Below, one piece after another: positions 1 through 64,000 of a DNA stretch of 64,000 nucleotides. Made by a program: the position numbers and the translations under genes. The stretch covers positions 4,650,001-4,714,000 of the forward strand of contig NC_013441.1 of the NCBI RefSeq assembly GCF_000024785.1, read 5' to 3'. Source of the stretch: Gordonia bronchialis DSM 43247 (GTDB lineage: Bacteria; Actinomycetota; Actinomycetes; Mycobacteriales; Mycobacteriaceae). Position 1 is the stretch's first letter. Every line of letters starts with the position of its first letter. The notes beneath the pieces are model-generated. The model did no database searches and was not told the origin of the DNA. It saw only the letters and a program-made list of their open reading frames with translations.

Positions 1-1471
1 CGGCCGCGGCGGTGATCGCGACGGCCACCCACACGGCGTTGTGCAAGCCGTCCATGAAGACCTCCTGGACGGCGGCCTCGATCGCGGGTCGCAGCCCCGA
101 CGGTGCCCCCTCGGCTACCGCACCGCCCGCCATCACCGACTGCTGTGCCGCGTCGACGGCCTCGCGAGGCAGGCCCAGTCCGGAAAGACGGTCTCCCACA
201 CCGGCCAGATAGGCCGACGTCAGAACCGAACCGAGGACCGCGACCCCGAGCGTGCCGCCGACCTCACGCGTCGTGTCGTTCACCGCGCTCCCGGCGCCCG
301 CTTGTTCCGGCCGCGACGAGTCCATGATCATCTGCGTGCACGGTCCGGAGATGAACGCGAGTCCCACCGCCATCAGCGACATCGACCAGATGATCAGCTC
401 CCAGTATCCCGAGAACCGGGAGGCGATCTCGACCAGACCGAACCCCGCGGACATCACGAAGGCGCCGAACACCGCGACCAGCCGCGGGCCGAACCGGTGC
501 GAGAGCGCCATCGCCACCGGCGAGAGGACCGCCATCACGATCGCGAACGGCAGGGTACGAAGGCCCGCCTCCAGCGGCCCATATCCCTTGACGCCCTGGA
601 AGAACTGGGTGATCAGGAAGATGAAGCCGAACAGCGCGAAGAAGGCGACGCTGATCATGCCGGCGGCCGTGGCGAATCGGCGGTTGGCGAACAGCCGGAC
701 GTCGAGGATCGGATGGTCGATGGAGAGCTGGCGCCGGGCGAACACGCCCAGGATCGCCACGGCCGCAACGATTCCACCGATGGTGCGGAAGGTGAGCCAG
801 CCGACGTGGGGCCCCTCGATCACCGAGTAGGTGAGCAGACCGAGGCCGGCGACGGACAGCGCCAGGCCGGGCAGATCGAATCGGGAGACCGTCTCGGGGC
901 GTGTGCCGGGAACGACGAGAAGGATTGCGGCAAGGGCGATCACGCCGAGTGGAACGTTGACCCAGAACACCGAGGTCCAGGAGAAGTGCTCCAGCAGCCA
1001 GCCGCCCAGAACGGGTCCCACCGCCACGGCGACCCCTGACGTCGCAGCCCAGACCCCGACTGCCGCAGCACGTTCGCGCGGCTGCGTGAACACCGTGGTG
1101 ACGATGGCGAGAGTTGCCGGGAAGACCAGTGCGGCAAACATTCCGAGTGCGCCGCGAGCGGCGATGAGTTGGCCGAGGCCCTGTGACCCGGCTGCCAGCA
1201 CCGAGACCGCGGTGAAACCGACGATGCCGGTGATGAGCATGCGGCGGTGGCCGAACCGGTCACCGAGGTAACCGCCGGTGAGCAGCAGTCCGGCGAAGAC
1301 CAGCGTGTAGGCGTCGACGATCCATTGCAGTCCGGAGATGCCGGCGTCGAGGTCTCGCGCCATGGTCGGGAGTGCGACGTTGACGATCGTGTTGTCGACC
1401 ATCACGAGCAGCTCGGCGAAGCAGAGGGCGGCCAGCGCCCACCAGCGATTGTTCAGAACGGTTCCGTTCAT
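1..1471 (-). CDS. DHA2-family MFS multidrug efflux transporter (3' end cut by window)
   Basis: Reading right to left, an open frame of about 490 codons runs off the window start. It begins MNGTVLNNRWWALAALCF and shows the marks of 14-helix drug:proton antiporters: a first helix with 'VMVDNTIVNVALP', then 'GLQWIVDAYTL' and 'GGYLGDRFGHRR', and later 'QFFQGVKGYGPLEAGLRTLP'. The family exports drugs or dyes across the inner membrane using the proton gradient. The ATG at 1471-1469 is the only reasonable start. It diverges from a TetR gene 114 bp away with two inverted repeats between them, so repression by that regulator is the natural inference. The substrate cannot be told. The C-terminus lies outside the window. 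Confidence 0.9.
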   Translation of the reverse strand, partial: MNGTVLNNRWWALAALCFAELLVMVDNTIVNVALPTMARDLDAGISGLQWIVDAYTLVFAGLLLTGGYLGDRFGHRRMLITGIVGFTAVSVLAAGSQGLGQLIAARGALGMFAALVFPATLAIVTTVFTQPRERAAAVGVWAATSGVAVAVGPVLGGWLLEHFSWTSVFWVNVPLGVIALAAILLVVPGTRPETVSRFDLPGLALSVAGLGLLTYSVIEGPHVGWLTFRTIGGIVAAVAILGVFARRQLSIDHPILDVRLFANRRFATAAGMISVAFFALFGFIFLITQFFQGVKGYGPLEAGLRTLPFAIVMAVLSPVAMALSHRFGPRLVAVFGAFVMSAGFGLVEIASRFSGYWELIIWSMSLMAVGLAFISGPCTQMIMDSSRPEQAGAGSAVNDTTREVGGTLGVAVLGSVLTSAYLAGVGDRLSGLGLPREAVDAAQQSVMAGGAVAEGAPSGLRPAIEAAVQEVFMDGLHNAVWVAVAITAAA

Positions 1472-1535
1472 GGGTTTGCCCTTCGGCGATCGAAGCGGTC
1501 GACGTCCAGCGATAGTGGAACATCGATCTACTGTT

Positions 1536-1571
1536 ATAGGACGTTGTTCTATTCAAGAAGAACACTGTTCT
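1536..1571. promoter_or_regulatory. Paired TetR-type operator candidates
   Basis: The divergent intergenic region contains a perfect 6-1-6 inverted repeat, AGAACA-C-TGTTCT, at 1559-1571. An imperfect one, ATAGGAC-GTT-GTTCTAT, lies at 1536-1552. Both share a TAGAAC/GTTCTA half-site. They sit just upstream of the TetR start (1586) and 65-85 bp upstream of the efflux-pump start. This arrangement fits autoregulation plus pump repression. Binding is inferred, not shown. Confidence 0.55.
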
Positions 1572-1585
1572 AGTACGATGTCAAT

Positions 1586-2176
1586 ATGTCTGGCGCCAAA
1601 TCCCCTCCGAAGGCCCGTACGCGCACGTCGGGCGCCGATATCCGGCCGGGACTGATCGCGGCGGGGCGTCGGATCCTGGAACGCTCGGGGCCGTCGGGGC
1701 TGACCGTCCGCGCGGTCGCCACGGAGGCGGGGGTGGCGCCGATGGGCGTCTACAACCACTTCGACGGCAAGGAGGGACTACTCGCCGCCCTGGTGACCGA
1801 CGGATTCGCCGACTTCGCACGCCGGGTCGCGACCACCGACGCCGACCCGGCGCTCCGACTACGCAACAGTGGTCGCGCCTACCGCGAGTTCGCGCTCGCG
1901 AACCCTGAGCTGTATGCGCTGATGTTCTCCAGCGAATGCGAGGCCGACACCGAGACCGCCGCCGACGCCTTCCACGTGTTCGCCGAGGTCATCCGATACG
2001 GCCAGGTCGCGGGGTTGATCATGGGTGGCGATCCGGCCGGGCTGGCCATGCAGGCGTGGTCATGCGTCCACGGCGCGGTGTCGCTCGAGCTCGCCGGATC
2101 GGCACCACCGTTCCTCGATGCGACCGCCAACTACGAGCACATTCTCGACCTCATCGCCCGCGGCCTGGCGGCGTGA
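1586..2176 (+). CDS. TetR/AcrR-family transcriptional regulator
   Basis: This 196-aa protein has an N-terminal TetR helix-turn-helix at roughly residues 15-60, with 'GPSGLTVRAVATEAGVAPMG' followed by 'VYNHFDGKEGLLAALV'. An all-helical ligand-binding half follows, with the 'YREFALANPELYALMF' segment typical of the WHG-type C-terminal domain. It is divergent from the DHA2 pump and probably represses pump and itself through the inverted repeats just upstream. No clear Shine-Dalgarno precedes the ATG, so a short-leader or leaderless transcript is possible. The inducer is unknown. Confidence 0.9.
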   Translation: MSGAKSPPKARTRTSGADIRPGLIAAGRRILERSGPSGLTVRAVATEAGVAPMGVYNHFDGKEGLLAALVTDGFADFARRVATTDADPALRLRNSGRAYREFALANPELYALMFSSECEADTETAADAFHVFAEVIRYGQVAGLIMGGDPAGLAMQAWSCVHGAVSLELAGSAPPFLDATANYEHILDLIARGLAA

Positions 2177-2228
2177 GCGAAGACCGTTGCGACCGTCTCG
2201 GCCGATCGGGGTCCGGCCATCTGGGACA

Positions 2229-3023
2229 ATGACGCCCGTGACTGAGTATCGGATCGACGATCTCGCGCGCGCCGCAGGCACCACGACCCGCAACGTGCGA
2301 GGCTACCAGGACCGCGGGTTGTTACCCCGGCCCGTCCGGCGCGGCCGTATCGCGATCTACACCGACGCGCACCTCGCCCGCCTGAAAGTCATCAACGACC
2401 TGCTCAAACGGGGCTTCACCATCCGCCACATCGGCGACTTCCTGTCCGGCATGCAACGCGGTGACGACCTCGCCGAAGTCCTCGGCCTGCAGGAGGTGGT
2501 CTCCGAACCCTGGTCCACCGCGACGTCGACGACGATGTCGGCGGCGGATCTGCGCGACCTGCTCAACACCGGCAATCCCGCGCACTTCGCTCAGCTCATC
2601 GAATTCGGCCTGATCAGTCCCGACGGCCCGCAGGACCCGCCGGAGAAGTACGCGATTCTCGATCAGGAGACCGTCGCCGCGTACGGACGACTGGTGAAAC
2701 TGGGCGTCGCACTGCCCGGCATCCTGGAGGTTCACCGCAGGCTCGACGCCGAGATGTCAGCGGTCGCGGCAACCGTGATCTCCGCCGGACGACGTGCCGT
2801 CACCGACGGCCATACGGACGGCTGGATTCCCCAGACACAAGCCGAATCCGATTGGGCCACTGAGCTTCTGACAGAGCTTCGACGTGCGGGTACCGTCTCC
2901 GCGCACAATGCCCTCGACCGCGCGCTCGACCGCGATATGGCCCGGCAACTCGAGGAGTACCTCGGCGAGGCGCGCAAGGCGCGGCGGGATCCGCCCAACG
3001 AGCACCCCATCACCGCCCCCTGA
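2229..3023 (+). CDS. MerR-family transcriptional regulator
   Basis: The N-terminus is a MerR winged helix: 'YRIDDLARAAGTTTRNVRGY' then 'QDRGLLPRP..GRIAIYTDAHLARL' and 'LLKRGFTIRHIGDFL'. The C-terminal 170 residues form a helical domain without the cysteines of metal- or redox-sensing members, so an organic ligand or no ligand is likelier. The chosen ATG at 2229 gives 264 aa; a GTG at 2238 (MTEYRIDDL) is equally close to the domain. It lies 52 bp after the TetR gene on the same strand. No target can be named. Confidence 0.88.
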   Translation: MTPVTEYRIDDLARAAGTTTRNVRGYQDRGLLPRPVRRGRIAIYTDAHLARLKVINDLLKRGFTIRHIGDFLSGMQRGDDLAEVLGLQEVVSEPWSTATSTTMSAADLRDLLNTGNPAHFAQLIEFGLISPDGPQDPPEKYAILDQETVAAYGRLVKLGVALPGILEVHRRLDAEMSAVAATVISAGRRAVTDGHTDGWIPQTQAESDWATELLTELRRAGTVSAHNALDRALDRDMARQLEEYLGEARKARRDPPNEHPITAP

Positions 3024-3035
3024 GCCTCCCCTGCC

Positions 3036-3083
3036 GGTTGAGTAGGCACGTGCGAGCTTGCGAGCCCGAGCCGTATCGAAACC
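3036..3083. repeat. GGTTGAG...TCGAAACC interspersed intergenic repeat
   Basis: Between the convergent MerR gene and the proline-rich gene is a 48-bp block that starts GGTTGAGTAGGC and ends GTATCGAAACC. The same type of sequence recurs at 9460-9536. Partial copies lie near 38795 and 52875, always between genes or at a gene's very end. I see it as a dispersed non-coding repeat common in Gordonia-like genomes. Confidence 0.6.
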
Positions 3084-3130
3084 ACGGCGGGCCGAAAGTG
3101 TCGGCAACCCGCCGCGGTATCGCTGCCGAC

Positions 3131-4558
3131 TCAGGGCAACACGATCGGCGGTAGTCCCGGGATCGGGTTGGGAATCGTCAGGCGCGGACGAGGCCGCGGA
3201 CGTGGGCGTGAACGCGGACGTGTGGTGGTGTCGTTGGGGGTCGTCTGCGGAGGCGGCGGCGGGGGTGGGGTGTATTGCTGTGCGGGCAGCCGGGCCTCGG
3301 CGAGCACCGCGGGATCGGCATACGACGACGGCGCGGGCTGCGTGACCGGCGCCGACGACGATGGTGCCGCCGCAGTCCGCTGTGCCGAATCGTCATCGGT
3401 GAGCGCGAAAGCCGTTGCAACGCCGACCAGTGCGAGGACCGCTGCGGTCCCGACGACAGCGGCCACACGCTTCCCGCCGGCCCGGTAGAGCAGGCCGCGG
3501 TCGCGCCGATGGAACGGCGTCGACTCGACATCCGGCGCGACAGCGTCCGGTTGTTCATGGTCGAGACCGGAGTCGTCGAACAGTTCGGTGTCCCCGGCCA
3601 CCGAGCTGTCCGGCGCCGACACATCCGAGTACGCAAGCGATGTCGCGATGACGGGGATGGGTTCGGTAGGAGTGTCGTCGACCGGCGGATCGCTGATGGG
3701 CGCTTCGCAAATTGGTTCTGGCGCAACAGGTTCTGGCGCAACGGGTTCTGCGGCAATCAACTCTGCAGCAACGGGCTCTGGCGCAATCAACGCTGCGGCA
3801 ACGGGTTCTGGCGAAGCAGGCTCCGGGACAACCGGCATGGGAGCCGGAACCATCGCCGGAAAATCAACTGAGGCAACGTCGGTGGCGTCGACGTGAGCGT
3901 TCGTCGTCGGCGTGTGTTGGGCGTCGATCCCCAATGAGCTCCCGGTCGCACCGGGCTCCGGGGCGTCGAGGTCGACGACGGGCACCGGGACGGCGCGCGC
4001 GATGGAATCGCGAAGACCGGGCCAGTCCCGCAGGCCGTCGGCCGCGATCACCGCTGCCACCGGGCGAGGGCAGTCGGACACCGCGGTGCGGGTCATCACC
4101 TCCACGCGGGCGACGAGGTCGCGCGTCGACTCCTCGACGTCGCGGCGCGCGAGACGGAAGAGGCGGATGTGCTGGCGTCCCATGATGAAGGTGCCGTCGG
4201 AATCACGAAGTCGCTCACGTCCGCGGGCCACCAGATCGAGCAGTTCGGCGTCCCATGCAGGTGCGGTCGGCATCTCGACGCGTCCGATGCGGATGAGGTG
4301 GTCGGCGATCACCCGATCGAGCGCATCGGGACCGATGTCCTCGGCCGCGCTTGCGTTCAGAACGGCGCGCGTGGCCAGATCAACCGTCAGGATCAGCACG
4401 CCGTCGTCGAGGTCGAGCAACACCACCGGCTCGTCAACGGGCAGTGACCGCGCCTGCAGCCCGGCCGCGATCTGCTCGAGGGAGTCGACGACAAGTGGGC
4501 GCTGACCAGCATCGACCGGTCGGGTCGAGGTGTGCGCGGTGTTGTCGGTCATGATCAT
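3131..4558 (-). CDS. Proline-rich single-pass membrane protein of unknown function
   Basis: This 475-aa protein has three parts. An N-terminal globular domain of about 200 residues contains 'VVLLDLDDGVLILTVDL' and 'RQHIRLFRLARRDVEESTRD'. A long acidic, Pro/Ala/Glu-rich linker carries degenerate EPVA repeats. Then come one membrane helix ('AAVVGTAAVLALVGVATAFAL') and an extracytoplasmic Pro-rich tail ending in Arg/Pro repeats. The domain order suggests a cytoplasmic domain tethered to a wall-facing tail, as in several mycobacterial Pro-rich proteins. Start candidates are ATG 4558 and ATG 4552, two codons apart. Function unknown. Confidence 0.7.
   Translation of the reverse strand: MIMTDNTAHTSTRPVDAGQRPLVVDSLEQIAAGLQARSLPVDEPVVLLDLDDGVLILTVDLATRAVLNASAAEDIGPDALDRVIADHLIRIGRVEMPTAPAWDAELLDLVARGRERLRDSDGTFIMGRQHIRLFRLARRDVEESTRDLVARVEVMTRTAVSDCPRPVAAVIAADGLRDWPGLRDSIARAVPVPVVDLDAPEPGATGSSLGIDAQHTPTTNAHVDATDVASVDFPAMVPAPMPVVPEPASPEPVAAALIAPEPVAAELIAAEPVAPEPVAPEPICEAPISDPPVDDTPTEPIPVIATSLAYSDVSAPDSSVAGDTELFDDSGLDHEQPDAVAPDVESTPFHRRDRGLLYRAGGKRVAAVVGTAAVLALVGVATAFALTDDDSAQRTAAAPSSSAPVTQPAPSSYADPAVLAEARLPAQQYTPPPPPPPQTTPNDTTTRPRSRPRPRPRPRLTIPNPIPGLPPIVLP
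3714..3820 (-). repeat. Degenerate tandem repeat coding for EPVA-type units
   Basis: About seven 15-18 bp units of the form GGTTCTGGCGCAA / GGTTCTGCGGCAA lie in tandem inside the proline-rich membrane protein gene. They encode alternating Glu-Pro-Val/Ile-Ala units in the linker. Such in-frame arrays usually vary in copy number between strains. Confidence 0.65.
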
Positions 4559-4681
4559 CGCTCGGCGGTTCGGGGACCTGGGACGGGACGAGTGGTGCAC
4601 ATCGCCCAGCGCCCCCACCGGCGAGAATGTGCCGAATCAAGCCAGGTGATCGACTCGTTCGAGACACCAAACTACCACGGG

Positions 4682-6079
4682 TCAGCGCAGGAGGGTCTCC
4701 GAAGTGTGCCCGCTCGCCTGCGCAGGCGTGCGTGGGCGGAGCCCGCGGACGGTGACCGGCCCTCCGATCGCGTGGTAGGTCCATCCGGCGTCGAGCCACA
4801 TCTGCGGGTCCAGGCAGCGCCGGCCGTCGACGATGACCTTGGCGCGCACCACGTCGTCGAGTTCTTCCGGCGACATGTGTACGAACTCGGCCCATTCGGT
4901 GGCGATCACCACGACGTCAGCGCGGTCGCAGGCCTCACCGGCGGTGGCCGCGTAGCCGAGCATCGGATACATCCGACGCGAGTTCTCCAGCGCCTTCGGG
5001 TCGAAGACGGTCACCGACGCCCCGCGCAGCGCCAGTTGCCCGGCGACGCTGAGCGCCGGTGAGTCGCGCACGTCGTCACTCTCGGGTTTGAAAGCGGCGC
5101 CGAGGACCGCGATGTTGCGGCCGAGGACATCACCGCCGACGGCCTGCGCCACCAAATCGACCATGGCCGTGCGTCGTCGCATGTTGATGGCGTCGACCTC
5201 ACGCAGGAATCCCAGGGTGCGCCGGGCTCCGAGTTCGTCGGCGCGCGCGGTGAACGCCCGAATGTCCTTGGGCAGACAGCCGCCACCGAATCCCAACCCG
5301 GCGTTGAGGAATCGTCGGCCGATGCGCTTGTCGTGCCCGATGGCGTCGGCGAGGGTGCTGACGTCGGCACCCACCACCTCACAGAGCTCGCTGATCGCGT
5401 TGATGAACGAGATCTTGGTCGCCAGAAACGCATTCGCCGACACCTTGACGAGTTCGGCTGTTGCCCAGTCTGTTTCGATGAACGGCACGCCGGTTTCGAG
5501 GATCTCCCGGTAGAGTTCGCCGATCACCGCGGCGGCCGACGACTCCAACGCGTCCGGGTCGGTGCCGAGCACGATGCGGTCGGGGGTCAGGGTGTCCTCC
5601 ACCGCGAATCCCTCACGCAGGAACTCCGGACTCCACGCCAGTTCCACGGACACCCCGTCGGCGGCGAGTACCGCGATGCGCTGGGCGAGCGACGCCGCGG
5701 TCCCGACGGGGACCGTCGACTTCCCGATGATCAGGTGGTCGCCGCGCAGGACCGGCACCAGGGCGTCGACAGCTGCGTTGACGTGCGACAGGTCGGCGGC
5801 GTGCCCACGCGGTTCCTGCGGGGTCCCGACGCCCAGGAAGTGCACCGACGCATGCGCCGCGGCCTCTCGGTGATCGGTGGTGAAGGCGAGGCGGCCGGCG
5901 GTGATGTTGCGGCGCAGGATGTCGGTCAGTCCGGGCTCGAAGAACGGCACGTCACCGGCTTTCAGCCGTTCCACCTTCGCCGCATCCACGTCGACGCCGA
6001 GCACGTCATGTCCGAGTTCGGCCATACAGGCCGCGTGGGTGGCTCCGAGATATCCGCATCCGATGACGGTGAGCTTCAT
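4682..6079 (-). CDS. udgA: UDP-glucose 6-dehydrogenase
   Basis: This 465-aa enzyme of the UDP-glucose/GDP-mannose dehydrogenase family oxidises UDP-glucose to UDP-glucuronate with two NAD+. The N-terminal Rossmann motif is 'VIGCGYLGATHAA'. 'STVPVGT' lies near residue 121 and 'WSPEFLREG' near 149. The catalytic cysteine is C268 in 'GFGGGCLPKD'. The C-terminal UDP-binding domain begins with 'VAVLGAAFKPESDDVRDSP'-like sequence. The ATG at 6079 starts directly at the Rossmann strand. In M. tuberculosis udgA (Rv0322) neighbours dcd (Rv0321). Here the two remain on one strand but an opposite-strand cassette separates them. Confidence 0.93.
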   Translation of the reverse strand: MKLTVIGCGYLGATHAACMAELGHDVLGVDVDAAKVERLKAGDVPFFEPGLTDILRRNITAGRLAFTTDHREAAAHASVHFLGVGTPQEPRGHAADLSHVNAAVDALVPVLRGDHLIIGKSTVPVGTAASLAQRIAVLAADGVSVELAWSPEFLREGFAVEDTLTPDRIVLGTDPDALESSAAAVIGELYREILETGVPFIETDWATAELVKVSANAFLATKISFINAISELCEVVGADVSTLADAIGHDKRIGRRFLNAGLGFGGGCLPKDIRAFTARADELGARRTLGFLREVDAINMRRRTAMVDLVAQAVGGDVLGRNIAVLGAAFKPESDDVRDSPALSVAGQLALRGASVTVFDPKALENSRRMYPMLGYAATAGEACDRADVVVIATEWAEFVHMSPEELDDVVRAKVIVDGRRCLDPQMWLDAGWTYHAIGGPVTVRGLRPRTPAQASGHTSETLLR

Positions 6080-6257
6080 GGTCTAGTGACTACGCGCGCC
6101 GCCCTGCCGTCGGCCGACCATCACCTGGCCTGTCGTCGTCGGGTCGGTGAATTCCGCACCAACCGGTCCCCTGGCCGGCACCGCTGCTCGAGTTCGGCTG
6201 ACGCCCACCGGGACCTGTGAACAGTCTCTGCTCGTCCACATGCCGTGGGGATACGTT

Positions 6258-6990
6258 GTGGCGGTGACGCGACCGAGTAAGTCCCAGATCAACAAGTGCG
6301 GCGAGTTGGTCAGGCAGGTGCGTTACGAGGGATTGGTTGTGTCGCCAGCTGAACTGGAGTCTGCGATCCGCAGTCATAACCGACTTTCGCGCCGAGCACT
6401 CCTACCCGTTGCTGAAGGTCCGGCTCGGCTTGTCGAGCATGATTCGGACTGAACGATGTGACCCTGTCGTCAGTCAACGCTTGAAGCGGGTGCCCCGCAT
6501 CGTGAGAAAACCTCATCGAACAATCGGTTCATCAAGTGGGCGTACGCAGTTGGCGAGGTTGGAAGACATTGGTGGAGTTCGTGCTGTCCTACAGGACCGG
6601 ACAGAACTGGACAGAATACGTCGACGCATCGAGCGAAACTGGCGCGACGAGTTCAAACGCACTCGTGATTACATCGCGGTACCCAAAGAGGTTGGGTATC
6701 GGGCGGTGCACTACGTCGTCGTGAGAGATGGACGCGCGATCGAGGTCCAACTTCGGACCCGTGGGCAGCAGCAGTGGGCCGACGCTGCCGAATCGGCAGA
6801 CGCTCGACTGTCGGGCGTCGGTGTAAACCTCAAAGACGGTGAAGGACCCGCGGAGATGATCGAGTACTTCGCAGCGGCGGGTGAATTGATTTTTCTTCGC
6901 GAGTATGGTTTGGAGATACCCTCGTCGGTACACGACCGCTTCCGTGCTGCCCGGCGGGCTGTAGTTGAAGCGGGCTACTACAACGCATGA
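6258..6990 (+). pseudogene. RelA/SpoT-domain (p)ppGpp synthetase-like protein, frameshifted
   Basis: Two overlapping frames together encode a small alarmone-synthetase-like protein of about 240 aa. The first frame (GTG 6258 or 6264) gives 'VTRPSKSQINKCGELVRQV'. The second, from about 6370, gives 'SYPLLKVRLGL', 'LEDIGGVRAVL', 'TRDYIAVPKEVGYRAVHYV' and 'IEVQLRTRGQQQWADA', the DI-x-G-x-R, GYR-x-x-H and E-x-Q-x-RT motifs of RelA synthetase domains. Removing one C from the CC at 6368-6369 joins them as ...ESAIAVITDF.... There is no HD hydrolase domain, ACT or TGS. The G-loop (RLKRVPRIVRK) is not canonical. It overlaps the next gene by 4 bp and lies between udgA and dcd on the opposite strand, as an inserted cassette would. 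Confidence 0.75.
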
Positions 6991-7286
6991 GGGTCGCACT
7001 CGACGGAAAGGTGGCCATGGCCAAGCACGGCGACGACTCGGTTTACTTCCTGCTGGTCTACAGCGTCGATGACGGCCGGCTGGTCGACGATCCCGCCGAG
7101 TTCGTCGACCGCGAGGAAGCGATCGAGCGCTATGACGCTACCGAACGGCTCTACCGCGGCAAGCTCAATCGATATGAGATCGTTCTGATCGCTGCTGACA
7201 GCATCGAGACTGTGATGACCACTCACGGTCACTACTTCCAGGCATCCAACGATTCGATGTTCTCCGAATTCCTCGCTGACGCCTGA
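6987..7286 (+). CDS. Small protein paired with the RelA/SpoT-like gene (antitoxin candidate)
   Basis: The 99-aa protein starts in an ATGA overlap with the stop of the RelA/SpoT-like gene, so the two are translationally coupled. Its sequence is acidic and mixed, with no membrane helix: 'DSVYFLLVYSVDDGRLVDD', 'FVDREEAIERYDATERLY', 'YEIVLIAADSIETVMTTHGH'. I recognise no domain. Small-alarmone-synthetase toxins (toxSAS) are known to be encoded next to small neutralising antitoxins, and the position, size and overlap fit that pattern. This is inference. It could instead be an unrelated partner. Confidence 0.7.
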   Translation: MRVALDGKVAMAKHGDDSVYFLLVYSVDDGRLVDDPAEFVDREEAIERYDATERLYRGKLNRYEIVLIAADSIETVMTTHGHYFQASNDSMFSEFLADA

Positions 7287-7296
7287 TCTAGCCATC

Positions 7297-7872
7297 TCAG
7301 CCCGCCGACCCACCGAAGTTGAGATACGCCTTCGACGGCGTCGGCCCCCGTTGTCCCTGGTACTTCGATCCGACCGCAGCGCTGCCGTACGGGTTCTCCG
7401 CGGGGCTGCTGAGCCGGATGAGACACAGCTGCCCAATCTTCATCCCCGGCCACAACGTGATCGGGAGATTGGCGACGTTGGACAGCTCGAGTGTGATGTG
7501 CCCGGAGAAGCCCGGGTCGATGAAGCCGGCGGTGGAGTGCGTGAGCAGACCCAACCGCCCCAGTGACGATTTCCCTTCGAGGCGGCCGGCCAGGTCGTCG
7601 GGCAGGCTGCACACCTCGAGCGTGGACCCGAGCACGAACTCGCCCGGATGCAGCACAAACGGCTCGCCGTCGGCGGGTTCGACGAGACTCGTCAGCTCAT
7701 CTTGGCGTTGCGCGGGGTCGATGTGGGTGTAGCGGGTGTTGTTGAAGACCCGGAACAGGCCGTCGAGACGTACGTCGACGCTGGACGGTTGCACCAGAAC
7801 GGGGTCGAAGGGCTCGATCCCGAGGCGTCCGTCGGCGATCTGGGCACGAATGTCGCGATCGGAGAGCAGCAC
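7297..7872 (-). CDS. dcd: dCTP deaminase
   Basis: This 191-aa trimeric enzyme converts dCTP to dUTP, or to dUMP in the bifunctional actinobacterial form. The GTG at 7872 gives the normal family start [13 protein letters not shown]; the frame stays open upstream but that sequence is Arg/Ser-rich and not family-like. Signatures are '[17 protein letters not shown]', '[12 protein letters not shown]', '[20 protein letters not shown]' and 'MKIGQL'. The Glu of '[13 protein letters not shown]' is the expected catalytic residue. In M. tuberculosis dcd adjoins udgA; here the RelA/SpoT-like cassette lies between. Confidence 0.94.
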
Positions 7873-8069
7873 GTTTGCGAGGTTATCCGACGGGCGCCGG
7901 CGACCTGGAGGTGACCGCGAGGCGAACGACATTCGACCACTTCGAGCAGATGTGCCGACCGCCCCGCCAACGGCCCCGAATGGCTTTACAGTGTTGTTCG
8001 CAGCGCTCACGATCGGCCGTTTGATGGCCGGCCACCGGGGACGGTTGCTGTCAGAACGGGGAGAGCTCG

Positions 8070-9449
8070 ATGGTCGGGGTTCAGGTGGGGTGGCGGCGCA
8101 TCGTCGTCGCGGGGGTGTCGATGGCGTTGGCTCTGTCGATCGCGCTGACGGCCGGCGAGCGGGGTTTCACCGCTGCCGCCGCACCGAAGAGCGACCGTCC
8201 GGCCGCTCCGACGGAGTGCGTCGGCTCGCGGTTCGCGACGCTCGGTGCCGTCTACGACGCCGTCTTCGACTCCTTCCTGCCGATGATGCCCGCCCAGATC
8301 CGTGATCGGTCGGCGGCCATCAAGGCACGAGCGCATCGGGATATGGGCGCGCTGCGGATCTCGACGCTGGCGGTGTCGGCACATCCCTACGATCTGGGTG
8401 CCGACGACCGCGATCCGATCATGAAGTACCGGGACCCGATCTCGCAGTGGATCGTCACCCAGCTGGTGAACGTCCGCGACGGCCGCGAGGGTCAGGCCAT
8501 CACGGTGGAGAATCTCACGGTGGCGCAGGCGGTGGAGACCGTGTGGCTGTATCTCTATGTGACGGTGATGGTTCCGCTGACGATCGCACGTCGGACCATC
8601 CCGTCCATCGCGACCATCGCCGGGCCGCTGACCGTGGGCACGCTCATCTCGCTGCCGATCTTCCTGGGCGTGTACGGTGCCACCGCGCTCTACACCAACC
8701 TCAGCCAGAAGCTCGTGTCCGCATGCATCGTGTCGGTGACCGCGTCGCAGAAACGCAACGCGGGCAAGCCGATCAAGGATTTGCGATTCGCCAACTCGGT
8801 GCCGGCGATCGTTCGGGACATCGCGTCACAGGTGTCCGTCGCCGACGCCGACTCCTGCCGGCCAGTCGGCGATCTCCCGGTGTCGCGGATCGTCGACCGC
8901 ACCTCCCGTTACCTGCAGGCCATCACCCGCGACGCCGCCGCCGACCGTCAGATCGCCGATCTCACCGGCCGCGTTCAGCACTTCCTGCGTTCACATCGTA
9001 TGCACCACAACCTGATTCCCGCCGATCCGGCCGACTTCTCCAGCGGCGAGGGTGCGCTCTCACAGATCGGCAACTTCCTCATCCCCTACGTCGGTGGCGC
9101 ACCCCTCGACATCGCGATCGGGCTCAATCACAATCTGCGCGAAGGACATATCGGCGAGACCGTGCCGATGTCGGATCTCACCGTCACCAAGAGTCTGACC
9201 GCCGCCTACTACACCTACGCATTGACCGCCCACATGGTGGAGCTGGTGTGGCGCTACGGCGCCTCCGACCCCACGGCCTCCCTGATCAACTCCCTGGTCC
9301 CGGGCCTCGGCGTCACCGCCGACATGATCCCCCGCAGTACCGGAATCCTAGGCGCCCCAAACCTTTACGGGCTCGTCGTCTACCACAACGTCCTGCGTTC
9401 GCTCTGCCTGACCGAGGATCGCCGCCCGGCTTCGACGCCGCGCTGGTAG
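8070..9449 (+). CDS. Secreted protein of unknown function
   Basis: This 459-aa protein has an N-terminal export signal: Arg-containing start, hydrophobic '[18 protein letters not shown]', and Ala-rich cleavage region near residue 38. Two further hydrophobic stretches occur near '[15 protein letters not shown]' and '[20 protein letters not shown]', so it may be membrane-associated after export. A GGGGAGAG ribosome site lies 5 bases before the ATG. I do not recognise the family. It diverges from dcd across 197 bp. A periplasmic or cell-envelope role is likely because of the signal. Confidence 0.8.
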
Positions 9450-9459
9450 GCCGCCAGCG

Positions 9460-9536
9460 GGTTGAGCCGCAACCAACCCATTAGCTGGTTGAGCCGCGAC
9501 GGTCGAGCGCAGCGAGACCGCCGCGCGTCGAAATCA
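9460..9536. repeat. Double copy of the GGTTGAG intergenic repeat
   Basis: Two GGTTGAG starts (9460 and 9487) lead into a GGTCGAGCGCAGCGAGACC core and a GTCGAAATC end at about 9536. They fill much of the space between the secreted protein and the DUF222/HNH gene. The block resembles the one at 3036-3083 and carries no open frame of interest. Confidence 0.6.
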
Positions 9537-9646
9537 AGCCGCAATAACCATCGAAACCTACCCCGACCAGCAGCTCAGGAATTGTCGGACCCCCTTCGTA
9601 CTATGGGCACAAAGGTTCGAAGAGAACCCCAACACCCTCGGGGGAG

Positions 9647-11386
9647 GTGACCACCACGACCACACCAGCACCGGCAACCGAACCAGCACCGGCAGCCGCG
9701 GGATCACCATCAACCACCCCCTGGGCCGCGTTGCCACCCGAACTGCTCAACCACATCGACCCCGCCTACCCCCACGAAGACGACATGGTCGCCCTCCTCG
9801 GCGGCCTGGCCGAACAACGCCGCGGCCAGGCCTACCTCGCCTGGACCCAATACCAAACACTGGGCGTGCTCTACGACCGGTTGGTCGCCGCCCGCGAAGA
9901 CCGCGACGGCCTCCTCGTCGACGGCTTCGCCGACGCCGTGGCCCACCTCTGCGGCGTCTACGCCATCAGCCACTTTCGCGCCCAAGAACTCCTCAACGAC
10001 GCCATCGCCCTGCGCGACCGCCTCCCCGACACCTTCACCTGCCTACGCGACGGCATCATCACCGCCGACCAAGCCCACCTCATCATCACCCGCACCGACC
10101 TCCTCGAAGTCGACAACCCCCACACCCCCCACATCGACACCGACATCGCCACCACACTGCGCGGCACAACCGGCACCTGGAAACGCGCCCGCCTACGCGA
10201 CATGACCGACCGCATGATCTTCCGCCACGACCCCACCCTCATCCGCGAACGCCGCAAAGACGCCCTCGCAGGTCGCGGCGTCTGGACCGACAACCGCGGC
10301 GACGGCACCGCCACCCTCACCGCCGCCATGTCCGCCGAAAACATCCGCCTCGCCGACGCCGCCATCACCGCCCTGGCGAAGTCGGCCTGCGACCACGACG
10401 ACCGCACCCACCAACAACGCCGCGCCGACGCGGCCTTCGCCCTACTCACCGGCACCCGGTTCGAATGCCACTGCCGACGCGACGACTGCACCGCCGTCAT
10501 CCCCGACCCCGAGACCATCCCGCCCGCCGACCCCACCATCGTCATCCACGTCGTCTGCAACCAAGCCGCCCTCACCCCACCCCACAACCAACCCGACGCA
10601 GGCGAACAGACCGACAGCGAGCAGACCGACAGCGACCAGCAAGCCGACAGCGGCACCGGCGACGCCGACACCGATACCGAGGTGGAGATCGGTATCGGGT
10701 TCATGGACGGACACGGCATCATCTCCGACGACCATGTCCGTGACCTCGCCCAACGCCCCGACGCCGTCATCCGACCCCTCGTCCCCGACGGCACCCCCAC
10801 CAACGACGACGGCACCGTCACGCTGCCCGCCCATCAACCCGCCGACCCCTACCGGCCCTCCACCGCATTGGATGAAGACGTCCGGATCCGCGATGGTTAC
10901 TGCGCTGATGCTGGCTGCGAACGCTCCGCCTGGACCGCCGACCTCGACCACGTCACCGAGTACGACCACCACCACCCGCATGAGGGTGGACAAACCACCG
11001 AGGCCAACCTCAACGCCAAATGCCGATTCGGGCATATCCAGAAAACCTTCGGCGACTGGACCGACGACCAATACCGCGACCCCACCACCGGCCGACTGGT
11101 CACCCGCTACATCACCCCGTCGGGCTACATCATCGACGGGGACGCCGAAACCTTCGAAGACACCTTCCCCGGCCTACGCCGCATCATCTTCCGCCCACCC
11201 GACACCCCCACCCGACGCCAACGCCGCCGCAAACACTTCGACGACCACACCCGCATCAACCCCACCCGACGCGCCGGCACCCGCGCCGCAAACAAACACG
11301 CCCGCCGCCGCGCCGAACGCCACCGCAACCGCAGCCGCCACAACCACGACCACAACCACAACCACAACGGCGACCCACCCTTCTAA
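9647..11386 (+). CDS. DUF222 / HNH endonuclease-signature protein (13E12 repeat family)
   Basis: The GTG start overlaps a GGGGGAGG ribosome site, giving 579 aa. Residues about 20-330 form the DUF222 region, with 'PPELLNHIDPAYPHEDDMVA' and the 'CLRDGIITADQAHLII' segment. A Gln/Asp/Ser-rich acidic linker follows near 320-345. The HNH nuclease motif comes next: 'CADAGCERSAWTADLDHV', then His-rich 'TEYDHHHPHEGG' and 'NLNAKCRFGHIQKT'. The tail is Arg-rich and ends in a His/Asn/Asp repeat coded by tandem CACAAC hexamers (about 11338-11372). This family is multicopy in mycobacteria and Gordonia and is linked to repetitive DNA. Its biological role is unsettled, and some copies are recombination hot spots. 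Confidence 0.9.
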   Translation: MTTTTTPAPATEPAPAAAGSPSTTPWAALPPELLNHIDPAYPHEDDMVALLGGLAEQRRGQAYLAWTQYQTLGVLYDRLVAAREDRDGLLVDGFADAVAHLCGVYAISHFRAQELLNDAIALRDRLPDTFTCLRDGIITADQAHLIITRTDLLEVDNPHTPHIDTDIATTLRGTTGTWKRARLRDMTDRMIFRHDPTLIRERRKDALAGRGVWTDNRGDGTATLTAAMSAENIRLADAAITALAKSACDHDDRTHQQRRADAAFALLTGTRFECHCRRDDCTAVIPDPETIPPADPTIVIHVVCNQAALTPPHNQPDAGEQTDSEQTDSDQQADSGTGDADTDTEVEIGIGFMDGHGIISDDHVRDLAQRPDAVIRPLVPDGTPTNDDGTVTLPAHQPADPYRPSTALDEDVRIRDGYCADAGCERSAWTADLDHVTEYDHHHPHEGGQTTEANLNAKCRFGHIQKTFGDWTDDQYRDPTTGRLVTRYITPSGYIIDGDAETFEDTFPGLRRIIFRPPDTPTRRQRRRKHFDDHTRINPTRRAGTRAANKHARRRAERHRNRSRHNHDHNHNHNGDPPF

Positions 11387-11497
11387 CCCCCACCCACCAG
11401 GGCCACCCCACCAGCCGAAACACACACCCCGTGCCTCGGCAGTAGAACGCTGCCCGCGTTTGCTAGCATTGCCGACGCGGGTCTCACCGGCCCGCAC

Positions 11498-11571
11498 GCC
11501 GATGTAGTTCAATGGCAGAACATCAGCTTCCCAAGCTGAATACGCGGGTTCGATTCCCGTCATCGGCTCCA
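11498..11571 (+). tRNA. tRNA-Gly (anticodon CCC)
   Basis: All cloverleaf parts are present. The acceptor GCCGATG pairs with CATCGGC. The D stem is GTTC/GAAC. The anticodon stem TCAGC/GCTGA holds loop TTCCCAA with anticodon CCC, reading GGG glycine codons. The T arm contains GGTTCGATTCC. Discriminator T and an encoded CCA end follow at 11568-11571. It sits alone between the DUF222/HNH gene and a hypothetical gene. No integrase or attachment-site duplication is visible beside it. Confidence 0.95.
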
Positions 11572-11654
11572 CCATCACCGCAAGTAGAGCGGCTCTCGCA
11601 CCTTCTAGGTGACATTGATCGCTGGGCGCTCGTGCCGCTAACCGCAGACGCAAC

Positions 11655-11981
11655 TCATGCGGCGTCGCCCTCGGAAGGTAGTTGCGCGACACGATGTGCC
11701 GCGGCGGCCCGAATTTGCGCGACGCGATTGTCCATGCGCCATTGCGTACCTCTCGGGATGTCAACAAAGTGGTATGGACCCCGCGGTTGATGGCGCAGGC
11801 GGCCGAGTTTGACGTCGGTCCGGAGTGCATCAGAGATGGCCTTGGAGGGCCGGCCGTTGATGACAAGGTGTTGACGTTGAATTTCGGCAACGAGTTCGGG
11901 CACGGTCATCGTTCCCTCTCTGCGCAGGGCAAGGAGAAGGACATAACGCAGTTCGATGGTGCGCAGCGGAGATGGAGCCAT
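11655..11981 (-). CDS. Hypothetical protein, possible winged-helix fold
   Basis: The ATG at 11981 gives 108 aa. The sequence reads as one compact basic domain: 'LRTIELRYVLLLALRREG', 'MTVPELVAEIQRQHLVIN', 'SKAISDALRTDVKLGRL', 'RGPYHFVDIPRGTQWRM'. The helix-helix-helix-strand order with a 'S.AISDALR.D...GRL' recognition-like helix resembles a small winged helix, so DNA binding is possible. The frame stays open upstream to 12215 but that part does not look coding. No family assignment is made. Confidence 0.6.
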   Translation of the reverse strand: MAPSPLRTIELRYVLLLALRREGTMTVPELVAEIQRQHLVINGRPSKAISDALRTDVKLGRLRHQPRGPYHFVDIPRGTQWRMDNRVAQIRAAAAHRVAQLPSEGDAA

Positions 11982-12213
11982 GAGTCGAAGTTTCACACGG
12001 GCTACCGACAGTGGTTGCTGCAGAACGCTTGTCGCACAGACGCGGGCAGATAGGGTTTGTGGTCCATGGTTGGGGCCCTGTTGAGTCTCGATGACCAGAC
12101 CTGGCGGACCGAGTTCGATACACCCGCCGAACTGCCGATTCACCCCCGCCTCGATCGTCATCAAGGTAGCGGCCGACCATCCGGCCGCGCGACGATGGTT
12201 CGAGGAGGACACC

Positions 12214-12585
12214 ATGCACTACGCACTGCTACTGAACAACGCCGAACCCGAGCCGGGAGATGTCCCCGAGCAAGTCATCCGCGAGATGCAGGAGGCGATG
12301 GCCGCTTACACCGAGGCACTGCACTCGGCGGGGGTCTTCGTCGCCGCCGAGATCATGGAGCCGATCGCTCAGACCAAGACGGTGACCCGCCGCGACGGTG
12401 AACTGCGCGTCCAGGACGGACCGTTCGCCGAGACGCGCGAATCACTCGCCGGCGTCTTCGTCATCGACGTGCCCGACGAGGACGCCGCATTGGCCTGGGC
12501 GGAACGGCATCCCGCCACGCAGTACGCCGTCCTCGAGGTACGACGCGTCGCCGCATCGTGCGTGGACGGCTCCTGGGCGAGCTGA
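12214..12585 (+). CDS. YCII/DGPF-domain protein, partner of ECF sigma factor
   Basis: This 123-aa protein starts MHYALLLNN after a GAGGAG ribosome site. It shows the YCII-like signature of DGPF-domain proteins: 'RVQDGPFAETRESLAGVFVIDV' residues (ending 'AGVFVIDV') and 'AERHPATQYAVLEVR'. Its stop codon overlaps the start of the next gene (TGATG), a sigma factor of the ECF42 type. DGPF proteins are regularly encoded beside ECF42 sigma factors and are thought to be functional partners. The biochemical role is unproven. Confidence 0.88.
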   Translation: MHYALLLNNAEPEPGDVPEQVIREMQEAMAAYTEALHSAGVFVAAEIMEPIAQTKTVTRRDGELRVQDGPFAETRESLAGVFVIDVPDEDAALAWAERHPATQYAVLEVRRVAASCVDGSWAS

Positions 12586-13811
12586 TGGCAGACACCGAGC
12601 AGGCGCGGGAGTCGGCCGAGGCCACGGCCCGCGCCTGCTATGGGCGGCTGCTGGCGATGCTGGTCGCCGAGAACCACGATGTCGCCGCCGCCGAAGACGC
12701 ACTCGCCGACGCCTTCGAACGCGCGCTACGGACCTGGCCGGTCGAGGGAATTCCGCAACGCCCCGAGGCATGGCTACTCACCGTGGCACGCAATCGTCGT
12801 CGCGACCTGTGGCGCTCCGCCGCCTGGCGGACGTCGGTCCCACTCGACCCACGGCTCGACGATCGGGCCGCCCAACCCGCCGACACCAGGGACCGTCGCC
12901 TCGAACTGCTCCTCGTCTGCGCACACGAGGCGATCCCGCCGGCGATGCGAACGCCGTTGATGCTGAACACGATCCTCGGCTACACCGCCGCGCAGATCGG
13001 GCTCGCCTTCGCCGTACCGCCGACCACGATGGCGTCGAGACTCGTGCGCGCCAAGAAGCAGATCAGGCGGGACCGCATTCCCTTCACCGTCCCCGATGAT
13101 CACGAACTGCCCGACAGACTCGCCCCGGTACTCGAAGCCATCTACGGCGCCTTCAGCATCGAGTGGCCGAATCTGTCGCGCGCCCGCCAGGCGCTCATCC
13201 TCGGGCTCGGCGAGGTCGTCGCCGACGTGGCGCCCGCAAGCGCCGAGGCGCACGGACTCGCCGCGTTCATGTGCCTGTCGAGCGCTCGCCTGGCCGCTCG
13301 GGCAGACGTCGACGGCCGGTATGTCCCACTGCCGCAACAAGACCCGACTTCCTGGGACACCGCACTGATCGCCCGCGGCCATTCCCATCTGCGTGCCGCG
13401 CACCGGATCGGCGAGGTCGGCCGCTTCCAGCTCGAAGCCGCCATCGCCGCCGTGCACTGCGCACGAACACCCGGCGGTGAGACCAATTGGCCGGCGCTCC
13501 GCCGACTACACGTCTCCCTGCAACGTCTGGCGCCGACCGTCGGCGGAGCCGTCGCCCTGGCGGCTGTCGTCGCGGAGACCGACGGGCCGGCGGCGGGCCT
13601 CGATCTCCTGAACCAGCTCGACGGTGCAGACCGGTATCAACCCGCATGGAGCACGCGCGCCAATCTGCTCGACCGTGTCGGTCGCGCAGACGACGCGGTC
13701 ACCGCCTACGAACGGGCCATTGCACTGTCGACGGATCAGTCCGACCGCGACCACTTGACCAAACGTCGAGACGAACTCGCCGCAGCACAAGCGGCTCAAT
13801 CGGACAGATGA
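12585..13811 (+). CDS. ECF42-type RNA polymerase sigma factor with C-terminal extension
   Basis: 408 aa. The ATG at 12585 shares its A with the TGA stop of the upstream DGPF gene. An N-terminal sigma-2 region ('LLAMLVAENHDVAAAEDALA', 'PEAWLLTVARNRRRDLWR') and a sigma-4 region ('MLNTILGYTAAQIGLAFAV', 'TTMASRLVRAKKQIRRDR') are followed by about 220 residues of helical, TPR-like sequence. This includes 'AYERAIALSTDQSDRDHL', the large C-terminal extension (DUF6596 type) that defines ECF42. No anti-sigma gene is adjacent, as expected for this group. The regulon is probably its own operon. Confidence 0.9.
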   Translation: MADTEQARESAEATARACYGRLLAMLVAENHDVAAAEDALADAFERALRTWPVEGIPQRPEAWLLTVARNRRRDLWRSAAWRTSVPLDPRLDDRAAQPADTRDRRLELLLVCAHEAIPPAMRTPLMLNTILGYTAAQIGLAFAVPPTTMASRLVRAKKQIRRDRIPFTVPDDHELPDRLAPVLEAIYGAFSIEWPNLSRARQALILGLGEVVADVAPASAEAHGLAAFMCLSSARLAARADVDGRYVPLPQQDPTSWDTALIARGHSHLRAAHRIGEVGRFQLEAAIAAVHCARTPGGETNWPALRRLHVSLQRLAPTVGGAVALAAVVAETDGPAAGLDLLNQLDGADRYQPAWSTRANLLDRVGRADDAVTAYERAIALSTDQSDRDHLTKRRDELAAAQAAQSDR

Positions 13812-13855
13812 CCCACCTTTCGCGGAGAGTCGGACGACGTACTACCGTGCACGAC

Positions 13856-14077
13856 ATGCGACTCCGAGTTCTTTTCGTCTCGACAGCCATTGCAGCGGGC
13901 ACCTTCGTCGGTCTCGTGGCCTCGACCTCTGCCCCCGCCGACGCCAGCACCCCGCGCCTTCACGGCGCCTGCTCGGTATCCGAGGTCGGCAAGTTCAGCT
14001 ATACGGCCAGCGGCCAGAAGGTGCGCTGCACCTCCACCGGCGCGACCGGCACCAAGTGGGTTCCGGTCGCGCGATAG
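13856..14077 (+). CDS. Small secreted protein, hypothetical
   Basis: 73 aa beginning MRLRVLFVSTAIAAG. A signal peptide runs to an Ala-x-Ala site near 'ADAS' (about residue 31). The mature part is about 42 residues and has two cysteines ('GACSVSEVG', 'VRCTSTGATG') that could form a disulphide, ending 'KWVPVAR'. A GTG three codons upstream (13847) is an alternative start. The function is unknown and the protein presumably sits in the envelope or medium. Confidence 0.65.
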   Translation: MRLRVLFVSTAIAAGTFVGLVASTSAPADASTPRLHGACSVSEVGKFSYTASGQKVRCTSTGATGTKWVPVAR

Positions 14078-14092
14078 CGCGTCCGAGCCGTC

Positions 14093-15025
14093 TCACCGCC
14101 GAAGCGGCGACGTGCGGTGGTCGTGGCTGGGCACGATAGCCACGCGCTCACGCACCGAATACAGGCGGTGCAGCGTCTCCCACGCGATGTCGCGTTCGGC
14201 GTCGGCAAGCATCCCCGGATAAGACGCCTTCTGTCGGAACCGGTCGATCTGGAGATGGCTCCATACGGCGTCGCCGGCGAGCAGGGTCGGACCGGATGCC
14301 GTCTGAGCCAGGATCCCGACGCTGGCAGGCGTGTGCCCGGGCAGGTCGACGAGGATCACCGACCGGTCGCCGAAGAGGTCGAGGCTGCGGGTGAAGGTCA
14401 GGATCGGTGGGCCGTCGAGGTCATAGAGCGTCACCGGCCGATCCCGGAGCGCGGGACGAACACCACCCTGCGGCGCGAGTCGCTCACCCATCATCCACGT
14501 GTGCTCCGGCCGATTCAGGTGCACCGGTAGGCCGGGAAGATCGAGCAGTCCCGCGACATGATCCCAGTGCAGATGGGTGGGCAGCGCGAAGTCGACCGCC
14601 GTCTCGTCGATCTCGGCGAGGACCAGTGCGCGCCGGATGTCGATGACGTCACGCCCAGGCGTGACGACGACGCGCAGGGCCCACGGCAACTCGGCAACCG
14701 CACGGCCGACGACGTCGACACAGACACCGGGGTCAACCAGGAAGGTCGCCTCGGGATGCCGGACGACGAAGGCGTTGATCAGATTGGCGGTCCGAATCGG
14801 CTGCCAGACACCCTCAGCGATCCCGGCGGTAGGGACCATGCGCGGTCGTTGGGGAAGCGTGATGATCTCGACGGTCGTGCTCGAATCGGGCAACCCGCGA
14901 TCGGTCAGAGAGGCCAGGAGGCGTTCGTCGGGTCGTCGCGGATGCGCGAGACCGACGGGTAGGCCGGCGAGGGCCCGGCAGCACGTGAGCAAACCCGGTC
15001 GGACGACCTCGTGGGCCTCGTTCAT
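14093..15025 (-). CDS. MBL-fold metallo-hydrolase
   Basis: 310 aa with the metallo-beta-lactamase motif 'THLHWDHVAGLLDL' (H151, H153, D155, H156). A later 'LPGHTPAS' carries the next His ligand, 'LLAGDAVWSH' the bridging Asp, and 'VPSHDHR' the C-terminal His. All metal ligands are present, so an active zinc hydrolase is expected, with a lactone, thioester or similar substrate. It follows the DszA/NtaA-like monooxygenase by 48 bp on the same strand and may be the last gene of that operon. Confidence 0.85.
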   Translation of the reverse strand: MNEAHEVVRPGLLTCCRALAGLPVGLAHPRRPDERLLASLTDRGLPDSSTTVEIITLPQRPRMVPTAGIAEGVWQPIRTANLINAFVVRHPEATFLVDPGVCVDVVGRAVAELPWALRVVVTPGRDVIDIRRALVLAEIDETAVDFALPTHLHWDHVAGLLDLPGLPVHLNRPEHTWMMGERLAPQGGVRPALRDRPVTLYDLDGPPILTFTRSLDLFGDRSVILVDLPGHTPASVGILAQTASGPTLLAGDAVWSHLQIDRFRQKASYPGMLADAERDIAWETLHRLYSVRERVAIVPSHDHRTSPLRR

Positions 15026-15073
15026 ACAAACATCATCCCTGCTTTCGCGGGATAGCCCCCTAAGCGAACCAGC

Positions 15074-16423
15074 TCAGCCCGCCCGCTCCACCCGCGACCG
15101 ATCCGGCACCCGATCCAACCCGAGGTGTCCGCGCAGCGTGGTGGCGGTGTACTCGTGTCGGAACAGGCCGCGCCTTCGCAGGATCGGAACCACGTGGTCG
15201 ACGAACAACTCCAGCCCCGATGGGAACACGTCGGGCATGAGGTTGAAGCCGTCGACGGCACCGGCGACAAACCATTCCTCGATGGCGTCGGCGAGTTGCT
15301 CGGGTGATCCGACGACCAGCCGATGCCAACTGATGACCCGCTCCAGGAGTTCGCGCACGGTGAGCCGCTCGCGGCGCGCAACGTTGACGACGATATCGCG
15401 GGCGCCCTGCGACCCGGGTGACGCGTGCGTACCGTCGATCAGCCACTGCGGCAGCGGTTCATCCCACTCGAGCTCACCCGGGTCGACGCCGAGCTGTCCG
15501 ACGAAATGGGCCAGACGACGCTCACCGGCGAGCGCGTTCAGCTCGTCGTTGCGGCGACGCGCCTCCTCCTCGGTGCTGCCCAGCACAAACGACAACCCCG
15601 GCATGATCCGCACCGCATCGCGTGGCCGCCCGTAACCGACACTGCGCCTTCGGATCTCCTCCGCATTGCGCAACGCGTCGGGGAGCGACGCCTGCGCGGC
15701 GAAGACGCCGTCGGCGTAGCGCGCGGCCAGATCCAGACCACTGCTCGAGCCACCGGCCTGGAACAGCACTGGATGTCCCTGCGGTCCGCGGGGCAGGGTC
15801 AGCGGCCCGTTGACGCGGAAGAACCGGCCGCGGTGCCCGATCGGGTTGATGGCACCCACCCGGCTGAACGCACCAGAGTGCTTGTCCCCCAATACCGCAT
15901 CGTCGTCCCAGGAATCCCACAGGGCGGTGACCACCTCGACGAATTCGGCCGCCCGGGCGTAGCGGTCGGCACGGCCGGGTGCCGCGTCGTCGCGTCCCGG
16001 TCCGCCGAAGTTGTCCCAGGCGTAGGGGTCCGAACTCGTCACCACGTTCCATGCCGCCCGACCCCGCGACAGGTGATCGAGCGTCGCGAACCGCCGCGCC
16101 AGATTGTAGGGCTCCTCGAAAGACGTCGACACCGTACCGATGAGGCCGAGATGGCTGGTCGCCGACGCCAGCGTCGACAGCAGCACGATCGGGTCGACGG
16201 CGAGCGGCGGCGCGGTCAGCGGTGCATCCGGAGGCTGGAACAGCGACGGCGAGTCGGCAAGGAAGATCGCATCCAGCGTGCCCCGCTCGGCGAGCTGCGC
16301 GATTCCGATCCAATAGGACGGGTCCACAAAGGAATTGGGATCGCTGTCCGGGAACTGCCAGGCCGCCGGGTGCATCCCATCGGAGAGGACATTGAGACCG
16401 AAGTGCAACTGCCGCTCGGTCAT
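15074..16423 (-). CDS. FMN-dependent monooxygenase, NtaA/SnaA/DszA type
   Basis: 449 aa, the length of this bacterial luciferase-like subgroup. Family segments are 'FGLNVLSDGMHPAAW', 'ERGTLDAIFLADSP', 'RRFATLDHLSRGRAAWNVVT', 'GHRGRFFRVNGPL' and 'PVLFQAGGSSSGLDLAARYA'. Members use FMNH2 from a separate reductase to attack organosulfur, aminopolycarboxylate or similar compounds. Its start overlaps by 4 bp the stop of a MetQ/NlpA-like binding protein, so uptake and oxidation of one substrate, perhaps an organosulfur compound, is a fair inference. No flavin reductase or ABC permease gene adjoins it. Confidence 0.9.
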   Translation of the reverse strand: MTERQLHFGLNVLSDGMHPAAWQFPDSDPNSFVDPSYWIGIAQLAERGTLDAIFLADSPSLFQPPDAPLTAPPLAVDPIVLLSTLASATSHLGLIGTVSTSFEEPYNLARRFATLDHLSRGRAAWNVVTSSDPYAWDNFGGPGRDDAAPGRADRYARAAEFVEVVTALWDSWDDDAVLGDKHSGAFSRVGAINPIGHRGRFFRVNGPLTLPRGPQGHPVLFQAGGSSSGLDLAARYADGVFAAQASLPDALRNAEEIRRRSVGYGRPRDAVRIMPGLSFVLGSTEEEARRRNDELNALAGERRLAHFVGQLGVDPGELEWDEPLPQWLIDGTHASPGSQGARDIVVNVARRERLTVRELLERVISWHRLVVGSPEQLADAIEEWFVAGAVDGFNLMPDVFPSGLELFVDHVVPILRRRGLFRHEYTATTLRGHLGLDRVPDRSRVERAG

Positions 16424-17373
16424 GCCGTCACCGGCTGCGCGGGCAGCGCCAGCTTCTTGACCTCCGGGTCGGTGGCGATGAACTGCTGTACCCGCGGGTC
16501 GTTGAAAGCCTTGATCAGGTTCTTGATGTTGTCGGTCCCCGTGTAGTCGCTTCCCACCGTGAGTATCGACGCGAACTCGTCGGGCGACTTCGGCGCAAAG
16601 ATCAGTTTGTCCTCCGGGACACCCGCTGCCAGAAAGCTTTCCGCATAGCCGACGATGGCGTCGAGGTCGGCGAGCGACCGCGGCTGAGCGCCGAAGTCGA
16701 GCAGCGTGAACTGCAGGTTCTTGGGGTTGGTTGCGATGTCGCGCTGGGTCAGCGCGGTGACGTCGGCACCGGGCCGCAGCGTGATGAGTCCCGCCTGCGC
16801 CAGATACCAGATCCCCTGGGCCTCATTGGCCGGGTCGGCGAGCAGGGAGATCTTCGCGTTCTGCGGAATGTCCTGGGGCGTCGCATATTTGTCCGACCAG
16901 ATGCCGAACACCCAGTGGAAGATCGGCCCGGTGCCCGCCTCCTCGTGAAAGTCGGGATTGGCGTCGAGCACCTGCTGTAGCCAGTGCCGGTGCTGAAAGA
17001 TGGTGCCCGCGTAGGTGCCGTCGCTGACGGCACGGTTGATCTGGTTGGAGTCACCGAGACCCACCGCTCCGACCTTGATGCCGTAGCCGCCGGCGATGTT
17101 GTTGCTGACATACTCGATGATCTTCTGCTCGGCGGGGTTGGAATCGAGGTAGACCACATTCAACGTGGCCCCGGCCGTCGTGTTCGCCGATTCGGAGCCG
17201 CCGGCGTTGCGGTAGATCACGAACCCGGCGACCAGTGCGGCGATCACCAACACACCCACGACCCACGGCCAGCGCTTGGGGCGGACGATGTCGAACCCGT
17301 TGGTGTTGGCATCCAGGGTGGTCGATGGCCCGGTGGTCGATTTCCCCGTGGTCTCCGGCGATGTCTGCGGCAT
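16420..17373 (-). CDS. MetQ/NlpA-family substrate-binding protein, membrane-anchored
   Basis: The ATG at 17373 has a good AGAGGAAG site and gives 317 aa. A cytoplasmic Thr/Ser-rich head of about 35 residues precedes one membrane helix ('WPWVVGVLVIAALVAGFVIY') instead of a lipobox. The rest is a NlpA/MetQ fold with 'FQHRHWLQQVLDANPDF', 'ISLLADPANEAQGIWYLAQA' and 'DPRVQQFIATDPEVKK'. MetQ proteins bind methionine or other small amino-acid-like ligands for an ABC importer. No MetN or MetI gene lies nearby, so the permease must be elsewhere. It overlaps the monooxygenase gene by ATGA. Confidence 0.87.
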   Translation of the reverse strand: MPQTSPETTGKSTTGPSTTLDANTNGFDIVRPKRWPWVVGVLVIAALVAGFVIYRNAGGSESANTTAGATLNVVYLDSNPAEQKIIEYVSNNIAGGYGIKVGAVGLGDSNQINRAVSDGTYAGTIFQHRHWLQQVLDANPDFHEEAGTGPIFHWVFGIWSDKYATPQDIPQNAKISLLADPANEAQGIWYLAQAGLITLRPGADVTALTQRDIATNPKNLQFTLLDFGAQPRSLADLDAIVGYAESFLAAGVPEDKLIFAPKSPDEFASILTVGSDYTGTDNIKNLIKAFNDPRVQQFIATDPEVKKLALPAQPVTA

Positions 17374-17481
17374 GGAACTTCCTCTGTGGTCGGGTAGCTC
17401 GAAGAATCCTGAACGAATCGTCCGCACACAGAAACCATTTGGATCAGACCAGGCAGAATGGACACGATGACCGCTTCGTCC

Positions 17482-18356
17482 CACCGGGCTGGAGTTCTTC
17501 CCGCACCTGATCAGTGATCCGTTCTCCGACGGCCTCACCGCGGCGTTCACGTTCGCGCTGATCTGCTGTGTGCTCGGCGCCATCGCGTCGCTGTTCACCG
17601 GCGGACCCCGCAAGGCCGTGGTGCCCGAGACCGTCGGCGCCGAACTCGCCGCCATCGCCGCCGACGCCGGGGTGGGGACACCCGCGGAGCTGGTCAACGG
17701 GGTGGAATCGACGAGCCCGTCGCAGCCGGCGCGTCATCGGCTGACGTCGGCCGGAGAAGCGGTGACCAGGACGGAGCGGCCCCGCATCGCGGGCCTCATC
17801 ACCGCGGGCGATGGCGGTCGCGCCACCGATCCGGCGATCACCGTCTCGGTGGCCGGTGATCTGGTGTTCCGACGCGACTTCACCCTGACAGGCGGGACCT
17901 CGCTACGCGGCACGGTGCGCGACGCTCACCGACCGTTGCCGGCGAATCTCGTTGTGACCGACCAGTCCGGCGTGGGATCGCCCGGTCCCAGGCCGAGCCC
18001 GACGGAACGTTCTCGGTCACCGGTCTCACGGTCGGCGACACCGTCGCGGTGACCGCGTCGGGGTCGAGATCGTGTTGTCGGCGACCGGTGGCGTGCAGGG
18101 TCATGTGCGGACCGTCGACGGGACACCGCTCGTCGGGGCAACGGTCTCGGCGATCGGCCCCGATCAGACGATCGTCGCGTCGGTGACCACCGACGACGAC
18201 GGCCGCTACCGCATCGAGGGGCTCACCGACGCCCAGTTCACCCTGGTCGCCAACATGTACGAGCCGACCGCGGTGCAGGCCCGGGTCATCGCCGGTGAAC
18301 GCACCAGCGTCGACATCGGGCTCGGCGGCGAACGCCCGTCGGCACGGCAGTTCTGA
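17482..18356 (+). pseudogene. Remnant of MFS transporter with carboxypeptidase-regulatory-like C-terminal domains
   Basis: Reading starts without a start codon at 'LEFFPHLISDPFSDG' and 'GLTAAFTFALICCVLGAI', the last helix of a DHA2 transporter. It continues into a soluble C-terminal tail with 'GGTSLRGTVRDAHRPLPANL' and, in another frame, 'VQGHVRTVDGTPLVGATVSA' with 'DDDGRYRIEGLTDAQFTLVA', prealbumin-like carboxypeptidase-regulatory domains. At least two frame changes (about 17970 and 18055) and loss of all the upstream helices show decay. The junction near 17465-17482 abuts the promoter side of the NlpA-like gene. Confidence 0.75.
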
Positions 18357-18379
18357 CAGCTAGGCAGTCCCGACACAGC

Positions 18380-18416
18380 GGTGCGCGGCACATCCCGAGA
18401 AGATGTGCCGCGCACC
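18380..18416. terminator. 15-bp perfect hairpin, bidirectional terminator candidate
   Basis: GGTGCGCGGCACATC (18380-18394) pairs perfectly with GATGTGCCGCGCACC (18402-18416) around a 7-base loop. It lies between the converging transporter remnant and the porin gene, where a shared terminator would sit. No T-run follows on either side, as is common for actinobacterial intrinsic terminators. Confidence 0.7.
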
Positions 18417-18449
18417 GTATTCCACGTCAACCCAGGTGGTGAGAGGGGA

Positions 18450-19115
18450 TCACCCGAGGCTGAACGGCTTGCCGTAGAAGGTCAGGACCTGCTCGGCGTT
18501 GCTGGTGATCACGTAGACCACCGCCATCGACCGTGCCTGCGCGTAGCCGGCGCAGCCACTGATCTGCATGGTTTCGTTGGTGTAGCCGAGACGAGCGTGG
18601 TCGGTGCTCTTGTAGGTCACCTTCGGCGAGTGTTTCTGGTTGCCGCAATCATCGGCGCTCTCGACATCGTTGATGTAGTAGTTGACCGCCTGCCCGGGGC
18701 CGACACTGATGGTCGCACCGCCACCGACGGCGCCGGTCGGTGTGCCCGTGGACGGAACAGAGCCATTTTCGTTGCCCGAGTTGGTGAGTCCCGAGATGTT
18801 GACCTGACAGCCCACCACGTAACCGGCCTGGATCTTGATCTTCTTGGCGTCCTTGCTGGTGTGCACCGAATAGGTGCCCGAGACCCACGCGTTGCGGTGT
18901 AGCGGCGTACCGCCGAGGGACGGGTTGATGATGGCCCGCTCCCCGGTCCTGGTCACCGAGACGACGGTGCCGTCTCCCATGGTGAGGCGATCGGTCTGGG
19001 ACGGAAGTACCACATGGACGTCGGCACCGGCGGTCGCCGGTACGGCGAGGGTGGCGCAGGCCGCGGCGATCAGCGCGCCTCCGGCGAGGCCGAGCCGCTT
19101 GAAGCTGAGTTTCAT
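18450..19115 (-). CDS. MspA-family mycomembrane porin
   Basis: 221 aa. A signal peptide (MKLSFKRLGLAGGALIAAAC..) is cleaved near 'TAGA-DVHV'. The mature protein has MspA-family features: 'DRLTMGDGTVVSVTRTGERA', 'GYVVGCQVNISG', the 'GPGQAVNYYINDVE' strand and the C-terminal 'QISGCAGYAQARS' and 'LTFYGKPFSLG' segments. Such proteins form octameric channels in the mycolate outer membrane for hydrophilic solutes. It lies 39 bp downstream of a second MspA-like gene on the same strand, so they are probably co-transcribed. Confidence 0.88.
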   Translation of the reverse strand: MKLSFKRLGLAGGALIAAACATLAVPATAGADVHVVLPSQTDRLTMGDGTVVSVTRTGERAIINPSLGGTPLHRNAWVSGTYSVHTSKDAKKIKIQAGYVVGCQVNISGLTNSGNENGSVPSTGTPTGAVGGGATISVGPGQAVNYYINDVESADDCGNQKHSPKVTYKSTDHARLGYTNETMQISGCAGYAQARSMAVVYVITSNAEQVLTFYGKPFSLG

Positions 19116-19154
19116 TGTTTCCCTACTGTCTTCGTGAATGGGGTGGCGGTCTCG

Positions 19155-19871
19155 TCAGCCGATGGAGAACGGCTTGCCGTAGAGGTTGACCTTCTGATGG
19201 TCGGTGCCGGTGGTCTCGACGGTCACATAGGACCGGGCCTGCGCGTAACCGGCACAGTTCTGGATCTGCAGTTGCACACGGTCGTAGTTGAAGTAGTAGG
19301 TGCCGGCCTTCTCGACGTCCTTGTAGTCGATCTGGACGAATACGACCTGCCCGGGCGTGATCGGCACGCTCAGCGTGCCCGTACCACTGGGCACGCCGGT
19401 CGAGTTGATGCTCCCGGTGACGCCGGTGGTGACACCGTTGACGTTGACCTGACACCCCACGATGTAGCCGGCGGACAATGTCGCCGCGGCGCCGTCGGTG
19501 GAGGTACCCCCAGTACCCGGGGCCGTCGATTCGCCCAGCGGACCGTTGTTGGGTCCGGCCGGCGATGCTTTCAGATTCGGTGCGGCCAACGTGATGTCGG
19601 CGCTGACCCAGGCGGTCCGTCCGAGTCCGTTGGCAGCCAACGACGGTGAGATCTGGGCTGATTCGTGACTGCGGGTCAGGGTGAGCCCCGCTCCGTGCGC
19701 GGTCCCTCCGGGTAGCCGCACAAAGGCGTCCGCGTGCGCGGGGGCTGCCACGCTCGCACAGACACCCACCGCAGCTGCTGCCGACACCCAGGCGACGAGT
19801 GCGGCCCGGCCGGCCAGACCCCGCCCGATGCGCGTTCCACGGCCACGCAGAGATGACTCGATGGTGCTCAT
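19155..19871 (-). CDS. MspA-family mycomembrane porin
   Basis: 238 aa with an Arg-rich N-terminus, a hydrophobic 'RAALVAWVSAAAAVGVCASV' segment and an AHA-DAF cleavage site near residue 48. The mature part matches its downstream neighbour in plan: 'GLTLTRSHESAQISPSLAAN', 'GYIVGCQVNVNGVTT', 'ITPGQVVFVQIDYKDVE', 'QNCAGYAQARSYVTV' and the final 'LYGKPFSIG'. A Gly/Ser/Thr-rich insertion near residue 105-125 makes it longer. It is the first gene of the tandem porin pair. The 210 bp upstream of it hold the likely promoter. Confidence 0.88.
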   Translation of the reverse strand: MSTIESSLRGRGTRIGRGLAGRAALVAWVSAAAAVGVCASVAAPAHADAFVRLPGGTAHGAGLTLTRSHESAQISPSLAANGLGRTAWVSADITLAAPNLKASPAGPNNGPLGESTAPGTGGTSTDGAAATLSAGYIVGCQVNVNGVTTGVTGSINSTGVPSGTGTLSVPITPGQVVFVQIDYKDVEKAGTYYFNYDRVQLQIQNCAGYAQARSYVTVETTGTDHQKVNLYGKPFSIG

Positions 19872-20081
19872 GTGTTCTCTCGAAATATCCTGTCGGTCAA
19901 CGGCTTCGGCGACGTCGGGCGAAGCGTACTGTGATGCGGGGGAACAGATGGTGAACAGCGCGAGGCGGGCGGCCGTCGATCAGTACCGCGTGAGGCAAAG
20001 TGCCTGAACTCACTAATCTGTTGCGCTACAGCATAACTCGACAATCAGGACGGTTCGGACAACCTGGGCATCGGCAGATGG

Positions 20082-20896
20082 CTACGGTTCACACGCCTGC
20101 GTCACCCATACGACGTGGATCGGCAGCCCCCGCCAGACATGACCGGCGGCCTCGGACGCGGTGGCGACCACCACCGCAAACGGATGATGATATTCGAGTT
20201 CCACCAGTGTGCCGCCCACCGGACTCGGCGCAGACCCCGAGACGACGTCGAGCCGCTCCGCCGGAAGCGCGATCGGCCACCCGCTGGAACCGGATATCTG
20301 CGCCGCCGTCAACGCGGTGGCGGCAAAGCCGTCGCGGCCGAACCAGCACTGCGAGGCCTGCCCCGCGCAGACAGCGCCACGGGACGGACCGAGGCGAGCA
20401 CTCAGCGCCTCGGCCAGCACACCCCAGTAGCCGAGCCCGTACGTCATGATGTCGTAGGTCTCGGCCACCACCCACGACGGTATGAGTGCGCAATTATGTT
20501 GCTGCTCAACGGAATTCCGTGGGACGCCATCTGGCCGGCGTCGACGACATCACCGAGCAGTTCGACGAGCCGCTCGTCATCGACCTCACGGCTCAGCGAC
20601 AACGACACCGACAGGCGCGCGCCCGGGTGCGGGTTGCGCATCATCGCGAACAACACCTCCCGCGCCCGCCCCGGTGACGGCGTGACGTGGCCGTTCCGAG
20701 CGCCGGCCGCTCCAGCGAGCAACGCCAGTGGCGCCCACAGCCCCAGCGGCGAGATTCCCGCATGCGGGAACACCGGAGGGGCCGCAGCGTCGGCGTCCCC
20801 TATCTCGGCGAGGGTGGCACGCACACCGTGGAACCGCGCGCCCAGCTCCGCGAGTGCGTCTGCGATCTCGGTCATCATCCCCCGGAAGAGTTCCAT
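20082..20896 (-). pseudogene. Serpin-like protein, frameshifted (or two overlapping genes)
   Basis: Two frames abut at about 20460-20490. The first starts at ATG 20896 (MELFRGMMTEIADAL) and includes 'GISPLGLWAPLALLAGAAGA', which resembles the N-terminal helix of serpins. The second holds 'SQCWFGRDGFAATALTAAQ', like a serpin hinge and reactive-loop stretch, and ends 'YHHPFAVVVATASEAAG', like the serpin C-terminal strands. Adding one base where GCGCACTC is now read would give a smooth '..NIIAALIPSWVVAETYD..'. Otherwise a GTG near 20471 would start a second, coupled protein. Both the serpin call and the lesion are tentative. Confidence 0.5.
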
Positions 20897-20964
20897 CCGA
20901 CCGATCCCGCCCGGTCGCCCGCAGTGCAGACTACCCGTGCGCGACGTCCGGCTAGGCTCACCGA

Positions 20965-21852
20965 ATGCGAGTAGGAATGACGCTGCCGGTGATGGAACCG
21001 GGTCTGGACGCCAGCACCCTGCGGACGTGGGCGCACGCCATCGACGAGGGGCCGTTCTCGTCGCTGTGCTGGGGTGAACGCATCGCCTTCGACAACCCGG
21101 AGGCACTCACCCTGCTCGGCGCGGTGGCGGCCTGGACGGATCGGGTCCGGCTGGTGACGACGGTCATCGTCCCGCAACTGCACGATCCGGTGATGCTGGC
21201 CAAAGCGCTGGCGACCGGTGACGTCCTGAGTGGCGGCCGGCTCACCGTCGGGCTCGGGATCGGCGGCCGCCACGAGGACTATCGGGCGGTCGGCGCAGAC
21301 GTGACCACGCAGAACATGCGCACGCTGGCCGAATCCGCCGCGACGATGCGGCGAGTGTGGAGCGGGGCGCGGCTCACCGACTCGGTCCTCCCGGTCGGAC
21401 CGGCACCGTTCCAGACCGGCGGACCGGAATTGCACGTCGGCACCACCGGCCCCAAGACCATTCGCCACGCAGCCGCATGGGCATCCGGCGTGGCCGGGGT
21501 GACCCTCGACCTCGATCTGCACCGTCAGGGCGAACTCTTCGACATCGCACGGACTGCGTGGTCGGCACAGGACAAGCCCGCACCGCATCTCGCGACGTCG
21601 TTCTGGTTCGCCTTCGGCGACGACGGCAGAGCGCAGATCCACCGGCACCTGCGCCACTACATGAACTGGATCCCGGCGGACTTCGTCGACGCCATGGCCC
21701 CCACCACCGGCTGGTCCGGCAGCGCCGACGACCTATTGGCCACGCTGCGCGGGTTCGCGGCGATCGGCACCGACGAGGTGGTCCTCATCCCGACCAGCAC
21801 CGATCTCGCGCAACTCGCGATCGCCGCGGAGGTCGCGGCGGAGTTCGCCTGA
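20965..21852 (+). CDS. LLM-class F420-dependent oxidoreductase
   Basis: 295 aa TIM-barrel flavin/deazaflavin enzyme. It begins MRVGMTLPVMEPGLDA, then 'GPFSSLCWGERIAFDNPEAL', 'VRLVTTVIVPQLHDPVMLAK', 'LSGGRLTVGLGIGGRHEDY' and 'LHVGTTGPKTIRHAAAWA'. These are the strand-end motifs of the luciferase-like family, and small single-gene members in Mycobacteriales mostly use F420H2. The substrate is unknown. It is divergent from the serpin-like gene (68 bp) and convergent with the shortened DUF72 gene. Confidence 0.85.
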   Translation: MRVGMTLPVMEPGLDASTLRTWAHAIDEGPFSSLCWGERIAFDNPEALTLLGAVAAWTDRVRLVTTVIVPQLHDPVMLAKALATGDVLSGGRLTVGLGIGGRHEDYRAVGADVTTQNMRTLAESAATMRRVWSGARLTDSVLPVGPAPFQTGGPELHVGTTGPKTIRHAAAWASGVAGVTLDLDLHRQGELFDIARTAWSAQDKPAPHLATSFWFAFGDDGRAQIHRHLRHYMNWIPADFVDAMAPTTGWSGSADDLLATLRGFAAIGTDEVVLIPTSTDLAQLAIAAEVAAEFA

Positions 21853-21875
21853 TCGTCGTCGCCTCTAGCGGACGC

Positions 21876-22376
21876 TCATCCCCCGGGCTCGCGCGCGGCG
21901 TCGCGTCGTGCGGGCGTTGTCGACGGCCGCTCCGCCCGGGTCTCGTCGCTCCACCAGGAATCGTGGCGGGGTTCCACCACCACGCGGACGGTCGACGGGA
22001 ATCGGCGCAGGGTGTCGTAGAGTGCCGTCGGGTCGGCTTTGAGGTTGGGCGGCAACTGGATCAGGACGGGGCCGAGGTGATCACCGAGCCCGTCGGCATG
22101 ATCGAGGAACAGTGACACCGGCTCGGCGGGGTCCGTCAGCCGCCGGACATGGGTGAGATACCGACTCATCTTGGCCGCCATGGTGAAGCCCGCGGGCAGC
22201 TCACCGGCCCACTCGGCGAAGGTCGAGCGTTTCGGCAGTCGGTAAAAGGTGTTCACCTCTACCGTGCTGAACTCATCAGCAAAGTGGCGCAACCACTTTC
22301 GTTGCGGTAGGACCGTCGGGTACAGATGGCCGCGCCAGTCTCGGTACTGCCAGCCCGACGTGCCGATGTGCAGCAT
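21876..22376 (-). CDS. DUF72-family protein, C-terminally shortened
   Basis: 166 aa. The DUF72 barrel starts normally ('LHIGTSGWQYRDWRGHLYP', 'EFSTVEVNTFYRLPKRSTF', 'AAKMSRYLTHVRRL', 'GPVLIQLPPNLKAD', 'VVVEPRHDSWW'). It then ends in a Pro/Ala/Arg tail, whereas full members run to about 240 residues with further barrel strands. About a third of the domain is therefore missing, probably by a deletion that also set the present stop. A frame one base over continues as Ala/Arg-rich sequence to 21867. The function of the family is unclear. Confidence 0.72.
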   Translation of the reverse strand: MLHIGTSGWQYRDWRGHLYPTVLPQRKWLRHFADEFSTVEVNTFYRLPKRSTFAEWAGELPAGFTMAAKMSRYLTHVRRLTDPAEPVSLFLDHADGLGDHLGPVLIQLPPNLKADPTALYDTLRRFPSTVRVVVEPRHDSWWSDETRAERPSTTPARRDAAREPGG

Positions 22377-22385
22377 CCGAGGTCG

Positions 22386-22763
22386 TCACTCGCCGCGATA
22401 GTGCTCGCGGTAGAGCTCTTCCTCTTCTTCGGTCACCTCGGGCTGCAAGGGATCCTGCTGAACTCGGGACTCACCGTCGGAGGCAGCCAGTCGACGGCTG
22501 ATCACCAGGAGTGCGACGGCGATGATGGTGACCAGCACGGCCGCCAACCCGAGCCACGGTGCAAGTGCCATGTTCCCCGCCGTTGCGCCGACGGCGAGAA
22601 CGATGAGCAGCACCCCGGCGATCAGTGTGGGATAGCCGGCCAGGCCGATTGCCTTGACCGCGCGCGCATGTGGGGCTCGTCGATGATCGACCGAGCCCCG
22701 ATCACGGGTTTGTGACCCCGATGGTGACCGGTCTGTCCGGGCTTTGTCGGTTGTGTGTTTCAT
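22386..22763 (-). CDS. Small two-helix membrane protein
   Basis: 125 aa. A charged N-terminal half with many Arg, Asp and His residues precedes two membrane helices ('LIAGVLLIVLAVGATAGNMAL' without its last residue, and 'GLAAVLVTIIAVALLVI'). The cytoplasmic tail is strongly acidic ('EVTEEEEELYREHYRGE'). The ATG at 22763 overlaps the stop of the zinc-ribbon gene by four bases. The two are therefore co-translated and probably act together. I do not recognise the family. Confidence 0.72.
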   Translation of the reverse strand: MKHTTDKARTDRSPSGSQTRDRGSVDHRRAPHARAVKAIGLAGYPTLIAGVLLIVLAVGATAGNMALAPWLGLAAVLVTIIAVALLVISRRLAASDGESRVQQDPLQPEVTEEEEELYREHYRGE

Positions 22764-23041
22764 TGGAAGATCCTTCGTTGTCCGGGGTCGGACAGATCGG
22801 CCCGGTCGGCGACGTCGGCAACACCGAGCTGACGTGCACAATGCGCGCAGCAGAAGGTGGTTCCGCCGGCCTGCACCCCGTGCCCGATGACCCGGCAACC
22901 GCAGTGTGCGCACCGTGGCGCCATGGCGTGGATCGCGCATTCAAAGCTGTCGAAAACTGCTTCGACTCGCTGCGTTCCGTCGTCCACGATGATGGTCATG
23001 GTCCGCGCGTATTCGTTTCCGCAGACGCTGCATACCGACAT
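22760..23041 (-). CDS. Cysteine-rich zinc-ribbon protein
   Basis: The ATG at 23041 gives 93 aa starting MSVCSVCGNEYARTM. Cysteine pairs CSVC, FEC, CAHCGC and CCAHC, with nearby His, predict one or two zinc sites. The middle stretch 'VDDGTQRVEAVFDSFECAIH' looks like a small beta-domain. It resembles actinobacterial stand-alone zinc ribbons of unknown role. Overlap with the downstream two-helix membrane protein (ATGA) makes a two-gene operon. Confidence 0.72.
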   Translation of the reverse strand: MSVCSVCGNEYARTMTIIVDDGTQRVEAVFDSFECAIHAMAPRCAHCGCRVIGHGVQAGGTTFCCAHCARQLGVADVADRADLSDPGQRRIFQ

Positions 23042-23103
23042 ACTCGGTCGCCTCCTTGCCGAACCGACCGCAAGCCACCGATGGGAGTGAGAGTCGTGAA
23101 TGT

Positions 23104-23118
23104 GGTTGAAAATCAACC
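23104..23118. promoter_or_regulatory. Inverted repeat upstream of the zinc-ribbon operon
   Basis: GGTTGA-AAA-TCAACC is a perfect 6-3-6 inverted repeat 63 bp upstream of the zinc-ribbon start. The roughly 285 bp between this operon and the next gene show no other open frame of interest. It could be an operator or a small hairpin. Confidence 0.35.
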
Positions 23119-23327
23119 CGATTGCTCACGACGCGACCTGCTGTCCCGGTTGGGGTGACGCGAGGTCGATCAGGTACCGGCCTCGCCTGCCAGCAGCTGG
23201 TGGCTGAACCGCTGTGTCTCACCCTACGGGCGGGTACGGCCGACTTCAAGGGTTCGGGCCGGTCCCGAGGCCGATGACCACCGTGGAGTCGCGCAGCTCC
23301 CACCCGGCCGGACCGTGTCCGTGCAGG

Positions 23328-24260
23328 TCATCCGACCACACCGGCGGCGGCCTCCCAGGTGCGTTTCTCCGCGTCGGGCCCCAGTGTCGCGGTCTGGGTC
23401 AGGATGATCTCGGTGGCCCCGGCGTCGAAGTAGCGACGCAGTCCGTCGGCGACGTGCCGGGCGTCACCGATCAGTCCGAGTTCGGCAGCGCGCGTGTGGC
23501 CGCCGAGGTCCAGGACCCGCCGGTAGGACGGAATCGTGTCGTAAAGTGCCGTGGCAGTGCTCAATTGGTCAAAGGCTGCGGCGGGATCGTCGGTGACCAG
23601 GGCGGGTACGAGGGGCACGATCCGCGGCTCCGGTCTACCGGACTCCCGGGCGGCTGTGGCGACGACCGGCACGATGTGCTGTTCGAGCACCGACGGTCCG
23701 GCGAGATTCGGCAGGATTCCGTCAGCCAATCGTCCCGACACCTCCAGGGCGCGCGGACCCAGGGCGGCGACGAGGATCGGCGGCACCGGTTCCGCACCGG
23801 GCAGACCGGTGGGAAGTGGTGTGGTGGAACTGATCTCGGTGCCGCGGAAATCACTGGACCCGGTGCGCAGCAAACTCCCGATGATGGTCAGGAATTCCTC
23901 GAGGCGTCGCACCGGGCGGCGGAAATCCACACCGTAGGTGCCCTCGATCAACGGTGCGGCACCGAGCGCCAATCCAAGTTCGAAGCGGCCGTGCGACGCG
24001 GCCTGCGCGGTCTGGGCGGCCGCCGCGACGTTGATGGGATGTCTGCTGAAGATGGGGACCGCGGACACGCCCACCCCGATCCCGGATACCTCTCGGGCGA
24101 TCAACGCGGTCAGGGTGATCGCGTCGTAGTCGAACCGCTGCCCGAGCCAGACCTTGCCGAGGCCGGCATCGGCGGCCACCTGGGCGCGCACGATCGTCTC
24201 GTCGACTGCATTCTCGGGCTGCGCAAACCAGAGCGACGTGCCGATCACCGGGGAGTTCAT
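23328..24260 (-). CDS. LLM-class F420-dependent oxidoreductase
   Basis: From the ATG at 24260 the protein starts MNSPVIGTSLWFAQPENAV and is 310 aa. Upstream in-frame starts (24293, 24317) would add 11-19 residues that do not look like part of the barrel. Motifs are 'GLGKVWLGQRFDYDAITL', 'GVGVSAVPIFSRHPINVAA', 'HGRFELGLALGAAPLIEGTY' and 'ILVAALGPRALEVSGRLADG', typical of the F420-binding LLM subgroup. The substrate is unknown. It is divergent from the DUF1295 gene. Confidence 0.82.
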   Translation of the reverse strand: MNSPVIGTSLWFAQPENAVDETIVRAQVAADAGLGKVWLGQRFDYDAITLTALIAREVSGIGVGVSAVPIFSRHPINVAAAAQTAQAASHGRFELGLALGAAPLIEGTYGVDFRRPVRRLEEFLTIIGSLLRTGSSDFRGTEISSTTPLPTGLPGAEPVPPILVAALGPRALEVSGRLADGILPNLAGPSVLEQHIVPVVATAARESGRPEPRIVPLVPALVTDDPAAAFDQLSTATALYDTIPSYRRVLDLGGHTRAAELGLIGDARHVADGLRRYFDAGATEIILTQTATLGPDAEKRTWEAAAGVVG

Positions 24261-24357
24261 GCCGGTGCCAACCGCACGCCGAGCCACGTCCATACCGCGT
24301 GGCGCCGCTACATCCATACTGATCCGAACCTTCGGACACGCCACTAGTGTCGACAGG

Positions 24358-25239
24358 GTGTCACGAGCGTCGTCATTCCGGTGGATCTGCCTGGCCTACG
24401 TGATCGCCGTCGGCGTAGGTCTCGCCTGGTTGATGTGGGGACCGGCGACCGACCATCTCTGGCTCGACACGCTCATCGCCGACGTGCTGGCCACCGTCGT
24501 CATCTTCGCCTTCAGCCGGGTGCACCACAACTCCAGCTTCTACGACGCCTACTGGAGCGTGATCCCGCCGCTGCTGGTGGTGTACTGGTGGGCGCGCGGG
24601 CCCGTCGGTCTCGACGCGTGGCATTGCTGGCTGATCGCGCTCGTCGTTGCCATCTGGGCAGTGCGCCTCACCGCGAATTGGGTCCGCACCTTTCCCGGTC
24701 TACACCACGAGGACTGGCGCTACCCGATGCTCAAACAGCGAGCCGGGCGGGCCGAGTTCGTCGTGGATTTCGTTGCCATCCACCTGATTCCGACACTTCA
24801 GGTGTTCCTCGGCATGGTCCCGGTCTATGTGGCCCTCACCCACGGCGACGCGCTGGGATGGCTGACGTGGGTGGCCTTCGCCGTGACGCTGGCAGCCGTG
24901 GTCCTCGAGACCGTCGCGGACCGTCAGCTCCAGCTCTTCGTCAGTACGGCCCAGCCCGGCGCGGTCATGGATCGCGGTGTCTGGGGATGGTCGAGGCATC
25001 CGAATTACCTCGGCGAGTTGGGATTCTGGTTCGGGCTCGCGCTGTTCGGTCTCGCGGCGATGCCTTCGCGCTGGTGGTGGATGTTCGCCGGCACCGCGGC
25101 CATGCTGGCGATGTTCCTCGGCGCCAGCATCCCGATGATGGAGAAGCGCAGCCTGGAGCGACGGCCCGCCTACGCCGGCGTGATGGATCGGGTGTCGATG
25201 CTCGTGCCGCGGCCGCCGCGCGCGAGAGCCGGGACCTGA
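24358..25239 (+). CDS. DUF1295 / steroid 5-alpha-reductase-like membrane protein
   Basis: The GTG at 24358 gives 293 aa with six or seven membrane helices. The family's C-terminal signature is clear: 'TVADRQLQLFVSTAQPGAVM' then 'GVWGWSRHPNYLGELGFWFG' and 'PMMEKRSLERRPAYAGVMDR'. The same fold occurs in steroid reductases and isoprenylcysteine methyltransferases; the reaction of DUF1295 members is mostly unknown. The FAD oxidoreductase gene begins 2 bp after its stop, so the two are coupled and may form a membrane redox unit. Confidence 0.85.
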   Translation: MSRASSFRWICLAYVIAVGVGLAWLMWGPATDHLWLDTLIADVLATVVIFAFSRVHHNSSFYDAYWSVIPPLLVVYWWARGPVGLDAWHCWLIALVVAIWAVRLTANWVRTFPGLHHEDWRYPMLKQRAGRAEFVVDFVAIHLIPTLQVFLGMVPVYVALTHGDALGWLTWVAFAVTLAAVVLETVADRQLQLFVSTAQPGAVMDRGVWGWSRHPNYLGELGFWFGLALFGLAAMPSRWWWMFAGTAAMLAMFLGASIPMMEKRSLERRPAYAGVMDRVSMLVPRPPRARAGT

Positions 25240-25241
25240 AG

Positions 25242-26849
25242 ATGGGGACCCGGGTGGTCGTGGCGGGTCTGGGGGACACCGGAACACTGTGTGCCATACA
25301 CCTTTCCCAGTCCGCTGAGGTCGTCGGGATCTCCCCCAAACCCGGCCTGATCAGCGGGCAGGAACTCGGGATGCGTCTCGCGCGGCCGCACGCATGGGCG
25401 CGCGAGTACGCCCTGGGATACCACCGATATCGGGGTCTCGACCGGGTGTCCATTCGGCAAGCCCAGATCACCGCGGCCCACCTCGACACCGGCACCATCG
25501 AGATGATGCGGCCCGACGGCACCCGCACGACCGAACACTTCGACATCCTGATCATCGCCACGGGCGCACGCAACGGTTTCTGGCGCACGCCCGGAATACA
25601 GACGGCCGACGACGTGACAAGTACTCTGCGCGAAGATCATCAGCGGATAAGCGAGGCCGCGAGGGTGGCCGTGGTGGGTGGCGGGGCCTCAGCGGTCAGC
25701 GCAGCCGCCAACATCGCAGTGGGCTGGCCCGACAAACAGGTCGACCTGTACTTTCCGCATGCCGACGCACTCCTCGGGCACCACCCGCGCACGTGGCGAC
25801 GGGTCCGGCGGCGGCTGCTCGACGCCGGCGTCCGGTTGCATCCCCACCATCGCGCCCGACTCCCCGTCGACGGTGTGCCCACCGGGCTGGGCGGAGACAC
25901 CATCGGCTGGACCACCGGCCAGGCCGACACCACCGCCGATGTGGTGATCTGGGCAGTCGGCCGAGCACTCCCCAACACCGAATGGTTGCCCGCCGAGGTG
26001 CTCGACGACGCCGGGTTCGTCCGGGTCGATCCGAATCTCCGAATCCCCGCGTATCCCAACGTGTTCGCCGTCGGCGACGTCGCCGCCACCGATCCGCTGC
26101 GATCGTCGGCGCGCAACCGTGCCGACCGCCTCGTCGCCCACAATGTCCGCGCCTATCTCGCCGACCGTCCGCTGCGTGACTACCGCCCGCCCCGACGCCG
26201 CTGGGGCTCGGTCCTCGGGCCACAGCGCGACGGTCTCGAGGTGTTCACGCCCACCGGCCGGCACATCCGATTCCCGGCCTGGTCGATCGATACGGTGTTG
26301 TGGCCGTGGATCGTTCGGCGCGGAATCTCGCGGGTCGCCCGCAGTGGCGCCGTGACGCTGAGCTGTATGGCTTTCACCCTGCTCGCCGCCTGCAACTTCA
26401 GCGTCGGCGGAAGCGATGCGGTGGAGAACGCCGACGACATCGCCGTGGGCGAATGCCTGCAGATCGGCGACACCCTCGACGACGGAAAGGTCAAGGCCAC
26501 TAAGGTGAGCTGCGACGGAAACGACGACCTGACCTTCTATGCGGCGGCCATCGTCGCCGAGAGTGCCGAATGCTCCGGCTCCAACACCTCGACACTGTCC
26601 TTCGCCGACGGCGACCAGAAACTGTGCATGACACCGAACTTCGACGCCGCGGCGTGCTACCAGATCCCGCTGTCGGGTGGCAGCCTGGTGGACTACCGCA
26701 AGGTCGACTGCGGTGCCACCGCCGAGGAGTCGACGATCTTCGCCGAATCCGTCACCCGCGCAGATGAATCCGTCACCTGCCCCACCGAGCAGACCAAATG
26801 GTCGTTCTCCCAGCCGGAATCCATCGGTTACTGCCTGCGGGAGGTGTGA
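25242..26849 (+). CDS. FAD-dependent oxidoreductase reading in frame into a lipoprotein
   Basis: One uninterrupted frame of 535 codons. Residues 1-360 are a two-dinucleotide-fold oxidoreductase: 'VVVAGLGDTGTLCAIHL' at the start, 'DILIIATGARNGFWR' near 101, 'VAVVGGGASAVSAAANI' near 142 and the FAD motif 'NVFAVGDVAATDP' near 273, as in NDH-2/AIFM2-like enzymes. After 'WPWIVRRGISR' the frame runs without a stop into a lipobox (LLAAC, C384) and a Cys-rich lipoprotein domain. An internal lipoprotein signal in a cytoplasmic enzyme makes no sense, so loss of a stop by a small indel is likely. A one-base shift would end the enzyme at the TGA near 26353. Confidence 0.75.
   Translation: MGTRVVVAGLGDTGTLCAIHLSQSAEVVGISPKPGLISGQELGMRLARPHAWAREYALGYHRYRGLDRVSIRQAQITAAHLDTGTIEMMRPDGTRTTEHFDILIIATGARNGFWRTPGIQTADDVTSTLREDHQRISEAARVAVVGGGASAVSAAANIAVGWPDKQVDLYFPHADALLGHHPRTWRRVRRRLLDAGVRLHPHHRARLPVDGVPTGLGGDTIGWTTGQADTTADVVIWAVGRALPNTEWLPAEVLDDAGFVRVDPNLRIPAYPNVFAVGDVAATDPLRSSARNRADRLVAHNVRAYLADRPLRDYRPPRRRWGSVLGPQRDGLEVFTPTGRHIRFPAWSIDTVLWPWIVRRGISRVARSGAVTLSCMAFTLLAACNFSVGGSDAVENADDIAVGECLQIGDTLDDGKVKATKVSCDGNDDLTFYAAAIVAESAECSGSNTSTLSFADGDQKLCMTPNFDAAACYQIPLSGGSLVDYRKVDCGATAEESTIFAESVTRADESVTCPTEQTKWSFSQPESIGYCLREV
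26352..26849 (+). other. LppU-like lipoprotein portion of the fused frame
   Basis: The segment 'SCMAFTLLAACNFSVGG' is a lipoprotein signal with lipobox Cys at codon position 26391. The mature part (about 150 aa) has six or more cysteines and 'VGECLQIGDTLDDGKVKATK', close in style to mycobacterial LppU-type lipoproteins. Possible independent starts are GTG 26352 or GTG 26295. The latter gives a positively charged n-region (RRGISR), which fits a real signal peptide better. It probably is, or was, a separate gene. Confidence 0.65.
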
Positions 26850-26868
26850 CCCGGGGCCCACACCCGGC

Positions 26869-28143
26869 TCAGCGGACGTCGACCACCGTGTGTGCCGCGG
26901 CGTCACCGAGGATCTTGTGCAGGTTGAACACCGGGCGATGCGATTCGAACTGGGTCTCGTACGGCACCTTCATGGTGGCGACGAGTTGCCCGAACCGGTT
27001 GTTGACCATGTCGGCGTAGCGTGGGAGCAACTCGGTGGTGACGTAGCGCCACCGCATGTCGAACACCGACCAATCCCAGTCGGCGATCGGGGTTTTCACG
27101 TTCAGGGTACGGCCATCGGCCAGCTTGGTGGTGTAGGTGAACGGGATGAAGTTGCGCAGCGCGGGCACCCCGGCGATCGACGGCGAACCCGCCAGCGTCA
27201 TTGCATAGGTCAGCGCCGCGTGCACCCCGTCGGCCTTGCGGTAGTTGCGGACGTCGTCGAACTGCCACCCCACCACGTTGTACTGCTCACGACGCAGCAG
27301 GGTCTCGTTGCCTGCGGCGACCCGGGTGCGATCACCGGATGCGATGTCGCGCCACGCATTGCGCACACCGTCGTCGATGAGACCGGCGCGGCCGAACTCG
27401 TCGATCCCCGTGAGCCCGTCGCGGACGTAGGCCACGTGCAGCGGCATAAGGTCGGAGAAGATGGCCTTCTGCATCACCAGGATTCGCTTGGAGAACCAGG
27501 CGAGGTCGGCGGGCGTGATCTTGTCGGCGCTGTAGGCCAGGGTCTGCAGCCCCTTCGGGAAGATGCCGATGAAGCCGGGACCGGCAACGCGTGTGACCGC
27601 CTCGATGATCTGGGCGGCGAGCGGCTGCAGGCCGCGGATCGCGTAGATGTCGCTCATCATCACGACATCGGCGATCCCGCCGCCGAAGTCGGCGCCCACC
27701 AGTCCGGCCATTCCGGCCCACTGCAGATTGCCGTGATTGATCTGCAGGTCCTCGTAGTAGCGGTACGACTTGATCATGTTGCCGCGCATGGCATGGAAGC
27801 CCTGGTCGGGATTCCATCCGGCCAGGTCGATCCCGGCGCCGGTGGTCGCCTGCACCAGCCGGTACTGGAACAGCAGCGCGGCGTAACGGTGCGGGTCGAT
27901 GCCGGAGGCGCGAGCCGCGGTCACCAGTCGGGTGAGTTGGGCCAGATCGGTGGGCAGTGCTTTGTTCACCCCGCCGCCGTGTTTGTCGGCGAAGCGGTTG
28001 GTGAGGGGGAGGTCGAGATACCGTTCGTACCCGGCAGCCGACGCCGGCGCCGCGGTCAGGGACGTGCCCAGGAGCGCGGCCAATACGGCGATGAGTCCGG
28101 CGGTCAGGGCAAGTCGGCGCGAACGGGAGGCAGACGTGAGCAT
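26869..28143 (-). CDS. Secreted protein of unknown function
   Basis: 424 aa with a classic export signal (MLTSASRSRRLALTAGLIAV.., cleavage near ASA-AGYER, residue 36). The mature protein is rich in aromatic residues and amphipathic helices: 'KSYRYYEDLQINHGNLQWAG', 'IEAVTRVAGPGFIGIFPKG', 'DWDWSVFDMRWRYVTTELLP', and it lacks membrane helices. No known enzyme motif is seen. It converges on the lipoprotein end with only 19 bp between. Size and signal suggest an envelope or extracellular protein of the Gordonia group. Confidence 0.78.
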   Translation of the reverse strand: MLTSASRSRRLALTAGLIAVLAALLGTSLTAAPASAAGYERYLDLPLTNRFADKHGGGVNKALPTDLAQLTRLVTAARASGIDPHRYAALLFQYRLVQATTGAGIDLAGWNPDQGFHAMRGNMIKSYRYYEDLQINHGNLQWAGMAGLVGADFGGGIADVVMMSDIYAIRGLQPLAAQIIEAVTRVAGPGFIGIFPKGLQTLAYSADKITPADLAWFSKRILVMQKAIFSDLMPLHVAYVRDGLTGIDEFGRAGLIDDGVRNAWRDIASGDRTRVAAGNETLLRREQYNVVGWQFDDVRNYRKADGVHAALTYAMTLAGSPSIAGVPALRNFIPFTYTTKLADGRTLNVKTPIADWDWSVFDMRWRYVTTELLPRYADMVNNRFGQLVATMKVPYETQFESHRPVFNLHKILGDAAAHTVVDVR

Positions 28144-28175
28144 GTCGGGGGGTTCCTCTCTGGCGCAGCGGAACC

Positions 28176-28187
28176 TACCGTGCGGTA
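28176..28187. promoter_or_regulatory. Inverted repeat upstream of the secreted-protein gene
   Basis: TACCG-TG-CGGTA is a perfect palindrome 33 bp upstream of the start at 28143. It may be an operator. The remaining 180 bp up to the MpaB-type gene's stop hold nothing else I can support. Confidence 0.3.
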
Positions 28188-28369
28188 AGTCGCGCCGTCA
28201 AAGCCGATCGCAGTCGCTTGCGAGCCGCGAATGCGCAGCTAAACGCTCATTTCTGGCGGGCCGGACCACGCGTCGATGTGATGAGACGCACACGTCGAAT
28301 CGTCTCAGCCGGGCTCGGCGAAACGGAGGGGAAGGAAACCGTCCCCCAGGTTTGGTGGGCGGTCGACGG

Positions 28370-29575
28370 TCAGCGCGGCGCGGCGTCGACGAGGTCGTGC
28401 GTCACCCGGTAGGTCGCGCGCATCCGGGTCATCTCGTCGTCGCGGATCCGATACGACCGCTCCGCGAGCGCCTGCCGGCCACCGAACACCGTCCGGCGAA
28501 CGGGCGCGACGAGCGACAGCACCGGGCCGACGCGGGCGAGTACATGCTTGAGGCGGGTGTCGGGGATGCCGAGCGCATCGGCATCGTCGTCGCCGATGAA
28601 GACGCGCTGCAGCCCGTGCATCAACGACGTCGCGGTGGCGCGTCGCCACTTCCGTGGCCCCGGAAGCACATTGGCGAGTTCGGGGACCAGGTAGTCGTCG
28701 GTGAGTGCGACGACGAAGTCGCGGTCATCGGGCCCGGGGCCGGGTGACGTCAGCCGGTAGAGCTCCTCGATACGGATATGATCGGCCGCCGAGGCCGGAT
28801 TGAGATCCTCGGTCATGCCGACGACGTGACCGACGTAGCGCCACAGGTGATAGATGTCGTCGAGTTCGTCGTCGGAGAACCGGACGCCCAGCTTCTCCAT
28901 CGCGTCGAGTGCGATGTGGCCGAACTCCGCCATCGTGAAGGCCATGTACGGCTGCGGGATCGGCACGCCCCAGGCCTCCTCATCCCAATCACCGCTGCGC
29001 CACAACATCTTCCGCACGTGCGCGTGGATCATCCGGACCCGCACCGTGGAGGCGAAACCGTCTCCGCCCCGGCGCATCCCACCGGGCGTGAGCACCTGCC
29101 GCAGCCACTCTCCCACCTCCACCGAGCGCACCGCGGGCTGTGACACGTAGCGCCCGGTCACCGCGAGAGGCTTGCCGGCGATGGTGTTGCCCGCACCCCG
29201 GACCAGTGACGCCGCGCCGAGCACGATGCCGAGCGCCGCGGTGTGCCGGATGAGCGCGTCGGCGGCGCGGTCGAGGCGATCATGGTCGAGCCAGTCGGGC
29301 TCGGTGTCGAGGAAGGCGAAGAGCGCACGCAGCGACGCAGGGGCATCGAGCACGGCGCCGATCCCGTCGGCGAGCGCTGTCCGCACCGCCGTGGTGGCCG
29401 ATCCGCCGGCGAACTCGTCGGCGGCAACCGCGTCGGCCAGGTCGTCGGCCTCCCACATGGCGTCGAGCCACCTGTGTCCGGCGCGTCCGTAGCGGTCGAT
29501 CGCGAGGTCGGCCCGGACGAGAGCGGTCGGGATTCCTCGCGTGTGGGTCTGCGTCGTGGCAGGCTGACGATCCAT
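28370..29575 (-). CDS. MpaB/latex-clearing-protein-like oxygenase (DUF2236)
   Basis: 401 aa. The DUF2236 domain, shared by the rubber oxygenase Lcp and fungal MpaB, is shown by 'ADEFAGGSATTAVRTALADG', 'STVRVRMIHAHVRKMLW', 'WGVPIPQPYMAFTMAEFGHI' and 'YHLWRYVGHVVGMTEDL'. Lcp of Gordonia is a haem b dioxygenase that cleaves polyisoprene. This protein lacks a Tat or Sec signal, so it is a cytoplasmic relative with another substrate. It is divergent from a TetR gene only 45 bp away with palindromes between, so local control is likely. Confidence 0.85.
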   Translation of the reverse strand: MDRQPATTQTHTRGIPTALVRADLAIDRYGRAGHRWLDAMWEADDLADAVAADEFAGGSATTAVRTALADGIGAVLDAPASLRALFAFLDTEPDWLDHDRLDRAADALIRHTAALGIVLGAASLVRGAGNTIAGKPLAVTGRYVSQPAVRSVEVGEWLRQVLTPGGMRRGGDGFASTVRVRMIHAHVRKMLWRSGDWDEEAWGVPIPQPYMAFTMAEFGHIALDAMEKLGVRFSDDELDDIYHLWRYVGHVVGMTEDLNPASAADHIRIEELYRLTSPGPGPDDRDFVVALTDDYLVPELANVLPGPRKWRRATATSLMHGLQRVFIGDDDADALGIPDTRLKHVLARVGPVLSLVAPVRRTVFGGRQALAERSYRIRDDEMTRMRATYRVTHDLVDAAPR

Positions 29576-29577
29576 AC

Positions 29578-29602
29578 TTCCATGGAAACACGAGGAATCC
29601 TC
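29578..29602. promoter_or_regulatory. Palindromes between MpaB-like and TetR genes
   Basis: TTCCATGGAA (29578-29587) and GAGGA-A-TCCTC (29592-29602) lie in the 45-bp gap. The segment CACGAGGAATCC has an inverted near-copy, GGATTCCTCGCGTG, about 46 bp away inside the start of the MpaB-like gene. The arrangement suits a TetR operator that covers both promoters. Confidence 0.45.
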
Positions 29603-29620
29603 AGTTACTATTCACTTTTG

Positions 29621-30250
29621 ATGGGCCCTGAGGATCGTCGTAAACAGGCAGTTCAACGTGGACGAACCACGCCCACCCAGCGTCGGGCACATGCGATGCG
29701 ACAACAGATCCTCACATCTGCACTCGACCTGCTCTCCGGCGACGCCACCCGCCAACCGACGACCGCGCTACTCGCCCGGCACGCCCACGTCAGCATCGGG
29801 ACGGTGTACCGCTACTTCGCCGACATGGATGCCATCGTCGAGGAGCTTCGGCTCGCCGCCGTTCACGACATCACCGCCTCCCTCGCGTCGGGCATCGGCC
29901 GGGCGATGGACGCCGAGCCGATGACCGCGATGGTCACGGTCGTGGAAACCCTCACGTCGGCCTTCGAGAAACACGGTGCCGTGCTGCGGGCATCGGTCAC
30001 AGCCCGCGACACCGAACTCGGCGACGCCTGGGCCGAGGTGGAGGCGCCGTTGCTGCCCCTTGCCCGCATCCTCCCGATGCGGTTGCGCCCCGACCTCGAC
30101 GACGCCGCGATCGACGACCTGGTGTTCATCACGATGGGCGCCACCGCCAGCATGTGCCTGCGGATCGCCCTATTACGTCCGCCGCAGGCCGACCGCAGCG
30201 CACTCATCGAAACCGCGGCGCGCATGCTGCTGGCGGCACTGGCACCGTGA
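29621..30250 (+). CDS. TetR-family transcriptional regulator
   Basis: The ATG at 29621 gives 209 aa; an in-frame ATG at 29582 would overlap the operator palindromes. The HTH region is 'HAMRQQILTSALDLLSGD' through 'TALLARHAHVSIGTVYRYF', with 'DMDAIVEELRLAAV' closing it. The C-terminal helical half is unspecific. It is divergent from the MpaB/Lcp-like oxygenase gene and is its probable regulator. The gene ends 2 bp before the end of the convergent transporter remnant. Confidence 0.88.
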   Translation: MGPEDRRKQAVQRGRTTPTQRRAHAMRQQILTSALDLLSGDATRQPTTALLARHAHVSIGTVYRYFADMDAIVEELRLAAVHDITASLASGIGRAMDAEPMTAMVTVVETLTSAFEKHGAVLRASVTARDTELGDAWAEVEAPLLPLARILPMRLRPDLDDAAIDDLVFITMGATASMCLRIALLRPPQADRSALIETAARMLLAALAP

Positions 30251-30252
30251 CA

Positions 30253-31174
30253 TCAGCTGCTCGCGCGATCTGAATCCCCGTCGGAGAAGCTCTCGGCCGC
30301 ATAGGTTTTCATCAGCGCGCGCTCGTGATCGCGCCGGGGATAGCCGAGGAACACCACCACCGCGCCGGCGAGCACGATCAGCACGGCCGCACCGTAGGCC
30401 AGCGTGTCACCGTGGACAAAGGCATCGCGCGCCGCGGCGATGATCTGCTCCGCGTACTGCGGATAGCGTTCGGCCAGAACCTCTGCGCTGGAGAAGGATT
30501 TGGTGAGCGCGGTCTCGGTCTGACTGGTGACCTGATCCGCATTCGGCGACGACGCGATGGACTCGCGGAGGTGATTGGCGTAGCCGGCGGTGGCGCAGAT
30601 CGAACAGCGGAACCCGAACATGCAACTGGCGGTAGACGAAACAGCCGATTCCGATGATCGCGATCGCGGCCAGGATGTACACCGTCATGCGCATGTCGGA
30701 TTCGGGTGCGAAGTTCAGTGCGAGGACCAGGGCACCGACCATCACGATCGAGAGCAGGCCTCCGAGATTGTCGACCTTCGCATCGTCGTCGCCGTGATCG
30801 GACGGAATCAATGCCAGTCCGGCGGCGACACCGCCCACGACCCGTGCTCCGAAGAGGACCTCGACGTTGCCCGCGAGGCCTGCCACCAGCGAGGCCGGGA
30901 TGGTGAGCCCCGTGCCGAGGATCACCGTCATCTTGCGGCCGTGCCGGTCGCCGAGCGCGCCGAAGTACAGCACCGACGCGGCCAGCCCGAGCGAATATCC
31001 GACAGCGATCAGATTCAGCTGGGTCGACGACGCGTCGAGCTCACGTCCGATGTCGGGGAGCGCGACGTTGGCCACCGCGAGATTGATGTTCGCCACGCCC
31101 GCGACGAGGATCAGCGCGGTCAGGACCAGACCTGCGCGGGGCGGCGCGGTACCGGCGTCGACGGTGGTGGTCAC
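30253..31174 (-). pseudogene. Decayed DHA2-family MFS transporter
   Basis: The start is normal (MTTTVDAGTAPPRAG.., 'VANINLAVANVALPDIGREL', 'GALGDRHGRKMTVILGTGL'). Helices 5-6 are missing: 'GGVAAGLALIPSDHGDD' jumps straight to a central linker. After 'HVRVPLFDL' the frame shifts into 'ATAGYANHLRESI' and a C-terminal loop plus last helix ('AAVLIVLAGAVVVFLGYPRR'). About 305 residues remain of the usual 500 or so. Two deletions and one frameshift make it non-functional as a transporter. Confidence 0.78.
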
Positions 31175-31248
31175 TTGAGAAGCGTACGACCCGCGCGCAC
31201 GACGTCACGGGCATTGCCGCAACTCACGGCGACCGACCGCGTGTGCGG

Positions 31249-31428
31249 TCAGATGCAGACGGAGATTGTGACCGGTCCGATCGGGATACCGAAGCAAAGC
31301 GACACCGACCCGAAGGCGCCCGCCGGAGTCGGTTGGACCGGTGCGGCGGAGGCGACTGCCGGAGAGGCAACGGCCAGACCGCCAGCGGCGGCGAGAGTGG
31401 CGACGCCCACCGTGATCCTGCGTTTCAT
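31249..31428 (-). CDS. Small secreted protein (59 aa)
   Basis: ATG at 31428 with a GAGGAG site 7 bases upstream. The protein starts MKRRITVGVATLAAAGG, has a typical signal peptide ending ASA-AP near residue 29, and leaves a mature peptide of about 30 residues. That peptide is hydrophobic with two cysteines ('SVSLCFGIPIGPV', ending SVCI). It is an orphan gene between the decayed transporter and guaD. Small secreted peptides of this form are frequent in Gordonia and Rhodococcus, function unknown. Confidence 0.65.
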   Translation of the reverse strand: MKRRITVGVATLAAAGGLAVASPAVASAAPVQPTPAGAFGSVSLCFGIPIGPVTISVCI

Positions 31429-31527
31429 CGTCGCTCCTCATGCGTTTGTCGCGTACATGTGACGGGAAGTTTACTCCTTATCCGTTGGGCGTCGCTCATC
31501 CGGCCGATCTGAGCAACCTGTGCTTGT

Positions 31528-32937
31528 GTGGTGCGGGTGAGCACGACACATCTCGGGCATGTCTTCCACGTCGCCGGGTCGCCGACCGTCGACGCGGCCG
31601 CGGCTGCTCTGGTGGAGATTCCCGACGGCGCGCTCGTGGTGGACGATGACGGAACCATCGTCTATTGCGGTCCGGCCGAGACGCGCCCGCAACGCTCCGG
31701 CGAGACCGTCGTCGAGCACGAATCCGCTTATCTCCTCCCGGGTTTCGTGGACACCCACATCCATTTCCCGCAGACCTATTCCGTCGACGCCTACGGCGGC
31801 GGGCAGTTGCTGGAGTGGCTCAACACATGCATCTTTCCGGCTGAGGCACGCCTGGCCGACCCCTCCTTCGCGCGGGAGGCGGCCCGCGATTTCACCGCGC
31901 GGCGGATCGCCACCGGCACCACCGCGGCGATGGTCTTCGGGTCCGCTTTCCCGGCCGCCCAGGATGCGTTGTTCACCGAGACCCGGCGGGCGGGGTTGCG
32001 GATCGTCAGCGGACGAGGGATACAGACCGTCGGCCCGGAGTCCGCGGCCGCGCTGCTCACCTCGGAATCCGACGCGATCGCGCTGGCTGCCGATGAGATC
32101 GCGCGATGGCACTGCGCCGACACCGCAGACCCGCGGACTGCACACCTGCAGGTGGCGCTCGTCCCCCGGTTCTCGTTGTCGGTCACCACCGACACGCTGC
32201 GCTCACTCGGCGAGCTCTACGACGACGTGCGGGACCGCGGCGTGTACGTACACAGCCACCTCAACGAGAACAATCGACCCGGCGACGGTGAGATCGATTC
32301 CGTGAAAGCACTTTTCGGTGTCGACTCCTATCTCGACACCTACGACGGCAGGTTCTTGCCGGGATCGGCCGTCGGGGGCCCCAGTCTGCTGGGGCGCCGC
32401 ACCATCATGGCGCATGCGGTGCACTGCTCCGACGACGAACTGCACCGGATGGCCAACACCGGCACGTCGATCGCGCATTGCCCTGTCTCCCAACTGTTCT
32501 TGGGTTCGGGCACCATGCCGTGGAAGTGGACCACCGCAGCCGGGGTGACCGTCGCGGCCGGCAGCGACGTCGGTGCCGGTGACGAATGGCTGATCTCGCA
32601 GGTGCTCTCGGACACCTACAAGGTCCACATCTCCGAGCCCGGTGACGCGTCGGTCTCGCTGCACCCCGCCGAACTCCTGTTCACCGGAACCCTCGCCGGG
32701 GCACGGGCACTCGACATGGAAGAGCGGTTCGGGAACTTCGACGTGGGCAAGGACGCCGACTTCCTCGTCATCGAACCGCATCGCTGGCCACCGCTGGAAC
32801 AGGCACTGCGGCAGGGCATTCGCGCCGACGATCCCGCACTGGCCCGCGATCAGCTGCTGTTCACCCTGCTCATGGGGCTGCGGGAACCGGCGATCGCGCA
32901 GGTCTATGTGGCGGGCTCCCGCGTGGGCGGCGAGTAG
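31528..32937 (+). CDS. guaD: Guanine deaminase
   Basis: 469 aa amidohydrolase converting guanine to xanthine and ammonia. Metal ligands are visible: 'GFVDTHIHFPQT' (H77, H79), 'VYVHSHLNEN', 'IMAHAVHCSDDE' and 'VAAGSDVGAGDEW'. 'LLEWLNTCIFPAEA' is specific to guanine deaminases. The GTG at 31528 is used; GTG 31534 would drop two residues. It serves purine salvage or catabolism. No xanthine dehydrogenase genes are near. Confidence 0.9.
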   Translation: MVRVSTTHLGHVFHVAGSPTVDAAAAALVEIPDGALVVDDDGTIVYCGPAETRPQRSGETVVEHESAYLLPGFVDTHIHFPQTYSVDAYGGGQLLEWLNTCIFPAEARLADPSFAREAARDFTARRIATGTTAAMVFGSAFPAAQDALFTETRRAGLRIVSGRGIQTVGPESAAALLTSESDAIALAADEIARWHCADTADPRTAHLQVALVPRFSLSVTTDTLRSLGELYDDVRDRGVYVHSHLNENNRPGDGEIDSVKALFGVDSYLDTYDGRFLPGSAVGGPSLLGRRTIMAHAVHCSDDELHRMANTGTSIAHCPVSQLFLGSGTMPWKWTTAAGVTVAAGSDVGAGDEWLISQVLSDTYKVHISEPGDASVSLHPAELLFTGTLAGARALDMEERFGNFDVGKDADFLVIEPHRWPPLEQALRQGIRADDPALARDQLLFTLLMGLREPAIAQVYVAGSRVGGE

Positions 32938-33012
32938 AGTCCAGCGTCGTTTGCGCACGACTCACCCGTCACCGCGGCCCTCCGCACGCGCCGTCGCGCA
33001 TCTCGATCCGGC

Positions 33013-34200
33013 TCAGAGCCGATGCCCGTCCCACTCGTGATCGTGCATGAACCCCTCGGCCAGACCCACCTTGTACCGAACGCAACTGCGCAGGATGCCC
33101 GCATAGGCAATCGGCAGCATCACCGCGGGCATCTGATCTCCCTGACAGGTGATCACGTCGTCGGAGCCTCGGAAGTCACGGAAGAACTGGCGAATCGTCC
33201 TGTCCCGGCGGGACTCTCGTCGCCAACCCTAGAGCAGCATGCCCAGTCCGATCATCTCGTTCACGTCGGCGGCGGGTTCGATCACCGGCGCATCCGGGTC
33301 GAGATCGAGGAATGCCCGGTCGATTCCGTCCTCGGGGGCGAACATCATGATGCCGCTGGTGGCACGAGGGTTGCATTCGATGCAGAACAGACCGTCGGCA
33401 TCCTCGATGAAGTCGAAGCCGATCTGGCCGGTGAATCCGATGTCGGCGACGAAATCCTTGACCCACGTGAAGATTCCGTCATGTCGGGCCGAGGTGAAGT
33501 TGAGACACGAGCTGCCGTCGATCGCATAATCGACGGGGTAGGTCGCATGCGCGCGGATGCGGCCCTCGTGGCACACCGAGTAGGTGCAGTACTTGTCGCC
33601 GGACGCCCACTCCTGGGCGATCCACGGGTTGTCGGCATCGTGATCGAGGCCGGAGAGGTCGTCACCGGGAAACACCTTGTGCACCTTCTGCGAACCGCGC
33701 GAGTACACCTTCTTCAGCGCGAAGGGCTCGGTGAAATCCAGCGCGGGAACGTCTTCGGGTCCGACCACCTGCGCGTACTTGCGCGTCGGGATTCCGCGTT
33801 CGGTGAGGAACCGCTGGAACTCGTATTTGTGATGCAGCCGGTTCTCGAGCTCGAAATCCGAGAGGAAGAGCCCACATTCGGGCGGGAAGATGTCCATCAT
33901 CATCGCGATGATGTCGGTTTCCTCATGAATGGGGATCACGAGGTCGATGCGTTCGGCGGCGACGATGCGCGCCAGCGCGTGGCAGTACTCGCGCGGGGCG
34001 AACTTCGGCGGCGGCACCTTGTGGAATCCGGACACCGCTTTGGAGAACCGCCCGATCCCGATCGGGATGCTGTCGACCAAGGTGACGTGATGGCCACCCG
34101 CGGCCATCAGCCGGGCCAGCTCAAGAGTCAGGAACGATCGGCCGAAGGTGATGAGAATGCGCTTGGGGTCGGGGGTGTGCCCGCGGCGGAAGGTGTGCAC
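33013..34200 (-). pseudogene. ATP-grasp enzyme interrupted by an in-frame TAG
   Basis: From GTG 34200 (or ATG 34254) an ATP-grasp protein reads 'KRILITFGRSFLTLELARLM', 'VIPIHEETDIIAMMMDIF', 'FALKKVYSRGSQKVHKVF', 'GQIGFDFIEDADGLFCIEC' and 'NPRATSGIMMF'. At 33231-33229 an amber codon follows 'IGLGMLL'. The same frame then continues for 71 codons of family-like sequence ('GDQMPAVMLPIAYAGI', ending 'MHDHEWDGHRL') to a TGA at 33015-33013. The tail matches the C-terminus expected for this group, so the TAG splits a formerly intact gene. The substrate is unknown, probably a ligation of a carboxylate to an amine. Confidence 0.75.
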
Positions 34201-34213
34201 TGCTGCGAGTCTA

Positions 34214-34258
34214 GGGCGTGTCTCCCAATTCCACTGCGAGGGATCAGGAGACATGCCC
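34214..34258. other. 12-bp stem hairpin beside the ATP-grasp start
   Basis: GGGCGTGTCTCC (34214-34225) pairs with GGAGACATGCCC (34247-34258) with one mismatch around a 21-base loop. If translation starts at GTG 34200 it lies in the 5' leader; if at ATG 34254 it covers the start region. It may be a regulatory hairpin or a relic of mobile DNA next to the IS. The 34259-34374 stretch shows nothing else. Confidence 0.35.
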
Positions 34259-34373
34259 TGGTGAGTTGGGAACGCACGGCGGGCGTGGTGTCCCTGCGTG
34301 CCACCCGGCTCCGGGGGCGTGATGAGATATGCGGGGGGCGGAATAGTGAGTACACCCCGGATCGTTTGTCTTG

Positions 34374-35453
34374 CTAGTGGCCCGTGTTTGAAATTCGTTT
34401 ACGTTTGATTTTGTCGAGTATTTCATTCGCGGGTTTGGTCCACACAAATGGTTCGCAGCGGGTGTTCCAGCTGGTGACGAATCGGCGGATGGCGGCGACG
34501 AGGTCGGGAACGCTGGTGAAGGTGCCGCGGTGGATCGCTTGGCGTTCGATGATGGCGAACCAGGCCTCGATCATGTTCATCCAGGATCCGGAAGTCGGTG
34601 TGAAATGCACTGTGATCCGGGGGTTCTGGGCGAGCCAGTCCTTTACCTCGGCTTTCTTGTGGGTGCCGTAGTTGTCCATGACCAGGTGCAGGTGGTGGTC
34701 GGGATAGGTTTTCGCGACGTGTTTGAGGAACGCGAGGAACTCTTGATGGCGGTGACGCGGTTTGCATTGGGTGGTGACCTCGCCGGTGGCGATGTTTAGT
34801 GCGGCGAACAAGGTCGTGGTGCCGTGACGAATGTAATCATGCGTGCGTTGCTCGCAGTGCCCCGGCGCCATCGGCAACGTCGGTTGAGTGCGGTCGAGAG
34901 CCTGGATCTGGCTTTTCTCATCGATGCTGAGCACGATCGCATTCTCCGGCGGATTCATATACAGGCCAACAACATCGACCACCTTGGCGTCGAGGTCGGG
35001 GTCGTTGGAGAACTTGAACGTCTCGCTGCGCCAGGGGGTGACCTTGTACTTGCGCCACACCCGCGAGACCGTGGTGTGATCGACCCCGACCCGCGGCGCC
35101 AACAAGCGGGCCGACCAGTGGGTGACTCCCAGAGATTTCGGTGGCCGCTGCAAGGTGGCGGCGATGATCTTGGACTCGTCAATCTCGGTCGGGCGCCCCG
35201 AGCGCTGCTCATCGACCAACGCCTCCACCCCACCAACCCGGTAGCGCTGCAGCCACTTGTCGACCGTCGGCCGTGACACCCCCACCACCGCGGCAATGTC
35301 GGCCTTCGCTGTTCCATCGGCTGACATCAAACACATCCGAGCCCGCCGCGTCAGACCGGCCGGCGTCGTCGAAGCCCGCACCAACCCCTCCAACCGTGCC
35401 CGATCCCCATCAACCAACAACAGCGGAGCCGCAGCACGATTCACCATTCCCAC
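34374..35453 (-). CDS. IS630-family transposase
   Basis: 359 aa. The N-terminal helix-turn-helix ('KADIAAVVGVSRPTVDKWLQ', 'VGGVEALVDEQRSGRPTEID') is followed by the DDE catalytic core: first Asp in 'IVLSIDEKSQIQALDRTQP', second Asp in 'HLVMDNYGTHKKAEV', Glu in 'SWMNMIEAWFAIIERQ'. All three catalytic residues and both domains are intact, so it may be active. The TAG stop lies across the end of the element: TA comes from the target duplication and the last G from the flank. It starts at GTG 35453 or ATG 35447. Confidence 0.93.
   Translation of the reverse strand: MGMVNRAAAPLLLVDGDRARLEGLVRASTTPAGLTRRARMCLMSADGTAKADIAAVVGVSRPTVDKWLQRYRVGGVEALVDEQRSGRPTEIDESKIIAATLQRPPKSLGVTHWSARLLAPRVGVDHTTVSRVWRKYKVTPWRSETFKFSNDPDLDAKVVDVVGLYMNPPENAIVLSIDEKSQIQALDRTQPTLPMAPGHCEQRTHDYIRHGTTTLFAALNIATGEVTTQCKPRHRHQEFLAFLKHVAKTYPDHHLHLVMDNYGTHKKAEVKDWLAQNPRITVHFTPTSGSWMNMIEAWFAIIERQAIHRGTFTSVPDLVAAIRRFVTSWNTRCEPFVWTKPANEILDKIKRKRISNTGH
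34377..34409 (+). repeat. Left terminal inverted repeat of the IS630 element
   Basis: The repeat begins GTGGCCCG and ends GTTTACGTTTGAT. It matches the right end at 25 of 33 positions, with a perfect 13-base inner block. Confidence 0.88.
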
Positions 35454-35458
35454 ATACT

Positions 35459-35491
35459 ATCAAACGTAAACTATTTTATCCCCCGGACCAC
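35459..35491 (-). repeat. Right terminal inverted repeat of the IS630 element
   Basis: On the + strand it begins ATCAAACGTAAAC and ends CGGACCAC, the inverted partner of 34377-34409. TA follows directly at 35492-35493. Confidence 0.88.
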
Positions 35492-35601
35492 TAGCTTGAG
35501 CTCAGGTGTGTCCGATTTGCGGTCCACGCAGCTGAGTCGGCGCGGGGGTTCGATATACCCGGTGAGCTGCAGATTTGTCGGTGTAATGCGGAAGGCGGGT
35601 C

Positions 35602-36648
35602 ATGTTTCTGGTCGGCGTCATCTCTGCGTGCCTGGCTGCGGTGGCCTACGGGATGTCGACCGTGCTGCGTGCGCTCGGTGCCCGTCGTGTGGCCAACGAG
35701 GCGCGTGAGGAGGGCGACGCTCACACCAACGCCTCCGGCAGTCCCACGCTGCAGTCCACATTGTCGACCTTCGTCGACCCCGCGTTCATCCTCGGTACGA
35801 CGATGGTCGTCATCGGTTTTGCCGGCGGCGCCATCGCCGCGCGGTTCCTCCCGCTGTTCCTGTCCCAGACCATCGTGTCGGCAAACCTGGTGGTCACCGC
35901 CCTGCTCGGCACGATCATGCTCAACATTGCCCTGCACACCCGCGACTGGATCGCGATCTGGCTCGTCGTGTTGTCGTTGTGTCTGCTCGGGGTGTCGTCG
36001 TCGCATCACACCGGCGGCGGCCAGGAACGATCCCTGCACTGGGGCCTGTTCTTCGCGACGCTCGCCCTGTGCGCGCTGTCGCTGTTCGCGGTGTACCGCC
36101 TCGGTAAGCACGGCGCGATCGTCGGCGGTGCCGCCGCGGGTTTCCTGTTCGGCGTCATCGCGATCGCCGTCCGCGTCCTCGACGGTGTACATCCCTTCGA
36201 CGGGGTCGCCCTGATCAGCGATCCGGCGGCGTGGACCATTGCCGTGGCCGGCGCCACCGGCTTCTTCGTGCAGACCGTCGCGCTGCAACTCGGTGCGGTC
36301 AACGGCGTCACCGCGGTCCTGGTCGTCGGCGAGACCGCCGGACCGAGTCTGGTGGGCGTGCTGTTCCTCGGGGACACCGCCGAACCCGGTCTGGGCTGGC
36401 TCGCGATCGTCGGCTTCATCGGCGCCGTCATCGGTGCGGTGCTCGTGGCCTGGTACGGCTCGGGCGATCCGGATCACTTCGGCGAGGCACCGCCGATGAA
36501 GGGCGGGTGGCGCCGCGGACGCCGTGAGGACGAGGACGCCGCCCGCGACAACGACGACGTCGAGACGTGCGACGTCGACCATCTGCCTCTCGACCCGTTC
36601 GGCATGCCGATCCGGTTCGTGCCGCGGGACGGCGAACACCAAGACTGA
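35602..36648 (+). CDS. DMT/EamA-like integral membrane protein
   Basis: 348 aa with nine or ten membrane helices and the plan of drug/metabolite exporters: 'VISACLAAVAYGMSTVLRAL' near the start, 'FLSQTIVSANLVVTALLGTI', 'GAVNGVTAVLVVGETAGPSL' and a final 'GFIGAVIGAVLVAWYGSG'. A charged loop follows the first helix. The 55-residue C-terminal tail is acidic and cytoplasmic. A GGAAGG site precedes the ATG. It is the first gene right of the IS630 element, whose insertion about 110 bp upstream could affect its promoter. The substrate is unknown. Confidence 0.82.
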   Translation: MFLVGVISACLAAVAYGMSTVLRALGARRVANEAREEGDAHTNASGSPTLQSTLSTFVDPAFILGTTMVVIGFAGGAIAARFLPLFLSQTIVSANLVVTALLGTIMLNIALHTRDWIAIWLVVLSLCLLGVSSSHHTGGGQERSLHWGLFFATLALCALSLFAVYRLGKHGAIVGGAAAGFLFGVIAIAVRVLDGVHPFDGVALISDPAAWTIAVAGATGFFVQTVALQLGAVNGVTAVLVVGETAGPSLVGVLFLGDTAEPGLGWLAIVGFIGAVIGAVLVAWYGSGDPDHFGEAPPMKGGWRRGRREDEDAARDNDDVETCDVDHLPLDPFGMPIRFVPRDGEHQD

Positions 36649-36715
36649 CCAGGACGACAACGCTGCGCCATCGAGTGCGGTTGACACCGGCCCATCGGGT
36701 CGAGACTGTTGTCCC

Positions 36716-37600
36716 ATGACCTCGTCTGTCGAGAAGACCACGCCGTCCGCCGCCCGCACCGCCTACGAAACCCTCGAACCGTTCCACGTTCTCGCGTACT
36801 TCAATCCCGGACTCGGCGATGCCTTCCGCGACACCGCGCTCGATCCGCACGCCTTCTATGTGGGCGCTCGCGGGGCGCCGCTCGGCTCCTGCGTGCCGTC
36901 GGTGGTGGCGTCGACCTTCTACAACTTCTCCCCCGACCTCATCTCGAAGGCGTGGACGGCTGCGCTCGGCGTCGGCCTCGACACCGTGACCGCACGTCGT
37001 GACGCCATGCTCGACGAGCAGTTGCGTGCCATTCTCGGGGATGCCGCCGACGACTCGTCGATCGCCGAGCTGACCGCCGGCTATCGCGATCTGGCCGTCG
37101 GGTTGCCGCTGGGCGGGCGCGCCCTCGCCGCCGGCTGGGCGGCCGCGGCACCTCCGGAATCGCCGGTCGTCGCGCTCTGGTATGCGATCGCCGTGCTGCG
37201 AGAATGGCGCGGCGACAACCACATTGCCGCCCTCGTGCTCAACGGTCTGCACGGTATCGACGCCGTCGTCTTCCATGAGGCGCAGCTTCCCGACCCCACC
37301 GTCACACGTCGGGTCCTCGGCCGCAAGATGGTGCAACTGACCCGCGGCTGGTCCGACGACGACTGGGATGGCAGCGTCGCGCGGCTCGCCGACCGAGGTC
37401 TCATCGACCGCGGCGAGGACGGTCACGTCCTCACCGCCGACGGTGCCGCGGTCTACGACGACATCGAGGCCACCACCGACGCGCTCGGCGAATCGGTGTG
37501 GTCGGTGCCCGGCGCAAGTGACCTCGTGACGCGCACCCGACCGCTCGTCAAAGCGGTCCTCGACGCCGGGGTACTGCCGGGAACCAAGAAGAAGGGCTGA
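36716..37600 (+). CDS. SCO6745-family protein (helical, winged-helix-like)
   Basis: 294 aa. It starts MTSSVEKTTPSAARTAYETL and shows 'PFHVLAYFNPGLGDAF', 'HAFYVGARGAPLGSCVP', 'ASTFYNFSPDLISKAW', 'YAIAVLREWRGDNHIAALVL' and 'GLIDRGEDGHVLTADGAAVY'. These match the SCO6745/SalK-like family common in actinobacteria, whose C-terminal part resembles a MarR-type winged helix. The role is unknown. Spacing to the neighbours (67 bp upstream, 31 bp downstream) suggests partial co-transcription with the SnoaL-like gene. Confidence 0.75.
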   Translation: MTSSVEKTTPSAARTAYETLEPFHVLAYFNPGLGDAFRDTALDPHAFYVGARGAPLGSCVPSVVASTFYNFSPDLISKAWTAALGVGLDTVTARRDAMLDEQLRAILGDAADDSSIAELTAGYRDLAVGLPLGGRALAAGWAAAAPPESPVVALWYAIAVLREWRGDNHIAALVLNGLHGIDAVVFHEAQLPDPTVTRRVLGRKMVQLTRGWSDDDWDGSVARLADRGLIDRGEDGHVLTADGAAVYDDIEATTDALGESVWSVPGASDLVTRTRPLVKAVLDAGVLPGTKKKG

Positions 37601-37631
37601 TTCGGCCACGAATCAATGCCGCGCGCAGTAC

Positions 37632-38096
37632 ATGTGGAGGGTGCTCAACGACGACATCGCCGCGATCAAGACCCTCAAGTACCGCTACTTGCGCGCACTC
37701 GACACCAAGGACTGGGAGTCGTTTGCCGCGACGCTCACCGACGACGTGACCGGAAACTACGGGGAGAGCCTGCAGTTCGGCAATCGGGACGAACTCGTCG
37801 GCTACATGCGTGCCAACGTCGGGCCCGCGGTGATCACCGAGCATCGCGTTGATCACCCCGAGATCGAGATCGGCGGTGACGAGGCGTCCGGCCGCTGGTA
37901 CCTGCAGGATCGCGTGATCGTGCCCGACTTCGAGTTCATGCTGATCGGCGCCGCCTTCTACGACGACCGCTACCGCCGCACCCCCGACGGCTGGCGGATC
38001 AGCGCCACCGGTTACGACCGCACCTACGAGGCGACGATGAAACTCGCCGACGTACCGAGCTTCACGGTCCGCACCGGGGCGGCCATCCACACCTGA
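37632..38096 (+). CDS. SnoaL-like / nuclear transport factor 2 family protein
   Basis: 154 aa in one NTF2-like cone domain: 'DIAAIKTLKYRYLRALDTKD', 'FAATLTDDVTGNYGES', 'RDELVGYMRANVGPAVITEH', 'GWRISATGYDRTYEATM'. Members act as small isomerases, dehydratases or binding proteins; Asp and His positions alone do not reveal the reaction. The ATG at 37632 is used, though the family start would fit GTG 37641. The phosphoribosyltransferase gene follows by 14 bp. Confidence 0.83.
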   Translation: MWRVLNDDIAAIKTLKYRYLRALDTKDWESFAATLTDDVTGNYGESLQFGNRDELVGYMRANVGPAVITEHRVDHPEIEIGGDEASGRWYLQDRVIVPDFEFMLIGAAFYDDRYRRTPDGWRISATGYDRTYEATMKLADVPSFTVRTGAAIHT

Positions 38097-38110
38097 GTCC
38101 GCCTGCAGCC

Positions 38111-38800
38111 ATGCCACATTCGGAGCCGCACCGTCTGCCGTCGGATCATGTTTTCGCCGACCGGCGGGCGGCCGGGCGGCATCTGGGCCGGCTGGTCTCC
38201 GACGTGGTGCCCGATACGCGTGACGTCGTCGTACTCGGGCTGGCACGCGGCGGGGTGCCGGTGGCCCGTGAGGTGGCCGACGCCCTGGGCGCCGACCTCG
38301 ACACGCTGGTGGTCCGCAAGATCGGCGCCCCCGGGCATTCCGAGTTCGCGATGGGTGCCATCACCCACGGCGGGCACGTGGTGATCAACGACGACGTCCC
38401 CCGCCGACTCGGTGTCGGGCCCGACCAGTTCGACGACGCCGTCGCCCACGAACGCCGCATCCTCGACGAGAGACTTGCGCTCTATCGGGCTGGGCGCGAA
38501 CCCCTCTCGGTCACCGGCCGGGTGGTGATCCTCGTCGACGACGGGCTGGCGACCGGGTCCTCGATGTCGGTCGCGATTCACGCGGTGCGCGCCTGGTCGG
38601 CGTCGAGAGTGCTTGTCGCGGTCCCCACCGCCCCGGCCGACGCCACCGACGCCATGCGTGCGGTGGGCGCCGACGAGGTGATCGTCGTCGTCATGCCGTC
38701 GCCGTTTCATGCTGTCGGCCAGTCGTATTCGGACTTCCGGCAGGTGAGTGACGAGGAGGTGGTGGCGGCGCTCGGGCACCGGCCACCGGCTGATGGTTGA
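38111..38800 (+). CDS. Phosphoribosyltransferase-family protein
   Basis: 229 aa type-I phosphoribosyltransferase fold. The PRPP-binding loop is 'RVVILVDDGLATGSSMSVAI' and the early flexible loop region includes 'VVLGLARGGVPVAREVADAL' and 'LVVRKIGAPGHSEFAMGA'. Stand-alone actinobacterial proteins of this kind are annotated only generally and often lie in dormancy or stress regions. The base substrate is unknown. The stop codon TGA is part of a GGTTGAG repeat start (38795-38801). Confidence 0.85.
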   Translation: MPHSEPHRLPSDHVFADRRAAGRHLGRLVSDVVPDTRDVVVLGLARGGVPVAREVADALGADLDTLVVRKIGAPGHSEFAMGAITHGGHVVINDDVPRRLGVGPDQFDDAVAHERRILDERLALYRAGREPLSVTGRVVILVDDGLATGSSMSVAIHAVRAWSASRVLVAVPTAPADATDAMRAVGADEVIVVVMPSPFHAVGQSYSDFRQVSDEEVVAALGHRPPADG

Positions 38801-38830
38801 GCCACACCCAGCTGCTGATCGAGCCGCCAT
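38795..38830. repeat. Partial GGTTGAG repeat at a gene end
   Basis: GGTTGAGCCACACC begins inside the last codons of the phosphoribosyltransferase gene and its TGA supplies that gene's stop. It continues as CTGATCGAGCCGCC. It resembles the start of the interspersed repeats at 3036 and 9487, but no TCGAAACC end is seen. Confidence 0.4.
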
Positions 38831-38852
38831 CCCCGCCTTCTCCGCGAAGGTT

Positions 38853-41447
38853 TCAGCCGTCCTTGAGGAGCAGCGCGGCGATCTCCGAACGGTCGGTGAT
38901 GTCGAGTTTGGTGCAGGCGCGGTAGATGTGGCCCTCGACGGTGCGGACGGAGACCGTGAGTCGCTGTGCGATCTCCTTGTTGGACAGGCCGGCCGCGACG
39001 AGGTTGGCAATCTCTCGTTCGCGAGATGTCAGCGGCAGCGGGCGGGCGGCTTCGACCAGGGCCGGGGTGCGCAGCCCACCGCATTCGGCGGCGAGGCGGT
39101 TGGCTACCGCAGCCGACGCCACCGTCGCCGACCGATTGGATTCGGCGTCGTGCAGCTCACTTGCCTGAGCGGCCGCGTCCGCCGCCGACAGGCGTACACC
39201 CAGCTTTTCGAAATCGACTGCGCAGAGGTCCAATTCGATGGCATCGCCGGCAGCGAGCGCGGCGGCGTGGCGGGCGTACTCACGCACGAGGGGGCCGTCG
39301 ACGGTCGCGGCGATCTCAGCGAGGCGGTCACCGACGGTGGCGTCACCGAAACGGGCCGCGCTGTGCAGCGCCTCCGCCTCGATGGCGATCTGCCCCGAGT
39401 CGCGCGCCTTCGCCGCGGCGGCGTGCGCGAGTTCGACTGCGTTGCTGATGGTGCCGGCCGCCGCCGACTGCCAGGACTCGGCCACCGCCAGCATCGGACC
39501 GAACACCGCCACGTTGCGGCCGTACTTCGCGCGGGCCTTGCGCAGCGCGGACTCGGCCTTGTCCACCTGCCCCAGCGCACTGAGCGCCTGCACCAGATAG
39601 ATGTGGGCCGGATAGTTCCAGGAGAGCGAGAAATTCTCCCCGTCCAGGATGGCGAGCGCCTGCTCCATCCGACGCACCACGGATGCGCAAGCCCCCCTGG
39701 ACAATTCGACGGCGGCCACCAGGATCTCCGACATCGCCCAGCCGAGGTACTGGGCGGTGTTGGCGAAGTCGACGTAGCGCTGGACGGCCTGATCACCGTC
39801 GTCGAGCCGGCCGGCCAGAGTCAGGGCGAGCATCTCACCGAAGGCCGTCGGGAAGCGAAGCATACCGTCGACCTCGACGCTGCGCCCGCGGTTCGCGATG
39901 GCTTCCACCTCGCCGCCTCGTCCGCTCAGTGCGCGGGATAGGCTGCCGCCGAACACAGCCCACTCGATCGCCCACGGCAGCGGCCGCTCGTCGGCGAACA
40001 CCTCGTCGGACAGTGCGATCGCGTCGTCGAGGCGATTCTCGAACAGCGCGCACGCCGACGCGATGCCCGTGACGATCGGGATCAGCACCGGAGTGGTCAC
40101 CCGCTCGCGGACCAGTTCCAGGTAGGTCTGCGCGCGCTGGGCGTCACCCACCGCCCAGAACATGTTGCCTACCCGCAGCAAACCCCACCGCAGGATCTGT
40201 CCTTCGTCGAAGTCATCGGGCGAGAACCGGCTCAGGATCTCCTCGGCCTCGTCCGGATGGCCCTGCCACATCAATGCGCGGGCCAGCAACTCCGCCTCGT
40301 CGAGACCACCACCTTCGGCGAGTGCGGCGCGGGCAAACCGTTCACCCATCGGGATCTGCGCCAGATTCATCGCGTCCCGCGCGGCGGCGCCCAGCAGACC
40401 CAGGTCGAGGTCGACGTCGCTCTCGATGGCGAGATCGGCCAGCCGGATGCGCTGGGCGGGTGTCGACTGCGGACGCGACCGCAGCGCATTGACCAACTGC
40501 CCGCGCAGCCGCCGCGAGGAGACGATGCCGAGTCGCCGCCGGATGACCTAGCCGAAGAGCGGATGATGGAAGCCGACGTTGAGCTGCCGGCCATCGCGGA
40601 CGATGCGTACCAGGCCGGCGATCTCGGCTTCTTCGACGGCTTCTTCACCGGCGAGTTCGGCGAGCACGTCGATGTCGAGCGGTTCACACAGGCTGAGGTA
40701 CTTCAGGGCGGTCAGGACCGAGTCGTCGAGCTGCTCGATCCGGCCCTCCAGCAGCGACGCCAGCTCAGAGGTGATCGCCGCTCGCCCGCGTAATTGCCAG
40801 ACCCCCTTGACCTGACGCAGCGTGTTGGCCTGCCGGGCGCCCTCGACGAGGTGCCGCAGGAACAGTGCGTTACCGCCGGAGGCCTCCCACATCAGATTGG
40901 CCGAGTGCTCCTCGAGCTGACCGCCGAGAACGGATTCGATGAGGTCGACGCTCTGGTCTTTGGTGAACGGCGACAACGTGATCCGGGTGAGGTGGTTGTC
41001 CTTCCAGAGTGAGGTCACCGCGTCCGGGACCGCCTCGCCGCTGCGAACGGTGGCGACGATGTGTACGGCCCGGTCGATCGCGAGTTGGTGCAGCAGCGTC
41101 GCCGACAGCTCGTCGAGCAGATGCGCGTCGTCGACGCCGATCACCACGTCACCGGCCGACAACAGGGATTCGCGGGCGGCGGCGAGGTAGGTCACCGGGT
41201 CACTGGATGTCGACGGCCCGACCAGGTGGGCGAAGACCCCGAGCGGGATGGAGCGTGCCGACTCGGTGCCGGCGACCCACCGCACGCCGGTGTGCAACCC
41301 GGCGGTGACGTGTCGCGCAAGGGTGGTTTTGCCGACGCCGGAGTCGCCCGTCAGGACCACCCCGCACCCGGTGGTCTCACCGCGTAGGGCGGCCTGGATG
41401 GTGCGGAACTCACGCTCGCGCTCCACCAGCGGCCAATTCCCGGACAT
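38853..41447 (-). pseudogene. LuxR-family ATPase regulator split by an in-frame TAG
   Basis: About 864 codons in one frame. The N-terminal AAA-type ATPase has Walker A 'GDSGVGKTT' and 'VVIGVDDAHLLDE' as Walker B. The long middle is helical repeat sequence. The C-terminus is a GerE/LuxR HTH: 'LTSREREIANLVAAGLSNKE' then 'IAQRLTVSVRTVEGHIYR'. At 40550-40548 a TAG interrupts 'HHPLFG-stop-VIRRRLGIV' in the same frame, where family members have a residue such as Glu; GAG to TAG would explain it. If unsuppressed, only the ATPase half is made, or the HTH half could start internally. Start candidates are 41447, 41468 and 41498. Confidence 0.78.
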
Positions 41448-41543
41448 AAGAGGAGATTTTAGACTCATCGGGGGTGCCCGAACACCCAGAGGAGTCAAGT
41501 GTGACCGAAAGGCCCACGCAGCGGTGTCGCCGCCCGGTGATGA

Positions 41544-42275
41544 TCAGGCGTCGCGGGCGTTGACGGCGGCGATCGCCGCCCCGAACAGCACTGCGGTGAA
41601 AACCACGAAGTAGATCAACGAACCGTAGATGTTCCAGTGGAAATCACCGCCGCCGCCCGACAGGAATCGCCAGCCGTTGGTGAACGGCAGGAACGGCTGC
41701 ACGTGCTCGCCGACCTTCGGGATGATGGTGATCAGGTTCTCCAGCAGCAGCATCCACACCAACATGATGGTCACGGCCCCGGCGGTCTGCCGGATGAGTG
41801 CACCGACGGCGATCCCGATGAGCATCGAGCAGGCGACGAAGACCGGGGTCCCCCAGATCTGGCGGATGGTGTCCGAGGTACCCCAGTCCACGCCGTCGAC
41901 CCAGATCCCCTGTGCGATGAGCAGTCCGATGACCGTGAGGATCAGGGCGACAACGAATCCCACACCGCCGAACACGGCACCCTTGGCAGCCAGCACCCGC
42001 CAGCGCCGCGGCGTGGCCGCGAACGATGACCGGATGGTGCCGAAGCGATATTCGGTGGTGATGCCCAGGATGGCCATGATGGTCAGGACCGCCACACCGA
42101 ACTGGTTGAGCCCGTAGAGGAAGAAGTAGGCGGCGTTGTCGACGGGTAGCGAGCCACCCCCGGACGACAGCAGCGCTGCCAGACCCAGGGCGAGCAGCAC
42201 CACGATCCCCACACACCAGTACGGCGATCGCGTGGAGGTGAGTTTGATCCGCTCGGCGTTGATGGTCGCGATCAT
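41544..42275 (-). CDS. ABC-2 type transporter permease
   Basis: 243 aa with six membrane helices: 'YWCVGIVVLLALGLAALL', 'LNQFGVAVLTIMAILGI', 'GGVGFVVALILTVIGLLIAQ', 'MLIGIAVGALIRQTAGAVTI', and a last one in 'YFVVFTAVLFGAAIAAV'. The cytoplasmic stretch 'TTEYRFGTIRSSFAATPRR' is typical of the ABC-2 subfamily. It overlaps its ATPase gene by four bases and forms with it an exporter of unknown substrate, such as a peptide, drug or lipid. Confidence 0.88.
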   Translation of the reverse strand: MIATINAERIKLTSTRSPYWCVGIVVLLALGLAALLSSGGGSLPVDNAAYFFLYGLNQFGVAVLTIMAILGITTEYRFGTIRSSFAATPRRWRVLAAKGAVFGGVGFVVALILTVIGLLIAQGIWVDGVDWGTSDTIRQIWGTPVFVACSMLIGIAVGALIRQTAGAVTIMLVWMLLLENLITIIPKVGEHVQPFLPFTNGWRFLSGGGGDFHWNIYGSLIYFVVFTAVLFGAAIAAVNARDA

Positions 42276-43204
42276 GCCGGTCCCCCTGCTCCGCCGCCCT
42301 GGTACTCCACCGCGTCGGCGGTGACCTGCATGAAAACCTCCTCGAGTGATGCCGTTTCCTCGGCGAGTTCGTGCAGCACCACCCCGGCGGCCGCCGCGAT
42401 GTCACCCACCTGGTCGGTGGTGGCGTCGGGGACCAGCATCACCGGGCGACCCTTGGCGTCGTTGGGGCCGGGCGCCGGCGAGAACCCGGCGTCGGCGAGG
42501 GCGACGTGGAGTTGTTCGAGCTGCGGTCCGCGTACCCGCGCCGATGTGGTGGCGCGGCCGGTGAACTCACTCACCGAACAATCCGCGATCAGCCGGCCGC
42601 GACCGATGACGACGAGATGGTCTGCGGTCAAAGACATCTCGGCCAGCAGGTGACTGGAGACGAAGACGGTCCGCCCCTCGTCGGCGAGCCGGCGCATGAA
42701 GCCGCGGATCCAGACGATGCCCTCGGGGTCGAGTCCGTTGACGGGCTCGTCGAAGAGCAGGGTGTGTGGGTCACCGAGCAGTGCGCCGGCCAGCCCGAGA
42801 CGCTGCGACATGCCGAGCGAGAACCCACCGGCCCGTTTACCCGCGACCGAACCGAGTCCGACGATCTCGATGACCTCGTCGACGCGGCTCACCGGGATGT
42901 TGTTGCTCGCGGCCAGCCACCGCAGATGCGATCGGGCGCTGCGGTTGGGATGGACCCATTTGGCGTCGAGCAGTGCGCCGACCTGCCGGATCGGATTCTC
43001 CAGATCGCGGTAGCGCTGCCCATGGATGCTGACCGAACCCGCGGTGGGGCGATCGAGGTCGAGCATCATGCGCATCGTGGTGGACTTGCCGGCACCGTTG
43101 GGGCCCAGGAAGCCCGTTACCCGGCCCGGCTCGACGTCGAAGGTGAGGTCGTCGACCGCCCGTTTGTCGCCGAACTCCTTGGTGAGGTTCTGGACTCGCA
43201 GCAC
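42272..43204 (-). CDS. ABC transporter ATP-binding protein (ABC-2 exporter)
   Basis: 310 aa. Walker A 'GPNGAGKS' (residues 34-41), signature 'FSLGMSQRLGLAG' (128-140; SLGMS replaces LSGGQ as in many CcmA/DrrA-like proteins), Walker B 'LLFDEP' (149-154) and the His switch in 'FVSSHLLAEM'. A C-terminal domain of about 90 residues is as in DrrA-type antibiotic or lantibiotic exporters. It is transcribed ahead of, and overlapping, the permease gene. Specificity is unknown. Confidence 0.92.
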   Translation of the reverse strand: MLRVQNLTKEFGDKRAVDDLTFDVEPGRVTGFLGPNGAGKSTTMRMMLDLDRPTAGSVSIHGQRYRDLENPIRQVGALLDAKWVHPNRSARSHLRWLAASNNIPVSRVDEVIEIVGLGSVAGKRAGGFSLGMSQRLGLAGALLGDPHTLLFDEPVNGLDPEGIVWIRGFMRRLADEGRTVFVSSHLLAEMSLTADHLVVIGRGRLIADCSVSEFTGRATTSARVRGPQLEQLHVALADAGFSPAPGPNDAKGRPVMLVPDATTDQVGDIAAAAGVVLHELAEETASLEEVFMQVTADAVEYQGGGAGGPA

Positions 43205-43260
43205 CCCACGACCATAGCGGCCCCGCCCCGAGGACTACTACACGGCAGCGAATCGGCACG

Positions 43261-44241
<981 letters not shown>

Positions 44242-44245
<4 letters not shown>

Positions 44246-45327
44246 CGTCCTCCTACTTCTGCCGCGATACCCGCGGCGGCATCTGCGCCGGCGTCGTCGA
44301 GAAGCCTCACCACGGCGTCGGCGGTCACCGGCGCCAGGACGATCCCGTTGCGGCCGTGGCCGGTGGCGATCACCGTCCGGTCGTCGACGCGGCTGATGAT
44401 CGGCAAAGCGTCCGGCGTGCAGGGCCGCAGCCCGGCGCCCGCCTCGACGAGCTCATAGGTCCGCAGCCCCGGCATCACCTCGATGGCGTCGGCCAGCAGG
44501 TCGGCGACGCCACCCACCTCCGGGACCGTTCCGTTCCCCGACTGCGGTTCGTATTGTGTTGCGCCAACCACGATTCCGTCGGCACGGGGCACCAGATAGA
44601 CGTTGCGGCCGCCGACCACGGCGCGCACCACGTGCCGTGGCGGCGGCACCGACCACCGGGTCCGATGCAACCGCAGCACCTCTCCCTTGGCCCCGTACAG
44701 ATCGGCGGCCGGCCACAGCGCGTTGGTACCCAGCCCGGCTGCGAGAACCACCTGATCGTCGGGTAGTTCGGCGCGGGTCGCGACGCGGGTGTCGAGGTAC
44801 TCGACCCCGAGTTCACCACCGGCACGGCGCAATTGCGTCAACAGGCGCCGATTGTCCAGTGCCCATTCACCTTCGGCGCGATAGCCGCCCACCAACCGGG
44901 TTCCGAGCATGGGTTCCATGGCCCGGATGTCGCGGGCCGACACATGATTCAGCGTCGCACCGGCCGACGGCTGCTGCGCCCAGACGAAGCGCGCGAGGTG
45001 ATCGAGGCGTTCGGCGTCGGCGGCGGTGGAGGCCACGAACAGCGAGTCGGTCGCGGTGACGATCGACGGATCGCCGAGGCGGTCGACGAGGGCCGGCCAG
45101 CGTTTGACCGAGTCCACGGACAACGCCAGCAGCCGGTCCTCCCCGGGGTGTCCCTCGCCGAGGGACCCCAGCATGCCACCGGCCACCTGTGAGGCACGCT
45201 CGGCCGGCCCGGCGTCGAAGACGCGTACGCGCCAGCCGGCGTCGGCCGCGGCCAACGCGCACGTCAGTCCGATGACGCCACCGCCGATGACCGCCAGCGT
45301 GCCCCGCCCCGACCCTGCGGACACCAT
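44242..45327 (-). CDS. thiO: Glycine oxidase ThiO
   Basis: 361 aa FAD enzyme of the DAO family. It makes dehydroglycine for thiazole synthesis. The FAD motif is 'LAVIGGGVIGLTCALAAADA', with 'QVAGGMLGSLGEGHPGE', 'EGEWALDNRRLLTQLRRAGG', 'YLVPRADGIVVGATQYEP' and the C-terminal 'GLRPCTPDALPIIS' and 'IATGHGRNGIVLAPV'. The ATG at 45327 (or GTG 45330) has GGAAGG upstream, within the 3' part of the TPP riboswitch. That suits control of translation by sequestering this site. Confidence 0.94.
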
Positions 45328-45341
45328 CACGTCACATCACC

Positions 45342-45432
45342 TTCCTTCGCCGGCATTACCCGGATCAGGTCAGACGGTCTGCGGCTTCGCCGCACTCTCA
45401 GCCCGGTCGGGCTCCCGTGTACTCCCCCGAGC
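45342..45432 (-). promoter_or_regulatory. TPP riboswitch (THI element)
   Basis: On the minus strand the leader carries CGGGGGAGT, the conserved GGGCTGAGAGTGCGG loop, CCGTCTGACCTGATCCGG and GGGTAATGCCGGCGAAGG. These are the diagnostic CUGAGA and ACCUGAUCC-GGAUAAUGCC-like boxes of the thiamine pyrophosphate aptamer. It ends at the ribosome site of thiO, so TPP binding would shut off thiO-thiS-thiG, probably at translation. Confidence 0.95.
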
Positions 45433-45476
45433 CTACGCGGCCCGGTATCCGCCTCGGGTCGCGGTAGCGTGGCGCG

Positions 45477-46142
45477 GTGACCACTGCGCGACGATGCCTG
45501 GATTCGGCGGCCCTCTACCTGTGCACCGACGCCCGGCGCGAGCGCGGCGACCTCGTCGACTTCGTCGCGGCGGCGCTAGCCGGCGGTGTGGACATCGTGC
45601 AGCTTCGGGACAAGGGATCGGCCGGTGAGCAGCGCTTCGGTGTTCTCGAGGCCCGCGAAGAACTCGAGATCCTCGCCCGGCTGCGTGCGGTGACATCCGC
45701 GCAGAATGCGCTGCTCTCGGTCAACGACCGCGCCGACATCGCCCGCCTCGCCGGCGCCGACGTCCTGCACGTGGGGCAGGGCGATCTTCCGCCGTCGGTG
45801 GCGCGCCGCATCGTCGGACCCGAGATGGTCATCGGTCAGTCCACGCACGACGCGGATCAGGCGGCCGCCGCCATCGCCGACGACGACGTCGACTACTTCT
45901 GCGTCGGACCCTGCTGGACGACGCCCACCAAACCCGGACGCCAAGCCGCCGGCCTGGATCTGGTGCGGTCCGTCGCGGCATCGCGGCCGAGCAAACCGTG
46001 GTTCGCGATCGGCGGCATCGACGCCGTCCGACTACCCGAGGTGACCGACGCCGGTGCGGAGCGGATCGTCGTGGTGCGTGCCATCACCGCTGCCGACGAT
46101 CCGACGGCGGCGGCGCGGGAACTGCGGTCGGCTGCCAGTTGA
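45477..46142 (+). CDS. thiE: Thiamine-phosphate synthase ThiE
   Basis: 221 aa from a GTG start. It condenses HMP-PP with thiazole phosphate. Motifs are '[20 protein letters not shown]', '[20 protein letters not shown]', '[20 protein letters not shown]', '[15 protein letters not shown]', '[14 protein letters not shown]' and '[16 protein letters not shown]'. It is divergent from thiO, with the TPP riboswitch on the other side. No riboswitch of its own is visible in the 44 bp between. Confidence 0.95.
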
Positions 46143-46152
46143 GACAACCCGG

Positions 46153-46182
46153 TTGCCGCACGCGGAACCCGAGGTCTAATCT
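46153..46182 (+). promoter_or_regulatory. Sigma-A-like promoter for a leaderless uORF
   Basis: TTGCCG (46153-46158), an 18-base spacer and TAATCT (46177-46182) form a good -35/-10 pair. A transcript starting 7-8 bases later would begin at about the A of the ATG at 46190, i.e. a leaderless mRNA whose first codon starts the 15-codon uORF. Confidence 0.55.
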
Positions 46183-46189
46183 CGACAGC

Positions 46190-46237
46190 ATGCTGTACGT
46201 CAAGAACGCGCTCGTAACCCGCCGCAGCGGGGTCTGA
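46190..46237 (+). CDS. 15-codon leader peptide (uORF)
   Basis: ATG at the likely transcript start encodes MLYVKNALVTRRSGV, then TGA. Five of fifteen residues are Leu or Val, and two adjacent Arg precede the end. The last codons form the 5' arm of a strong hairpin and the stop is in its loop, the usual geometry of an attenuation leader peptide. The next gene is a stand-alone LeuA regulatory domain. The uORF is inferred from position and structure; no homologue is known to me. Confidence 0.5.
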   Translation: MLYVKNALVTRRSGV

Positions 46238-46262
46238 ATCTGACCGACCCCCCGCTGCGGGG
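46217..46262 (+). terminator. Attenuator-like alternative hairpins
   Basis: CCGCAGCGGGGTC (46222-46234) pairs with GA-CCCC-GCTGCGG (46246-46260) with two extra C. A competing small hairpin, CCCCG-CTG-CGGGG, lies at 46250-46262, and the 5' arm can also fold with the ACCCGC at 46216-46221. These folds are mutually exclusive, and which one forms would depend on where the ribosome sits on the uORF. No T-run follows. Confidence 0.45.
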
Positions 46263-46424
46263 TCGTCGCGTTCTCGTCGGTCATCTCGACTTCGACCGAA
46301 ATCAGTACACGAGATGCACACTCTTCATTTCTCTCCGCAATTCTGTTCGTGTGACGAGCACGTTCCGTCCGCCCGACGGTTCGGCTCGGCGCTTCCCCGA
46401 GGTATGCGTGAGGAGGCCTTGGCC

Positions 46425-46814
46425 ATGACCGCCACCGGAATGACCGCACGAGAACTCGCCGACCACTTCGCCCCGTCGGGCACCATCAAACTCGGTTCCT
46501 GGTCGGTGACATCCACCCGCCACGACCTCGTCGAATGCCGGGCAACCTTCGCCTTCGACGATCGGATCACGTCACTGTCTGCGGTGGCCGCCGGCCCGGT
46601 CGGTGCGATGACGTCGATGCTGCACGAGATCGGGGCACCGATCTCCATCGTCCGGTCCCATCAGCGCGTCCACGACGGCCAGATCACCGCGTACATGCTG
46701 TGCGAACGGGACGAGCGTCAGGTGTGGGCGCTGGGCGAGGGCGCCACCTGCGACGAGGCGAACGTCAACGCGCTGATCGCCGGAGCCAACCGGCTCATGC
46801 TCGCGTCGGCCTGA
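46425..46814 (+). CDS. Stand-alone LeuA regulatory-domain-like protein
   Basis: The ATG at 46425 has an AGGAGG site 8 bases upstream and gives 129 aa; the open frame reaches back to 46314. After a short helix ('TARELADHFAPSG') the sequence follows the LeuA C-terminal dimerisation domain: 'VECRATFAFDDRITSLSAVA', 'GPVGAMTSMLHEIG', 'DGQITAYMLCERDERQVWAL' and 'CDEANVNALIAGANRLM'. In isopropylmalate synthase this domain binds leucine. A free copy could sense a branched-chain amino acid or modulate a synthase. It lies between thiE and mutT3, which adjoin in M. tuberculosis. Confidence 0.75.
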   Translation: MTATGMTARELADHFAPSGTIKLGSWSVTSTRHDLVECRATFAFDDRITSLSAVAAGPVGAMTSMLHEIGAPISIVRSHQRVHDGQITAYMLCERDERQVWALGEGATCDEANVNALIAGANRLMLASA

Positions 46815-46850
46815 CACCGGGTCGGGGAAACAACTCCGTCCGGGCCGAAC

Positions 46851-47333
46851 TCAGCGCTGCAGGTCGAACGCGGCCATCCGTTCACGCAACCCCGGCCAGG
46901 CGAGCGCGAAACCAGGGTGCAGAGGCAGCTCGTCGACGAGGCACTGGTTGACCCAGCGCAGCTCGGCGGACTCCCCGTTGGCGATGGTGCGGACCGGCTC
47001 CTCGACGTCGGCGATGACGGTGGTGTAGGTCCAGCCGCTGGGCGTCTCGTGGGTGACGAGCGCGGCGACCACCGTGAGCTGATCGCCGCGGATGCCGGCT
47101 TCCTCACCGGCTTCACGGACCGCGGTGTCGATGGCACTCTCGTGCGAATCGCGTGCGCCGCCGGGCAAACCCCAGGTTCCGCCCTGATGCGACCACACCG
47201 CGCGGTGCTGCAACAGGATTCCCGTCGATCCGCCGTCGAGGGGTGCCCGCAGCAGCAGTCCGGCCGCGCCGTTGACACCCCAATATCGTGAGCCGTCCCT
47301 GTCGATGACCCAGCCGTCGCCGTCCCCGCGCAC
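46851..47333 (-). CDS. mutT3: NUDIX hydrolase, MutT3-like
   Basis: GTG 47333 with GAGGAGG upstream gives 160 aa. The NUDIX box is visible around residues 57-79 ('GGARDSHESAIDTAVREAGE' continuing EAGI), with the expected Gly, Glu and REXXEE residues. 'WVIDRDGSRYWGVNGAAGLL' at the start is typical of this MutT3 type. Such enzymes remove oxidised or unwanted nucleoside triphosphates. Its place between thiE and the glnX-glnH-pknG cluster equals that of Rv0413 (mutT3). Confidence 0.87.
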   Translation of the reverse strand: MRGDGDGWVIDRDGSRYWGVNGAAGLLLRAPLDGGSTGILLQHRAVWSHQGGTWGLPGGARDSHESAIDTAVREAGEEAGIRGDQLTVVAALVTHETPSGWTYTTVIADVEEPVRTIANGESAELRWVNQCLVDELPLHPGFALAWPGLRERMAAFDLQR

Positions 47334-47682
47334 CCTGCCTCCTCGAGCCCGTCTGCTCGTCGCCACCTGCCGTGACCCAGACCGGGCACCTCCACCGTAT
47401 GTGAGCCGGACTACGGCCGCCAGGTGACGAAATACCCACACCCGTCGATTCGACGCCCCGCGCAAGCGGTTGTTCACTTGCAAGTCGACGCCGCGTCGTA
47501 TCCGGTCGGGTCCACCCCCGATGGCCTAGGCTTGACCACACGGCCTGAAACGAGCACGGGCTCCCGAGCGACAAGCAGTAGGTGACGGCTTTCGATCACA
47601 GAATGTCCACGGCGGCGAATGCCGGCGGCGGTGAACCAGCGATGAGGCGGAGAACGATCCAGCACTGAGAAGGGATCCTGAG
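47334..47682. promoter_or_regulatory. 349-bp divergent promoter region between mutT3 and glnX
   Basis: No convincing gene is present. It holds a 10-bp palindrome ACTTGCAAGT (47476-47485). Promoters for mutT3 (left) and for the glnX-glnH-pknG operon (right) must lie here, but I cannot point to clear -35/-10 pairs. Confidence 0.4.
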
Positions 47683-49127
47683 GTGACCGGCGACGCGTCC
47701 CCGATGCGGACCGTACTCACCCGCGCCGGGCGGACGATACGGCCCGGGCAGTCCTCACCGCCGATGCGCCAGGTCCTCGCAGATCGTCGGGAACTCATGG
47801 CCTCGGCTCGGGAGCGGGCGCAATCACCATTCGCGACGCTCCGGCACTACGCGGTGACCAGCCCGGGCAAGCTCGTCATCATCATGCTCGTGATCGGCGC
47901 GGCCTGTGTGACCACGGGTCTCTACGCGTCGTCGGTGCTGGAGAAGCGGACCCAGACGCTGCAGCAGATGATCGACCGCGCCGAACCGCTGGCCGAGGCG
48001 GCGCAGGTGTTGTACTCGTCGCTGTCCATCGCCGACGCGTCGGCCAATGCCGCGTTCATCTCCGGTGGTCTGGAAACCCCGGCGCTTCGGAGTCGGTACG
48101 CGAATGCGCTGGCCACCGCGTCGTCGTCGCTGATCCTGGCGGCCGGCACGTCCGGGCAACCGGGCCCCGACGGCACACCCGACCAGTCCGAGCAGGCGGT
48201 GGCCGACGACCTGCGGACCCTGGCGACCACGATCCCGGTGTACAGCGGGCTGATCGAGACGGCGCGGACCAACAACCGGCTCGGCAAACCGGTGGGGTCG
48301 GCCTATCTGGGGCAGGCGTCGTCGATGATGCAGGATCAGATCCTGCCGGCCGCCCAACGCCTCTACGAACGCCGTTCGCTGGCCATTGCCGATCCGCAGC
48401 AGAGTCTCACCCGACCTCCGTGGGGGGTGTACGCGGCACTGCTCGCGGTCCTCGTCGCCCTGATCCTGACGTCGCGTTATCTGGCTCGTCGCACCCGGCG
48501 GCGTTTCAACATCGGCGTGGCCGCCGCGATCTTCGCGATCGCGGGCGGCACGCTGTGGCTGCTGGCCTCCGGCCTGATGTCGGTGGCCGCGACCACCGAC
48601 GCGCGCACCGGCGGCGCCGACCCGTTGCGTGTTCTGACCGCCGCACGCATCCTCACCCAGCAGGCCCGATCGGCAGAGACGCTCGCCCTGGTCCGACGCG
48701 GTGATCAGGGTGGGCTGGAGCGGTCCTTCGCCGACTCCACCGCGCAGATCAGCGCCATGGTCACCAAGCTGCGGGAGAACAAGGACACCTCGCGATCGGT
48801 CAGTTCCGAGCAGCTCGACGCGGTGTCCTCGTCGCTGGAGCAGTGGGAGGTCACCGACGCCCAGGTCCGCGGCTACATCCAGTCCGGCGACTTCGGACGG
48901 GCGCGCGTACTGACCGTCGGCGACACCGACGGGAGTTCGGGACGCAGCTACGAACAGGTCGACGCCGCGCTGACCAACGCGATCACCTCGGCGCGCGATT
49001 CCTTCCGCGACGACATCAACACCGCCCAGCGGGTTCTGGGGTTCACCGGCACCGGCATCCTGATGCTGACCCTCTTTGCCGCCGTCGCGGTCGTCATCGG
49101 ACTGATCCCCCGCATCCGGGAGTACCG

Positions 49128-49131
<4 letters not shown>
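47683..49131 (+). CDS. glnX: GlnX membrane protein of the PknG signalling pathway
   Basis: 482 aa from GTG 47683. Four membrane helices appear: 'GKLVIIMLVIGAACVTTGLYA', less its last residues, near 62; 'VYAALLAVLVALILTSRYLA' near 248; 'GVAAAIFAIAGGTLWLLASG' near 280; and 'FTGTGILMLTLFAAVAVVIG' near 455. Two large extracytoplasmic helical loops of about 160-170 residues lie between them. In mycobacteria and corynebacteria GlnX passes the GlnH signal (Asp/Glu level) to PknG. It overlaps glnH by ATGA, a strict operon as in Rv0412c-Rv0410c. Confidence 0.92.
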
Positions 49132-52857
<3,726 letters not shown>

Positions 52858-52869
52858 ACGCGTGCCAAC

Positions 52870-52890
52870 TTACTGGTTGAGCAACCCCGC
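52870..52890. repeat. Short GGTTGAG repeat fragment
   Basis: CTGGTTGAGCAACCCC lies in the 37-bp gap between the convergent pknG and ackA. It holds the GGTTGAG head of the interspersed repeat and can form a small GGTTG/CAACC hairpin that might end both transcripts. Confidence 0.4.
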
Positions 52891-52894
52891 AGAG

Positions 52895-54091
52895 TCACAC
52901 CACCGCTGCGGCCTGCCGCGCGATCGCGAGTTCCTCGTTGGTCGGGACCACCAGCACGTCGACGTCGGAGTCGTCGGTGGAGATGCGACGTGATTCCCTG
53001 CTGCGCAAAGCATTTCGTTCGGCGTCGACGATGATGCCGTAGTTCTCGAGGTTACTGAGCGCGTCGGCGCGAACGGGTGCGGAGTTCTCCCCGACGCCGG
53101 CGGTGAAGCAGATCGCGTCGACGTGGCCGAGGGTGATCAGGTAGGCACCGACGTAGCGTCGAAGACGGTGGATGTAGACGTCGTAGGCACGGCGGGCCGC
53201 CTCGTCGCCCTGCTCGATTCTGGCGGAGATGGCGCGAAAGTCGTTCTCGCCACACAGACCTCGTAGGCCGGACTGCTTGTTGAGCAAGGTGTCGATCTGG
53301 TCGACGGACAGCTTGGCGACGCGATGCAGGTGCAGCACCAGACCGGGATCGATGTCGCCGCTGCGGGTGCCCATCACGAGCCCCTCGAGGGGAGTCATAC
53401 CCATGGACGTGTCGACGGGACGACCGCCCTCGATCGCCGACGCCGACGCCCCGTTGCCGAGGTGGAGGACGATCTGGTTCACCTCCTCGACGTCGCGGCC
53501 GAGGAACTCGGCGGCGCGTCGGGACACGTACTCGTGGCTGGTGCCGTGAAATCCGTAGCGGCGGATGGCATGTAGGTCGGCGACTCCGCGGTCGATGGCG
53601 TACGTCGCGGCGGCGTCGGGCAGGCCGTGGAAGAAGGCGGTGTCGAAGACGGCGACCGAGGGCACTTCCGGAAGAAAGGTGCGGGCCGCGGTGATACCGA
53701 CCAGGTTCGCCGGATTGTGCAGCGGCGCTAGGGTGGAGATCCGGCTGATCTCGGAGATCACTTCGGGTGTGATGATCGTCGGCTCATAGAAGGTCCGGCC
53801 ACCGTGCACCACCCGGTGTCCCACCGCGGCCAGCCCGGCGGTGGCGAGATCGGTTCCGTTGTCGGCGAAGCAACGTAGCGCACGTTCGATCGCGGCGTGA
53901 TGATCGGCGATCTGCAGCGACTCGCTGATCACCTCGTCACCCTGCCCGTGGGTGATGGAGGATAGTTCCTCACCGATGCGCTCGACGATGCCGTCGGCGC
54001 GCACATCCCCGGTATCGGGATGCACCAGTTGGTATTTGAGCGACGACGAGCCGGCGTTGAGGACGAGCACAGCGCCTTCGGTTCCGCTCAT
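52895..54091 (-). CDS. ackA: Acetate kinase
   Basis: 398 aa. It interconverts acetyl phosphate + ADP with acetate + ATP. Signatures are '[15 protein letters not shown]' at the start, '[16 protein letters not shown]', '[20 protein letters not shown]', '[20 protein letters not shown]', '[20 protein letters not shown]' and '[18 protein letters not shown]'. It overlaps pta by four bases as second gene of the pta-ackA operon, as at Rv0408-Rv0409. Together they convert acetyl-CoA to acetate with ATP gain, or run in reverse. Confidence 0.97.
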
Positions 54092-56208
54092 CGTGCGTCA
54101 CCGGTGTTCTGCTGTGCCTGGATGGCGGTGATGGCGACCGTGTTGACGATGTCGGAGACCAGGGCGCCCCGCGACAGGTCGTTGATGGGTTTGTTGAGTC
54201 CCTGCAACACCGGGCCGATCGCGACGGCACCCGCGCTGCGCTGCACCGCCTTGTAGGTGTTGTTGCCGGTGTTGAGGTCGGGGAAGATGAGCACGGTTGC
54301 CCGCCCGGCCACCTCCGAATCCGGCATCTTGGTGGCGGCCACACTCGGGTCCACCGCCGCGTCGTACTGGATCGGACCCTCCACAAGCACTTCGGGTGCC
54401 CGCTGACGGACCAGATCCGTTGCGACACGGACCTTGTCGACGTCTGCGCCGGAGCCGGACTGGCCGGTGGAGTACGAGAGCATCGCCACCCGCGGATCGA
54501 TGTCGAACTGTCCGGCGGTCTGCGCGGAGCTGATCGCGATGTCGGCGAGTTGTTCGGCGGTCGGATCGGGAACGATCGCGCAATCCCCATAGGCGAGAAC
54601 ACGATCGGCCAGACACATGAAGAACACGCTGGACACGGTGGACACCCCCGGGCGCGTCTTGATGATCTCGAAGGCGGGGCGGATGGTGTGCGCGGTGGTG
54701 TGGGCGGCGCCCGAGACCATCCCGTCGGCGCGCCCGGTGTGCACCATCATCGTGCCGAAGTAGGAGACGTCACGCATCAATTCCTGCGCACGGTCGAACT
54801 CCATCCCCTTGTGTTTGCGCAACTCCGTGTAGAGCGAAGCGAATTCGTCGAGGTACTCCGACGACGCGGGATCGATGATGTGCACCCCGTCGAGATCGAC
54901 GTCGAGTTCGCTTGCGCGGGCGCGCACGGCGTCGTTGTCGCCGAGCAGGGTGAGTTCGGCGACGTTGCGGCGGACCAGCCGCCCCGCGGCCCGCAGGACG
55001 CGATCCTCGTCGCCCTCGGGAAGAACGATGTGCTTGCGTGCCGACCTGGCGCGAGCGATGAGTCCGTACTCGAACATCTGCGGTGTGACGACCGTCGGCG
55101 TCCCGACATTCAGTTTCTGCAGCACCTTTTCGGGGTCCACATGCTCTTCCACCAGGTTCAGCACGGCCTCGATCTTGCGTGCCGACCCCTTGGCGAGTCG
55201 TCCTCGCGTGTGCGCCGCCGTACGCGCTGTCTCATACGTGCCCTGCTCGCAGGCGATGATCGGCAGCGTGGGTTTGAGTCCGCGGACCAGTGCCTCGATC
55301 ATCGGATGGGGCCGCAGCCCACCGTTGAGGATGATTCCGGAGAGGCGCGGAAACCCTTGTGCCGTATTGGCATTGACGAGAGCCAGCAGGACGTCGGACC
55401 GATCTGCCGGGGTGATGACGACGGTCCCCTCGGTGAGGCGCTCGAGGATGTGCTCGACGGTCATCCCGCCCACCATCACCTTGAGTGCCTCGCGGTCGAG
55501 CAGTTCCTCGTCGCCGCTGTACATCTGGGCACCGAGTTCATCGCGCAGTTCGGCCATCGTCGGCGCGAACAGGACCGGCTCCTCGGGCAGGCACAGCGTC
55601 GGCATGCCGGTCTTCTCGAGTTCCTTCTCGATGACCACCAGTTGGTCGGGGTCACACCGGTTCGCGACGAGCGCGATCGTCGTCGCATGTGACGCCGCGA
55701 TCTCAGCCATCAGCAGCTCGGCCAGACCGTGCACTTCCTGCGGTGTTCGTCCGGCGGCCTTGAGCGCCAAGATGATCGGGGCCGAGAGGTTGGCGGCGAT
55801 GCGGGCGTTGAAGCTCAACTCCGACGGGTTGCCGACGTCGGTGTAGTCGGATCCGATCACCAGCACGCGGTCGCAGCGGGCCTCGACCGCGTGGAAGCGG
55901 GCGACGATCTCGCCGATCGCGCCCTCGGGGTCCTCGTGTACCTGGTCGTAGGTCACGCCGATGCAGTCGTCGTAGTCGATGTCCACCGAGTCGTGCTCGA
56001 TGAGGAGGTCGAGGATGTAGTCACGCTCGCCGGCCGCCGCCCGCGAGATGGGCCGGAAGACACCGACCCGTCCGCCCGTGGCGGTGAGCAGGGCGAGCAG
56101 GCCCAGCGCGACCGTCGACTTTCCGGTGTCCCCTTCGGCGGAGGCGATGTAGATGCTGTGCAAGGTCGGGGTGTCGTTGGCGGTGTCGGCGTCGGTGTCG
56201 CTGGCCAT
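54088..56208 (-). CDS. pta: Phosphate acetyltransferase (long form)
   Basis: 706 aa. The N-terminal P-loop/cobyrinic-synthase-like domain starts '[20 protein letters not shown]'. A DRTGG middle domain follows ('[20 protein letters not shown]'). The C-terminal catalytic PTA domain has '[20 protein letters not shown]', '[20 protein letters not shown]', '[20 protein letters not shown]' and '[18 protein letters not shown]'. It transfers acetyl from acetyl-CoA to phosphate. The ATG at 56208 follows directly after the operon promoter region. The four-base overlap with ackA supports co-translation. Confidence 0.97.
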
Positions 56209-56310
56209 GGTTCTAGAGCCTAGCGCCGCGCCTCGGGAATAGGCGACCGGTCAACGGATCGGGCTGCACAGTGAACGTGTTCGCCAGCACGATCAACGCG
56301 GGGTGGGGGG

Positions 56311-57933
56311 TCAGATGAGGATGCCCGGGTTGCAGATGCCGTCGGGGTCGACGGCACGCTTGACGGCGTTGATGATCTCGACGCCGACCGCGCCGATCTC
56401 GTCGTGGTAGGCGTCACGGTGATCGCGACCGACGGCGTGGTGGTGCGTGATGCTCGCCCCGGCGGCCCGGATTGCCGAGTTCGCGGCCGATTTCGCGGCC
56501 GCCCAATCGGCCAGCGGGTCGTCGCCGAAGGGGGCTGCGACGGTGAAGTACAGCGACGCGCCGGAGTGATAAACGTGACTGATGTGGCACATGACCAGCG
56601 GCGGGGTCCCCGACGCGGTGAGCGTGTCGGTGAGCGCCGCGGTCACCGTCGTCCGCAGTTCGGCGAGTCCCGACCAGAAGGTCACCGTCTCCAGCGTCTC
56701 CACCAGCACCCCGGCGTCGAGCAACGGGTCGCGCAGGTAGGGGCCGCGGAACCGGCCGGTACGCCACGCCTCGCCCGGTTCGGGTCCCAACGGGGTCGCA
56801 CCACAGTCGGTGAGGACGGCGGCCGCGGCGTCATGACGCCATCGCACGTCGGCGTCGTTTCCCTCGAATCCGGTGATCGCGAGGCAGCCGGAGGCGTCGC
56901 CGCCGAGCTTGCCCGGGTCGGCGAGGTTGAGCGCGGTTTCGGTCTCGTCGGACAGGCGCAGCACCGTCGGCAGCGGGCCGTCCTGGGCCAGTCGGCGCAG
57001 GGCGTGGGCGCCGGCGTCGAAGGACTCGAAGCGCCAGCCGGTGAACAGGCGCGCCGTCGGCACCGGGTGGACGCGGACGCGAACGGCGGTGATCACCCCG
57101 AGCGTCCCCTCCGACCCCAGGACCAGTTGCCGAAGGTCCGGTCCGGCTGCCGATTTCGGTGCGGTACCCAGCGTCAGGGTGCCGCGTGGGGTGGCCAGTG
57201 TGAGGCCCTCGACCATCTCGTCGAATCGGCCGTATCCCGCCGACGACTGGCCGGCCGACCGGGTGGCGGCATACCCGCCGATACCCGCGCCGGCATAGGA
57301 CTGCGGGAAGTGTCCAAGGGTGAAACCGCGTGCGGCCAAAGCAGATTCGGCTTCGGTGGCACGCATGCCGGCTTCCAGCGTGGCCGTTCTGGACACCTCG
57401 TCGAGCTCGATGAGGCGATTCATCCGTCGCAGATCGAGGCACAGGACCCCGGCGAATCCGCGGCGATCGGGAGCGAGTCCGCCGACCACCGAGGTGCCGC
57501 CGGTGAAGGGCACCAACGCAATTCGGTGTTCGGCGCACAGCGCCAGCACCGCGGCCACCTCGTCGTGCGAGCCGGGGAAGACGACGGCGTCGGGCGCGTC
57601 GGTGACGTCACCGGCCCTCAGCCGCAACAGGTCCGGCGTGGAAAACCCGCGGGTGTGCTGCACACGTTCGGCGGCCGCGACGGTCAGATTCTCCGCACCG
57701 ACGACGTTCTCGATCACCGCGCGCACGGCGGCGGGGATCGTGGACGGCGAGACCTCGACGCCGGTGGGGTCGACGCCGGGGTCGGGTTCGTCGCGGGTGG
57801 CGAGCAGCCGCGCCGCGTCGGGGAGGTGTCCGGGATCGTTCGGATCACCCCAGCGGGGACGGCGCATGGCGACCGTGGGCAGTGCGGTTTCCCGGGATCC
57901 GGCAGTGTCGGCGGTTCCGGACGTCGGACTCAT
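56311..57933 (-). CDS. FAD-binding oxidase, AGPS/D-lactate-dehydrogenase-like
   Basis: 540 aa of the VAO/PCMH flavoprotein superfamily. The FAD domain shows 'PDAVVFPGSHDEVAAVLALC', 'RIALVPFTGGTSVVGGLAPD', 'GHFPQSYAGAGIGGYAATRS' and 'LVLGSEGTLGVITAVRVRVH'. The C-terminal domain has the His cluster 'ITHHHAVGRDH' and ends 'VDPDGICNPGIL'. It is closest in plan to actinobacterial alkyl-dihydroxyacetonephosphate-synthase-like proteins (AgpS), but a 2-hydroxyacid oxidase cannot be excluded. It follows a TetR gene by 6 bp and is probably controlled by it. Confidence 0.85.
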   Translation of the reverse strand: MSPTSGTADTAGSRETALPTVAMRRPRWGDPNDPGHLPDAARLLATRDEPDPGVDPTGVEVSPSTIPAAVRAVIENVVGAENLTVAAAERVQHTRGFSTPDLLRLRAGDVTDAPDAVVFPGSHDEVAAVLALCAEHRIALVPFTGGTSVVGGLAPDRRGFAGVLCLDLRRMNRLIELDEVSRTATLEAGMRATEAESALAARGFTLGHFPQSYAGAGIGGYAATRSAGQSSAGYGRFDEMVEGLTLATPRGTLTLGTAPKSAAGPDLRQLVLGSEGTLGVITAVRVRVHPVPTARLFTGWRFESFDAGAHALRRLAQDGPLPTVLRLSDETETALNLADPGKLGGDASGCLAITGFEGNDADVRWRHDAAAAVLTDCGATPLGPEPGEAWRTGRFRGPYLRDPLLDAGVLVETLETVTFWSGLAELRTTVTAALTDTLTASGTPPLVMCHISHVYHSGASLYFTVAAPFGDDPLADWAAAKSAANSAIRAAGASITHHHAVGRDHRDAYHDEIGAVGVEIINAVKRAVDPDGICNPGILI

Positions 57934-57939
57934 CGCGAC

Positions 57940-58494
57940 CTACTTGACGATCGCGCGGACCACGAGGTCGGCGATCTCGTCGTCGGTGAGCGCGGTGTCG
58001 GGGTTGAGCATCATCGAGTAGATGGTGCGCACCAGGAACTCCGCGGCCCCCCGCGCATTGGGCGTGAGCTGATCGCCGATCTGCGGTTCCATGTCCGGCA
58101 GGGTCTCGTTGACGATCTGATGGATCAACGTCGGCCCGCTGTTCGAGGACGTCGCGACCAGCGCCCCGACGATTTCCTGCGGTTCGTTACGCAGCACGTA
58201 CTGCAGCGCTTCGTGTTCGCGGATGTAGGGCAACACGTGGGTGACCTGCGCGCGGATCTTGCCTGCGGCGTCGGGGGCGGTGTCGGACCACTCGCGGAGT
58301 TTGACGCGTAGCAACGACACCTCGCGTTCCACGATCGCCGCGACAAGGGCGTCGCGGCCGCCGAACATCCGGTAGGCGGTGGCGCGGGCGACCCCGGCGT
58401 GCCGGGCCACCGAGGTGAGGCTGAGCGCCTTGGCCCCGAAGCGCGACACCATGGCCACGCCGACGTCCACCATGCGGTCACGATCCATGGTCAA
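57940..58494 (-). CDS. TetR-family transcriptional regulator
   Basis: 184 aa. HTH 'AKALSLTSVARHAGVARATA' and 'YRMFGGRDALVAAIVEREV' lie near residues 20-58. The C-terminal part ('RAQVTHVLPYIREHEALQYV', 'GAAEFLVRTIYSMML') resembles TetR regulators of fatty-acid or lipid genes. It is the first gene of a two-gene unit with the FAD oxidase and ends 6 bp before it. Its signal is unknown. Confidence 0.88.
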   Translation of the reverse strand: MTMDRDRMVDVGVAMVSRFGAKALSLTSVARHAGVARATAYRMFGGRDALVAAIVEREVSLLRVKLREWSDTAPDAAGKIRAQVTHVLPYIREHEALQYVLRNEPQEIVGALVATSSNSGPTLIHQIVNETLPDMEPQIGDQLTPNARGAAEFLVRTIYSMMLNPDTALTDDEIADLVVRAIVK

Positions 58495-58534
58495 ACCGTA
58501 TCCAACTCAGTCGCCGATCCAGGATTTACCCTGG

Positions 58535-59167
58535 TCACCCGCCGCTCATGGTGGTCGTTGTCGTGGTGGTCGTCGTGGCGTGCGGGGTCGTGGTCTGGGT
58601 CTGGGGCCCGGTGGTCTGGGGTGCCGTGGTCTGGGGTGGCGTGGTGCGTGGCCTCAGGGTGCGCGACGGACGTGTGGAGGTGTCGGGAGTGCGCTGCCGA
58701 GTGGTCCGGGTCGGTTGTCTCGTCGTCGGCTTCTTCGTCACCGTCGACCGTGGTGCGCTGATCGTCAGCGACGTATGCCGCGCCACCTCGGGTGCGCCGA
58801 CGGTGATGCTGCGGCAGTTCAGGAGCAGGACGCGCGGCACGCCGGGTGTCATCCCCGCCGCGACGCTGCCGCGTCCACCGGGACCGAGGGTCGTCGAGTC
58901 GATCGGTGTCCGCTGTCCCGACGGGATCAGATCGCAGCGCACCGGCGACGGTCTGATCCCGTTGTTACGCAGGCCGATCACCACCTGATTGCCGTTGACG
59001 ACGTAAGAGCAGTCGGGGGCCGGTCCCACGCCGTCGAACTGGCCGCAGTAATGGCGTGGCAGCGGGGGTGCCGCGTCGGTCGACGACGTTCCGATGAACG
59101 CGACCGTGCCGGCGGCCCCGGCGGTCAGGGCGGTACCGACGATGATGCCGGTGGTGAGCTTTCGCAT
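58535..59167 (-). CDS. Secreted Thr/Pro-rich protein
   Basis: 210 aa. A signal peptide (MRKLTTGIIVGTALTAGAAG.., cleavage near TDA-APP) precedes a domain of about 100 residues with four cysteines ('RHYCGQFDGVGPAPDCSYV', 'VRCDLIPSGQ', 'LLLNCRSITV'). The last 75 residues are a low-complexity Thr/Pro/Gln/Arg tail ending in a run of threonines. Such tails are often O-mannosylated in Mycobacteriales and span the wall. Function unknown. Repetitive DNA in the tail (58548-58650) may vary between strains. Confidence 0.75.
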   Translation of the reverse strand: MRKLTTGIIVGTALTAGAAGTVAFIGTSSTDAAPPLPRHYCGQFDGVGPAPDCSYVVNGNQVVIGLRNNGIRPSPVRCDLIPSGQRTPIDSTTLGPGGRGSVAAGMTPGVPRVLLLNCRSITVGAPEVARHTSLTISAPRSTVTKKPTTRQPTRTTRQRTPDTSTRPSRTLRPRTTPPQTTAPQTTGPQTQTTTPHATTTTTTTTTMSGG

Positions 59168-59230
59168 GAGCGAGTCCTGGCTGTCGGGTCGTGTGCCGCG
59201 CGGCGTCCCCGATACCGCGTGCCTGAGAGA

Positions 59231-60238
59231 TTACGCGCCAGGTGTGACGTGGCTCAACGGGTCGTCGTCGGCTCGATCCGCGGTGCTGCGGGTGGGCAGG
59301 ACCGGGCGCGGCGTGCGGCGGCGCAGGAGCCCACGCGCGACCGCCACCCCGAGGAGACACAGGGCCCCACCGACGAGTCCGACGACGGTGGGCAGCTCGC
59401 CGAGGAACAGCCACGACATCCCGACGACGATCGCGGGCACCACCAGCGTGGTCGCGGCCATGGTGCTCGCCTGCGTGCGGGCCAGGGCATAGGCCCAGGT
59501 GGTGAAGGCGATCGCGGTCGGCCCGACGCCGAGGTAGATCACCCACCACACGTCGGCCGGTGCGGCGTCGCCGAGTTCGGCGACCGCCACCGGTGCGAAG
59601 GGCGCGGTCGAGACGAGTCCGGCCAGAGCGCCGAGCCATGTCGCGGTGAGCGCATCCACCGAGCTCAGTGCCGACTTCTGCAGCAGCACACCGAGCGCAT
59701 AGAGCACCGCGGTGGCCAGACCCAGGACGATACCCAGCCAGTCCGAGTGAGCGGAGCTCCCCGCCGACGGCCCCAGCGCGATCAGGACGACGCCGCCGAA
59801 GGCGAGCGCGAGACCGGCCACCAGATGCCGCGGGAAGCCCTCGCCCATGAAGAGCCCGGCGTACACGGCCACGAGGATCGGCGCGAGATTCACCAGCAGT
59901 GCGGCGGTCCCGGCGTCGAGGTGACGTTCGGCCCAGTTGAGCAGAACCATGTAGCCGCCGAACCAGGCGACGCCGTAGGCGATCACCTGCGCGAGTGCCC
60001 GCCCGCGCGGGAACAACGGCTTTCGCGTCGACGACCGCCGGCGCACGACCAACAGGACGACGCTGAGCGGTATCACCGCCGCGAGCAGACGCAGAAAGGC
60101 CATCGACCCCGGGGAGAACGTGTCGCCGAGGGCACGGATCGCGACGAAGGCCGACGCCCACAGCACCACCGTCACGGTTGCCGCGAGCGCGGGCAGCGCC
60201 GTGGTCGGTGGCGTGTTCGCGGCAGTGGTCAAGGTCAT
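59231..60238 (-). CDS. EamA/DMT-family transporter
   Basis: ATG 60238 gives 335 aa with ten membrane helices in two EamA repeats: 'VVLWASAFVAIRALGDTFSP' and 'LLNWAERHLDAGTAALLVNL' in the first; 'GPTAIAFTTWAYALARTQAS' and 'GMSWLFLGELPTVVGLVGGA' in the second. Members export amino acids and metabolites (RhtA/YdcZ-like). It is divergent from a LysR gene 82 bp away, the usual arrangement of a LysR-controlled exporter. The space between contains an A/T-rich stretch suited to promoter and LysR sites. Confidence 0.9.
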   Translation of the reverse strand: MTLTTAANTPPTTALPALAATVTVVLWASAFVAIRALGDTFSPGSMAFLRLLAAVIPLSVVLLVVRRRSSTRKPLFPRGRALAQVIAYGVAWFGGYMVLLNWAERHLDAGTAALLVNLAPILVAVYAGLFMGEGFPRHLVAGLALAFGGVVLIALGPSAGSSAHSDWLGIVLGLATAVLYALGVLLQKSALSSVDALTATWLGALAGLVSTAPFAPVAVAELGDAAPADVWWVIYLGVGPTAIAFTTWAYALARTQASTMAATTLVVPAIVVGMSWLFLGELPTVVGLVGGALCLLGVAVARGLLRRRTPRPVLPTRSTADRADDDPLSHVTPGA

Positions 60239-60320
60239 CCGTCGATCGTGCCCGGCCGCAAACATGAGCACAAGTTAATTCTTCTGTCGAAACATTCAGT
60301 CCAACTGTAGTGTCGCGTCC

Positions 60321-61232
60321 ATGGTCGACATCCACCGGCTCCGGATTCTGCGCTCAGTCATCGGCGAGCGATCCATCGGCGGTGCCGCCGGCGCCCTCGG
60401 GTACACCCCATCGGCGGTGAGTCAGCACATCGCCGCGCTGCAACGCGAGACCGGATTGACGCTGGTGGAGCGCGACGGCCGCGGAATCACCCCGACCGAG
60501 GCCGGCGTCCTGCTCGCCCGCGAATCAGATGGCATCTTCGATCAGCTCGCCCGGGTCAACGGACTGATCGCCGAACTACGCGACGGCCGGCTCGGACAGC
60601 TTCGCGTCAACTACTTCGCGTCGGCCGGGGCCACCTGGATTCCGCCGATCGTGGCGACCATCTCACGCGAGTTCCCCGACGTGCGGCTCGACCTGCGACT
60701 CATCGAACTCCTCGGCGACGACGCCGCACGGTCGGCCGATATCGAGATATACGTGGCCGGCAGTGATCGGGAGCAGGCCGCGTCGGCGGGGTCGGCGGGG
60801 CACCTGACCCGGCCGCTCGTCGTCGAACCGTATCTGGCCGTGATGCCCGCGGATTCGACGTGGGCGCAGCGCGAGTCACTGCCGCTGCGCGAACTCGCTG
60901 AGGTGCCCTGGGTGGACAACGACGTGGCCCGCGGGCCCTGCCGGCAGGCGCTACTCGATGCGTGCACGGCGGTCGGATTCGCGCCCGATTTCAGTGTCGA
61001 AACCCAGGATTACCCCACGGCCATCAGGTTTGTCGCCGCGGGGGTGGGACTCACCGTGCTGCCCCGGCTCGGCACCGTCGACCTACCCGCCGGTGTCGTC
61101 GCCGTCCCGATCGTCGACCCGACACCCACTCGAGCCATCCGGGTACGAATTCGCGAGGATGCGCTGAACAACCCTGCTGCGCAACGGTTTCTCGGTCTCC
61201 TGGACCAGACGGTCACCGACGCTCAGCGGTGA
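60321..61232 (+). CDS. LysR-family transcriptional regulator
   Basis: 303 aa. The N-terminal winged HTH is 'HRLRILRSVIGERSIGGAAG' then 'ALGYTPSAVSQHIAALQRET'. The periplasmic-binding-like effector domain runs from about 90, with 'LGQLRVNYFASAGATWIPPI' and 'FVAAGVGLTVLPRLGTVDLP'. It diverges from the EamA exporter gene and probably activates it in response to the exported compound. Confidence 0.92.
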   Translation: MVDIHRLRILRSVIGERSIGGAAGALGYTPSAVSQHIAALQRETGLTLVERDGRGITPTEAGVLLARESDGIFDQLARVNGLIAELRDGRLGQLRVNYFASAGATWIPPIVATISREFPDVRLDLRLIELLGDDAARSADIEIYVAGSDREQAASAGSAGHLTRPLVVEPYLAVMPADSTWAQRESLPLRELAEVPWVDNDVARGPCRQALLDACTAVGFAPDFSVETQDYPTAIRFVAAGVGLTVLPRLGTVDLPAGVVAVPIVDPTPTRAIRVRIREDALNNPAAQRFLGLLDQTVTDAQR

Positions 61233-61258
61233 CGCTTTCTCGGACACCGCCCGTCGAG

Positions 61259-62275
61259 TCACACCGACAGCTTGCGCAACCGCGGTGCGAGGTCTTTCTC
61301 GAAGTTCTCCAGGAATCGACGCTGGTCGTGGCCGGGAGCGTGGAAGACGAGGTGGTTGAGTCCGCAGTCGGTGTAGAACTTGACCTTCTCGACGGCCTCG
61401 TCGGGATCCGAGGCGACGATCCATCGCTTGGCGACCTGTTCGATGGGCAGTTCGTCGGCGAGACGTTCCATCTCGGTCGAGCTGTTGACGCTGTGCTTCT
61501 GCTCCGGGGTCAGCGACAGTGGCGCCCAGAAGCGGGTGTTCTCCAGTGCGAGTTGCGGATCCGGATCGTAGGAGATCTTGATCTCGATCATCCGGTCGAT
61601 CGCCTCGAAGTCGCGTTCGGCCTTCTCGGCCCCTTCTTTGACGGCCGGGATCAGCTTTTCCTGATAAAGGTCGGCGCCCTTGCCGGAGGTGCAGATGAAC
61701 CCGTCGCCGGCCCGTCCGGCATATCGGGCGACCACGGGACCACCGGCGGCAACGTACACCGGAATCGGTTGCTCGGGAACGTCATACATGTAAGCGCCCT
61801 GGGTGTGGTAGTACTCGCCGTCGAAGTTCACCTCGTCGCCGGTCCACAGCTCACGCATGAGCCGGATGGCCTCGCGCAGCCGGGCGAAGCGTTCCTTGAA
61901 CTCGGGCCACTCCCCCTGAAAGCCGGCCGCGTACTCGTTGAGCGCTTCGCCGGTGCCGACGCCGAGCATGATCCGTCCCGGATACATGCACCCCATGGAC
62001 GCGAAGGCCTGGGCGATGACGGCCGGGTTGTAGCGGAAGGTCGGGGTCATCACCGAGGTGCCGATCTGCACCCGCTTGGTGCGCTCGCCGACCGCCGCCA
62101 TCCAGGCCAGCGAGAACGGAGCGTGTCCGCCGTTGTGTCGCCACGGCTGGAAGTGGTCGCTCACCGCCACCGAGTCCATCCCGTGCTCCTCGGCGGCGAC
62201 CGCGATCTCCACGAGTTCGCGCGGATCGAACTGTTCCGCAGAGGCCTTGAAACCGAGTTTGAGTTCTTGTGCCAC
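61259..62275 (-). CDS. fgd1: F420-dependent glucose-6-phosphate dehydrogenase
   Basis: GTG 62275 (after a GAGG site) gives 338 aa, matching the 336-aa M. tuberculosis enzyme; ATG 62293 would add six. Key segments are '[20 protein letters not shown]', '[20 protein letters not shown]' (His41 is the expected catalytic His), '[20 protein letters not shown]', '[14 protein letters not shown]' and '[19 protein letters not shown]'. It oxidises glucose-6-phosphate while reducing F420, the main F420H2 source for the luciferase-like oxidoreductases of this window. In M. tuberculosis it adjoins pta; here 5 kb intervene. Confidence 0.95.
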
Positions 62276-62421
62276 GTGCCTACCTCGCTTCACCCAGCCC
62301 GCGGCAGAGGTCCCGCGGGGTCACCGAACGATCACTTGGTACCCAACCTACTCACGGGGCCATCGGGCGATGTGGGCGGTGCCACCCGTGGATTGTCGGA
62401 GGGTTGTGGTGCGATTAGCCG

Positions 62422-63054
62422 ATGAGTTCCCGGCCGCCGGTGGGACAACCCGGCTACGACGCGCTCGCCGATCTGTATGCGCAGACGTTTCCGACGGCCT
62501 TTCAGAGCGACCTGGAGCGCCATGTCGTCGACTGCTTCGTCGATCTGCTGCTCACCGAGGACGCCGGTATGCCGTCGGTGGTCGATGTGGGCTGTGGACC
62601 AGGGCACGTGGCCGGCCACCTGGCCGATCGGGGCTGTGCCGTTGTCGGTGTGGACCCGAGTCGCGCGATGCTCGACCACGCTCGTCGCACTTATGCCGGG
62701 ATCACGTTCCTGGCCGGGGACGCGCGCGCCGTCGACGCACCTCTCGAGACCTGCGCCGGCGTTCTCGCTCGGTTCAGTCTCATCCACGTCGAGCCCACTG
62801 CCCTGCCGGGCATCGTCCGGGGCTGGCATCGTCGGGTGCGCGCGGGCACCCTGCTCCTCGTCGCCGCGCAGGCATCCGACGATTCGGGGGTTCACGAGTT
62901 CGATCATCTGGTGTCCCGGGCGTGGCGATGGCATCCGGATTCGCTGGCGCAGATGCTCGGCGACAACGGCTTCGACGAGGAGTTCCGCGTGGTCAGCCGG
63001 CCCGACGCGGATAACCGGTTCCCGGCCGTGCATCTCCTGTGCCGGTCCCGGTGA
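62422..63054 (+). CDS. Class I SAM-dependent methyltransferase
   Basis: 210 aa. Motif I is 'SVVDVGCGPGHVAGHLADRG', motif II 'AVVGVDPSRAMLDHARRTYA', motif III 'LARFSLIHVEPTALPGIV'. The C-terminal part ('SLAQMLGDNGFDEEFRVV') closes the Rossmann-like fold. The substrate is not evident; such short members methylate small molecules. It is divergent from fgd1 with about 145 bp between and 46 bp ahead of the ABC exporter gene. Confidence 0.87.
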   Translation: MSSRPPVGQPGYDALADLYAQTFPTAFQSDLERHVVDCFVDLLLTEDAGMPSVVDVGCGPGHVAGHLADRGCAVVGVDPSRAMLDHARRTYAGITFLAGDARAVDAPLETCAGVLARFSLIHVEPTALPGIVRGWHRRVRAGTLLLVAAQASDDSGVHEFDHLVSRAWRWHPDSLAQMLGDNGFDEEFRVVSRPDADNRFPAVHLLCRSR

Positions 63055-63066
63055 CCCACCACTGGA

Positions 63067-63087
63067 CCTCAAGTGAACTTTAAGTTC
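63067..63087 (+). promoter_or_regulatory. MerR/SoxR-like operator candidate
   Basis: CCTCAAGTGAACTTTAAG (63067-63084) resembles the SoxR-type 18-bp operator CCTCAAGTTAACTTGAGG, with a perfect left half. It overlaps a perfect palindrome GAACTT-T-AAGTTC (63075-63087). It lies 14 bp before the start of the ABC exporter. Binding by a MerR-family activator is an inference from sequence alone. Confidence 0.4.
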
Positions 63088-63100
63088 TACGGTGGTCGGC

Positions 63101-64000
63101 ATGAGTATGGAATCGGTCGCCTGGGACATGATGTACAAGTCGTCGACCTCGCCGACGGACCGCCGGCTTCGTCGCGACCGCCGGACGACGCTGCGCCGGA
63201 TCGGCGGATTCGCGCGGCCGCATCGTCGTCGGATCGCTGCGTTCCTGGTGTTGTCGGTGTTCACCGCGGTCCTCACCGTCGTCACGCCGCTGCTGGCCGG
63301 GCGGGTGGTCAACCTGATCACCGGTGGCGGCTCCGACGCCGGAGCCGCGATCGTCGGCCTCGCCGCACTGATCGCGTTCATCGCCGTCGCGGAGGCCGCG
63401 GTGTCGGTGGTGGTGCGGTGGTTGTCGTCGACCATCGGTGAGGGTCTGATCCTGGACCTGCGCCGCGCCGTCTTCGACCACGTCCAGCGGATGCCGGTCG
63501 CCTTCTTCACCCGCACCCGCACCGGCGCGCTGGTGAGCCGCCTCAACAACGACGTCATCGGCGCGCAGCGCGCCTTCAGCGACACCCTGTCCGGGGTGGT
63601 GTCCAACATCGTCACGCTGGCGCTGACGCTGGGCGTGATGATCGCGATCAGCTGGGAGGTGACCATCCTGGCGTTGATTCTGTTGCCTGTCTTCGTGATT
63701 CCGGCCCGGCGGATGGGGCGGCGGATGGCTGCCCTGTCCCGCGAGGCCGCCGAGCACAATGCGCGGATGTCGACCCAGATGACCGAGCGGTTCTCCGCAC
63801 CGGGTGCCACCCTGGTGAAACTGTTCGGGCGCCCCGAGGTCGAGTCCGCCGAGTTCTCCGGCCGCGCGGATCGGGTGCGCGACATCGGGGTTCGGCGCGC
63901 CATGCTGCAGACGGTGTTCATGACCGCCCTGACGCTGGTGTCGGCGCTCGCCCTCGCGCTGGTGTACGGCCTCGGCGGCTGGCTGGCGATCCATCAGCAT
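63101..64000 (+). CDS. ABC exporter, fused permease-ATPase (5' part)
   Basis: The first 300 residues of a half-transporter lie in the window, which cuts it before the nucleotide-binding domain. After a basic N-terminus ('DRRLRRDRRTTLRRIGGFAR') come helices 'IAAFLVLSVFTAVLTVVTPL', 'GLAALIAFIAVAEAAVSVVV', 'SNIVTLALTLGVMIAISWEV' and 'LVSALALALVYGLGGWLAI'. Coupling stretches include 'DLRRAVFDHVQRMPVAFFTR' and 'TGALVSRLNNDVIGAQRAFS', the ABC_membrane (MsbA-like) pattern. It likely exports lipids, peptides or drugs. A MerR/SoxR-like site precedes it. Confidence 0.9.
   Translation, partial: MSMESVAWDMMYKSSTSPTDRRLRRDRRTTLRRIGGFARPHRRRIAAFLVLSVFTAVLTVVTPLLAGRVVNLITGGGSDAGAAIVGLAALIAFIAVAEAAVSVVVRWLSSTIGEGLILDLRRAVFDHVQRMPVAFFTRTRTGALVSRLNNDVIGAQRAFSDTLSGVVSNIVTLALTLGVMIAISWEVTILALILLPVFVIPARRMGRRMAALSREAAEHNARMSTQMTERFSAPGATLVKLFGRPEVESAEFSGRADRVRDIGVRRAMLQTVFMTALTLVSALALALVYGLGGWLAIHQH

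What the first reader, a model, noticed from the sequence alone, without database searches (positions are those of the whole stretch)
6258..7286. Possible toxSAS-type cassette inserted between dcd and udgA
A RelA/SpoT synthetase-like gene without hydrolase or regulatory domains overlaps by 4 bp a 99-aa gene of no recognised family. The pair sits on the opposite strand between udgA and dcd, which adjoin in M. tuberculosis, and by eye its codon choice is less GC-extreme than its neighbours. Small alarmone synthetases with a small coupled partner are known toxin-antitoxin systems (toxSAS). If the 99-aa protein neutralises this enzyme, it would be an antitoxin type I do not recognise. The non-canonical G-loop (RLKRVPRIVRK) may mark a separate subgroup.
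Basis: partly seen in the sequence, partly recalled or inferred. Interest (0 to 1): 0.75.

Follow-up and report, generated by a model that had tools for sequence, protein, structure and literature searches.

The report
Broken CapRel toxin with intact antitoxin
A bacterium carries, between two ordinary genes, an acquired pair made of a frame-broken translation-blocking toxin and its intact antitoxin, both from a family already known to defend bacteria against phages.

Summary
The pair is real and the toxSAS idea is right, but the antitoxin is not a new type. The genome is Gordonia bronchialis. The RelA-like gene is an unfused CapRel-type toxin: its profile scores CapRel SJ46 twice as high as any other solved structure. 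The small gene hits the antitoxin end of the same fused CapRel model; its predicted fold is nearest ATfaRel2, modestly. Unfused CapRel pairs in Actinobacteria are in print (PMC9712102, passages).

The toxin lies in two frames and has one conserved Leu changed to Pro; the antitoxin is intact. The pair is a lower-GC insert between dcd and udgA, found in 4 of 401 family genomes at E 1e-20. Partners mostly travel together: 10 of 10 genome loci, 46 of 46 viral loci; in reverse 16 of 17 and 9 of 10 (sets overlap).

One point I did not find in print: the neutralising motif is HxxY (THGHYF), not YXXY. Phrann gp30, of the phage-defence pair Gp29/Gp30, has it too (THSRYF).

The parts
6258..6375 (+). N-terminal part of the CapRel-type toxin gene (GTG start), in one frame; this frame runs on out of phase to a stop at 6453
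   Evidence: resembles the N-termini of the L090 and L087 toxins by eye; second, weak hit of the toxin profile in the own locus L095 (18 bits)
6376..6990 (+). Remainder of the toxin (synthetase domain), in a different frame; the ORF containing it is 6337-6990
   Evidence: PF04607 66.3 bits; PDC-S33 E 3.7e-38; 19 of 19 positions conserved in the CapRel set kept, 29 of 30 of those conserved in the HxxY set, the exception Leu to Pro
6475..6513 (+). QRLKRVPRIVRKP stretch; Pro where homologues have Leu
7005..7011 (+). GGAAAGG, Shine-Dalgarno-like, for a start at 7017
   Evidence: read
7017..7286 (+).
7221..7238 (+). THGHYF: HxxY form of the YXXY neutralisation motif
4682..6079 (-). udgA, left neighbour; insert begins near 6170 by comparison with L061 (by eye)
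7297..7866 (-). dcd, right neighbour; its last residues differ from most relatives, so the right edge of the insert probably touches its 3' end (inference)

Best explanation
This is a horizontally acquired, unfused CapRel:ATcapRel toxin-antitoxin module whose toxin gene has been inactivated, probably recently. In intact relatives the toxin would transfer pyrophosphate from ATP to the 3'-CCA end of tRNA and stop translation when a phage is sensed. The antitoxin, a pseudo-zinc-finger domain, would keep it off by pushing a short turn (here THGHYF, HxxY) into the ATP-donor site between the two conserved arginines (R79 and R116 in CapRel SJ46). In this strain the frame break plus a Leu-to-Pro change should abolish the toxin and leave the antitoxin as the only intact product. 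Shown here: sequence family, linkage, insertion, broken frame, motif, predicted fold. Inferred from published relatives: tRNA target, phage trigger, donor-site block. Inferred only: loss of toxin activity.
Confidence: 0.85

Rival explanations
1. The frame break is an assembly or sequencing error, and the strain has a working CapRel:ATcapRel module.
For: 19 of 19 family-wide conserved positions kept and no branch acceleration; antitoxin intact.
Against: No long homopolymer near the break; a second lesion, Leu to Pro at a position conserved in at least 90% of the HxxY set; damaged copies are also seen in relatives (L089, L098).
Confidence: 0.25
2. The antitoxin is kept after toxin loss because it protects the cell against CapRel toxins that arrive on mobile elements of related hosts (anti-toxSAS or anti-addiction).
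For: Intact, conserved antitoxin beside a broken toxin; a close pair with an open toxin frame lies on viral contig L108 about 1.4 kb from an integrase gene; antitoxins without a toxin in the fetched stretch exist (L175 on a viral contig, L169).
Against: The break may be too recent for the antitoxin to have decayed; no selection test was made; no cross-neutralisation data.
Confidence: 0.15
3. The partner belongs to a new, unrelated antitoxin family.
For: No Pfam or NCBIfam family; no PDB hit by sequence.
Against: Matches the antitoxin end of PDC-S33, aligns with fused CapRel C-termini, and ATfaRel2 heads the fold list, though tied.
Confidence: 0.03
4. A housekeeping (p)ppGpp synthetase with an accessory regulator.
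For: Same synthetase superfamily (YjbM at 60 bits).
Against: CapRel SJ46 scores 124.9 bits; near-constant linkage to an antitoxin; sporadic distribution.
Confidence: 0.03

Closest known systems
Unfused CapRel:ATcapRel of Actinobacteria (Mycobacterium terramassiliense in PMC9712102 legends; 'M. tuberculosis AB308' in a PMC12691689 passage; that these are one strain is my inference from the listing of PMC6006331)
   Same: [quoted passage not shown] Mycobacteriales hosts
   Different: The window toxin gene is broken; its antitoxin has THGHYF, while 10 of the 12 mycobacterial CapRel pairs have THANYF and 2 THGHYF. The published sequence itself was not available for comparison
CapRel SJ46 (fused, phage SJ46; PDB 7ztb, 9erv)
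   Same: Synthetase domain with conserved R79 and R116; homologous antitoxin domain
   Different: Fused in one chain; motif YPNYF instead of THGHYF; toxin 28.6% identical
PhRel:ATphRel, mycobacteriophage Phrann gp29/gp30
   Same: Unfused, toxin gene first, HxxY motif (THSRYF)
   Different: Toxin on a long separate branch; antitoxin 71 aa
FaRel2:ATfaRel2 (PDB 8pu1-8pu3)
   Same: Pseudo-zinc-finger antitoxin, heads the fold list of the window model
   Different: Circularly permuted topology and YXXY motif (PMC11782079, passages); toxin distant (22 bits)

Membership tests
CapRel toxSAS | Synthetase domain without hydrolase or regulatory domains, closer to CapRel than to other small alarmone synthetases | tested here: met
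[quoted passage not shown]
   by sequence:
CapRel toxSAS | Pseudo-zinc-finger fold of the antitoxin | tested here: inconclusive
   [not shown]
CapRel toxSAS | Donor-site arginines equivalent to R79 and R116 of SJ46 | tested here: met
CapRel toxSAS | YXXY neutralisation motif as written for SJ46 | tested here: not met
   THGHYF, i.e. HxxY. The second Tyr is kept, and Phrann gp30 has the same form; I therefore call it CapRel-type, HxxY variant
CapRel toxSAS | One intact toxin reading frame | tested here: not met
   two frames: a remnant, not a working member, unless the break is an assembly error
CapRel toxSAS | tRNA 3'-CCA pyrophosphorylation, toxicity, neutralisation in trans, phage trigger | not testable with these tools
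   needs bench assays
PhRel toxSAS | Toxin grouping with Phrann Gp29 | tested here: not met
   the six PhRel rows form one group (SH-aLRT 100) on a branch of 3.94; the window toxin lies elsewhere
FaRel2:ATfaRel2 | Toxin close to FaRel2 | tested here: not met
   22 bits against 124.9 for CapRel SJ46

The most novel reading that the evidence does not exclude
The unfused actinobacterial CapRel and PhRel antitoxins, and a fused Rhizobium/Cyclobacteriaceae branch with an extra C-terminal domain, use a second form of the toxSAS lock, HxxY in place of YXXY. In this strain such an antitoxin has outlived its toxin and serves as a stand-alone shield against incoming CapRel modules, as the antitoxin on viral contig L175 may do for a phage.
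Probability: 0.12. Interest if true: 0.55.

Novelty: new member of a known kind. Interest (0 to 1): 0.3.

Why it matters
It adds a Gordonia insertion to the sparse, mobile unfused CapRel set and suggests that the published YXXY rule is too narrow. HxxY is carried by the ATphRel-like antitoxins seen here (L006, L166-L170, Phrann gp30) and by every unfused CapRel antitoxin seen except three (L030, L048, L049), in a sample that leans towards HxxY because the queries did. A motif search for YXXY alone would miss them. Antitoxins left without an intact toxin (this window, L175, L169) are a testable source of anti-toxSAS proteins.

Tried and rejected
Antitoxin against phage records by tblastn at E 1: none; in viral contigs as a single sequence: 14 stretches matched a pattern, none confirmed; the family alignment found 10 loci. 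The plasmid search gave one 50.6% hit in a 'Vibrio' record; I do not use it as evidence of wide transfer, because the fetched stretch has 70% GC and looks like an actinobacterial contaminant. Direct repeats of 11 nt or more at the insert: none; promoter- and terminator-like sites: none. A toxin column that tracks H against Y in the motif: only two weak Val/Ile-Leu positions, so no compensating toxin change was found. PDC-S33 rings in 41 of 59 genus and 385 of 397 order genomes, mostly through long Rel and other synthetase genes; only some strong hits were followed. Neighbours: of ten neighbour proteins from six loci scanned, two were integrases (L108, L090), two from L110 were lipase- and lysin-like, and L109, L087 and L086 gave nothing. 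The motif-on-tree test gives 4 changes against a shuffled mean of 23.2, but near-copies inflate such clustering, and only 19 of 71 inner branches are starred.

Counts and dropped rows: 104 loci went into; 102 gave a toxin sequence (L169 and L175 gave none); 76 distinct ones plus the window remained; 3 short ones (L048, L049, L153) were dropped before the tree (74 rows, 72 with a motif label). One search used 35 HxxY, 31 YXXY-like and 6 PhRel rows. The synteny test had 30 of 59 loci. Many of the 46 viral loci are near-copies. L107's motif (YPNYS) was read by eye; L119 and L151 have YPNYL. The sets overlap: L085/L029 and L088/L028 are the same contigs, L171/L108, L172/L109, L174/L110 and L176/L111 the same viral contigs, and L154/L090 and L155/L087 have identical toxins. 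The reverse searches used a profile of HxxY antitoxins and so lean towards HxxY. The genome-contig scan is pattern-based and a lower bound.

Print: the HxxY form was not found in the listings (15 of 7,217 papers listed; 8 listed), nor in PMC11782079 ('hxxy' and 'histidine' 0 times), nor in the passages read of PMC9712102; an orphan CapRel antitoxin was not found in the listing (10 of 14). Supplementary figures were not seen. The 2020 paper that defined toxSAS is recalled, not read.

Full report
What is there. The window is part of contig C1 of a 5.29 Mb, two-contig genome. The first 20 kb of contig C2 is 100% identical to Gordonia bronchialis plasmid NZ_CP046321.1, and both are 81,410 bp long, so the host is Gordonia bronchialis. 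Between udgA and dcd, on the opposite strand, lie a RelA/SpoT synthetase domain (PF04607, 66.3 bits) and a 99-aa ORF. The synthetase gene is not one open frame: the start (6258 to about 6375) and the rest (to 6990) read in different frames. The small gene more likely begins at ATG 7017 than at 6987: GGAAAGG precedes it, the ORFs of L087 and L089 begin there (those of L090 and L086 allow earlier starts), and residues 1-14 of the longer reading have pLDDT under 50.

It is an insertion. Thirty dcd loci were fetched of 59 congeneric genomes. In 22 of the 29 others udgA lies 77-294 bp from dcd; in the own locus the gap is 1221 bp; 7 of 29 hold no udgA within the fetched stretch. GC is 57-60% inside the pair, 61-63% across its edges and 64-71% around; GC3 is 0.62-0.78 against 0.84-0.86 in four of five neighbours and 0.76 in the fifth. 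By eye, comparison with L061 puts the left edge near 6170 and the right edge at the 3' end of dcd, whose last residues differ from most relatives. No direct repeats of 11 nt or more were found there. At E 1e-20 a profile of the toxin finds it in 4 of 401 genomes of the family, the own one included, and in 10 of 396 of the phylum, of which the own and five others are unfused HxxY and four fused YXXY.

Linkage. A toxin alignment found 10 loci in the genome collection; 10 of 10 have the antitoxin, 7 as a separate gene and 3 fused. In viral contigs 46 of 46 loci have it, 5 separate and 41 fused, many near-copies. In the phylum sample it is 10 of 10 including the window, one of them (L107) by eye. 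In the family sample it is 3 of 4; the exception, L098, is a toxin remnant beside a Mutator-family transposase. These antitoxin calls used a loose limit near the toxin. In reverse, an antitoxin profile found 17 of 396 Mycobacterium genomes, 16 with a synthetase beside it, and 10 viral loci, 9 with one; the exceptions are L169 and L175. Four of those viral contigs and two of the Mycobacterium toxins were already in the forward sets. Two relatives sit near phage integrases (L108, L090), and one beside AbiEii- and AbiEi-like genes (L029, the second just under the Pfam cut-off).

How it would work. In CapRel SJ46 the antitoxin domain is predicted to fold back so that a YXXY turn enters the ATP-donor site between R79 and R116; a phage capsid protein relieves this and the enzyme pyrophosphorylates tRNA (PMC9712102, passages). 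ATfaRel2 does the same in trans; Y54A abolishes neutralisation and Y51A weakens it; AlphaFold in that paper predicts the donor-site block for split CapRel and PhRel too (PMC11782079, passages; section 14). In the present lineage R79 and R116 are kept in 66 of 66 CapRel rows, 6 of 6 PhRel rows and the window, while the motif is THGHYF: the second Tyr stays, the first is His. On a toxin tree of 74 rows the H and Y forms cluster (4 changes, shuffled mean 23.2). The HxxY form also occurs in Phrann gp30 (THSRYF), half of a pair that confers phage defence from a prophage (PMC9262239, passages). So HxxY is compatible with a working antitoxin. Whether His does the job of Tyr was not tested.

State of the window copy. 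All 19 scorable positions conserved in at least 95% of the CapRel rows are kept, and 29 of 30 of those conserved in at least 90% of the HxxY rows; the exception is Leu to Pro a few residues after RLKR. The end branch of the window toxin (0.24) is about as long as those of its sisters (0.17, 0.20, 0.23). This looks like a recent break, or an assembly error, which I cannot exclude without reads. The antitoxin is intact.

Compared with print. Fused CapRel and unfused actinobacterial CapRel pairs are both published (PMC9712102, passages; PMC12691689, passage). The window pair is therefore a new, broken member of a known kind. The HxxY form was not seen in the passages read or in the listings; supplementary figures, where alignments are shown, were not available.

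Noticed in passing
L175:2950-3234: A viral contig (IMGVR_UViG_3300044960_000182) carries an ATcapRel-type antitoxin (THANYF) with no RelA/SpoT toxin in the 6.2 kb fetched: a possible phage-borne anti-toxSAS.
   Followed up: partly
L169:1456-1656: Mycobacterium genome with an ATphRel-type antitoxin (THSRYF) and no detectable toxin in the 3.1 kb fetched.
   Followed up: partly
L092:4986-6278, L093:1613-2965, L094:502-1119: Fused CapRel of Rhizobium and a Cyclobacteriaceae MAG with HSHYF and an extra C-terminal stretch of roughly 80-90 aa, weakly like a helix-turn-helix in L092 and L093 (HTH_36, E 0.04 and 0.02, below cut-off).
   Followed up: partly
L004 (CP063527.1): Record labelled Vibrio parahaemolyticus plasmid: the fetched stretch has 70% GC and an antitoxin almost like that of genome G619 of the window's own family (L096): probably contamination.
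   Followed up: partly
L030, L048, L049: A second unfused group has YPSYF antitoxins, so unfused and HxxY are not the same trait; the toxins of L048 and L049 lie over two frames.
   Followed up: no
L006:1462-2415 (-): Another genome of the same genus (G046) carries a PhRel-type pair with THARYF.
   Followed up: no
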